From assembly GCF_964355755.1 (NCBI RefSeq), contig NC_092678.1, positions 4,312,922-4,376,921 of the forward strand: a DNA stretch of 64,000 nt, written 5' to 3'. The translations under genes and the position numbers were made by a program. Source of the stretch: Antedon mediterranea (lineage: Eukaryota; Echinodermata; Crinoidea; Comatulida; Antedonidae). Below, piece by piece: positions 1 to 64,000 of this stretch (within the stretch, counting starts at the first letter, position 1; every line of letters starts with the position of its first letter). The notes beneath the pieces were generated by a model that was not told where the DNA came from, made no database searches, and saw only the letters and a program-made list of their open reading frames with translations.

Positions 1-94
1 CTATATTTAATCATATCACTACCATATTTGGGCACATTATACTTTTTTTTTAAACTAGTTTGATAGTGTAGACAGAGCTTGAAAACATTGGTAA
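1..94. mobile_element. MITE family C, right end only
   Basis: The window opens inside a short repeat. It contains the block with ATATTTGGGCACATTA and ends with GATAGTGTAGACAGAGCTT, the same right terminus as copies at about 29.8, 36.8, 48.2 and 59.4 kb. Only the right half is inside the window. It lies in an intron of the first gene. Confidence 0.6.
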
Positions 95-201
95 AATATT
101 GACAGCTTGAGTAATATTTACATTTAGTAATGTAGATAGTCTAAAGTTTTGAGAATAATGTTGAAGTTTTTAACGATATCATTTTGTTATTTTCTTTATA
201 G

Positions 202-2558
202 GTGGTGCTTTATTAACATCACCACAACCATCAAGAATTGCAGTTGTTTCGTCGCCAGTTCCAAAAGACCCACTAGCTGAACCAATCTACAGACCTGGTA
301 ATCGTGAATATGCCGTTGACAAGTCTCCACCTCGGTACAAAGGAGGTACTGTGATAGTTTAATTTTGGCATAAAGTTGGCCCTGCTTCCCTCAAAGAAGA
401 ACATAAGTGTATAGAGCTTGAAAAAATCTTATTAGTTTTTTATAATTTTTATTTACAGGACGTATAAAACCAGGTATTACATATAAAAAGGATCAAGGCA
501 GTAGTGATGAATGCAACAACGATGATGACGATGTCACACCGGTAAAAGCGACTTCACGCCCATCAAAAGCGACAGAGGTAAGTCAATTGATAAAGTTGTA
601 CCAAAAACTGTTGCATCATGATGTATTACTTGCACACTATCTCAATATTGGAGACCTTGGGAGACTTTCTGGTTTCAGACTTTCTGTTTTTAGGAGAATC
701 AACAGTACGTTTTGTCTATTGTATTTACTTGTTTTGTTTTAATTTTCAAGCCTCTTGCAGCATCGCCGACAGCAGGGGTAAGATCTAGAGACCCAGACCC
801 GTTGAACGATGATTTGTCCGAACATTCATTCAACAGACATTCCAATAACTACTTCCAAACAAGTCCTGGTGTGAAGTACCTCCCAGGTACAGGTTCACCA
901 CCAAGAACGTGGGCAGCTCCACGTCAACAAGCAATACACAGGGAACAAACTAGGCCTAGTGGAGGTAACAAACACATTGGATATAGTACTAGTCTATCTT
1001 TAGGAGAAGGGTTGGTGAATCCACCAGTCAGGAGTTCTTCTCATGGCAACTTGTTTACAAGCAGATTGTCTGAATAGCACCCCTAGACAACTTGTTTACA
1101 AGCAGAATGTCTGAATACCACCCCTAGACAACTTGTTTATAGGCAGAATGTCTGAATAGCACCCCTAGACAACTTGTTTACAAGTAGAATGTCTTAATAG
1201 CACCCCTAGACAACTTGTTTACAAGCAGAATGTCTGAATAGCACCCCTAGACAACTTGTTTACAAGCAGAATGTCTGAATACCACCCCTAGACAACTTGT
1301 TTATAAGCAGAATGTGTGAATAGCATCCCTAGACAACTTGTTTATAAGCAGAATGTCTGAATAGCACCCCTAGACAACTTGTTTACAAGCAGAATGTCTG
1401 AATAGCACCCCTAGACAACTTGTTTACAAGCAGAATGTCTGAATAGCACCCCTAGACAACTTGTTTATAGGCAGAATGTGTGAATAGCACCCCTAGATGA
1501 CTTGTTTATAAAGCAGAATATCTGAATAGCACCCCTAGACAACTTGTTTATAGGCAGAATGTCTGAATAGCATCCCTAGACAACTTGTTACAAGCAGAAT
1601 GTGTGAATACCACCCCTAGACAACTTGTTTACAAGCAGAATGTCTGAATAGCATCCCTAGACAACTTGTTTACAAGCAGAATGTCTGAATAGCACCCCTA
1701 GACAACTTGTTTATAGGCAGAATGTGTGAATAGCACCCCTAGATGACTTGTTTATAAAGCAGAATATCTGAATAGCACCCCTAGACAACTTGTTTATAGG
1801 CAGAATGTCTGAATAGCATCCCTAGACAACTTGTTACAAGCAGAATGTGTGAATACCACCCCTAGACAACTTGTTTACAAGCAGAATGTCTGAATAGCAT
1901 CCCTAGACAACTTGTTTACAAGCAGAATGTCTGAATAGCACCCCTAGATGACTTGTTTTGTCAGCATGTTCATGTCTGTGGGACTGCCCAGGTGTAGAGC
2001 ATACATAATACAGTAGATTGATAGAAATTGTGCATGAATTCAATTATGGTTATCTTTCATATCCTAAATCTAAAGGAAAACAAACCCAGGAAACGAGCAT
2101 ATTAGGGTTGGTGCTTGAAAGTTGTTTAAATACGGTACTGAAGATCCTTGATTTCAAATATTCATATCTACTCTTCTTTCTTATTTACAGGTCCTTTAGA
2201 TAAAGCACACACTAAAAACCTGCAAGGAAGACCTCTGACAGCAAAGCCGATGTCACGTGACCAAGCTAACCAGATAGAGAATCAACTATCAGATGACGAT
2301 GTTTCATCCATGTCCTCTGCCAGACAAGCGCGGGGAAAGTTAGCAGCCAAATCTACAAGAAATTCACGCCCAAGGACTGATCACACTAGAGACAATATAC
2401 ATCCATCTTTGGGCGTATCGAAATTAGACGATAGTCCGTCTAGTGATCAATTGTCCGCAATATCAAGTGTTTCCAGTTGTTCATTAGCGTCCGATATACT
2501 TGATCGAGCACGGAACCGAAGGGACAAATTTTGGGGAAGTAGTGGACAGACTAAATAA
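202..2558 (+). CDS. 3' end of an unrecognised serine-rich protein gene
   Basis: Four exons fit GT-AG rules and one frame: 202-345, 459-577, 751-964 and 2191-2558 (stop TAA). The 964 donor (GGAG then GTAACA) and the 2190 acceptor join as Ser-Gly-Gly-Pro-Leu. Reading past that donor instead gives an alternative end at a TAG at 1075-1077. The product is rich in Ser, Pro, Asp and Arg and looks disordered, with an acidic Asp run in exon 459-577. The C-terminus has a short charged helix-like segment (DILDRARNRRDKFWG) that may be its conserved part. No enzyme motif, signal peptide or membrane segment is visible. The 5' exons lie outside the window. I do not recognise the family; a cytoskeletal or centrosomal adaptor is possible but only a guess. 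Confidence 0.72.
1046..1957. repeat. 41-bp minisatellite, about 22 copies
   Basis: Tandem copies of a 41-bp unit with core GACAACTTGTTTACAAGCAG followed by AATGTCTGAATAGCACCCCTA. A block of six units beginning with the variant GATGACTTG at 1496 recurs at 1742, giving a 246-bp higher-order period. The first unit overlaps the readthrough end of the preceding exon and carries the TAG that would stop that isoform. In the preferred model the array is intronic. Confidence 0.95.
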
Positions 2559-3048
2559 TCAGCTTAGTAAATGCTAAGACCTGAAATTTTTATAGTCAAT
2601 TGTACATAATTTTTACTAATGTAATTTTAATTATGCAAAGTAGCTTTTAAAAAATCCAAATGTAATTTATTTTAAATGGTTTTATAGACACTAATCTTTT
2701 TTAATGTAAATTTTTAATGAGGTTTTATAAGATCCCAAAATGTAGTTCTGTAACTGTTTTCTAATTCTAATAATAATACCCATCAAATTATTAAAACATT
2801 ATTATTTTTGTATTTGTACTTAGGGAAGGAAAATCATTTTATTTCTGAAAAAAAAAAGAAAACCAAAAATGCTGATTTTAGTCAGATATGCTAGTAGTGT
2901 AAGACATGTGTGATCTGTTTTTCAAAATGTAAAAAACAATCGAAATTAAACCAAACTGAAACACTGTGATTCATGTAAACTTTCCTTTATTTACGCCATT
3001 GTTCACCAGCAGCAATTTACAGTAACAATCCAAATTAAAAGTGATGAT
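2559..3048. other. 3' flank between convergent genes
   Basis: AT-rich sequence between the stop of the serine-rich gene (+) and the stop of RPS23 (-). It should hold both 3' UTRs, which converge here. An ATTAAA-type signal lies near 2945 on the plus strand. No open frame or repeat is seen. Confidence 0.5.
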
Positions 3049-4375
<1,327 letters not shown>

Positions 4376-4537
4376 CTTGTTTTTTAGGTTGATCGAAAAG
4401 GTCTAATCAATCCCAAAATGCAATTCACCAGAGCAAGCGCTAATCAAATGATAGAGGGCAGCATTCCCTGCAAAAAAACAATAACAAAAATCTAATCATC
4501 GCGGCGGCCCAACCCACATTAAAAATCTGCAGAAAAT
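4376..4537. promoter_or_regulatory. Bidirectional promoter between RPS23 and copine
   Basis: Only 162 bp separate the RPS23 ATG (minus) from the copine ATG (plus), so both promoters must lie here or in the flanking introns. There is no TATA box on either strand. On the minus strand CCTTTTC, ending about 24 bases before the RPS23 ATG, fits a terminal oligopyrimidine (TOP) start. A GC-rich patch GCGGCGGCCCAACCC at 4501-4515 is nearest the copine start. TOP control is established for ribosomal proteins; assigning it to this C run is inference. Confidence 0.65.
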
Positions 4538-11880
<7,343 letters not shown>

Positions 11881-13823
11881 ATCATTTTACAGAGGCTAAA
11901 GAAGCTACGAGTGAGTTAAACTAAACCATTTAAAGAGGCTAAACCGGGCTACAATCGATTAAGTAAATTATGAGTTGAAATCTTTTACAGGGGTTATTCC
12001 TAGCCGTCCAGTAGTCTGCTATTTACAATAGTTTTATTCTACTGCATACTGTATTACAACTTGTTTATATTACTTATTTTGTGGCATTTGTTTTTAAAAT
12101 GAAGGTTGGTGCTTGGTTTAGTGGATCATTATCATTGTGATATGCCACATTTTTAACTCTAAGATGGAGTATTTGTTTGTCATTCAATTTATTCCAGGTA
12201 TAGGTACTATCATATAAATTACCCTCTTGCCATTTTAGTGTGTTTTTCTTCCAGAACAAAATTCAATATCTAGCTCAACAGAACTATGTTTTAACGGTAA
12301 CCATTTGAAATTCAGAAAATAAGAAACAAAAATAGTTTTCATCAATAAAAATTGAAAAAGATTTTTTTAGTGGAAGATTTGAATTAACCTGCTCTACCTT
12401 TTGAAATTATTACATAACTTCTTAAATAGATAAACTTATTAAATAACTTAAATATAGAAATTCTATAGCAAGGTACAGTATGTGAATGTGTTGGACTAGG
12501 AGAGTTTAGAAGTACTACTGATAATGTTTACCCATTCCCCTGCTGTGTGGATCGTAAAACACACTCCCAATTGCTCATATTTTGATATTTAAATTAGTTA
12601 TTGTGTGTTGTGTTATAATTATAATAGTATCATGTTTTAATAATGAAAATATTACAATTATAGTATTAGATCGTAACATTAGTGAAATAATTTTTAGTGT
12701 TTTAAAATTCAAGTTATAATTACTGTTTACATAATTATGTAATACAGACTTAGATACAAACAAAGTGCAATCTTAAATTGTAACTATTTGCATAAAATGA
12801 ATATGCAAGTGTCAGTTTACTGAGCTGCATTTGCATACATGTGTGAACATTCTCATTTAATATAATACCTTGCCCTGATATATAATATCACATTTAAAAA
12901 AGGAATTGTATTTATTTATTATTTAAAGTTTGACCAACATAGTATTGGTGATTACCATTCCTTACTGTAAGCCGAATTTAATTTCATTATGTTACTAATT
13001 ATTTAAATCATTTTGATATAATCAATTTTATAAAATACTATTTTAGTATAATATTGTTTGTTTATATACGTTTGCCCTAAAGACCAAACCACTTGTTTTT
13101 CATAATGGAAAAATGTTCCTATTTATGCAATGTGCAAATTTACATAATGTAATGCATTTATCAATTATATATATATATATATATTTGAATTTTGGCTTTT
13201 TGTATATTATATCATGAAGGTATCATGATTTGATTGCGTAGTTATTATAAATCTTCTTACTCATAGATAGATAGTTAGTATTTAATGTGGCTTTTTTCTA
13301 AATACAATATTTCGTGTATTCTATGACATTTAGTGACCTTCATTCTTCAACTTATGTGCAATATTATGTAAGTGTATAGTGCCTGATTATCTGTATTACT
13401 TTCCAGGAAAGTAACTGAATTGTTGCAGAGTAAAAACATTAATAATAATAACAGTACATCATATGTTTACTATAATAATTGTTGTAATTTGATATGTTTG
13501 CCATTTTCTGAGTAGAGTAGAATTGAAGATTTAGTTGCCTTTCTCCACCTATTTACAGTATAAGCAAACACCAATAGTTCAAGTGAAGATAAAGTTATTA
13601 TCATCGTTTTAAGGTCCACATGACGTTGAACATTTTAAGCATCTCTCAGGAAATAAGAATTGCGTGGAGCTGGTTCACACTAATCATGACGCTAAACAAA
13701 TACGCTCTGCTGTGAACCATCCTTTTATTTCACAATTTGTTTTAGTCAGAACAAAATCAGCTTCGTGATTGTTGCCAGATTCTCGTTTTAAACTTTTTAT
13801 AGGTTTAAAATCAAGAAATCAAG
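11881..13823. other. Copine 3' UTR and flank
   Basis: AT-rich sequence after the copine stop with no convincing exon on either strand. It holds a (TA)n run near 13167-13184. A duplicated fragment of the copine end (AAATCATTTTACAGAGGCTA and TAAACCATTTAAAGAGGCTA) lies at 11879-11942. The poly(A) site cannot be fixed. Confidence 0.4.
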
Positions 13824-13825
13824 TA

Positions 13826-14011
13826 CAGTCAACTCTCCCAATACCGGACACCTTTGGGCCGGCCAAATAAGTCTGGTTTTCCGGAAAGTCTGGTATTCGG
13901 AATGTGTTTTTAATGGTAAATATAAATTTGGGACCTTTTGGTCCTCAAAAAAAGTCTGGTATTGGGAGAGTTTCTGGTTTTCAGAGAGTCCGGTATTGGG
14001 AGAGTTGACTG
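13826..14011. mobile_element. 186-bp MITE with 24-bp terminal inverted repeats and TA duplication
   Basis: It begins CAGTCAACTCTCCCAATACC and ends with the reverse complement; 24 terminal bases match. TA flanks both sides (13824-13825 and 14012-14013). Internally the phrase AAAGTCTGGTATTGGGAGAG repeats the ends. TA duplication and the CAGT start fit the pogo/Tc1-mariner superfamily; no transposase is present. Confidence 0.9.
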
Positions 14012-14013
14012 TA

Positions 14014-15467
14014 TCAACCAAAATTCTTTAAAGTAGATTAGTTGATAATATTTCATGGATATAAGGGGGATGTCAAATTATTCTACTACAGTAACTACAT
14101 TTTACTGCAGTAATATATGACTTCAGTTTTAATGTAAACGTTCACGAGTTACTGCAATATTCAACAATGTGTATTATTACTCAAAAATTCTAAATAACTT
14201 AGGTTAAAGAGTAAACAACTGCAGTAACTGCAGTAGAATAACGTTGTCATGGTCCCCAATCCTTAGTTGATATAGTATAGGTTAATAAAGACGAGTGTAC
14301 AATCTTTTAAATATATTGAAATATGAAATTCGGACATTTTATCTATGCAGTAATATATACACACCTAGTAAATATAGAGAATAGAATGCTTAATCAAATA
14401 TTATATAAGAGGACCATTATCATATGGTGCTTGGGTAATCGTATTACATCACTGAAAATGTGATGAATTTTATTCCTTAAAAGTTCTGTTATGTAAATCA
14501 TCAAATTACTTAAGTAACTATTATATGAAGTTAGTTTTGAAACTTTCTACTATTATACGTTCTATGATAAGTAGAAAAAATCTGAAGAGTAGGTAACAGC
14601 CCATATAGACTACCTCAAATATGGCGATCATGTAGCAACGGGATCATGTCAAAATCTTACGTATTCGGTATCATAAACTGAAAACCAACTTATTATTATC
14701 ATAATGCCCACTGTTTGAATCTGCCATTTTTAAATCCTTGTTCTAAATCCTTGTTCCAATTTGGTCTTCCCCAGTCCTTATCTATCTCATCCATCCGTCT
14801 TTGGGACAATCCTTTTTAACCATTCAGGTAACCATCTGTTGACCTTCTTCATGACCAGCCTATTTGCATGGTTTAACATTTTCTTTCCAGGATTCTCATC
14901 ATTCTTATTCTATTTAAACATCTGAATGTCAGTTGTCTATTTATACATTCAAGCATAATACACATCATTCAGCCAATCAATTAAATAAATCTGTTATAAT
15001 AATTCGAATATGTAGAGGGTTCCCAACATACCTATTTGGATCTGCTTGATGGTTGGTTGAAGTATTTTAGTATTTCAGCAGTATTTGACTTTTTATCAGT
15101 ACGATTCTCATATGCTTCTAGCTTGTGAATTTTTTGTATTTTTCTTGGTTATACAGTAGTAATGACTAATATCGAACAATTATAAACAATTTCTTCAGAA
15201 TTTACATTGTAGTATTGTGTATGTGTGTAATTTTAACTTTGTATCGTATTAAATGAATTTAATTCCAGTATGTTATTCGCATTTTATTATATAATAAAAC
15301 TATTATGAGAAATCATTGAAGAAACATTAAAAGATTAAAACAAAAGTTTGTTTTTGATTGTATTGTGTGGTTGTAGCAATGTAGAGTTGTTGAAAGATTT
15401 GCAAGGCCGCGAGTAAGCAAGGTTTGCAGATCACTAGGCTACGTGGTTAAAAGAAATGAAATCTGTC
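14014..15467. other. Intergenic, no gene seen
   Basis: AT-rich sequence with short open frames only. Nothing with splice support or a recognisable repeat was found. Confidence 0.4.
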
Positions 15468-15713
15468 GTATTCGATTGGAAACTTTTGTTGTCAACATAA
15501 AGATTCATTTTTTCCTTTTTGTATTCCGAATGGTAAATTGTAAACGAATTGTATGGTGCTCAATGGAAAATCATTCGAATAAATAACGTTAACAACGCAA
15601 GCTTTTTTCTTAAGAACAATCTTAACGTTCAAAATAGGCATAAGTACTCAACGGAAAAATTATACTCAACGGAAAAATTATACTCAACGATAAAGCTCCT
15701 AATCGAATACGAC
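15468..15713. repeat. Inverted-repeat element, about 246 bp
   Basis: GTCGTATTCGATTGG at 15468-15482 is mirrored by CTAATCGAATACGAC at 15699-15713. The right half carries a short tandem block (ACTCAACGGAAAAATTAT, two to three copies). It looks like a small non-autonomous DNA element; no clear target duplication is visible. Confidence 0.5.
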
Positions 15714-15955
15714 ATTGAAACAAAATGAATAGACACCAACATTATATATGAATTGTTGTATTTAATAAAAAAGAGTTTCGGAAAAATTAATCATTAATCA
15801 AAATTAATATTATGATCATGACGAAATACAGAATATAATATTTAACATTTTAGAGCATGAGTCCTTAGTAGAGTTCTAATATGAAATGTAACGGTGTTAG
15901 GGTATACAAAATGTCATGCCATCAAAGTGAAGAAAATTATCTTTCTTTTTGCAAC

Positions 15956-18900
15956 TTAACAGTTCGAGTTGTCAGTATCGCACGATGATGTCACTTGATT
16001 GAAGTATAAGCCAGAAATACACAAATGGAGAGTTGATACACCATCGTAGCATTGATAGAATTTCTCACAGTCGTCTGGATTTTCATAGAAACCATTTGCT
16101 TTACCGCTGCATGAGAATCCTGTTGAAACCTGAGCTGCCACTTGGACTCCTTTGCACTCCAGAAATGCTGCCTGGCTACAGTAAGAAGGGGGGTTGTTGA
16201 ACCCACAAATGTAAAAACGCCCACAAATGTGAAAACAACCACAAATGTGAAAACGCATCACCCACAAATGTGAAAACAACCACAAATGTGAAAACGCATC
16301 ACCCACAAATGTGAAAACAACCACAAATGTGAAAACGCATCAACCACAAATGTAATAAACAGCGCCCACAAATGTGAAAACGATCATCGCCCACAAATGT
16401 GATAACGCCCACAAATGTAAAAAAAAATGAGAATTTTTCGGCCACAAATGTAAAAAAAAAAAAATCAGATGAAATTTAATGCTAGACTCAAACAATTTTG
16501 ATCGAGGTACTACATTATATCATGATTGTATTGAGTTGTTTCAATAATTGTTTGTTCACGATACGTCTGTTAGGGTCGTGGTTAACACGTTGGATTATTA
16601 TAATTTTCTGCTCATGCGCGCGATATTTGCACGTTAACTCGTTTAATGAACGTAATAGTTCAAGACGATATTTGTTATTTGCTGCGCGCGTGCACGATAC
16701 TTCAAGGTCAAGGCCATGTTATATCATTGTTGCTTCTACTGGTTATTATAGTTATTAACTCGTTGGCTTACTGTTAAATGTACGTATAGTTCCAAGTCGA
16801 TGCTCGATTCGATGTTTTTTTTGCGCGCACACGATACAACAAGGTCAATGTTAAATTGCTACTTGTATGTAGTGTGTGGTTATTAACTCGTTGGCTTACT
16901 GTTATGACTTCTAATGCTCATACAATTAGTGTTATAGGCATCTCCAATCAAGTGTAAGCCTACTATTAGTAGATAACATTATTTAATCGCATTGCAACTC
17001 CTCCTTAAATATTTTGTTAGGTAATTCATGAAGCCAGTTTGTTCCTCATTAACAATACCGTTATACCTTGTACGTTGACTTATTTACTTATAATTATATT
17101 ATACATAAAAATTGTCGAATATACGTTTGATAGTAAATCAGTTAAATTGTAATGCATTCAATAGGTAATATTATTCTCCGTATATCTTTATAATTATCCG
17201 CTAAAAATAGATATACAAATTAAACAATAAGCATCAGATTAAACCACGAATGTAAATAGTAGTAGGCCTATAGTAGGAAGTTTTGTCCATTAGTATAATT
17301 GTTATAGATTTCATAGTATGTTTTATAGAATACATGTTCGTGACAAGTTTGATACTATCGTATCGTGTATTATGTTTGGTTGGATATTGGTGTTACGGTA
17401 TTATTCTATGTTACAATTTGTTTATCGCTCTAAAATAAAGAAATATTCTTTTATTAGTTGTTCTTGCTCTAGCTCTTGTATTATTATCTTGTGGTTATAG
17501 TTTTGTAAAAAAATTGAACATTAGGAACTACTGCAATAACTGAACGACGAGTATAGCATTGATCTTGTAGTATCGTGTACACCGAGCATCGACTTGGAGC
17601 TATAATACGTACATAATACTAATAAATATAGTAAGCCCAACTGCACTTCAAGCAGCAATGATATATGACCTTGTAGTATCGTGTACGCGCCCAAAAACAT
17701 CGAATCGAGCATCGACTTGGAACATACGTACATAACAGTAAGCCAACGAGTTAATAACCACACACTACATACAAGTAGCAATTTAACCTTGACCTTATTG
17801 TATCGTGTGCGCGCAAAAAAAAAATATCGAACATCGACTTATAACTATACGTACATAATAGTAAGCCAACAACCACACAGTAGAAGCAACAATGATATAA
17901 CATGGCCTTGACCTTGTAGTATCGTGCACGCGCGCAGCAAATAACAAATATCGTCTTGAACTATTACGTTCATTAAACAAACGAGTTAACGTGCAAATAT
18001 CGCGCGCACGAGCAGCAAATGATTATTATCCAACGTGTTAACGACGACCCTAACAGACGTATCGTGAACAAACAACTCAATACAATCATGATATAATGTT
18101 TGTCTGAATCTAGCATTAAATTTGATCTGATTTTTTTACATTTGTGGGCGAAAAAGTCTCTCTTGTTTTTACATTTGTGGGCGTTATCACATTTGTGGGC
18201 GATGATCGTTTTCACATTTGTGGGCGCTGTTTTCACATTTGTGGTTGATGCGTTTTCACATTTGTGGTTGTTTTCACATTTGTGGGTGATGCGTTTTCAC
18301 ATTTGTGGTTGTTTTCACATTTGTGGGTGATGCGTTTTCACATTTGTGGTTGTTTTCACATTTGTGGGCGTTTTCACATTTGTGGGTTCAACAGGGGTTG
18401 TTGGCATCAAAGGCGTAGTAGGACGAGCACCGGTGATGTCCGGGGACTCCTGAAGAACAGTTATAGTACCACTCACACATTCCAGTGAAGGGGTCGGGAT
18501 AGATACCATCATTTTTACCAGAGCAAAACGGGTCAGAGTTTGCCTGAGATGCTGAAATATACAACAGTGGATGATTAGATTTTACGGTGCCTGGTAGATC
18601 CAGAAATTTCACACATGGGGTAGGGGGGGGGGGCGGCTGGGTGACTGTAGGCATCACAAATAAAAACACTATACATTTTTATTAATAATTTATACTATAC
18701 TACTATTAAAATCAAAATTGTGAGGTATTTGATGAATAGGTGTTTATTTGATGATGAGAATAGTTTCTTGAAACATGTCACGGTATCTTAAGGCAGTTTG
18801 CCCGTTCATCAAATGCCTAACAATTTTGATTTTAACCCGAAGGTTTGGTGGTATCATACATGATTTATACTAAGTTACTTTAACATTCACAATTGAATGA

Positions 18901-19210
18901 AGTTAAACATTGATTTTAAAATCGATTATATATGCAGCATGTTGGAAAACAAGAATCTGATTGTATTAATTATGGTGAGGATGTGCTTCCACGAAGATCT
19001 TGAACTTAACTTTTTATTTGAAGAAAAGTGAATTCGTTAAGACCATCTTGCTATCTGTCTGTCGATGAATTACTCCAACAGTCTTCACATAAATCATGTC
19101 TTTAATAGCTAATTTAGTTATTATTTAATAAAAATTCAGTACTTACCAGCCGGCATTAGGCCAATGTTGATAACAATAACCAGTAGTGTAGTTGCAATAC
19201 CCATATACAT
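15956..19210 (-). pseudogene. Secreted chitin-binding protein (two CBM14/peritrophin-A domains), coding exon split by a transposon
   Basis: Exon 1 (19210-19147) encodes a signal peptide: MYMG, then a hydrophobic stretch ending GLMPA. Exon 2 starts at 18551. Its frame runs through a first CBM14 domain (FCSGKNDGIYPDP, CEWYYNC, HRC) to 18394, where a 2.2-kb foldback element begins. Beyond the element the same frame resumes at 16189 and continues to a stop at 15956-15958 through a second CBM14 domain (CSGKANGFYENPDDCEKFYQC, LCISGLYFN). Counting one copy of the flanking direct repeat, the coding length is 456 bp, exactly 152 codons. Read into the element, translation stops one codon later (Pro-Cys-stop), leaving one domain. 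Such proteins bind chitin extracellularly. The insertion may be a recent allele, a fixed loss, or removed by an unseen splice. Confidence 0.88.
16195..18393. mobile_element. TU-like foldback transposon with long inverted repeats
   Basis: The element is 2199 bp, bounded by TGTTGAACCC and its reverse complement GGGTTCAACA. The flanks carry a direct repeat GGGGT (16190-16194 and 18394-18398), extendable to GGGGTTGTTG because the terminus overlaps it. The arms are roughly 700 bp each. The outer part is a tandem array of short units sharing CACAAATGTGAAAAC. The inner part is non-tandem, with larger blocks sharing GCGCGC, ACGATAC, CAAGGTCAA and TAACTCGTTGGCTTACTGTTA. The central 0.7 kb is AT-rich with no open frame of note, so it is non-autonomous. 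From memory, sea urchin TU elements share this outer-repeat/inner-domain architecture; the assignment is inference. Confidence 0.88.
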
Positions 19211-19303
19211 CTTGGTTTGAATAAGTTAATAGTGATGAGAATGTACAGTTGTCTTCAACGATACAGGTTAGAGAAGTTTGATTATTAAATTTCGTTTCAA
19301 CTC

Positions 19304-19310
19304 TTTTATA
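19304..19310 (-). promoter_or_regulatory. TATA box of the CBM14 gene
   Basis: TATAAAAGAG reads on the minus strand here, about 94 bp upstream of the signal-peptide ATG (19210-19208). That suits a start site near 19275. A TATA box fits a strongly expressed secreted-protein gene. Confidence 0.7.
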
Positions 19311-20167
19311 CCTTTCTTTCAGTTTGAACCTTGAAAATCGATAAAGTTACGGATTATTGATGAATCTTTACAGATCCTGGTTTGATGAAATTTCGGATAT
19401 TGTACTTAACAGTATAAGAAGACACAAGGTTAAAATCAATCTTATGTAACTCTCATAATAATATATGTTTCAGCGATGGATAACCTTCATTTGTATCCGT
19501 GCCAATAGTTGTAGGCCTACTTCATAAAACAACATAGAAATGTACCTGGTCCTTGTGTGAGCTTTCATCACCAGTAAGCATGTACAGACGTCATGGGGAA
19601 AATGGCAAAAGGCTTCCTACTTTATAGGAGTTTTATTAGATAATCTATATTGTTTTGAATACGGTACTCTTGTAACATGAACACAGTTCTGATTTTGCCA
19701 TTTCCTCTAACTTTGTATGTCTACCTTGCACACCTTTTAGCATTATCCCAGGCAACGTTTCCTGTTTACAATGTTGGATATATGCCACTCACCTATAATG
19801 TTTAGGAAACCAGCCAAATACCCCGTTGATGACTCCATAAAGATTTAAACTTATCCCATAACTCCAGGATACGGTAATCTATTGAAATATTAATTCAACC
19901 TTTTCAAGGAGTTTTTGTTTTAACTAATATTTAAAATCTTCTCTAATCTGTGTTTTGAGGTAGGTCCCATCAGTATAGCCTGAAATAAAATATGAATGCA
20001 TTACTAATACTTATTTTCATTTCTTAGTACATTATCACGTGTCACCGTTCAGTACGTTTATTATTTATCTTTACAATTATAACAATTGAATTATAATTAA
20101 TATACCGGTATTTATCTCATGATTGAAATTCAAAGTTAGAATAATAATTTTTAATTTTAGTTAATTT
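19311..20167. other. Intergenic, no gene seen
   Basis: Upstream flank of the CBM14 gene. No open frame with splice support and no clear repeat was found. Confidence 0.4.
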
Positions 20168-20599
20168 ACCTCCGCCAAGGAGGTATATGCAATCGGTAGC
20201 GTGTATTTGTTTGTTTGTTAGTTGGATTACTCAAAACGTAATTACTTTACCAAAATGAATATACAGATAGATATGTGGTCAAGGACCATTCCACTAAATT
20301 TTGGGACCATTTTGGACTATGGTCCCAATTCTGGACCACTTTTTAGTATACTTTTCAGACCTGCTAGTGTTAAAAGATAGGACAGAATGTTTCAAAAGCC
20401 GGCGAGCAGTCTTAAAGTGAAACTGAAATTGCATTTTCTCGAGAACTACTTGTCAAAAAAACTTAATTTTTGTACAAGAGGCAAGAGTTATAATTTGTGA
20501 TTTCTAATTTTAAAACATAACTTGTTTAAATGTGCACGTTTTTTTACGCGAGTAGTTTAAAAACATATTTCTTTTCAAATTCACAGTTTGTGTTTGGTG

Positions 20600-20996
20600 C
20601 AACACATACCCCACAAACCTTAATAAATTGCATACCCTCCAATAGAAGGCTATCAGAATTATATCTGGCGCGCCTCCGCTTTCCCATTCCTCTCATTTAT
20701 TTTCAAATCTTAATCTCATCAAACTTAATGATGATATCAATTTAATTCAACAAACCATTTTTGTCTACTCTGCCTTAAACAACATCCTTCCTTACCATCT
20801 TTATTATCTTTTTACTTCCAATTCCTTCTTTCATTCCCATCACACACGTACTAAAAATAAATTATCTATACCTTCCCATAGAACAAATTCTTTCCAACAT
20901 AACATTCGCTACTCTGGACCCACCCAATGGAACAACCTACCACCCTCCATTTTAAAATCTGCTTCCCCTAAGATACTTATCTCAAAATTTAAATAA
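20600..20996 (+). mobile_element. 5'-truncated LINE (non-LTR retrotransposon), end of ORF2
   Basis: From 20645 to the TAA at 20994-20996 one frame reads like the C-terminus of a LINE reverse-transcriptase polyprotein: KAIRIISGA, LFSNLNLIKLND, YSALNNILPYHL, HHTRTKNKLSIP, RYSGPTQWNNLPPSI, SKFK. An in-frame TAG at 20642-20644 shows decay upstream. The 3' tail reaches a TGAATGAATG run near 21345. The pattern (LP, H..TR, GP.WN.LP) is typical of CR1/L2-type elements. Dead copy. Confidence 0.85.
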
Positions 20997-21286
20997 TACA
21001 CCTTTTCTACTTATTAAATGTTTATTAATCGGTCATGTCTCGATCTGCAGTACCAACAGATTTATTTTTTTTCTGTTATTCATATTTTAGATTATGAAAT
21101 TTATTATTATTTTTATTCAATGCATTTCTTTTCTCTTTTATTTGTTTCAAGGCTCGCCCATCACAAGATGTTTACCAACATCTTCCCGGGCCCTTTGCCT
21201 TCATTTTCTGAAACATATTTTTATAATTCTGTACAATCCTGTTTCTTGTTTTCCTATGTATTCAGATTATGTAAATAAATGTCTAT

Positions 21287-21350
21287 TGAATCATAGAGAT
21301 AATAATAATAATAATATCTCTATGATTGAATGAATGAATGAATGAATGAA
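21287..21350. repeat. Hairpin and microsatellites at the LINE 3' end
   Basis: ATCATAGAGATA and TATCTCTATGAT form arms around (AAT)n, followed by (GAAT)n. The same arm sequence recurs around 60.7 kb. Confidence 0.7.
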
Positions 21351-21734
21351 TGATTTTCGCGTTGCTGTTCTATTGTTAGTCAACTGAAGCTATTGTTAAT
21401 TGAAAGGCTTGTTACATAACCATTACACCAAACTCGCATACACAATGCTTGTAGTGAAATTAGCCTAAATCACAAACAGCATTAAGACACACACAGATAT
21501 ATATATATATATAGGCCTATATCTCTTTTTTTTTTTACCGGAGAAATTTTATGTAGGAGAATTTTACAGTAGGCGGAGGTATTTATTTTGTTTTACTGAT
21601 TTCGCGTCAACAACCCAGTAAGTTTCATTGAAGTAAAACATAAATAGGCCTACCGGAAAACCTCGAAAAGAAGTCCATTTCGAAAGGACCCCGCTTCTTA
21701 ATTTAATGACTAACACTGAAGATTAGTGCTACCA

Positions 21735-21820
21735 AAAAACAATTATTTTACTTTCTCGTTTTGATTTAGGCCTAGATTTAATTATTTGTATCTCCATTGA
21801 GATCTAGCCACTGATATCTA
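21735..21820. mobile_element. Fragment of the repeat seen at 26.2-26.35 kb (Penelope-like)
   Basis: TTACTTTCTCGTTTTGATTTAG and GTATCTCCATTGAGATC match the reverse complement of 26220-26300. The ribozyme-like portion is missing here. Confidence 0.55.
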
Positions 21821-22592
21821 CTGCATTATTTGTTTTTGATTTAGTTTATTTCTTAAGAAATAAATTTATACTTTATGATGAGTTCGTGTTATACATTTCT
21901 TTTGTGATTTCCGATATTATACACAATAGTTTACTGTACTTATGTTACATTGATTTATACCTATTGAAAATACATTTTGCCTATATTTAATTTGTGCTGT
22001 TGTTGTAGTAGTAGCCGTGTTCGTGCAAACAATCAGATAACAATAATAATAATCATAGCAGGATGGAACCAATGCTCAATAATGACAGTTAAAAATCTTT
22101 TCCGATAAGTTCCTAGTAATATGCGCTTTATCCGATTATTGTTCTTTGTGTTCATAAGAAGATAGTAAACGATAAAGGAAATGATTAACTCAAACTCGAT
22201 GGGAGTGCAAATCGATTGAATCAATAGCTCCAAAAACTGTGATGTATTTAATATGCAAAACTATACTTATTTTCTTTCATCAACATTTAGACGAAAAGCA
22301 CATTTAAAACATTAACATAAGATTAATATTAAAGTATAATTAAATTTCCGATCGTAGCAAACTTAGGCAACTCATAAAAATTAATAACGAGGTAACAAGA
22401 TGTATTAATCACTGGACTAATTTATAGAAATAAATAAATAAATAAGGATGTACCTAGATAGTTTATTTATACAAAACCTGACAATACGAGTTTCAAACCT
22501 CATTTAGATTTCACTAGAAATAGTCATTTAAAACATTTTAACCACTGTTCACATTGTGCGCTTTAAGTTTGTTTTCTTTTGAAGCATACTCG
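21821..22592. other. Intergenic, upstream flank of the lectin gene
   Basis: AT-rich, with small microsatellites (ATA)n near 22041 and (AAAT)n near 22430. No gene and no TATA box obvious at the expected distance. Confidence 0.35.
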
Positions 22593-24177
22593 ATGATCAT
22601 GTTTTATCTCATCTGTTTGTTGTTTTTCACGTCTCAACTGAATATTATTGAAGGAGCGAATAATGGTAAGAATTAACTTTTGTTTGTTTCTTCCGAATTG
22701 TTCTGAAGTTCCGATTATCGCCCAATCTACCACATATACAATGTACAGTGAATACACCGTGTTAATTCGAATACATTTTCTTACAACAGAATGTACATAT
22801 TTCCAGTACAACTCATCAATGTACAGGGTAAATAGTTTAACCAACACGTCAACAGAGACATGGCAGGATCTCAAAGACATCTGCAAGGCATCTGGTGGTT
22901 ATCTCATGTGCATTACCACGTCTGGGGAGTTGCAGTTTGTTCTGGATCGTCTTAATATGAGTTGTAGCGGCCATAGGTTCGGAATTGGACTATCACGTCA
23001 ACCTGATTTGGAAATTAACGTTGATGCTAACTGGAAATGTGAGGGAGATGGTACTACACTGGACACCAAGCTGACACCATGGGCAGATAATGATGACAAA
23101 GTACCTATTGGCACTTTTGCTGGGACGAGAATCATGACGAATGCGGAAAATCTGAGAGATATAAACACCCGGATTGAATTTGCTAAACGGAACGATGGAT
23201 ACATTTGTGAATATGGTATGTTGATATTTTCTTGATGCTTCATTATTTTAGTTATCTTTTAAGGATATTTCAAGATTGTTTTGCCGATAAGTATAGGCCT
23301 AGTTCGTTTTTAGTGATATTTTATTAAAGAAAATACGCAATACGTGATAATGGTCTTGTAGCTGACCAAACATAGTCGACAGTACAGTGTCGACAAAACG
23401 ACAATTACAATCCTGTTGGTGCAGTACCCGCTGCTTACTTGGGCTTGAATCTAACCACTAGCCATCAGCGCAAAGCTCGGTGGTCTAGAGATATGAACGC
23501 CAGGCTAGTGATCTGGAGGTCATGGGTTCGAGTCCCACCGGAGAACTACTTTTTCTCAAATGTACTTTAGTATAAAGTACAAATTACGTCAGAGTAGGGC
23601 AAAACATCTAATTAGAAACATTTTATTTTTTTTTAAATCCGCGGAGATTCGAACCAGCTAGTAGGCCTAGAGCTGCGAGAATCATTGTCTCGATGCTTCA
23701 TTTAAGTTCTTTTTAGTGATAAGGGCCTATTAACAAAGAAAATACTCAATTTGTGATAATGTTGGATCTGACCAATTCAAACATAGTCGACACACTGTCG
23801 ACTTAAGGTATATAACAAATTCAAGAAATAAGTGCATTAGATTTGGATATTAAACAAGTCCATGTTGCGTAATTGTTGGTGTAGTGGTGGATAAGACTAC
23901 TACTGATAGAGATGGCCATTTGCCGCATGATTCTTTATTTTAATTCATATTTATAATAGGCCTACCTATTGTTTTTTTAGATACAGTCCTTTTTCAAACT
24001 GTGACGTTGTCTGGTGGTGTGAATGATTGGAAGATGTCTCCTATACGATGTGCCCAGCAGTGCCGAAGGAGGTATGATTGTCAGGGATTTCACGTGGATG
24101 CTGCAGGTTGTCAGCTCAGATATAAACCGAACAATGATGAAACAAATCATTATAACAAAATTATCTATCACCTGTAA
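22593..24177 (+). CDS. Secreted C-type-lectin-like plus PAN/apple protein
   Basis: Three exons, 22593-22665, 22790-23215 and 23981-24177, join to 231 residues, with both introns in phase 1. Residues 1-21 are a signal peptide (MIMFYLICLLFF). Residues 26-166 are a C-type-lectin-like fold with the cysteine/tryptophan pattern: ECTYFQYN, TWQDLKDICKASGGYLMCI, ANWKCEGDG, and the closing GYICEYG. No EPN or WND calcium site is visible in the usual place, so sugar binding by the classical route is doubtful. Residues 167-230 form a PAN/apple-like module with four cysteines (RCAQQC, YDCQGF, GCQL). Domain-per-exon structure in phase 1 fits exon shuffling. Likely extracellular recognition or adhesion. AATAAA near 24452 is a possible poly(A) signal. 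Confidence 0.88.
23474..23545 (+). pseudogene. tRNA-Thr(AGT)-derived relic
   Basis: Seventy-two bases fit canonical tRNA numbering: T8, box A TGGTCTAGAG, G26, anticodon stem CCAGG/TCTGG, loop CTAGTGA (T33, anticodon AGT, G37), and box B GGTTCGAGTCC. The acceptor stem has three mismatches and the D stem one, so it is not a working tRNA. It is a pseudogene or the head of a SINE. Confidence 0.8.
23646..23655 (-). repeat. Second tRNA box B, opposite strand
   Basis: GATTCGAACC is the reverse complement of the consensus box B GGTTCGAATC. Upstream on the minus strand no full tRNA fold is seen. It lies about 100 bp from the tRNA-Thr relic and faces it. Confidence 0.5.
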
Positions 24178-25606
24178 ACATTTGTATTTTAAATATACTG
24201 GTATTTAACCAGAACAAGTGTATACACTAGGCCTATTGTAAGACGGGTAATTATGTCTATCTAAACAAGAAATATTTCTCGCTTATTGAAAAATATTTTT
24301 TATTTCAAATGTTTTCAAATGTATCATTTTATTGTCACATAGGCCTAATAGTTATTTTACCTGAAAAAATGTAGGAAATTTAAAGCAACAAATACTTAAA
24401 TTGTCTGTCAGACAATGGTTTTTGGGGTTTCTTTTCTATTTTTATTATGTGAATAAATATTATTTTTTTGTTACAGAAGTGAATACTCAACTTTCTGTTA
24501 ATTTTATTGCTAAGGTACGTCAAGTCTGGGGGTCACTTCATCACCCTAGATATTTCAAGTGTGAAGTATCCTATTACAAACACAAACTTTAATGGACTTT
24601 CGATAAAAATTCAATGAATAGGCTATCTGACAGTGAATTACAGTCAAAAGTCAGTATTACAGTCAAATGGGAGTCATAAATACCAGAAATGCTTTGTTGG
24701 GATTTGTAATTTTAGCATGACATGTCCTAATCCTCTTTTCCCAGACGTTTTGGGTCTAGCAGCTGGAAATCTATAAATTATAGTGGAGTTTCCATTTTCG
24801 CAAAGTCGTCCTTAGAACTATAACTGCTGCTTGCTTTAGCTTCTGATTGAGTAGTCCTAATGGGACGTAGCGGGATAGAGCAGAAGCGTAAAAAAAAATC
24901 TAGAATTCCGAACAAAATATCACGAATGGGGTGGGGGGGGGGGGGGGGGGAGAGAATAATGGAGGATATGAACCTGTGATTGGTGGGATATGGCGGATAT
25001 GGGGTTAAGGTTCATTCTTATTACAAATCATCACCGCGACACGAGGCTAGGCTGTGTTGACAAAGCACGTTAAAAAATCAACTTATAGTATGCGCCGTCT
25101 ATAATTGTTCTGCTGCGCGTAGAAAAAATTAGGCCCCTTGTTATAAAATAAAAAAGTAGGTGTGCTATAAAACAAATAATGCATGTTTTATATTCATGTA
25201 ATTGATCAAATAATTTAGTTCGATAAAAGATAAACTGTTCTATTTTCACCTCATTACATTATTTGTACCATTGTATTCATAAACAATCTGTTTTTGTATA
25301 TTTATTAATATCGCAAAATATGAATATGTGAACAGATTTAATAAATACTCATATAGCGCCCTCACCCTTAGTAATGAGGTTGTTGTTGACGATACGTCTC
25401 CGAGTCCGAATTGTTGTGTTTTTGTGAGCTCTCTGATCGTCGCGCTGCAGGTCTAGGCCTAGACTAGTAGGCCTCTTTAGTATAGTACATTTCAATTCAT
25501 TTTAGGGCTACATTACGTATGACAACAAAGCACAGCTTATGTCAAAATGAATATTAAGCACAATGTTGAAAAATGCTGCCTAGAACTGTCATAGAGAGAT
25601 GATTGC
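24178..25606. other. Intergenic between lectin and C12orf56 genes
   Basis: No gene seen. A poly-G run of about 18 lies at 24934-24951. GC content rises near 25400-25470 (CGATACGTCTCCGAGTCCG, GATCGTCGCGCTGCAG), suggesting the TATA-less promoter of the next gene. Confidence 0.45.
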
Positions 25607-28600
25607 ATGGCGCGAAATGGGCTAGCCTCTGTGTCGAAACGCAACCTGAAGCTTGAGAATTTCCTGAAGGTGAACTTAGCCCAGGATGTCTTTGACCGCG
25701 TACAGGCCTACGAAGCCTGTATTGTAAACTCCGCAAAAGAAAAAAAGGCTTTTAAATTTAAATATGCAGTTCTTGGGGATGAACGCCTGTATATTACAGA
25801 AAATCCACCAAAAGTTATTAAAGAAGAAGAAAGCTTACACCTTCAAGATGTAATTGCCATAACATTGGTAAGAAAGTAAATTGTTTGTTTTTGTTTGTTT
25901 GTACAGTAACTGTACTGCTGTAGTCTGTAGGCCTAGTTGATGTGTGAACAACAATATTATGCCTAATAATAAAATGTGGTTTGTAGTTTGGATATGTTAG
26001 GCCTAGTTAGTTAGTAGGCGTTTTTGCTATCTAATCTAAAGTTGATTGCAAGTTGAAGAATTTATTTTTGAAAAATTACTAAATAAATTAAGCACTCAAT
26101 TAACAATCGCTATATTATTTCTTTTTTGATAATAATGTTTCTCTTATTGGTATTAATAAATTAAATAAAATAATATGTATAATATATAAATCCAAAGGCA
26201 AATTACTGAAAAAAATGACAATTCTGTGGGTATCAGGGGCTGGATCTCAATGGAGATACAAAAAAAAAAGCGAAAAGCTAAATCAAAACGATAAAGTAAA
26301 CAGCCAGAAAAGTTAGCAGAGCTTTCGGGCAACACTAGCCCTTCATCAGTGCAATATATATATATATATATATATAAATCAAAATAAAAAACCTGTTTGG
26401 AAAAACAGTGACATTTTGCACCTCCCCACAGCAAATTCAAAACTACAGTAAAGTATCAACTGAATTTTGTCTAAAGCTATTAATTGTTTTGATGAATGTT
26501 GGTTAGCTTTTCACTATATTGCTTCTCAGGGTCAACAAGTTTAACCTCCAATGTGAACAATTGATGATTCTTGTTGCTATTGATATTTTTATGATGTAGT
26601 TGGCCTTTAATTAATTGATTTTCTCCTAGTAGTATGCTACCGCGCCTAAAAATTTATAGTATTTTTGTTTTACAATAATCACCATGGTAGTGCCAGTAGA
26701 CTGAATGAATGCCTTTATGTAACTGTCACTAAATATAATTACAAGGTTAAGTATAGTCTTTTGATTAGCTCCATAGATGCGTATAAAACAACCTTTCTAG
26801 AGTTTTGTCAATGGGATTAAAATTTGATACGTTTCAGTGCAAACTAATACAGATGTTGTCAATTTGTAATACAGTAGATTACAACACACATTGTTACAAG
26901 TTAATAAATTAAAGTAACTACTAGTGTAAAAAAATAGCAGGTTGTTGTTGGTCTCTATGGTGATAGCAAACGAGATTAGTAACTATTTCTGCCATTCAAA
27001 TCATTCTTTTTAGTAGTTTGCTATAAAGCTTGGTTCCCACTAGAGACGCAACGCAAGGACGTAGACGCAAGAGAGTTAACCAATGACAAGCGACAGTTCG
27101 AATAATCCATCGCTTGTGATTGGTCAAATCACTTAGGTTGCGTTACGTCCTTGTCTTGTGTCTCAAGTGGGAACCAAGCATAATGGCTCAAAGTGGGTGT
27201 GTTTGCTATTTGATACTACATTTACTCAGTTATTATTAATAATATACTAGAAATTGCAAAATATAATTATAATAACTGGAGTTCTCACTAGAAGTTAAAG
27301 CTTGTCTCTTAAAGATCCCAATTACGGACTCAACAGTATAGCAAAAGTATGAATAAAATTTACAATCTAAAAAAAAGTGCAAGATACTCATTTATTTAAA
27401 ATATTTGAGCTAAAGCACTGTGGAGCAAACTATAGTTTGCACTTTTATTCAATTGGTACACAATCTTTCACTTTTTAAAAATATTTAGGTAAATGATTTT
27501 CCAGACTTCTTGAGCGGTGAGGAGCGTGAAAATGCCCAGCACATTTTGATAAAACATTTGCAGGAAAAGTCTATTCCTAAGACACGAAAGAAAAATGTAA
27601 AGAAAGACTCAAACCAGGAAAAGCAAAACGGTAGAAACACACCAGAACTTTGCGTTTCCGATCCTTCTGGGAAAAAATTCCACAGAGATGAATCGGATGT
27701 TGAAGAAGAAGAGAAGAATGGTAGTGGCTTACATCTTAACAGAAGTTTTGATGAATCCGCCCTCTACATGTTAAAACTGGAGGATGAAGTTTCATCCGAA
27801 GGGGAAGATCAATTATCAGTATCACTACCAACCTCCTCATTTAAGACACTCTCAAGTGACCAAAAGTCTGGAAAAGATGAATCAACTTTAAAGTCATCAA
27901 AGCTAACTAAATCATTGGTAGAAAGTGTTGGAACATGTCGTCCTTTACCTCAAAGACCTTTACATAACAAAGACTCAGCCCCACGTCTAGATGTTTCCAG
28001 CACATTTTCAACAGACATTGCTTCAACTTTGGTTAATAGAGACAAAAATTCCAATAAAAAATTACAAATGCGCAACCTTCCCTCACCAGACAGTCCTAAC
28101 AACAAGAAAAAATCAATGCCTTTCAAATTCAATTTGGATGCATCACAATCTAAAGAAACTCTAACAAAGAAAAATTGTGATGGTAATACTAAAAGCCGAC
28201 AGAAAAAAGTGGTACCAAAACAGAGAAGCTTAGATATTGAGATAAGCACTAATGATTCATCTGTGACAACAGAAGAGTTGGAAGATACGACGTTTGTGAA
28301 AGAAGAAGTTGAGACACATCTCTACATTTTGTCACCGTCTTCTACATTTCTCATGCAGTTTCAAAGTACATGGAACAATTACATTATTGTAAGTTTTTTT
28401 TTCTTATTTTTTGGTGTTCAACACGTGACCATAATATTCTAGTATAAGTCAGTCATTCATCATACATAAAATTACAAATACGGTACTTTTTATTTTCAAG
28501 CTAAAAGTATCAAATTCTCAAAATACAGTAAAGTCCTTGATAACCAGAGTAAAGCATTATTTAATTAAATTGTTTAATATATTACAGTTTACGCTATAAT

Positions 28601-31600
28601 GTATTCTATTGTGCTGGTGTGAACCAATGAAAAATCAAGATATTCTCCTCTTTTATGCTGTAATTTATTTATTTGTTCCAACAATAATTTACGAAGGTGG
28701 TCCATCCAGCCGAAGCTGATCATTAGGGACTCTCACAAAAATACAATATGACTATAAACATGCAAAAATTAATATACAGTAAGATATAAAATAAAATAAA
28801 CAATCAAAAAATAGAATCCTTTACAAAAGTCTGCACAATATTTTATCTATTTAAATTATTACAGTACAATACAACTAAAGATATTACACGCTAATAAATG
28901 AACAATTTACTGTACAGCTGAAATGATTGAAAATGATATCATTAAGCTTACTCGGAATAACATCCACTGTTTAGACAACATTCAAGCGTACTACTAGTAA
29001 TACATCATCATTATTACAATAAGGCTGTAAAGAATGAATGTACGATGGCCATCACATTTTGTGTTTCCTTACATCAAGTGTATATTTCCCCAGCCCATAT
29101 AGCTAGTTTTAAATCAGTATGTTGCAATATCATTCTTTAGGTTCAGGTAAGTCTACTCTCATCACTAGCGTACATAAAGATTAACCCTGTAACCACAGTC
29201 TTGACTGATTTCGGTCATGTATTGCTCATTCAAATTTTATAATTATTAAAATTTTTCCAAATTTGATTTCTTTAGCGATCAACAAGAATGTTGGAAAATG
29301 CGGAGTCCGCTGGAAATTCTCTGAAAAAGCCATCAGGTTCTACCAGGTACAGTATATCATAGAGTACTATGTATAAACACAACGAATGTACATTGTGATA
29401 GCTTCTGCATCCACCACCCTACTGTCACAATTTCCATAATTGTCACAATTTTAATCTATCCTAATTTATAATATATTTATGACTCAAATTGGTTTATAAT
29501 GTTATCTGTTTCTTTTGTGTCATCACCTGCCATTTAATACAATATTAATCATTTTTCAAAAGAGTACGTGATACTACTGTAAGTAATAACTTATAAAAGA
29601 TATTTGTGTTATTAATGGATACTACTGTAGTAATCTGATTTCCAAAAGGGAATACAAAGTATGGTTTAGAAAGTTTCAACATTCCAGTTGCTACATCTTC
29701 TGGAGTAAAGTTGACGCAAATAGAAAACATAATCAAGTTTATAAAAAGGTTTAAAGCTAAGTCCAAATATGGTAGTGATATTCCCAAATATGGTAGTGAT
29801 ATGACATCATCATGTCCATATATGGGCACATTACATTTTTGGTCACAAAAAGTTTGATAGTGTATACAGAGTTTAACAAAAATTTGATGAATTCATCGTC
29901 CCAAGATACTGTAACCATCCAGGCATTTTACTTCTTTTCAGGTAATGTCATGGTAGCTACTGTATATAAAGATAACATGAAAGAATATACAGTTATTATT
30001 ATATATTAATAAAGGTTATTATGGTAATATAAATAATAAAATGAGTTTAATTCATTCAATAGACATGGCCATGTGGTTTTAATACACTTTTTTGATATTA
30101 TAGTTATTGAATATAATGAATAAATATTGAACAATAAATTAAGTATGGTACGGTACGGTAATCAATAAGAAGACCAATGCCCTCTAGCAAGTTTTGACAT
30201 TTTGTGGTTATTATATAAAATATTAAATTTTGAATATTCTGTTATCTGACATAATTACATTCTGTTCATAAAAGCTTTCCGTAAAGTAGCAAATTTTAAT
30301 ATTCATACAGGGGAATCTATGAATTGAAAAATATATATATTTTTTTAAATGTTCACGTAAAGATTGAATCACTTATCCTTAGTTAGTACTTTTAAATTAA
30401 ATACTTTTAAAAATGAATGAAAAATATTATGTTGTTCATAACAGCCTTTTTTTGTATGAAAATTGAGATTGTTTGCGCAAAGTGTTTGATTACATTATGT
30501 GTTTTTGACCGACGTTTTAAGATTTACCGAAGCCATGGTGATTGAACAACATAGCATGAGAGAGACAAAAGCTTATTTCTTTAGAACATTGTTGAGGAGT
30601 GAATTTGGTAGCTCTTTGGGGAAAACCGTGTTCGAAGCAAATAATGGATGTGAATCAACTCTGTAGGGAAAACAGCACTTTATAATAATATAATATGGAC
30701 AGGTTTTGTTCAGTAATTACAGTACAATCTTCCACTTATCAATCGATCATTTGTCTTTTAACTGTCGTTCGTGAACAAACTGTAGATGTAGAACAACAAG
30801 CTAGTGAAAAAATTAAAATGCATTCTTATAAACAAAAAAAAATAAATTAGACATTTTATAATACTCTACATTTCATTTAATCTTCCACCTCCAAAAATGA
30901 CTAACATTTAGACCTATTCTATCTTTTCTTCATTGTATGTAGTGCCTGGTATGTTTAATCCCCCCCCCCCCCCCCCCACTTTTAAATTAAGTACAGTGTA
31001 ACCTTCTCATGTCTAAAACACAGACTGAAATATCTATATTGCCTCTCATCCAATCATCAATGGTGTTAGCTTATCATTATCATACTTTAAACAAAGTTTA
31101 TCGGGCAGACGGGCTAAATGTAAATAATATTTTGGAAAATCATGAGGACTAAGTTCATGTTTAAGTTACTGTAGCTCTGTAGCATATCATGGTATTTCCT
31201 AATAGAAGTAGATAAAGTTAGCAATACAGTGTAATTAATTTTTTATGTTTGTTAAAGATGTATTGTCCCCCAAAAACATGAAAAATGAAGATTAATTAAA
31301 TTAGACTTTGAATATGTTATTTTGTAGTTTTAATCAAGTTAATCACTTCCATAGAAAAAAAAAGATTTTTTTTCACTTATGAAATGACAAAATAAATGGT
31401 TAAATTCAACCAAAAATCCATTGGCTGGCAGCCAATTTGACCATTTTTTGCTTTAAATTACATTTTTCTCTGGTAAATACATTTTTTTTTCGATACAATT
31501 TTTGGTCAAAGTGGATAACTATTATGTTACATTAAAATGGAATATTCAGCAAAAATTTTTTTAAGAATTATTTTTTTCAAGGGGACAATACATCTTTAAT

Positions 31601-34600
31601 ACTATTATTTTTTTTGGTCAAATTTCAAAACTAACTCATAAAAATAGATTTCTTTTATCATTTACTTTTAATTATGTTCTTAAATTACAATAACATGTCA
31701 TCATTCAATGTAATTAATATTTCAAATTTTAATTTAATTTCATGCTTCTTCATTGGTCAATATAAATCACCTTGGTAACATCATAACATCTTTTTCATCG
31801 TGATTCCAGTCCAGTAAGATTTGATAGGTATGGCATTTCTTCATTAATCAAAGAGGTTAAATAATATACTAGAGTGTGAACTAGTCAACAACGAAGTGAT
31901 ACCAACACGACAGAGACTCCTTTAAAATGGCTGCCTTACAATATATCTGTTTCAAACATTATTTAATAATAATGACCTAAAATATTACGAAGAATGATGC
32001 AGCCATATTGTATGTTTCAGCTGTGATTAAATTGGAGTTTAGACTCTAGTTTATTATTTTAACCTCTTTGTCTTCATTAACTCTCACATTTTAATTAAGG
32101 CGAAACATTAACAATATGTGTCATTAGTTTCAAACTCCAGAAACTTCAAGTGCTTCATGTCATTCAGAATACTAAGTCATCATAAAATCTCATTAACATA
32201 TTTCAAGTGTTTTCTAAAAATACTGTACTACTGTAGTATTTCATCAATTTTATATAATTTTCTTCACTTTTGTACAAGTTTTCAAATAAAGTTTGCTAAT
32301 TCTATGATTATCCAGACCTTGTTTAAAACTTTTAAAATCTATGTTATTATATCTAATCTAATGTTATAAGGCCGTGCTAGGTTATAAGATAAATAATGTG
32401 ACAGAGTCATGACTTGAACACAGGCTCCACTTACTTACAGAGCTCAGTTGCAGCGCCAGTTTCAACAGATGAAGGAAGAGATACTAAATGCAACTAACGA
32501 CATTGAGAAGTTGTTTGAATTGGTTGCAGAACTTGGAACGGCTGCAGCCAAGTACTTTATTGTTAAAAAGCTCTTCTGGAAGGTAATTTTATGGCAACCC
32601 ATTCAAACCATGTGCCATATACTTAAATTAAATTTACAACCATGGGGTGGTTTCCCAAAAATTTCGTATTTGAAACTTTTTTAAATGAAATTATTAACAT
32701 TTTGACCTTGAATTAAGAATTATATGCTGATATTTGTATCGAAGTTCAACAAAATTAAATTTGAATATTGTCCTGTTTATTGCCTTCATAATACATTTAG
32801 CATAATAAACTGTAATTTATTCTTCCATTTTTTCAACTCATAATTTAAATAATTTTTATCTTCGTAGAGCGTTGATCTCTTTGAGTTTTTTGTCAATAAA
32901 TTACAGTGTTATCTTCCAAAGTCAACTTCTAGTGATGCACATTCTAGAGCTGATGAACTAGAGTAAGACTTCATTTTATTTTGTATCATATATTCTTCAC
33001 AAAATATTTACGATGTATAAATCTACGATACAATGTGCTGTATTGTATGCTGCATATGAATTATGTTTGTACATCATTTATCTATGGCACAGATACATAA
33101 TTATATTCGGCTCCTATAGAATATTTGAAATTCAATATAGTAATCCATAAACTCCATTAGAGTTATATTCTTAATGTTGATCAATAAAATGTACATTCTT
33201 GCCTTCTATGAAAATAAGAATAAGCAGAAGTACTTTTTATGATATAATAATATTTATTCTGCTGCGCTGCAAGTTGAACAAACATTATTCACCAGGAGCA
33301 AACAAAATGCAGAGACAAATCAGAATAACTTTCTCCAACATTAATACCAATAAAATACATTGAATGTAGTAATAAAAATATTGTTACCGTTATGTGATAA
33401 ATCTAAGCACAGATACCTCCATTCAATATGAATATAATATTAATATACATCTGTTATTATCTGAATGTTGTACAATAGAGTGATGAGTCATACAGTAGCT
33501 TTTGCTTTTCCATAATGATAATATTAAATGGAGTTTATGTTTGTAATTTATCTGATTTTGTAGACAATTTTCTTTGACTATTAGAAGATTTAAATCAACT
33601 TTTTTTTTTTAAAGGATGGTTGTGATTATTTTCAACACTCTGGCACAAATGTTACGGGAAACTGAGATGCTACCTGATCGACTAAAAACGCTACAAGCAA
33701 ATAAGTAAATACTGAGTTACAAAAATATAACCCTTGTAAATCTCCTATATTATCAAACTGTGCCCGATGAGTACTCCCTGGCTATGTCCGATGAACACAC
33801 TGAATACCCACCCTGTACTCCATGGTCACTCCCTGAAATCCACGCCTTCTGGCAACTGTATGTCCCATGAGAACACTAAATGCTCACCTATACCCCATGG
33901 GCACTCCCTGAAAGCCACGCCTTCTGGCTATGTCCGATGAGCACACTTCATATCTCTAGATCTACCAATGATATCGCTTACTCGTAGATTCAAATGTATT
34001 TTTATTTATGAAATAATAATTTCTTTTTGATACAGTGGCAAGATGGTCCTTGATCTACTGGTGATGTTGACATGTTTGCCTGAGGTTCCACAAAGATGGC
34101 GCCCTCCAAGTTTCAAGATGTCCAATACGCTACTAGAGACTGATGCTCACCACTGGGAGACTTATTCGGATGCTGAGGTAGTTTTTTGTTGTTTGCTAAA
34201 CAATTCAAGAAATCTTTATTATCAAATTGAAAGACATATTATGGTAATAATTTTCTTTTTATTGTAGATTTCTAAGCTTGTGCAGGAGATCACCAACATA
34301 TCCACTGCTGTCACTTTTGAACTAATACTGATAGCACTTCAGGTGAGTTATGGGTTTATCTTTCCAAAATCATCATAATTTTCTCAAGATTTTTTTATCT
34401 GAAAATGACACACAACCACTCTGTTCCACATAGTCTTTAATTTTAGAGTTTATATTTTTTTTTATCTTGTTTCAGGCTAACTGGGGAAATGATGAAGGAA
34501 AATTCTTCAACATTTGTTGGCTTGTAAAGGTTCTAGATACATTTTCAACAACTGTAAGTTTTTTGTACACAATACTCTCAACTTTTGCACAATCCTTAGG

Positions 34601-35153
34601 CAAGCCCAAAAAGGACTTTATGTTTTTTTTTATTGTTTCTTTCCATATGTATTTAAAGAAAATGGAAGTAAGTTCTGGTATTTTTGGAGAGTAACGGTTG
34701 GCCACATTACACAATTACGCATAGGAATATTTATTTTCCACCTTGTATGGTTACATACTGCAAGTAAGCAGTGATTGGCTATACCATTCGTTGAATTAAT
34801 TCATGTTGAGTCTCATCCTGGTTTTTTTAAAGGAAAAATTTGTGGAAAGGTTGTTGGCACAGGCTATGAAGCTACTGCTACCATCCAAGGATTCAGTCAT
34901 ATCTCCTGATGACGCTGTCCTTCTGTTCCAGCAGTTCTTTGTCTTGCAGACCTTGATAGAGTACAGTTCCAGTATAATATCCCATATCAGGAACAATTAC
35001 ATGGAAGAATTCCGGTACTATGTGCAGTCGCCTCACATACTGGTGAAGTTCCCGGCTAACTATCCAATTAGGAGGATGACGCTACAGATTATAGATGAAG
35101 TTCTGTCCTGCGTACTGCAAAAGAACACAGTGTTGAAAGGCCATAAGGTGTAA
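25607..35153 (+). CDS. C12orf56: C12orf56 orthologue, uncharacterised conserved protein
   Basis: Ten exons: 25607-25867, 27489-28388, 29276-29346, 32441-32582, 32868-32962, 33615-33704, 34036-34177, 34268-34342, 34476-34553 and 34833-35153. They total 2175 bp, 724 residues, about 100 more than the human protein as I recall it. Matches to human C12orf56 lie at the ends: the N-terminus (VQAYEACIV, ERLYITENPPK, FPDFLSGEERE) and the C-terminal half (SPSSTFLMQFQSTWNNYII, AAKYFIVKKLFWK, FEFFVNKLQCYLP, HIRNNYMEEFRYYV). The region at residues 100-370, nearly all in exon 2, is Ser/Lys/Glu-rich, disordered and poorly conserved. The first 85 residues resemble a small beta-rich PH-like fold, which is inference. 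No biochemical role is established. The start is the first in-frame ATG of exon 1. AATAAA follows at 35184. Confidence 0.92.
26190..26365 (-). mobile_element. Penelope-like element remnant carrying a hammerhead-like core
   Basis: On the minus strand the order is: (AT)n at 26354-26377, GCACTGATGA, GGGC stem, GCCC, GAAAGC, TCTGCTAAC, then CTGTTTACTTTATCGTTTTG and GTATCTCCATTGAGATCC. A shorter relative is at 21.7 kb. Penelope-like retroelements are known to carry hammerhead ribozymes in their terminal repeats; the family assignment rests on that motif and remembered repeat sequence. It lies in intron 1 of the C12orf56 gene. Confidence 0.6.
26314..26349 (-). ncRNA. Candidate hammerhead ribozyme core
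   Basis: Minus strand: CTGATGA (26349-26343), stem II GGGC...GCCC with a seven-base loop, GAAA (26326-26323), then a three-base-pair stem III AGC-TCT-GCT followed by A. All conserved boxes are in order. One extra A sits between CTGATGA and stem II. Stem I is not evident because (AT)n replaces the 5' side, so this copy is probably inactive. Confidence 0.6.
27027..27180. mobile_element. MITE family B, copy 1 (C12orf56 intron 1)
   Basis: 154 bp with termini AGCTTGGTTCCCACT and AGTGGGAACCAAGCA, flanked by TAA on both sides (27024-27026 and 27181-27183). The interior is a long imperfect palindrome (ACGCAAGGACGTAGACGCAA against TTGCGTTACGTCC). The 3-bp TWA duplication points to PIF/Harbinger mobilisation. 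Confidence 0.88.
28660..28800 (-). mobile_element. Possible reversed LINE tail
   Basis: TTATTTATTTGTTCCAACAATAA followed by a GC-richer stretch (GGTGGTCCATCCAGCCGAAG) reads on the minus strand like a retroelement 3' UTR ending in an A/T-rich tail. Similar layouts occur near 45.26, 54.37, 62.12 and 62.6 kb. Family unknown. Confidence 0.35.
29755..29873. mobile_element. MITE family C, copy in C12orf56 intron 3
   Basis: Contains two tandem CCAAATATGGTAGTGATAT units, then GACATCATCATGTCCATATA and GATAGTGTATACAGAGTT. TAA flanks each side (29752-29754 and 29874-29876). Related copies are at 1, 36.8, 48.2 and 59.4 kb. Confidence 0.75.
30955..30980. repeat. Poly-C run
   Basis: Eighteen or so consecutive C residues. 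Together with poly-G runs at 11041 and 24934 these are places where the assembly length is unreliable. Confidence 0.8.
31255..31596. mobile_element. MITE family D, copy 2 (C12orf56 intron 3)
   Basis: 342 bp with termini AAGATGTATTGTCCCC and GGGGACAATACATCTT, flanked by TA (31253-31254 and 31597-31598). It is the better-preserved partner of 7827-8168. No coding capacity. Confidence 0.9.
33764..33945. repeat. Minisatellite, about 2.5 copies of a roughly 75-bp unit
   Basis: Repeated phrases are TATGTCCGATGAACACACT, CCCATGGGCACTCCCTGAAA and CCACGCCTTCTGGC. It lies in C12orf56 intron 6 and is GC-richer than its surroundings. Confidence 0.75.
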
Positions 35154-35183
35154 CACATCACATTTCTGATCTGTAAATGCAAC

Positions 35184-35189
35184 AATAAA
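35184..35189 (+). terminator. Poly(A) signal of the C12orf56 gene
   Basis: AATAAA 31 bp after the stop codon at 35151-35153. It would give a very short 3' UTR; other AT-rich sites follow. Confidence 0.6.
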
Positions 35190-35835
35190 ACTAAACTGAA
35201 ACTAAAGTCTAGCTATTTCGTTTGGTCATAGAAAGGTGATAAATGATGGGGAAAGGTCCATCATTTAATGGTGAGATTCAATTTGCACCCCATTCTCTGT
35301 ACTGCTCTGTACTTTCAATGACAAATTTAAGTCGTTTATTTTTATTTACATCTTTAAATGTTTTGTATACAATGTTATGCAACTAGATTGACTCTTTTGT
35401 ATCTATATTTACTTAAAAACAAGACTTGGTGGTGAAAGTCAAACAAGTTTTTTATTTAGAATTAGGAAGAATTTTATTCAAATAATATTAAAATATAAAT
35501 TTTATTTATGCATTGCCTAATTTGCCTAATTTAAATCTTGCTTTCATTCATTGAAAATGTGCAAAATATTATATATTATAATTATCTTTAATTCTTTTTT
35601 GTATGTAATGTTTATTTTTTCTCATCAATTTCTTTCATATGTGTTTGTGGTTGAGTGCAGCAAAGATTAAATATACTTTGTTATTTTTTGGGGGGTTTTC
35701 AAATGTGTAAATACGAATATTAGGGCCAACAAGAAATGGACCAAACTGTTTACATTCTATTAATAAAAGATGGTATAAGGATTGCACTCATGTTGGTGTT
35801 CTCCGTCAGGAACACAACGACAAGTTCTTCTGTAA

Positions 35836-36103
35836 AGCCTGGTTTCCATTAAAATCGCTACAGCGTTTCCATTAAAATCGCTACACGCGCAGATGTCGCC
35901 GACACAATCGGGAAGGCTCCCCGATTCATCGCAGTCAAATCGGCAAAGTTCAACCATGTTCAACTTTGCCGATTTTGTCGGCGATGAATCGTATACGCGT
36001 ACCAAAGAATATTTAGCGCTCTCATACTAGATCCCCGATAAATTCTAGCGTTTCCATAGAATCGCTACGCTCTGTCGTGTAGCGATTTTATGGAAACCAG
36101 GCT
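35836..36103. mobile_element. MITE family A, copy 1
   Basis: 268 bp with termini AGCCTGGTTTCCATTAAAAT and ATTTTATGGAAACCAGGCT, flanked by TAA (35833-35835 and 36104-36106). The interior contains CGGCAAAGTTCAACCATG with its mirror, and ATCGTATACGCGTACC. A second copy is at 56.2 kb. The terminal AGCYTGGTTYCCA is shared with family B. Confidence 0.92.
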
Positions 36104-36734
36104 TAACAATGCAAATTACCTATGATTTACAGGTTAAGTCCTGAATTTTGCACCTCACATTTTTGTCACAATTTATTGCAAAAATCCGTCCATAATTAAA
36201 ATTACTATATTGATTATATAATGTTGTGTTTTTTGTATCAATAGTTTAATGTGCAAATTTATAAGACGAAAACAATGCAACTTTAACCTCATTTGAAGTT
36301 CATTTGTTTATGAGTAGTTGAGTAGTCAAATTATTGGTTTTAAAATGTATAATCTTCGACAACACATAATTTGGTATTCGCTTCTTTAATACATAAATAA
36401 TTGTCAGTTTCTTAGTATTGTTTTAGTAGGTTTTGGTGTGCGTATATTACATTTAATCGTAAATTTATCTTATTGTATTTTATTCTACATTTTCTTGCAT
36501 TGATCTAGTAAATTCCGTCCAAAAGTGTTTTCAGAAAATGACTTCTATAATGTAGAGATCCAGATTCATTTTATTTTGTTATAATTTGGACAAAAGTTCA
36601 CAATTGCCATGATTATAGTCAGGTTGGAAAAGTCATTTTCTTTTAATCAATTAGACGATATAGATGTTATGTCACCTCAGTAAAGATGAATGTCTGTTTT
36701 ATCGACATATTTATTATTGTTCTAGGTTTACCTA

Positions 36735-36839
36735 GATAGTATACACTATCAAAAAAGTGTGACGTGCCCAAATATGCTGGTGATATGACATCATCATGTC
36801 CATATATTTCGAATACAATTTGATAGTTTAGACAGAGTT
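36735..36839. mobile_element. MITE family C, diverged copy
   Basis: Holds GTGCCCAAATATGCTGGTGATATGACATCATCATGTCCATATA (the family C centre, in pieces of the same order) and ends GACAGAGTT followed by TAA. The left terminus is diverged. Confidence 0.65.
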
Positions 36840-36842
36840 TAA

Positions 36843-38150
36843 GACATTTTATCCAAATCAAATCTATGTATTTCCTTTAAAATCCTAAATAATGGAAAAA
36901 GAAAATTTTAATTGGAGATGTGCGAAGTAATTCATTATTTCGGTGACCTTTTATCTATAACTCGTGGCATTGTGTTCGATTAAAAGTATAAATTATTTAA
37001 TCAAATGGTATACTCTTCTGTAGGCCTATTGTTGATATATTTCGGTGTGTAGTTTATACTTTTTAAGCTAATACTAAGTATGGTTTTATGTCTTGTTAAA
37101 CTGCATTTAATGTCTTTGTATGTTAAGGCCCATAGACTGAACTTGCCAATAATAATAAAATCAATTTTAATACAGTGATTATATTTTGTCGTTTTTGACC
37201 AATCTACACACAGATTAGGCGCACTTTCTTCACATAGTATACCATTCGTGTCCTAATTTTTCGTGAGATTTGCAATGTACTTATTAGTACGGGTACAAAT
37301 TACGTCGGAGCAAACATTACGCAAAGCTACACCACAGTAGCTACAAACAATGACAATCCGATAAGGATAATGATAAACAAAGAAACGATACATAAAATAA
37401 AAGAAAGGCCAAGTAAGTTGGTCTTAGTGCCATGACGTATGGTTTCATTGTTGACAAAGTACCGTATTGTACTTTGATTGTTCTTTTAGGCTACGATGCA
37501 CTCGTTGTCTTCTCTGTATATTTGTTTTGTGATCATTGACTCGTATAAATCGATATCCAAATCCAGACTGCTTTTATGATACATACATACCTCCTTCCGT
37601 GTTCCAAGTTTATTTGTTATTACCACGCAGTATAGCCTATTTGTACTGGGAATAAGATTTTAACAGGGGGTCTATTTGGGTTACACTGGACCGTTAAGAA
37701 GGATTGCGTTGGAATGTATTTACTTTGACAGCAACCTGATTCACAGCCTTCTCGGCGGGAGAGCAGGTGTTATTTTTCAAAGCTTATTGTAAAATTGTTA
37801 ATATATCTTGATGCAAAGGTCGATATAGGAGGTAACTCGTCGTTGTTAACATAGGAATAATGCAGTGAATATTATAACTATGGAAATGTAGAGGTAATGC
37901 TATGCCATGTTTGATGTGACTGATTGCTTAAATTGGAAAGCATCAAACCAAAGACTTGGAGATTGCGATTATTTCTATACATACAGAATGTTTAGCAGCA
38001 ATGCATAAATAGCCTAAAATAGTGGGTTCTTCAATGATGCTGATACAACTGTCGACTATCAAAATGGCATCGAACTGTAACTAAAAAAGCCACCAGTAGG
38101 CCTAACACTGTTAATATTTTTGCGGTAAACTTGAAAAGCCCGGACGGAAG
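36843..38150. other. Intergenic, upstream of the LRR gene
   Basis: No gene or recognisable repeat. Short open frames only. The promoter of the LRR gene presumably lies within the last few hundred bases; no TATA box is evident. Confidence 0.4.
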
Positions 38151-39882
38151 ATGGATAAAGAAATACGTGATCCTTCAGCAGAACTGGTGAAGTCGCTGGA
38201 AAAGTTGAATATCGTGCCATTTAGAAGCACTTCTCAGTTTGATTTGAGAGTGGATTTGAATTATCGACACTTACAGAAGCTGCCTGCTGATGTCTGCAGA
38301 CTGACAGACCTTCAGTGGTTAAATTTAAATGTCAATAGGCTGTTTGATCTTCCAGATGAACTTCAGCAACTTGTTAGATTAAGATGGTTGTATTTAGAAA
38401 GTAACAAGTTCGAACATTTCCCAAGAATTCTTTGCAAAGTTCCGTCTCTTGTCCGTTTATATTTCAGCAGTAATGCCCTGTCAACTCTTCCAACTGATGT
38501 GAAAGATCTCAGATGTCTAAGACTCTTGGATCTTTCAGACAATAATTTTAAAGATTTTCCCTCTGCAATATGCTGCTCAGAATTAAAACTTCTTGACAAA
38601 CTGTTTATAGATAACAATCAATTGAAGTGTATTCCATCTGAGATCAGTAAGTTAATTGGACTTAAGTCACTCTGGATGAATAACAATCAAATAGAATGGC
38701 TTCCGCAAAGCACAGCTGAGCTGGTGAATCTCGAGGAACTTCAGATTAAAAATAACAGTCTTCACGGCTTGCCAGCATACCTTGCCCCCGGATTAAACAA
38801 ACTTACTTCGATAGAATGGGAGGGTAACAGATTAACTCTAGCACTACGAGGACCTATTTCCCGTGGTGTCGGTGATCTTAGACAATACCAGATATGGGCT
38901 AGAGAGATGGCGTTGTCAAAAGAGATGGTTGAATTTCGGAGCAATCGAGAGTCAGGGATGGAGCGTCCATGCTATAGGATGCGAACGAGACCCAGGGGTG
39001 TGGCCGTTATCATAGATAATTTTCCAGCAGAAGACATTAATGAGGACAATAGTGAAACAGGTAAGAGGATCTGGGTGACATTTTGTTAATATGGAGGCGG
39101 TGGATGTCACATGTCGTATTCTGAGCGAAAGACCTCCTACTATTTTTTGAGAACTATGTATTTCTTTAAAGTAATGCAATTTTATTGTTATCTAATTTAT
39201 TTTCACAGACAAGCTTCGAAGTGTTCTGATAAAACTAGGATTCAACGTTCGTATAATGAAGGGATTGATATCCCTCGATATCATATCCGCTCTTCGTTTT
39301 ATATCGATGGAAGATCATCGCTATGTTGACTGTATCGTTGTTGTTCTCCTCTCGAAGGGGTCGAGTAATGCAGGAAATGTCCGAGGCAATGATGCCATCA
39401 AAGTAGAAATACGGCAACTCACAGACATCTTCACCGCTGCCAACTGCCCGACACTCGCAGGAAAACCGAAACTGTTCTTCTTGCAATTGCTAGAAGATAA
39501 AACAATGAAATCAGTTGGGAAGAAAGACAATGATTCTTCTTCTAAAAGTGATAGCTTAAAAGATCTAATACCAGATGAAGAAGATTTTTTGTTGACCGTG
39601 GCAGGTATCCCGCATACGATGTTACATGAATCAAAGACGAGAGCGTATACACTGTACGTTTCGTTATTGTTTGACATTCTGGAAAATTACGCACGTAAAT
39701 TGAACTTATTAGATTTGCTGGCTACGGTACATTCTCAAGTTAGTAATATCCAACTTACTACTGATATAACAACACAAAATGTGTGCCATAATGAAGCCCG
39801 AATTGTACCGTTTATTCAATCATCGCTACGATATAACCTCTACTTAAGCATTTACAATAGTACTAGAGAAAACACCAAGTAA
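38151..39882 (+). CDS. Leucine-rich-repeat protein with a C-terminal pseudocaspase domain
   Basis: Two exons, 38151-39060 and 39209-39882, give 527 residues. There is no signal peptide, so it is cytosolic. Residues about 28-215 hold some eight leucine-rich repeats of the short SHOC2-like type (LQWLNLNVNRLFDLP, LRWLYLESNKFEHFP, LRLLDLSDNNFKDFP, LKSLWMNNNQIEWLP). From about residue 275 the sequence follows a caspase (C14) fold: PRGVAVIIDN, LRSVLIKLGFNV, DCIVVVLLSKG, CPTLAGKPKLFFLQ, then DEEDFLLTVAG and LLDLLATVHSQV from the small subunit. The catalytic His of the SHG box is Lys353, and the catalytic Cys of QACRG is Leu398 (QLLED). It therefore cannot be a protease and more likely acts as a scaffold or decoy; that role is inference. 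The intron lies inside the caspase part. The LRR half alone is not diagnostic of a named family. Confidence 0.9.
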
Positions 39883-40199
39883 ATAATGTATCTAGACAGC
39901 AGTAAACTTTTTTAAATAAATTATAATTGAGAGAAATAAATACTTTTATTTTATGTATAATAAAAATAATTTTATCTTAAAGAGATATGTGTACTGTGTG
40001 TTATGTACTCTGTTTTTCTTTAATTTTTCGCAATTAAAAACTTGCATTTTGTGAAATTAGTTTGCACTGAATATAAAATGTAGGTTGAAGGGCCGAAATA
40101 TAAAAACCAAATTATACCAAATGGAAAACTTTTACAGAAGGCATGAATGGCGTTCCATGAATTGTAGCTCCTCGACGAAAAATACAAACACGCTTAAAA

Positions 40200-43100
40200 A
40201 TGGAAGACAAATTTCTAGATTTGCAACAGCAAATGCGCCACAATCAGGAAGATCTCAAAGACTTCCTTCGTGATTTAGATAATTGGGAGGATACTATAAA
40301 AGAAAAAGATATTGAATTACAGACAGGAAGCTCTACAAAACAACAAGTAAGTCTAGGCCTATTAATACTCTGCTGGCATTATTTTTGCCATGACGACAGA
40401 CGCTGTCCGCTGGGCGGGCTTGTGATGTCAGTATTATGCTATATGTAGGCCTAGCCCTGGGGCCTACGTTTAGACCTAGGTCTGCTCTTTCTATCATTCA
40501 GTTTAATAGTCCTACAACTTGACATGGCTTATCTTATTTAGTATTTATATTTTCTTGTCCCCCCACTTTACTTACATTACAGATAAAGTATGTCTCGGTT
40601 TTGTACTAAAAACTAAATCGTATTAATAATATTATAATATTCTTTTTATAGAAATTGCCACCAGTTCGTAATAAAGTAAAGGAAAAGCCAAAACGAAAGA
40701 AAGATCAATCCAAAGCAGCAACAAATACGAAGGAGGAGGCAGACTCATCTTCAGTCAAACAACAAAGAATCAAGGCCTATGACTACAGAAAATGGGATAC
40801 ATTTGATGTTGTAGGTGAAATTAGAGTACTGTTGCATTTAATAAATTATATAATTTATGCAACAAACCTTATATTTAACCAGTATTTTTAAATCTTTAAC
40901 CAGTATTTTTAAATCTTTATTACACTCTTTAATATTATTAATGTTTTTTATAATTGTTTTCTCTAAAGGAAAAAGCTTGCGCTGAAGTTGAAAGTGGAGG
41001 AGAAGAAAATAGGGTTAGTTCGGAATATGAAACAGACAGCGACGAAGAAAGAAAGGAAAATGCTAGACAGCAGAAAATGATGCAAGCTAATATGGAAAAA
41101 GAAAAGGTTTGTTTAGCTGGATAATTTCATTCTTTTAGTAAACAATTTTATATTTGTTTTTGATTGATATAGAGATCTGGTTGGTCAATAGTTTTCATTA
41201 AATAGTGTTTTCTTTTTTTGGGTATTCCAAGTCTCGACTATGAAATAGTAAAGTGCCTATCAGAGAAGTCTGGAGAGCTTGTTTGTGTATAATAGTCAAT
41301 CATCTAATCTACCATTACTTATATTACATTATATTGTTTAAGGTTTGGTACTAATATATGTGGTGTACCACAAACTTTATATATCAACATTATATGACAT
41401 TGTCATTAATAAAGTTATTTGGTATTTTAAGGGAAATGACTTTTTCAAGAAAGGCCAGTTTGATGAAGCTGTGTTGTGTTACACCAGAGGAATGGAAGCA
41501 GATAATACTAATGCAATCCTACCAGCTAATAGAGCTATGGCTTTGTTAAAACTTAAAAGGTGAGTTCCACCATACATTAGTCAATAGTATGACCTTGGTA
41601 ATACTGTCTCTGGTATTGATAAAGGCTTTACCAAAGCCTACAAGATTCATACAATGTGACGTTATTATATTATATGGTAATTACTGTTAAAGCTTCATGT
41701 GTTTGAATATACCTACAGATGCACTACATTAAAATGTTGATTAATTAAATAATATACTTTATTTTGACAGATTTGAGGAGGCAGAGAGTGACTGTAGTCT
41801 GGCGTTATCCCTAGATTGCACTTATGTAAAAGCAGTTTGTAGAAGAGCATCAGCAAGGCTAGGCCTAGGAAAACTTAGTGAAGCAAAGCAAGGTATATAA
41901 TGCACTTCACTGTCAAATCATGTTTGGGGTTGTGCTAGGGTGTACTCCTCATTGGCTGGAAGAACAAAGAATTTATATATGAATATTTGTTCATTCATTT
42001 TCTTTTTCTAGACTTTGAACAAGTACTTTTATTAGAACCTTCTAATAAACTCGCAAAAACAGAACTTAAAAAGATTGGAAAGTTGGAGAAGGACGAAGAA
42101 GATAAACACAATTCAGCACCAACAAATAGAATATATGCAGTTGACAAACCACCTCATTTAAGGTCAAAGGTGAGATAAAAAGTGTTAAGTGTTTTTCTCC
42201 ATGAGTAACTCAGCTGCAGCACTTAGCGAAATTAGTCACAGCTCTTTCAATTATTGCATTCTGATAGTGTGTTACCAATTTTACATTTTTAATTAGTAAT
42301 GACACACTGTTTGATGTTTTAACAGAAACCATTAAAGAGGATTCATATAGAGGAGATTGGGACAAATAAAGAGGAGAATATAGATATTGAATCTACAGCA
42401 ATGGAAACAAAAGATGATCAGCAAAAAGTACCCAAAGAAACAGAAATATCAACAGATACAGAAACACATGAAAAGAGAGTGAATGCTGACACATCTGAAA
42501 AATCACAATTGTAAGATCAAATAGAGTGTTCTTTATATGCTATATATATTATGTTAAAATGTTTAGAATTTTTTTTTTGGTGTTCTATAACTATTTAAAA
42601 TTGCACTAGAATCAAAACAGTTCTTAGATAAACATATTCTACATGTTTTTTTATATAAAATTTTGCAGAGACAAAACAAAGACAGCCTCAGAAGTTGTAA
42701 CAGCTGATGTTCCAGTAATTACTCCCCCTCCCTCTGTTCCCCCCTCACCTCAATCTTCTTACCACCTTCTTGCTGATTGGAAACGGCTTGAAAAATATCC
42801 AACACAACTTGTTCAATATTTTAAAGTAAGTTTAATAAATATTCCAATATATTGCTGAGATAACTGATTACTGTGTTACATATTGTATTTACTAAATTGT
42901 ACAAATTTCTTGAATTTTAAAGTTAGTACCAATCTTCTTTCAGTAAATATTGATAAAACACTTATTTTTTTTCACCAGCAAATTAATCCAGAGACATATC
43001 CATCATTATTCAAGCAATCCATGGATTCTGATGTGTTATCGAAAATTCTAATATTACTACATAATCATTATATTCCGTAAGTTCTTTCGATGTTTTCACT

Positions 43101-43795
43101 ACAACTTTATTCCCTTTACTTGTAATAAGATTTTTTTATGTAGGCCTACTGTTGTTTCATAATCATTATTTCTAATGGGCTAAGCTCTGTTGGTTTCATT
43201 ACAACATGTATTAAATATACACTTTGTTTCATCAGGTCAAATGAAGCAATGTTTGCAGTCATAAGTAATCTTACAAAGGTCAAACGATTTGACATGAATG
43301 TCATGTTTATGTCATCAGAAGAAAAGAAATGTAAGTACTTGATTATATATTTACACTGGCTTCCTTTTCTATTAAATGTATTTATTGAGGTGGGGAAATG
43401 AAAAGATCCAATTTAGTTTTTAATAAATACCATATGTACCAATAAATAATGTGCTTAAAATAACATAAACTACACCACAAAGTTGACATGGTTAGATAAG
43501 CTGAATACCAATATCAGTACAGATGTTTCACAGCACTGGCCCACTTGAGACGCACCCGGCCTACGACTGGAGTAAATGGCACAAACTAGTAGAACGTGTT
43601 GTGTCTAACAATGATGAAGCGTGTTAATATATTTTGCAGCAATTTCTTTCTGGTTATTTTTTCCTGCTGCTTTTCAATGTTTTATATTTTCCACTTCTTT
43701 TTATAGTGGTGAAAAATATACTAGAACACATTTCAAAGAATGAGAACATTAATGAAGCAGTATTGAGGGATGTATCAAGGAAATATGGAATATAA
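40200..43795 (+). CDS. RPAP3: RNA polymerase II-associated protein 3 (R2TP cochaperone)
   Basis: Eleven exons: 40200-40346, 40652-40810, 40969-41106, 41432-41559, 41771-41892, 42012-42169, 42326-42510, 42669-42825, 42979-43076, 43236-43330 and 43707-43795. They give 491 residues. The N-terminus (LKDFLRDLDNWEDTIKEKDIEL) and IKAYDYRKWDTFDV match RPAP3. One TPR domain starts at about residue 149 (GNDFFKKGQFDEAVLCYTRG, ILPANRAMALLKLKRFEEAESDC, DFEQVLLLEP). The C-terminal RPAP3_C domain begins near residue 374 (LLADWKRLEKYP, INPETYPSLFKQ, KRFDMNVMFMSSEEK). RPAP3 bridges HSP90/HSP70 to PIH1D1-RUVBL1/2 for assembly of RNA polymerase II, PIKKs and snoRNPs. Vertebrate RPAP3 (about 665 residues) has two TPR domains; only the equivalent of the second is here. 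Confidence 0.94.
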
Positions 43796-43893
43796 CATGA
43801 AATAATGATAAACATGATAGAATGAGGACATTAATGATGCGGTATTGAGGGATGTATCAAGGAAATATGGAATATATCATAAAATACTACATT
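43742..43893 (+). repeat. 82-bp tandem duplication of the RPAP3 coding end
   Basis: The last coding bases plus early 3' UTR (GAGAACATTAATGAAGCAGT to GGAATATA) recur 82 bp downstream at 43824 with few changes (GAGGACATTAATGATGCGGT). The second copy lies after the stop, in the 3' UTR. Confidence 0.92.
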
Positions 43894-43969
43894 GTTTGCT
43901 GGAAGACTTCAATTTTAAAATAACATTTAGAAGTGGTTTATATTCTATTTGTTTAGTGCCAATTAAAGC

Positions 43970-43975
43970 AATAAA
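43970..43975 (+). terminator. Poly(A) signal of RPAP3
   Basis: AATAAA, 175 bp after the RPAP3 stop. Confidence 0.65.
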
Positions 43976-46286
43976 TTAGAAAAAAAGTTTGATTTAGTTG
44001 GTTGTTTGGTTTTTTTTTCAGCTCACATAAATAAATAAGTAAATATACAGTATGATAAAATCACATTTGGAAATGTACAATTTGGTATCTATAATTTTTA
44101 ATAATATACGATAATATAAAAAATTCATTGTCTTCAGGTCATATGTTAACACGCCAATTAGGAACAAAGTGGTATAAATACATAATACAACAACTAAACA
44201 ATAATGGATTACATATGTTGACAATGTGAACAAGGAAGAAAGGGAATAAAATTACAAACAAAAGTGTCGGTGTAGCATAACAGCCACCTACACGTCGATA
44301 CATTCTCAACTTTATTTCCTTTTTTGGAAACTAATGGTTTACCGCAAACCATATTTTACATCACAGGAGATTGAAGAAAAAAAATCCGTATGAAATACAA
44401 TACTCAATTGTTTAAGAGAAGCAAGAATATAAAGGAAATTCTCAGGCCTTTAAAATGTATTTTTTTCTTTCTGTACGATGAAATCCTTATCAGACGATTT
44501 TTAGTCTGAAACCGGAGAAAATATGGAAAAACATAAAAAAGTAGTTGTAGGCCTAAAGGCCTGTTATTGCATTGCAAGTATGCAACTAGTTACTCGACAG
44601 TTGAACGATATCGCTGTATTGTACGGCCCAAGATATCTGATTGCACCACCAGCATGTAATACTGCTACATATTATGTGAAGTAACATCCCCTCCGGAATA
44701 TTAAATCGTGACGTAGGCCCAATTATCTTCTCGCCTTGACTTGCACTACCGGCCCACCTCCCCTACGTCGAACTGTGATTGGAGGAGGTCGAAAAGCTAA
44801 GTTAATTTTATCCAAAAACATTTATTTGTTAATAACTATTCACTTATAGCCATTTTCATAAATGTTTTAGTAATTTATCAATCGTCAATCGGGTCCACCC
44901 ACCACGTCAATACTGGTATTAAATCTGCCCCTCGTGTTCTTTCAAGTAGGCCTACAGTGTCTTATAGCCGAGAACCATCGGTACTTGGTACCGGAAAAAC
45001 CCAGGTTTCAACCGGAGTTTCAGCTTAAACATCCGTTTGATTGTTAGATTTTGAATGAGTTCCGGTGATAGGATGAAAACGTTTTCCACCACCCTTGAAA
45101 AACATTAAAGCGTAAAATACCCGTACTGATCTGTGACAGGTGCTGAAACGTAACACACTGTTAACAAAACGGTTTTATCGATCCTCCTACAATTACTATA
45201 TCTCATTTTAAAATTCCTTATTACAAATATTTTTTATATATATTCCCGTATATATTATTTCATTTCATTGATTTATTTGACACAATCGGTCAAGGGGATG
45301 CGACCGTCAGCAACAATGCGCCATAACAAGAAAGTGTACACAACTCCTACAAAATACTATTATAACAACATTTAAAACAAGATAAAATTACATAAAGAGA
45401 ATATTAATATTATATACAAAAATGAATTAAAATATAATGTACTCATCTGATCAGTCTAGTTTTATTTATCGGAATGATTTATTTACAAGATTTTAAAATA
45501 TAAATAAAATTCACAAAAACTGTAAGTAGGCCTAAATATTTTTGAAGTGACCAGTTATCTTTTATCGAATAAATATTTCTTTAACTTAAATACGAGGGAG
45601 GGATTATTATGTTAATTGAAGTCTTTGGTACTGACATATCTCTTAATATCCAAATATTTCCGAGTATTAAAATCGGGAGATGTTTTGTATTTTAGTAATT
45701 ATTCTTTTAAAATCGAATTTCTAGAAAATTTGTCTTACCTACTTATTTTCACAGTCACTTTTTATTGCAACATGCACTGTAATGTAACCTAAAGTGGAAT
45801 TTCCATTTTCTTAGGAAACTTAGGAACTTCCTGAAATGGTTCCCATCCGTTATTTACATTAAATTTTTTTTAATTTCTCTAAATATATAAAAATACATTA
45901 CAATTTATTTACCCGTACAAAAGACAAATTTTAATCAAGCTAATAAGAAATCGTTAAAAAACAGCAAATTGTTGAATAGAGTAGGCCTATACTGTAGACT
46001 ACTAAGCTATTTTTGTGAGAGCACACTAGGCTAAAACAGCATTCCATTTTTGGATAATAAGAATCAGAATAAATTGAAGATGTATAATACTGTAAATAAC
46101 ATGAAACACCCAACAAATTTATATAATAATAATACATTTTTTTTTTATTTCACCATCATTTCTTCCAATTCGTACTTGCCTGGGCCTTTCCGAGCCTGGT
46201 GGTACCCAGAAACCTAAATTAAGAAGTGACCTAATCGCGCTCGCATTTGATTGGTCGAAGGAGTTGTTGATTGGGTATGAGAAACC
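43976..46286. other. Intergenic, no gene seen
   Basis: AT-rich, with only short open frames on both strands. A possible reversed LINE tail lies near 45260-45330 (GATTTATTTGACACAATCGG). Confidence 0.4.
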
Positions 46287-46293
46287 TATAAAG
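46287..46293 (+). promoter_or_regulatory. TATA box of the small secreted-protein gene
   Basis: TATAAAG about 30 bp before a pyrimidine-rich start region near 46317. A non-coding leader exon then runs to a good donor (GAAC then GTAAGT) at 46447, and the coding exon starts at 46813. Confidence 0.65.
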
Positions 46294-46813
46294 TAAGACG
46301 TAGAACGGGAAGCATATCAAAGTTCTCAACACAACCTTTAAGAAGGTATTAAGATTGGCTGCTCTGCAAACTTCTACGTACTCTGGCAAGTTTTTGAACT
46401 GAGTCTAAATAACTTTTTTGCTGAAGTTTGTTTTCAAATATAAGAACGTAAGTTACAATTTTCTAGTTTCTTTATTCAATTGTTTTTTATACAAAGCTAT
46501 GTATTGTAGGAACGTTCTAAATCTGTTTTAACATGTTGTTGACTACCGTGGGATTTTAAATGTTATAAGTTTTCTAAAACCATGTTCCAATTTTGGATTT
46601 TTATTTAGTTAGCAATAACATAGCCTGTAAGTATCAAATAAAACGAAACTATGTTCGGTTATTTTTTTTTAAATAGGCTTATATATTGTATTGTTTAGCC
46701 ATGTGTTCAACAAAATATATTTTTATAAAGTCAAAATTCTGCTTACCTTTCCATTACTTTTACTAAGTACCGTACTCGTACACTGTGAGTAAAATGTTTC
46801 ATTATTTTACAGA

Positions 46814-47284
46814 ATGTTTCCAGAAGTTGTAGTATTTCTGCTGTTGGCAGTCATCGTTTCTTCAGCACCCGTAGAAAAAGGATGGGACACCAGTGTGCCT
46901 GAAATACCAATGAGCGTCGATTTCAGCACTTTTATGGAGAAGTTCCAGTACAACGTTGGTGAATCCATTCAAAACCAAATAGATACTGCGTTGGCAGGAG
47001 GAGAATTTTCAAACGGATTCGATGTACCTGATCAACAGCAGGTTGTCTTTGGTGGAATCGAGCAAGGAGGCCTCAGCTTTAATGGATTTGGCGAATCTGA
47101 TACTCTACCAAAGTTTAGCGATCCGAATTTTGATTGGCAGCAATATCTGGAGACGGCAGAAGAAGGCAAGAATGGGTTGTCACCAGAAGAAGCAACCATG
47201 GGTCAGAATTTCGGTTCATTCGATATGCAGAAATATATAGACGAGGTTAACAAAGAAATGGAAGATTTAGGTTTGAACGAATAA
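46814..47284 (+). CDS. Small secreted acidic cysteine-free protein
   Basis: A single coding exon of 156 residues, preceded by an untranslated leader exon (about 46317-46447) and acceptor ATTTTACAG ending at 46812, one base before the ATG. Residues 1-18 are a clear signal peptide (MFPEVVVFLLLAVIVSSA). The mature protein has no cysteine, is strongly acidic, and is rich in Gly, Phe, Gln and Glu, with motifs such as FSNGF, SFNGFGE, FDWQQY and FDMQKYIDEVNKEME. No transmembrane segment or known domain is recognised. With its TATA box and leader intron it looks like an abundantly expressed secreted product, perhaps an extracellular-matrix, egg or skeletal component, but that is speculation. No dibasic sites typical of a multi-peptide precursor are seen. 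Confidence 0.85.
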   Translation: MFPEVVVFLLLAVIVSSAPVEKGWDTSVPEIPMSVDFSTFMEKFQYNVGESIQNQIDTALAGGEFSNGFDVPDQQQVVFGGIEQGGLSFNGFGESDTLPKFSDPNFDWQQYLETAEEGKNGLSPEEATMGQNFGSFDMQKYIDEVNKEMEDLGLNE

Positions 47285-48142
47285 ATATTTTTGAATTTTC
47301 CTACTATCACTGAAGTCATTCCAAAGCAACGAGAACATTTTCTAGAGACAATCATTTCTAAATCAGTAATTTCAATTCAGTAATTGATATTTACGAACGC
47401 ATTCTAAAGCAATGGCCGTAGGGGGTTAGGTCATTTACTGAAAGTTCAGCGAGTGATTATCACGAACTTATTCACAGTCAAGACCGAAAACATTATGACA
47501 ATAAATTACACAGTAATTAAATGTAATATCATAGTACATGCTATAGTAATTGGTTCATTTTGTGAATTTATGCAGTAAGTAATGTTTTATGTTTGCTAAT
47601 CTTTGTATTCAGTTCTTTAAGTTATCAGTGAGTTGTATTGTATATACTTTGTGTTTTTGTATCTATTTCAGAACATTAAATAATGATTGGAAATGCATTT
47701 TGATGTATTTGTTTGTAGTAATGTTTTTAGCAACTTCTAAAACATGGGATTGACTTCATTAAAAACGACATTCGTTGGTAGTTTAAAAAACGTTAAAGAT
47801 GGAACATGCCCATATTCTTCTTCATTTTCACCGACAGTTGTTCTACAGTCATCTGTAGGCCTGCGAGAAAACGTTTTTGCTAAAACGCACTTACATCATA
47901 GCACTAGCTTACCATGGCTATTACTCGTTCTTGAATAATGAATCTCAAGGCACCGTACTGTGGCAAATCACGGCTCTTAATCTCTGTCTAAACTATCAAA
48001 CTTCATGTCACAAACTACACCTCCAATTAAAATGTTCTTTTTTATTATTCAGGATTTAAAAGGAAATACATAGATTTTATAAATTCTGCACAACTCTATC
48101 GTATATATTATCCGGATTCGTGGTATAAGACTATACATTTTC
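47285..48142. other. 3' flank and intergenic repeats
   Basis: Holds the 3' UTR of the small secreted gene (ATTAAA near 47674). A lone family C left end lies near 47979 (TTAATCTCTGTCTAAACTAT). Confidence 0.5.
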
Positions 48143-48145
48143 TTA

Positions 48146-48280
48146 AACTCTGTCTACTTAAAACTTTATGTGTAAAAAAATGTCATGTTGCAATATATGG
48201 ACATGATGATATCTGCACTACTATATTTGGGCACATCACACTTTTTTTTGTCAAACTAGATTGATAGTGTAGACAGAGCT
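48146..48280. mobile_element. MITE family C, complete copy
   Basis: 135 bp, AACTCTGTCTAC at the left and GTAGACAGAGCT at the right, with TTA duplicated (48143-48145 and 48281-48283). The centre holds CATATATGGACATGATGATA-like and ATATTTGGGCACATCACA-like sequence, the reverse half of the family centre. Confidence 0.82.
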
Positions 48281-48379
48281 TTACATAGTAGGCGTACCAA
48301 ATACTGCAATAATTATGTGTCGCAGTGGACATTCTTTGCTACAGTAAATATCGAAGATGTTTGCCACCGTTTCGCATAA

Positions 48380-48443
48380 AGCTTGGTTTCCACTTGTGAT
48401 TGGTCAAATTGTTTGTGGTGCGCTTACGTCATTACGTTGTGTC
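48380..48443. mobile_element. MITE family B, internally deleted copy
   Basis: Starts AGCTTGGTTTCCACTTGTGATTGG after TAA (48377-48379), then jumps to the family's right half (GTGCGCTTACGTCATTACGTTGTGTC). Its right terminus is cut by the next copy. Confidence 0.75.
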
Positions 48444-48446
48444 TAA

Positions 48447-48625
48447 AGCTTGGTTCCCACTAGAACGTAATGCAAGGACGTAAACGCAACGCAAGCGTTT
48501 TAACCAATGACAAGCGAAGTTATAGACAGTTAGCAATCACAAGCGAATAAGCCATCGCTTGTGATTGGTCAATTCACTTGCGTTGCGTTACGTCCTTGCG
48601 TTGCGTCGCTAGTGGGAACCACGCT
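48447..48625. mobile_element. MITE family B, copy 2
   Basis: 179 bp, AGCTTGGTTCCCACT to AGTGGGAACCACGCT, flanked by TAA (48444-48446 and 48626-48628). It abuts the deleted copy, as if inserted at that copy's right end. Confidence 0.9.
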
Positions 48626-48896
48626 TAAGTGGTCCAAATTTCATATGGTTACCGTACTACGGTACCACCACCACCGGTGCTCTTGCTATCAGTTTTGTCG
48701 AGATGTAGGCCTAAGTGCAGTTAGGAATATTTCATTTTAAACATAATTTCAAAAGACACAACTATTGTTTTTCTTAATTTATTCAGAATCATTTCGTTTA
48801 TAATTTTTATTTTTAAATCATTACTTACTGGGTTTGTCTTTTTTACACTTAAATATTGCGCTTTAAATTTAGTAAAATAAATTCACCCGAGTTAAA

Positions 48897-51800
48897 TCAT
48901 TCCATTTGATCATTAGATACAAATCTATAATATCCACCGTCAAAGTTATCTGTCTCTTCACTCTTATCTTTAACTATTCTCTTGTAAGTGACGTCATGAG
49001 TTATCTGGTCATCTACTTCTTCCCGTTCAGTTACTAATTCTAAACCACTTAACTGTGGCATTGTCTTATTGTTTTCATCATTGTCTGTAATTTGCTTTTC
49101 TATAACTGTTTCATTATTTGTCGCATGTGTTACCGATTCAATTTCTTTGTCAGTTCTTATATATTCAGTATTATCAGAAGATTCAATGTTCAGTTGAATA
49201 TTGTTGTCCGTCAAAAATTGCGCTTCGTTTTCCGTTGGAGTTTTCGGAATAGTTTCGTTTTCAGTTTCCAAATCGGTTCCATGTTCCGGTAGCTGTACGC
49301 TAATTCGTAATGAGGTTTTTAATATGCCATTTTCCGAGTTATTCATCAGATTTGTTTCCTGTATTGGGTCTAATAGAGTTGAACTATGAATCGAAGCTCG
49401 GCTTGACCTTTGTGCAGACAAATCATCCCGAGTATACGATAATTCCCGAATAGCCGACAATTCCCGAATCCGTTCTAAATCATCTTTGAATTGTCGTTTA
49501 GCATTTGTGAATTTATGTCTTGTCCTAAGATTATTTTCATAAGCGTCTCCTTCGACAACTTTCCACTTTTCTTTTTGTAATATTAATTTTGTCTTTTTCT
49601 TTGATTTTGTATTGCAGTCTTTACATTTCATGTTCGTATTGCTATCTTGTTTGTCCATCGTAATGAGATTATCATTTGTGTCTTCAGCATCATCTACAGA
49701 TGCGTGGTCGACCGATGTTGCTATTGGTGGAAGTGGGTTCGCGTGGTTTAGCGCGTAGTTTACGTCACTCGCATGGGTATATCTGCCCTCTAACAATTTA
49801 GCAGCTTGTTGCATTTGTAGCTTGTAATTCTGTACGTAGCGATCTTCGGCTGATGGCAATACATGTGATTGATATTCACCTCCTAACGCCGGTCGCCAAG
49901 TCTTCATTTTAAATTGTTCTGGCCTAGCGGTGACTTTGGTTGCGATTTGTCCTTCTGTGTTGTTTGGTATACTTTTCTTTGGTGGGGCATGTCGAAATTG
50001 TTTTCCCTTCTTTTTGTCGTCAAAAGCAGGTCGTACTACCATTACGCGTCTGAAAAAATAATGTGAAGAAATTAGACATTTTTTCTTACCTAGGATCACT
50101 TGGGATAAGCTTCAAAGTAAAATGTAGGCCTACTTACTTCATCAAAGACTGTTGTTGTATGACATAAGGTCCCCTTGGTGGTCGGTACGCTCTGTGGAAA
50201 AATCGAATGTTGTGAATTTGGTTTGATTCAGCATTACTATAATTGTCATCGTCACCAACTACCCTAAACCGTATCATCAAAATCATCTTCAACACTTACT
50301 TGATTATCATAGGGGATTTCCCCATTAAGACATTCTGGTCACCAGTCCGCCTTTGTTTAACTCTCTGTACTAATTGGTGCATAGCTAGTTCTTTTGACGT
50401 TGTAGCAAGCTCTGTGGGTGCAACTCGGGGCCAGTATTGTTGCCTAGAAAAATAATAAAATCAATTTATTACTCGACGGTTTTTTCTTTGGACAATTTAC
50501 ACTCATATTCCATGTCATAGTGCACTTATTCCTCGTCTTCTCATTCTACTCTTTGAACGGAATAATGAAAGCAGATATTCTTGAGTTACAATGGACACTG
50601 GTTATATTGTTGGTGCTTAAACCTTCACATTTAATCTTTCAAAGTACTTTAAAATGTATCTGTATTTTTGGCAAAGCTATACATCTACATTAATTCCATT
50701 CACACGTTTTACGGAACAGAAGAAGGTAACGTTGAATAATCGCGTATAAGATTGTTTATAAATAAAAATGGCACGTCCTCCATTCCGTGCGATGAAACAA
50801 GTGTAAACGTAATGACGAGAAAATACACTTTGTAACTTTGTAAATGATTAATTATGCGTTAGTGTTTATTTAACATAGAATTACGTATTGTACTCTATCC
50901 ATGTTTACTATGTACACACCGTCAGTAGACTAAACAAATACAGCCATTACTGTAATGGTAATGATAATAAAACTCAACCCAATTAAAAAGCGATTAAGTG
51001 TACTATTTAGATATAGTACTTTGACACGTCTATGATAATGGTCTTGCATTTTGTATCAAGATTATTTGAGAGGTGTGAGTGATTGGCCCTGATATATCGA
51101 ATAAAAACCAAGAACACACAGTACAGCGGAAAATCAATAAACCGACTGTTTAACAAAATAATAAAAACAAGAAACATGGTATTGGAAGGAAGGAACGAGT
51201 AAGCTATCACCATGGCGACGTGTATACAATTCTACCCACTGCATACCATGTGCTTTCACCTTTTGTCACCTCGTATTTTATTATGTCATGCTTCCACTGA
51301 AGGAAAGAGACCCATGCTGAGTTTGTAAAAACCACAATGGGATAAAACAAATCATTTGATTCGAACTTAAAATTCCAAGTACATTAGAACGGAAAATATA
51401 AAATGTATCATTTACTAAAGATCTTTCTAAAATCGTTGTCTTTACTCTGTGACGTGCCAACACTTCAGTATTTTTGTATCTGGTATACGTTTCTATTCAA
51501 CAACTTCAGATTTTATTCATAAACTTTTTTACCAGTTTTTAAGTGTTTGTTTACTTGCATTATAGAGTACTCGGACTTTACACTTTTCCACTTACATTCA
51601 AAGTTTTTTAAGTGGCCATTTATTGATAAAGTAATTGTACCGTTCGTATCAATTAGTAGACTATACTCACCCATCTCGATTTGTTGCCAGACTGTTCGTA
51701 ACTTGATTGGCAAAAGCTGAATGCGACCTATTATTACTTTGTTGGTTATCAGCAAATTTAGTTTCTGATCGAAACGATGTTCCTGTGAATATTTTGAAGT

Positions 51801-52304
51801 TAAATTATACACAGCTTTAAGAATATCAGTGTATTCTCTTTTGTATATTTTGATTAAGACAAGACCACAATGTAAAACAGATACACTGTTATCTGATTGT
51901 TTTATCCTGTATAAATACATTATTTATTATTATTATTTATTATATTAAGTCGAAATTGAGGCTAACTTCTAATGGTCTCCAGCTAAAGTAGTTTTCATAA
52001 TCATATTAATTGTCTTTAATATCTCCTTCTTAATTATGAATCTTATAATCATATCCGTCCGTATCTTATCTTGATCAACTTCACCATTATCATTTGTATC
52101 ATTATTTCTCACAACCATACTAATCACTACATCCACTCTTTCTCGCTGTCGTCATAATTATTATCTTATCATTTATATCATCTATCATCACAATTCATCT
52201 GCGTCATTATCAGTATCTTGCACGATTCTCATTGGCTCATTCATCATCGATTTCAGCTTAATAAATACCATAAGTTTACCTTGCATCCTGTGCTTATGGA
52301 ACAT
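48897..52304 (-). CDS. Uncharacterised charged, mostly disordered protein
   Basis: Minus-strand exons 52304-52280, 50411-50300, 50191-50138 and 50049-48897 join to 447 residues. A better pyrimidine-tract acceptor at 50443 would break the frame with exon 1. In that case translation could start at an internal ATG (MHQLVQRVKQ) at about 50394. Only the N-terminal third looks conserved: KAYRPPRGPYVIQQQSLM, VVRPAFDDKKKGKQFRHAPP, and EDRYVQNYKLQMQQAAKLLEG. The rest is rich in Asp, Glu, Asn, Thr and Ser with a small Lys cluster (KSKKKTKL) and ends in YYRFVSNDQME. It has no signal peptide, membrane segment or catalytic motif. I do not recognise the family; the basic/Pro-Arg N-terminus might suit a microtubule or ciliary protein, which is a guess. 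Confidence 0.7.
51513..51920 (-). CDS. Open frame of 135 codons inside the charged gene's intron 1
   Basis: An uninterrupted minus-strand frame from an ATG at 51920 to TAA at 51513. Composition is protein-like (mixed hydrophobic and charged, one internal Cys pair), with stretches such as HCGLVLIKIYKREYTDIL and NGTITLSINGHLKNFEC. No domain is recognised. It cannot be joined to the host gene in frame by an obvious acceptor. It could be a small intronless gene, an alternative exon or chance. Confidence 0.3.
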   Translation of the reverse strand: MYLYRIKQSDNSVSVLHCGLVLIKIYKREYTDILKAVYNLTSKYSQEHRFDQKLNLLITNKVIIGRIQLLPIKLRTVWQQIEMGEYSLLIDTNGTITLSINGHLKNFECKWKSVKSEYSIMQVNKHLKTGKKVYE

Positions 52305-55300
52305 CAACCTATAGTCAGCATACTTCCTCTGAAAATAATGAAAATAAGAAATTTTGTAATGTCATGGTTATGACCATTAGTACCAGTGCCTATATGAATC
52401 GCCTGTGGTAGTTGTATTGTTTGCCGTAAGTGCTGGTAAGCATTAAGTATCGCATATTAATTAAAGCCAATGCTTATTATTTTGATTTGAAGGATTTTAT
52501 AAAGAGGTTCCTCTTGACTTAAAATGATCGTGCTAACCGAATAATTATAAAAATATACAATATCAGACGTTAAAAAAGATACATTTTGACATTGAATATG
52601 ACGATGACTTTTACAGTGTTTTGTGACGTTTTAGCCACTCCGTATTATTTAGAGAACATCATTTTTAATAATTTTCCGTCGCTACAAAATATTCTGAACA
52701 TTTCTTACGGTTTTCCCGTATTTAAACTACTAATGTACAATCCGCTACAGTATTAGTTTTTACTCTGCATGCAACAAACAAACAAACCCAAAACATGTTT
52801 TTTAATTGTAAAAAATACAACGATAAATATCGATGTATAGCTATAGTATAAGCTATTTTATATCGTGCATATAAAAAAAGCGTTGTGGTGGGTCGATTCC
52901 TAATTCCTGTCAAACAGGAAAGACACACACTAAGGTTTTATGAGTCTCTTTACAAAATCCTTTGAATTTATGTAAAGATGTAGAGTATTTAATATATTCG
53001 TAAGGTGATTAAAAGCCGCAGCTGAAAGTGATATAAATTGGGATGAGATTTCAATATATGAAATTGAAATAATTTAAATGAAATCTGCTACGTAAGAAGT
53101 TTTTATATTGTCTGATTAACTAATAAAAATATTGTATGTACACGGTATTAAAATGTATAACTAACGAGAAATTGAAATGTCAGTTATGTAATTACTCGTT
53201 CTTAAATTCATTACGGTACGTAAGATATTTTAAAAAATAAAATAGCATAGGCGGCCTAAACCATAAAGGTAATTAGTAGTTTACTACTGTAGGCCTATAT
53301 ATCTAAAACTACATTAATTGATTATATTTTTTTCTTAAAGGAACTTCTTATTTTGGCCCTTTTCAACGTATTTTTTTATATTTTGCTTTCTACTTCTGAG
53401 ATTTGCCGCCATTTGGGCGGTGTTCTTAACATGTGTGTTTTGAATAGCAATACTCATCTTCTCAATGCATTTCTATCGACATTTTCTTAAATATTTGTCC
53501 ATCTTCCTCTTATTATTTAATATATATATAACTTCTTCTTTTTATATATATTCGTTTAATTTTCGTTGCATATTGTATGGTATATCATCAAAACCGAAAC
53601 AATATTTCACTTAAAAATTGTTTTAGTCTCTCGGTGCAGAAGTATGATTTATTACTTTCGGTACGATCAACATACATATAATAACTATTATCAATAAAAA
53701 GTATCAATTTAATATATAAGTTATTATTAAATATTAATTAAACATCAAAGTACACAATGAATGAGTTTCATATTCGATGATTTCTTGGAACAAAATCGGG
53801 ACAAAATACGTATTTTAGCATGTTCGTGCGAGAACGTATAGATACACTTTTAAGATTACAAAACAACAAATAAGACAAACATTACATAGGTTAATATTCG
53901 TATAATAAACCTACCTTATCGATGACTTACGAACACCTAACGTTTTCAAGCATTTTCAAAAATAATTTCCAATCTGAAACCTAGTAACCGTTACAAAAGC
54001 TTTGCGCAAACACTGACTGCTACTCTGCGATGTAGCATTTATTCAAGGTATATATCGTTGGTATGATAATTACGGTAGGGGTAGCAAGAGGTCACGTGGT
54101 TCTGTTCATAACAGAATACTTGAATGGTGAACTAGTTTGCTTAACGATCCCCTTGATAATTGTCAATGAATGTAATAATACTCTTGATGTATATATTAAG
54201 TATTGACCACGTGTTTTAAAGATTTATATTACCACCGTTTCTATGCGTGGTACTCCATTGTGCTATTATCCCTATACTATATCATACTATAAAGCACTGT
54301 AAAGAACGAAAGTGCTGCGATGGAATGACAGTACACTCAGTGCTGGGATGGAATGACACGTCATACTCTTTCCATTTCATTTCATTTTTTTCATTTATTT
54401 CGTCAGAAAGAACAAATACACAACAAAACAAAAAAAAGAAAAGAGTTAAAATTCAAAATCTGAAAGACTGGTTAACCAAAAAAAGCGAAATGAATCACTG
54501 AAAAGTGTGGCTCACCAAATGGAAATTGAAAAGCGTTATACATTTATGATTAAAATACGTTATAATTCATAATGAACAACCCAGTTTCAATGTTAAGGGA
54601 AAACTACAGATTTCACTACTTCGTAAAGATATTTTCTCGATTTTAAAAATTAAAATACGCTGAAATATTCATCAGGCAAATAAGCCTATTGATTATCAAT
54701 TAAAATAAAATAATATATCCACAGAAATTATGGTTTCATTAAAAAATTGACAAATCGAATAATATAATAAAGTAATTTATTTAGTACTGTATAATATATT
54801 GAATACTGTCACTGTACAAGAATACGTTATTTAAAAAAAAATATTGTACATGTTGATTTTGGACCGTTTAGATAAAGTATCCTTACAAATAATAACGCTG
54901 GATATAATGTAAATACGTGTTAAGAATGAACTCGACGAACGAAATAGATTGGTTTAGTGTAGTTTACCGACTGTTTACACTTGGAGGGGAACCATGGTAA
55001 CTATGATACGAAACGACAGACACTTTATCAGTCCAATCGTGTTTACATGTGAACGTAAACCTAATATAGGCCTACTGCTATACTCGAATGGAAATGTAAT
55101 AGAATACTTACATGTAAGACGTTCATGTTTGTCTCATTATTTCCAAATGACATTAATGTTAGATACAAAATTATTTTTTTCTAAAAAAACAATTCTTATA
55201 TATCCTGTGGAATAGTTCACTTTGAGAAATCAGGTCTAAATATAGTCCAGCATGTTATTGCAAACATGAATCAGGCAGAATTGATTAAAAACGATTCGCA

Positions 55301-56211
55301 ACTTGCTTGGCATCTTTTGTTTCTTTGTAAGGTGCAAAACAATCAAACAAAAACATTGAATAGAAAATAACCCGTTGACCCTACCACCTAGTCAGCTTAA
55401 GTTAATGTTGTTCATTGTAATGCATCAACAATCGATATGGACAGGATTAAGTACATGTAGACTATTGATCACAATAATTGATCTTAAACTGAGCTGCTAA
55501 GTATATCTCCAACCCACCGCTGTGATACTGGTTGTCTTGCAGTAGAAGTCCGTAGTGGCAAAAGTAAAGCCATGGTTACAACTTGGCGCTTCGAAATTCC
55601 ATATTTTAACCATCCGGTAATATAACGTTACGTACAAACGTCAAGTCTTTTCATATCCCCGTAAGGATTACGCAATCGGTTTAAGATCTAATACATCATT
55701 ATAAATGTATTCATTATGCAATGTTTAATGTTCCAACATTACAGTTTAATACCATTTTGATAACTTATGTGTTAGTCAAAAACACTGTGTTGATTGCGCA
55801 TGTGCCCGTTGCTAGGATAGGGGTAACTTTCGATGAAATATGCTTGAAAGATCCAGGGCTAACTCCTCCACCACCACCACCTATCTATTTGGTTTAGATT
55901 TGATATAAGTCACCCTCTCATCTGAATAAATATTAAATATTCATACACGAAACAGGGACGTAATGGTATTCAAATTTGCCTATTTAATAGTTTAGTTTCT
56001 TTCATCTTAAACAATGTGAAATCAAATGTAAAATTTTATTTCATATTTTCTAATTAAAGAAAATAGGAAGCAACTAATTAAACCAAATTAATATTAGCAG
56101 TAAATTGTTAATGCGTCAACGATTACTTTACGTTTCGCCCGAAGGACGATGCTTTTTATTAATGTTATATCAACCGAAACAATAAATACTTAACAGTGGA
56201 ACTGTAACTTA
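52305..56211. other. Intergenic, possible leader exon
   Basis: No coding gene seen. On the minus strand a donor-like site (ATAAG then GTAGGT) at 53913 follows 80 bp that could be a non-coding first exon of the charged gene, but nothing proves it. A possible reversed LINE tail with CATTTCATTT repeats lies near 54370-54450. Confidence 0.35.
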
Positions 56212-56447
56212 AGCCTGGTTTCCATTAAAATCGCTACAGCGTTTGCATTAAAATCGCTACACGCGCAGATGTCGCCGACGCAATCGGCAAAGTTCAACCA
56301 TGTTCAACTTTGCCGATTTTGTCGGCGATGAATCGTATACGCGTACCAAAGAATATTTAGCACTCGCGTACTAGATCCCCGATACATTCAGGCGTTTCCA
56401 TAGAATCGCTACGCTCTGTCGTGTAGCGATTTTATGGAAACCAGGCT
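56212..56447. mobile_element. MITE family A, copy 2
   Basis: 236 bp, the same termini and interior as 35836-36103 but lacking about 30 bp of the left half. TTA is duplicated (56209-56211 and 56448-56450). Confidence 0.93.
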
Positions 56448-56450
56448 TTA

Positions 56451-57081
56451 GCCGCCAGGATTAACACGACCACAGTATGAACTGGGATTAAACCTACTAT
56501 TGTAAGGCCAAACAGGTGAAAATATTATTTTACTCATATGTTTGTTTCAATAAACATTATTTATTGCTGCTATTTTTTGGATGACGTAATAACGTTTTAC
56601 AGTATTAATACACGTAAACATCCGGAATTTATTTTCAGTACCGGGATCTCCCCGTTTTTATTATTTTATCACATGACCTATACAAATATATACCCAGATA
56701 ACAATGATGCAGGTACACTGCAGCTGTAACAAAACGAAACAATACTATTGTTATGAGTCGTTCAACCAGAGTAAACATATCACTACAGTAATTTTACTTG
56801 TATTTCCGGGAGTAGTAACGTGGTAATATCTGTTATTAATAATGATAATCTGATATCTGCTGAAAATTATTGCGTGGTTCTGACTACTGTTACGCTATTA
56901 CAATATATTCGTGTTTATCATATGATTTGAGGAAGAAGCAAAAGAAGGAAGCGTTATAGAAGCACTTCAATCCTCTTAAAACGTGTGCTCGATATCGACG
57001 GAACTTGACCTGGAGTTTCGTACATACAGTAAATGGTCGCGATATAGTTCCTTCTACTGAATACTGTAAAAGACTCGTACC
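56451..57081. other. 5' flank of the PH-domain gene
   Basis: No gene and no TATA box seen. A purine-rich stretch (GAGGAAGAAGCAAAAGAAGG) precedes the probable leader. Confidence 0.35.
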
Positions 57082-59328
57082 ATGGATGTCACCATGAAAG
57101 GATATCTTACGAAGGAGAAGAAAACTGGAACGAAGAGATTATCTCTTCGTTATGTAAGTATTGTATCATTACTTCAGTAGTCTGTGTACGGTATTATTTT
57201 TATTTGTGGACTTTATATTTATGGGAAGTGCCGCGTGACATTCCCCTCACGATCACTGTCCCTCCACTGAACTTTATGTTAGGGCATAAATGAGATAATA
57301 GTATCATAGCCACATTTGTTACGGGGCTTTGTATGGTAGGCCTATGAAGCTTATGTATTTCAGTTACTGACCTAACACTATATTAATATTTTATCATTTA
57401 TTTCTAGGGTTCAAAAAGAAGATGGTTTCAACTTGAAGGACAAGAGTTACGCTACTACGAGTCTGAGGAGAATTCTAAAGTAAAACCATGAGTATTTATT
57501 ATAATAGGGGCTAATAATTTGGTGATAATCATTACGATATTAAATAATGATGGATGGTGCAAATGTTAACGAGAATTAGGCCTATTGTAATGCTTACGAT
57601 GGCGTTGATTGATAACTAGGCCAAATAAAGTACTGTAGTAAAAATATTCTTTAATGTGTATATTTATTCCAGGAAAAGAAACACGAAGGTCTGCGAGGTT
57701 TTATTAGTGTCTTTGATATTCAGTCGGTAAGAAAGCTCTCCACCTCAAATAGACCAAATACATTTCAGATCGTCACCAGAAGAAAGGGCAGTCTTGCCTT
57801 GGTAAGTTACACTAGGTTATTAATTTAGTGACGCTCACAAAGAAGGGTAGACTTGCGTTGGAAAGTTATAGCATATTTAGTGACGATTACAAAGAAGGAC
57901 AGACTTGCGTTGATAACTTGCAACTTATTTAGTGACGCTTACAAAGAAGGACAGACTTGAGTTGGTAAGTTACAACTTATTTAGTGACGCCCACAAAGAA
58001 AGGTAGACTTGCGTTGGTAAGTTACAACTTTTTTAGTGACGCCCACAAAGAAAGGTAGACTTGCGTTGGTAAGTTACAACTTATTTAGTGACGCCCACAA
58101 AGAAAGGTAGACTTGCGTTGGTAAGTTACAACTTTTTTAGTGACACTAAAAGAATGGTAGACTTGCGTTGGTAAGTTACAGCTTATTTAGTGACGCTTAC
58201 AAAGAAGGACAGACTTGAGTTGGTAAGTTACAGCTTATTTAGTGACGCCCACAAAGAAAGGTAGACTTGCGTTGGTAAGTTACAACTTTTTTAGTGACAC
58301 TAAAAGAATGGTAGACTTGCGTTGGTAAGGTTATAGTTACGTGTTCCAATAAAAAATTAGCAGCATTAACTGTTTGATAAATAAATTGCATTTTAGACTG
58401 CAGACACGGAAGAGGTGACAGATAAATGGATTACTATGATTCAGTTAGCAATGCGACTCAAACGATCAACGGTATCGATATCGGAGGTGTTAAGGGGGTG
58501 AGTACTTACTACTTGTTCATCCCTTATAAAGGTAAGAAAAAATATGCATTTAGTTGCATTAAAATATAACCATAAATAACAATTGTATTTTGAAATATAA
58601 ATCATTTTTTTTAACATTATAGATCTGTGACCGAAGATAGTTTGTGCGCAAACTCATCAGATGAAGAATTTTGGGATAAAGATTTCCCGATAGAGATGCT
58701 AGACGAACAACATTTTTATTCAACATTAACAGATTCTAAAGATGCTGCAAAAAAAGAGTGCGATGATGATGTTTTCGTTGGGAATGAAAAGAAAAGGTTA
58801 TCAAAGCAAAAGAACTATCATATTTATGACGAGATTAATCTGGATAATGTGAAGAAAACAGAGGTGCTTGGTCATCCATCAGACGATGGAGATGCAGTTG
58901 CAGAAAAGTCTACAGACGTAAAGTGTACAGTGGCAGGCGATGTTTTAGATGAGAAGAGTACAGATACTTACAGAGAAAGTGGATATGAAACAACGGAACA
59001 TAGCGATGCTGCTGATTATATGGATAATGGAGCAACCGAATCAACAATCGGAGCCGGTAGAATTATTGACAAAACAGAAACAACTGGAGATAAAACTATC
59101 GAACATGTAAACGATGGTCAGGAGGAGAAAGATGATGACGGTGCGTCCGCTGTACACGTGTTAAAAGACTTAATTAGGAAAACAGTTATATCGGAATTTC
59201 AAGAAGAAATAGATGTTTTGGAACAAGAAGAACAACAACATGAAGGCACTGAGACAGCTCATTCTACTGAGGAGCAGGGTGCGTCTGCGTTTGACCAACT
59301 ACGCGCTATGCTGGGAAGTCACAATTGA
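57082..59328 (+). CDS. PH-domain protein with long acidic tail
   Basis: Five exons, 57082-57153, 57408-57479, 57673-57801, 58397-58497 and 58623-59328, give 359 residues. Residues about 5-115 are a pleckstrin-homology domain: MKGYLTKEKKTG, KRRWFQLEGQELRYYES, GFISVFDIQSVRKL, NTFQIVTRRKGSLALTADT, and the invariant Trp in DKWITMIQLAM. Basic residues in the first loop (KEKKTGTKR) could bind phosphoinositides. The remainder, nearly all exon 5, is acidic and disordered (Asp, Glu, Thr, Ser). A predicted helix near the C-terminus (AVHVLKDLIRKTVISEFQEE) is followed by FDQLRAMLGS. The family beyond PH is not recognised; it probably acts at membranes as an adaptor. Intron 3 contains a minisatellite grown from the exon 3 donor. 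Confidence 0.88.
57782..58335. repeat. About 52-bp minisatellite derived from an exon-intron boundary
   Basis: About ten imperfect units of AAAGAAAGGTAGACTTGCGT, TGGTAAGTTACAACTTATTT and AGTGACGCCCAC. The first unit is the real exon 3 end (AGAAAGGGCAGTCTTGCCTTG then GTAAGTTAC). Each later unit repeats the donor-like TTG/GTAAGTTAC. Confidence 0.92.
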
Positions 59329-59343
59329 ACCTACAAGATCTTA

Positions 59344-59528
59344 AGCTCTGTCTATACTATGAAACCAGTTTGACAACAAAAGAGTGATGTAGAGGTGCCC
59401 AAATATGGTAGTGATAATATGCTTAAATATGGTAGTGATTTGCCTAAATATGGTGGTGATATGGCATCATCATGTCCATATATGGGCACATCACATTTTT
59501 TTATCACATAAAGTTTGATAGTGTATTT
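59344..59528. mobile_element. MITE family C, longest copy
   Basis: Starts AGCTCTGTCTATACTATGAA after TTA (59341-59343), about 13 bp past the PH gene stop, and carries three CAAATATGGTAGTGAT-like units, then CATCATCATGTCCATATATG. The right end (GATAGTGTATTTGG) is decayed. It probably forms part of the PH gene's 3' UTR. Confidence 0.8.
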
Positions 59529-61815
59529 GGTTGAGAACAGATGTTGAGTATGAGAAAATTGGGGTGGTAAATTTTATTTTGTTTGAAAACTTGGTACATG
59601 CACGGGTGATTGGTGTAAATAAATGTCTCACACACATTACTTTATTGCTGATAACTAATTATATAGCGCTTATGAAAAATCTCAAATAAAACCAAGGAAA
59701 TTGTGTATACTACTGCACCATCGATTTTAACATATTATTTATTCATACTAGATATGTTGTTGCCGTCCCGTTAAGCAAATCATTTCACTGTATATCAAAA
59801 AAATATAGGCTACTGAAGTTTTAATTATTGTTCGATAATAGTGATTACTTAGTGTAGTGGTAATTTAAATAAAATGATTAATTGTTTGATTTGGAAACAA
59901 TTAAGCCTATTTGCATTCATTTGAAAAGTTTTGTAGTACAGGTATGTTTCTTTTGAGCATGCGTAGAAGCATATAAAATCGGTCTAAATTGTTGAATTTC
60001 TTTTTTTGCTGAAATAGTGGCCTTCTAAAGGTATGTAAATTTCATATGAGCATTTATGAGCGAAACCATAGTTAACATTACGCAATCGTTCCAAATATAA
60101 AATAACCCTCCTGCGCATGTGCAGATTGAAAGTGCGCGTTGTTGTTACGTAGTTACGTATGTTTACAACGTATTCAACTTTTCATTTGACGAGTCGAGTT
60201 TTCAACGTTATCTTAATCTGTTTAAATGCCTTGCTGTAGAAATAACCCAACGAGTGTAGTCCACTTGGGTAAGATAAAATTAAGTTATTTTGAACCGTAC
60301 CAATAGCAATATAAAAGTTCGACGGGAAGATCGATCAACGTTTAAAGCGCCCAATTGTAATAATTATTTCATTTTCAACAAAGAAATATAAGAAAATTTA
60401 AAGAAGTTGTTAAACCATAGTTGAAATTACGTAATTGTGCTTTATTACATTGTGGTATATGGGTGCCGAAAGATTCTCTCTTGTTTCCCTGTTGTTGCTC
60501 AGCAGCGAGAAAAACTGCACGCTCGCTGTGCGTGGAGCGCACTAGTAGGTGCGCGATGCGAGCTATTCTACGCATGCAATGTATTTTATTTTTAATAAAT
60601 AATATTTATTGACAAATTTCTTTTTTGATAATTTACAAAAGTACAGATCATGCAGTTTTATAGAATACTTTCCAATGAATATACTCATAGAGATATTATA
60701 GTGATATCTCTATGATATACTCTAGTTCTTTACTTTTTTCAATATTTAAATATCGCATTGATAATAGTAATAATATGTCGCATTGATTGAATCTGAACAT
60801 GGACACATTTATCATAAGAAAGTTGAAGTTACGTAGTCTTGATCGCGCGCATGACGTACGGATTGAAAACGCACAGTTGTTACCTGGTTACGTCGTTTGT
60901 TTACTCTGCATTTATTTTATTGCTGATGAAAATAAAAAAATAAATAAAACAAATAAAACTTGTCTTGTTGTATCTGTGTCACACTGCTAAAATAATGTTA
61001 TATTTCACAAAGAATTTCGCAGTTGTCCACTTGGTAAGTGAATAATAATGAAATATTTTTAATGTAGTACCAGATCAGATATTATTTCAATTGATAAATT
61101 AACGTTAATTTGTTACAAGTCAAGTTTGAAGCTAGATAGCTAGAGGATAGCTAGCCCGACAGTTGTCTCTCAGACGTACATCACGGAAGGCGCAGAATCT
61201 CAGAGCGGCGCGCTTGATTTTGTTACGCGAAATCCTTCCTAGGCCTAGGGCCTAGGCCTATATTAATATTAGCCTGTATAAGTAATAGTAATATTTACAA
61301 CCACAACATCACTTTATATATTTATAGCAACACGTCATTGAATAAATTATTATAATTTTATTGAAAGTGTATGTATTTCATTAGTGTTTTTTAGTACCAC
61401 AGAATTATTCGACAATAAGCCTGCTTAAAAGAAGTTTGACATAGGACAGACCGACATACCGTAGATTGACAGACATATACCAGCAAAACCGACATCATTT
61501 CTAGTAGAATAGAAGTAGAAAACAATAGATTCAACCGAAAACATTATACGTTCCATACTGACTAAATTAACGCACACAACCATACTGCCTTTTAATAGCT
61601 TCAAACGAAAGGCACTTATTGGGTTCCATACTGACTTTTAGTAAATTCAGCCGTACGAAAATGCACTTATTGCGTCCCATCTTTAAAAAACCAAAACAAC
61701 AACACGTGTGTTTACGTGTTGACGGCGGCTCTTTTGAACATGATTAAATTGATTAAAATCTTGTCCAAATAGTAGTCAGATTTGGTGTGTTATTGAAACT
61801 AACAGTGAAATCACT
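59529..61815. other. Intergenic between the PH and PRMT6 genes
   Basis: No firm gene. A GC-richer block with GCGCATG, GATTGAAA and TTACGTAGTTACGT motifs at about 60110-60175 recurs in similar form at 60845-60910. An ATG frame at 60226 (MPCCRNNPTSVVHLG then GTAAGA) looks like a possible first exon but has no partner. The stretch 61160-61255 is GC-rich and may belong to the PRMT6 promoter. Confidence 0.4.
60676..60722. repeat. Hairpin sharing arms with the 21.3-kb LINE tail
   Basis: CATAGAGATAT and ATATCTCTATG face each other across seven bases. The arm ATCATAGAGATA is the same as at 21287-21330. Confidence 0.75.
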
Positions 61816-63951
<2,136 letters not shown>

Positions 63952-64000
63952 TAAGTTCCAAGAGTAGTTACTCAGAAAATAAAATTCTATATCATTAATA

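Follow-up and report, generated by a model that had tools for sequence, protein, structure and literature searches.

How has a gene for a small chitin-binding protein come to carry 2.2 kb of inverted repeats in the middle of a coding exon, and what is left of the gene? The locus belongs to the window, a stretch of 64,000 nucleotides from the crinoid Antedon mediterranea. The answer, in which we have high confidence, is a recent insertion of a foldback transposon into exon 2 of a CBM14 gene, with duplication of 5 bp of the target and a probable loss of function.

The gene runs on the minus strand from window position 19210 to 15956, has two CBM14 domains, and its frame was checked from the sequence. 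Exon 1 (19147-19210, minus strand; 21 codons plus 1 nt) contains the start codon and a signal-peptide-like segment, MYMGIATTLLVIVINIGLMPA, and ends at the donor CTG/GTAAGT, which scores 10.7 bits with our home-made matrix. A GT-AG intron separates it from exon 2, whose acceptor is TATATTTCAG/CATCTC at 18551. The first part of exon 2 (18394-18551, minus strand) codes for the portion of domain 1 that precedes the insertion, contains one copy of the target duplication and matches positions 1-40 of the Pfam CBM_14 profile with 31-33 bits. The remainder (15956-16194, minus strand) holds the other copy of the duplication, the end of domain 1 with Cys5 and Cys6, the whole of domain 2, and the TAA stop at 15958-15956. 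The frame is open through AACAACCCC/TGTTGA at the right end of the element (18393) and picks up at ACCCCCCTTCTTACTGT on its left side.

When the element and one copy of the duplication are deleted, the gene reads 151 aa plus stop, which are the 152 codons of the original prediction, and its cysteine pattern is continuous. Each domain then has six cysteines, all 12 being present, with the spacing CX15CX5CX9CX14CX7C in domain 1 across the join and CX13CX5CX9CX12CX6C in domain 2; the insertion point lies between Cys4 and Cys5 of domain 1. Domain 2 matches the full PF01607 profile with 52 bits. Rejoined domain 1 scores 32.9 bits over profile positions 1-40 of 53, a gain of almost nil over the truncated domain. 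Because this Pfam match stops near the join, the exact join is supported by the duplication rule together with the reading frame and the spacing of the cysteines, and not by the profile score. The product is probably a small, secreted, two-domain protein. Both of its domains are of the CBM14/peritrophin-A kind (PF01607), from which it differs in being small, two-domain and secreted and in the wider Cys4-Cys5-Cys6 spacing of domain 1 (14 and 7). Its nearest solved relatives by sequence are the 25-kDa polyphenol-binding protein (8in3) and the CBM14 domains of chitinases; the assembly holds no close paralogue. Directly downstream of the gene there is a perfect 2.5-copy tandem repeat of 18 bp, TACTCAACGGAAAAATTA (15645-15689).

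The inserted element is a non-autonomous foldback transposon of 2199 bp (16195-18393) with the ends TGTTGAACCC...GGGTTCAACA. Its terminal inverted repeats are perfect over 18 bp and open into arms of about 800 bp, mutually inverted and near-perfect complements with small differences. Tandem CCACAAATGTGAAAAC units with an 18/41-bp period fill the outer 260 bp or so of each arm (left arm 16195-16460; right arm 18131-18393, inverted), and inward of these lie the inner domains (16461-16906, with further imperfect repeats, and, inverted, 17731-18130). This is foldback anatomy, that is, long terminal inverted repeats containing tandem repeats. A single arm is strongly self-structured by itself (z = -6.2 for 300 nt). 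The middle region (16907-17730) is 97-99% identical to that of other 2-2.4 kb copies, and no coding capacity or recognisable gene was found in it. The direct repeat GGGGT, earlier read as at least 5 bp, is exactly 5 bp long and lies at 16190-16194 and 18394-18398 on the plus strand. A longer duplication was considered, as CAACAACCCC (minus strand) is present at both junctions, but the length of 5 bp seen across the family led to its rejection; the surplus bases are the element's own target-like tip. The net gain is 2204 bp, or 2 mod 3, so the frame is shifted as had been proposed.

Does the family as a whole follow the same rule? Allowing one mismatch, we counted 152 occurrences of the 18-base tip across the 354 Mb of the genome, versus 0 for a reversed-pattern control; where tips are paired, the distance they enclose ranges from about 130 bp to 8.9 kb. 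An exact 5-bp duplication was found in 20 of the 23 distinct copies of which both ends were read, more than chance would produce. The pooled targets reveal a palindromic, GC-rich preference, about R-G-G-S-Y-Y, to which GGGGT conforms. Two sister insertions lie inside repeats whose uninterrupted copies serve as empty sites: among the matches listed, 23 such copies for L038 and 18 for L033 show 100% identity in the 150 bp that span the predicted join. These empty sites are direct evidence that an insertion brings in the element together with 5 bp and removes no bases, and the on-paper removal of the window copy is therefore correct. Dispersed copies, target duplications and empty sites together mark the family as mobile, and the family rule agrees with the original prediction that a foldback element entered a coding exon of a CBM14 gene whose frame is otherwise intact.

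Several family members have features of their own. The repeat unit that hosts L038 (G000:C5:11818987-11822689) holds a tRNA-like gene, assigned by ARAGORN to tRNA-Asp with the unusual anticodon ATC, and stands in tandem at several places with a spacing of about 364 bp. Two members of 4.17 kb lie 87 kb apart (G000:C1:24313103-24317272 and C1:24400093-24404261) and are possibly a segmental duplication; the interior of L077, the one of the two that was read, has degenerate repeats (REVVDYEKRSL...). The unpaired tip L082 (G000:C7:15958600-15960600) is less than 3 kb from a 213-aa frame that looks by eye like a caspase catalytic domain.

The age of the insertion is indicated by a sister copy. The window copy and the one at G000:C10:11453984-11456182, which is in the opposite orientation, are identical at 2199 of 2199 positions, while their flanks have no homology and their target duplications differ (GGGGT versus GGGAC). 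With zero differences, pairwise divergence would be at most about 0.14% (95% bound, 3/2199). The next closest copies differ from the window copy by about 5% in the arms. An identical sister at an unrelated site means that, by the standards of this genome, the insertion is very recent, which bears out the youth earlier suggested for it. The assembly, which appears to be single-haplotype, contains the filled allele of the CBM14 site and no empty one. Going by its age only, the insertion may be polymorphic, with the allele still segregating.

What protein would the interrupted gene make? The frame as assembled reads through into the element and ends after 75 aa with NNPC-stop. The tip of the element gives a cysteine roughly at the position of Cys5, followed by the stop, and Cys6 and all of domain 2 are lost. 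The original prediction, that the terminus supplies Cys and then a stop, was right with one correction: only Cys5 of domain 1 is replaced, and the product has five of the six cysteines. Since the unspliced frame stops after 75 aa and leaves domain 1 incomplete, the interruption has probably abolished the function of this allele, as judged from its sequence. The remaining transcript would include a long hairpin-forming 3′ region.

It was also proposed that the disrupted gene now makes a one-domain protein; in that case the element would provide the last cysteine and the stop. The 75-aa frame is open and has a signal-like start, and its truncated domain, which covers profile positions 1-40 only, still scores 31-32 bits against the Pfam cut-off of 22.1. 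However, Cys6 is missing from this domain, which presumably leaves Cys2 without its disulfide partner, and the insertion is too young for a signature of selection on a new product. Expression of such a protein is possible, yet it is less likely than simple loss since Cys6 is missing, and we regard its retention as improbable.

Could the element instead behave as an intron that is spliced out of a gene still functional? We scanned the splice sites with the home-made matrix. A cryptic pyrimidine-rich acceptor, CCCCCCTTCTTACTGTAG/CC at 16175, lies just within the downstream half and with 8.2 bits equals the true acceptor of exon 2. Some weak donors within exon 2a (5.1-5.6 bits) could yield proteins that stay in frame but carry deletions, and splicing of exon 1 to 16119 would join the signal peptide to domain 2. 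Nevertheless, the scan revealed no convincing donor/acceptor pair that removes the element cleanly and gives back the complete frame. Those pairs that stay in frame, including the partner donors of acceptor 16175, use poor sites or cost domain 1 its cysteines, and AG is absent near the 3′ edge of the element. The distant paralogues (37-42% identity) give no evidence of an ancestral intron, as they read through this region in frames that stay open for 682 and 1052 aa. A true intron at this codon, which would have contradicted the original prediction, was not encountered in these paralogues or in the splice-site scan. The letter-identical sister copy also speaks for a mobile element and not for an old intron of the CBM14 gene, so that a spliced, functional gene appears quite improbable.

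That the gene was a decaying pseudogene already before the insertion is very improbable: although the assembly has no close paralogue against which to gauge constraint, outside the insertion there is no further stop or frameshift, and the splice sites and all 12 cysteines are intact. An assembly misjoin or a mis-collapsed repeat is scarcely credible, for although repeats with long inverted arms assemble poorly and the C10 copy is identical, the two exact target duplications differ and both suit the target preference of the family.

We thus return to recent insertion as the best explanation. A non-autonomous foldback DNA transposon moved in recently, with transposase presumably supplied in trans, at the GC-rich target GGGGT in exon 2 of a two-domain, putatively secreted CBM14 (peritrophin-A type) gene, duplicating 5 bp. 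The event is clean and very recent, a gene disrupted by a member of an otherwise familiar kind of transposon family, and is biologically ordinary; the general understanding of how transposons work is unchanged by it. Its value is that a young non-autonomous transposon in a coding exon is sharply resolved, and that the same genome supplies the empty sites from which the exact insertion rule is deduced. Should the allele be segregating, it would offer a natural knock-out for a small chitin-binding protein and would also mark recent transposition.

Elsewhere in the window, two adjacent open stretches at 38115-39882 (plus strand) match LRR_8 (73.6 bits) and then the Peptidase_C14 caspase domain (94.5 bits) in Pfam, and are possibly a single LRR-caspase gene. 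An open frame at 22642-23235 (plus strand) has a weak C-type lectin match of 21.1 bits, slightly below the Pfam cut-off.

To which known transposons is this family related? Reading of open frames by eye found no transposase-like frame of the family in the long copies L060, L062-L066, L069, L077 and L078, or beside the four unpaired tips L079-L082, and no autonomous partner was found. L069 (G000:C5:12850800-12860799), a family member of 8.9 kb, is the sole copy bearing an integrase, and there the reverse transcriptase- and integrase-like frames, recognised by eye, are those of a nested gypsy-type retrotransposon. A genome-wide rve search gave 838 candidates, among which retrotransposons dominate too heavily for the result to be informative.

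Transib elements share with this family a 5-bp, GC-rich target duplication, but their ends start with CACWATG, whereas here the ends start with TGTTGAACCC in every copy read at the tip. The motif CACAAATG lies within the arms, away from the cleavage point. Ginger2/TDD elements have TGTNR...CA termini and duplications of 4-5 bp, 5 bp in TDD-4 and TDD-5, and Ginger2 favours AT-rich RTATAY targets and has terminal inverted repeats of 50-180 bp (PMC2836005). The termini (TGTTG) and the 5-bp duplication of our family agree with this description. In contrast, its target is GC-rich and RGGSYY-like and its arms reach about 800 bp. Ginger2/TDD elements also carry a Gypsy-integrase-like transposase; the long copies read here showed no integrase belonging to the family itself.

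Among foldbacks, the target duplication is 7 bp in Galileo and 8 bp in TU. Tetris and other Mutator-type foldbacks duplicate 8-10 bp (PMC4079207), and placement among them (FB, Tetris, Tm1) is disfavoured because our family duplicates 5 bp (20/23), a separation made on duplication length. The safest conclusion is a non-autonomous foldback family with a superfamily not assignable from the copies read. That it represents an undescribed DNA transposon lineage, combining foldback anatomy, TGTTG...CAACA ends and a palindromic GC-rich target preference with duplications of 5 bp, and trans-mobilised by a transposase active now or until very recently, seems to us unlikely. In its construction the family resembles the foldbacks of Drosophila (FB) and sea urchin (TU) as well as Tetris, Tm1 and Galileo: all have long inverted arms made up mostly of tandem repeats, a middle that is non-coding and varies in length, and copies of many sizes, here from about 130 bp to 8.9 kb, and with Tetris it also shares the occurrence of copies without transposase (PMC4079207).
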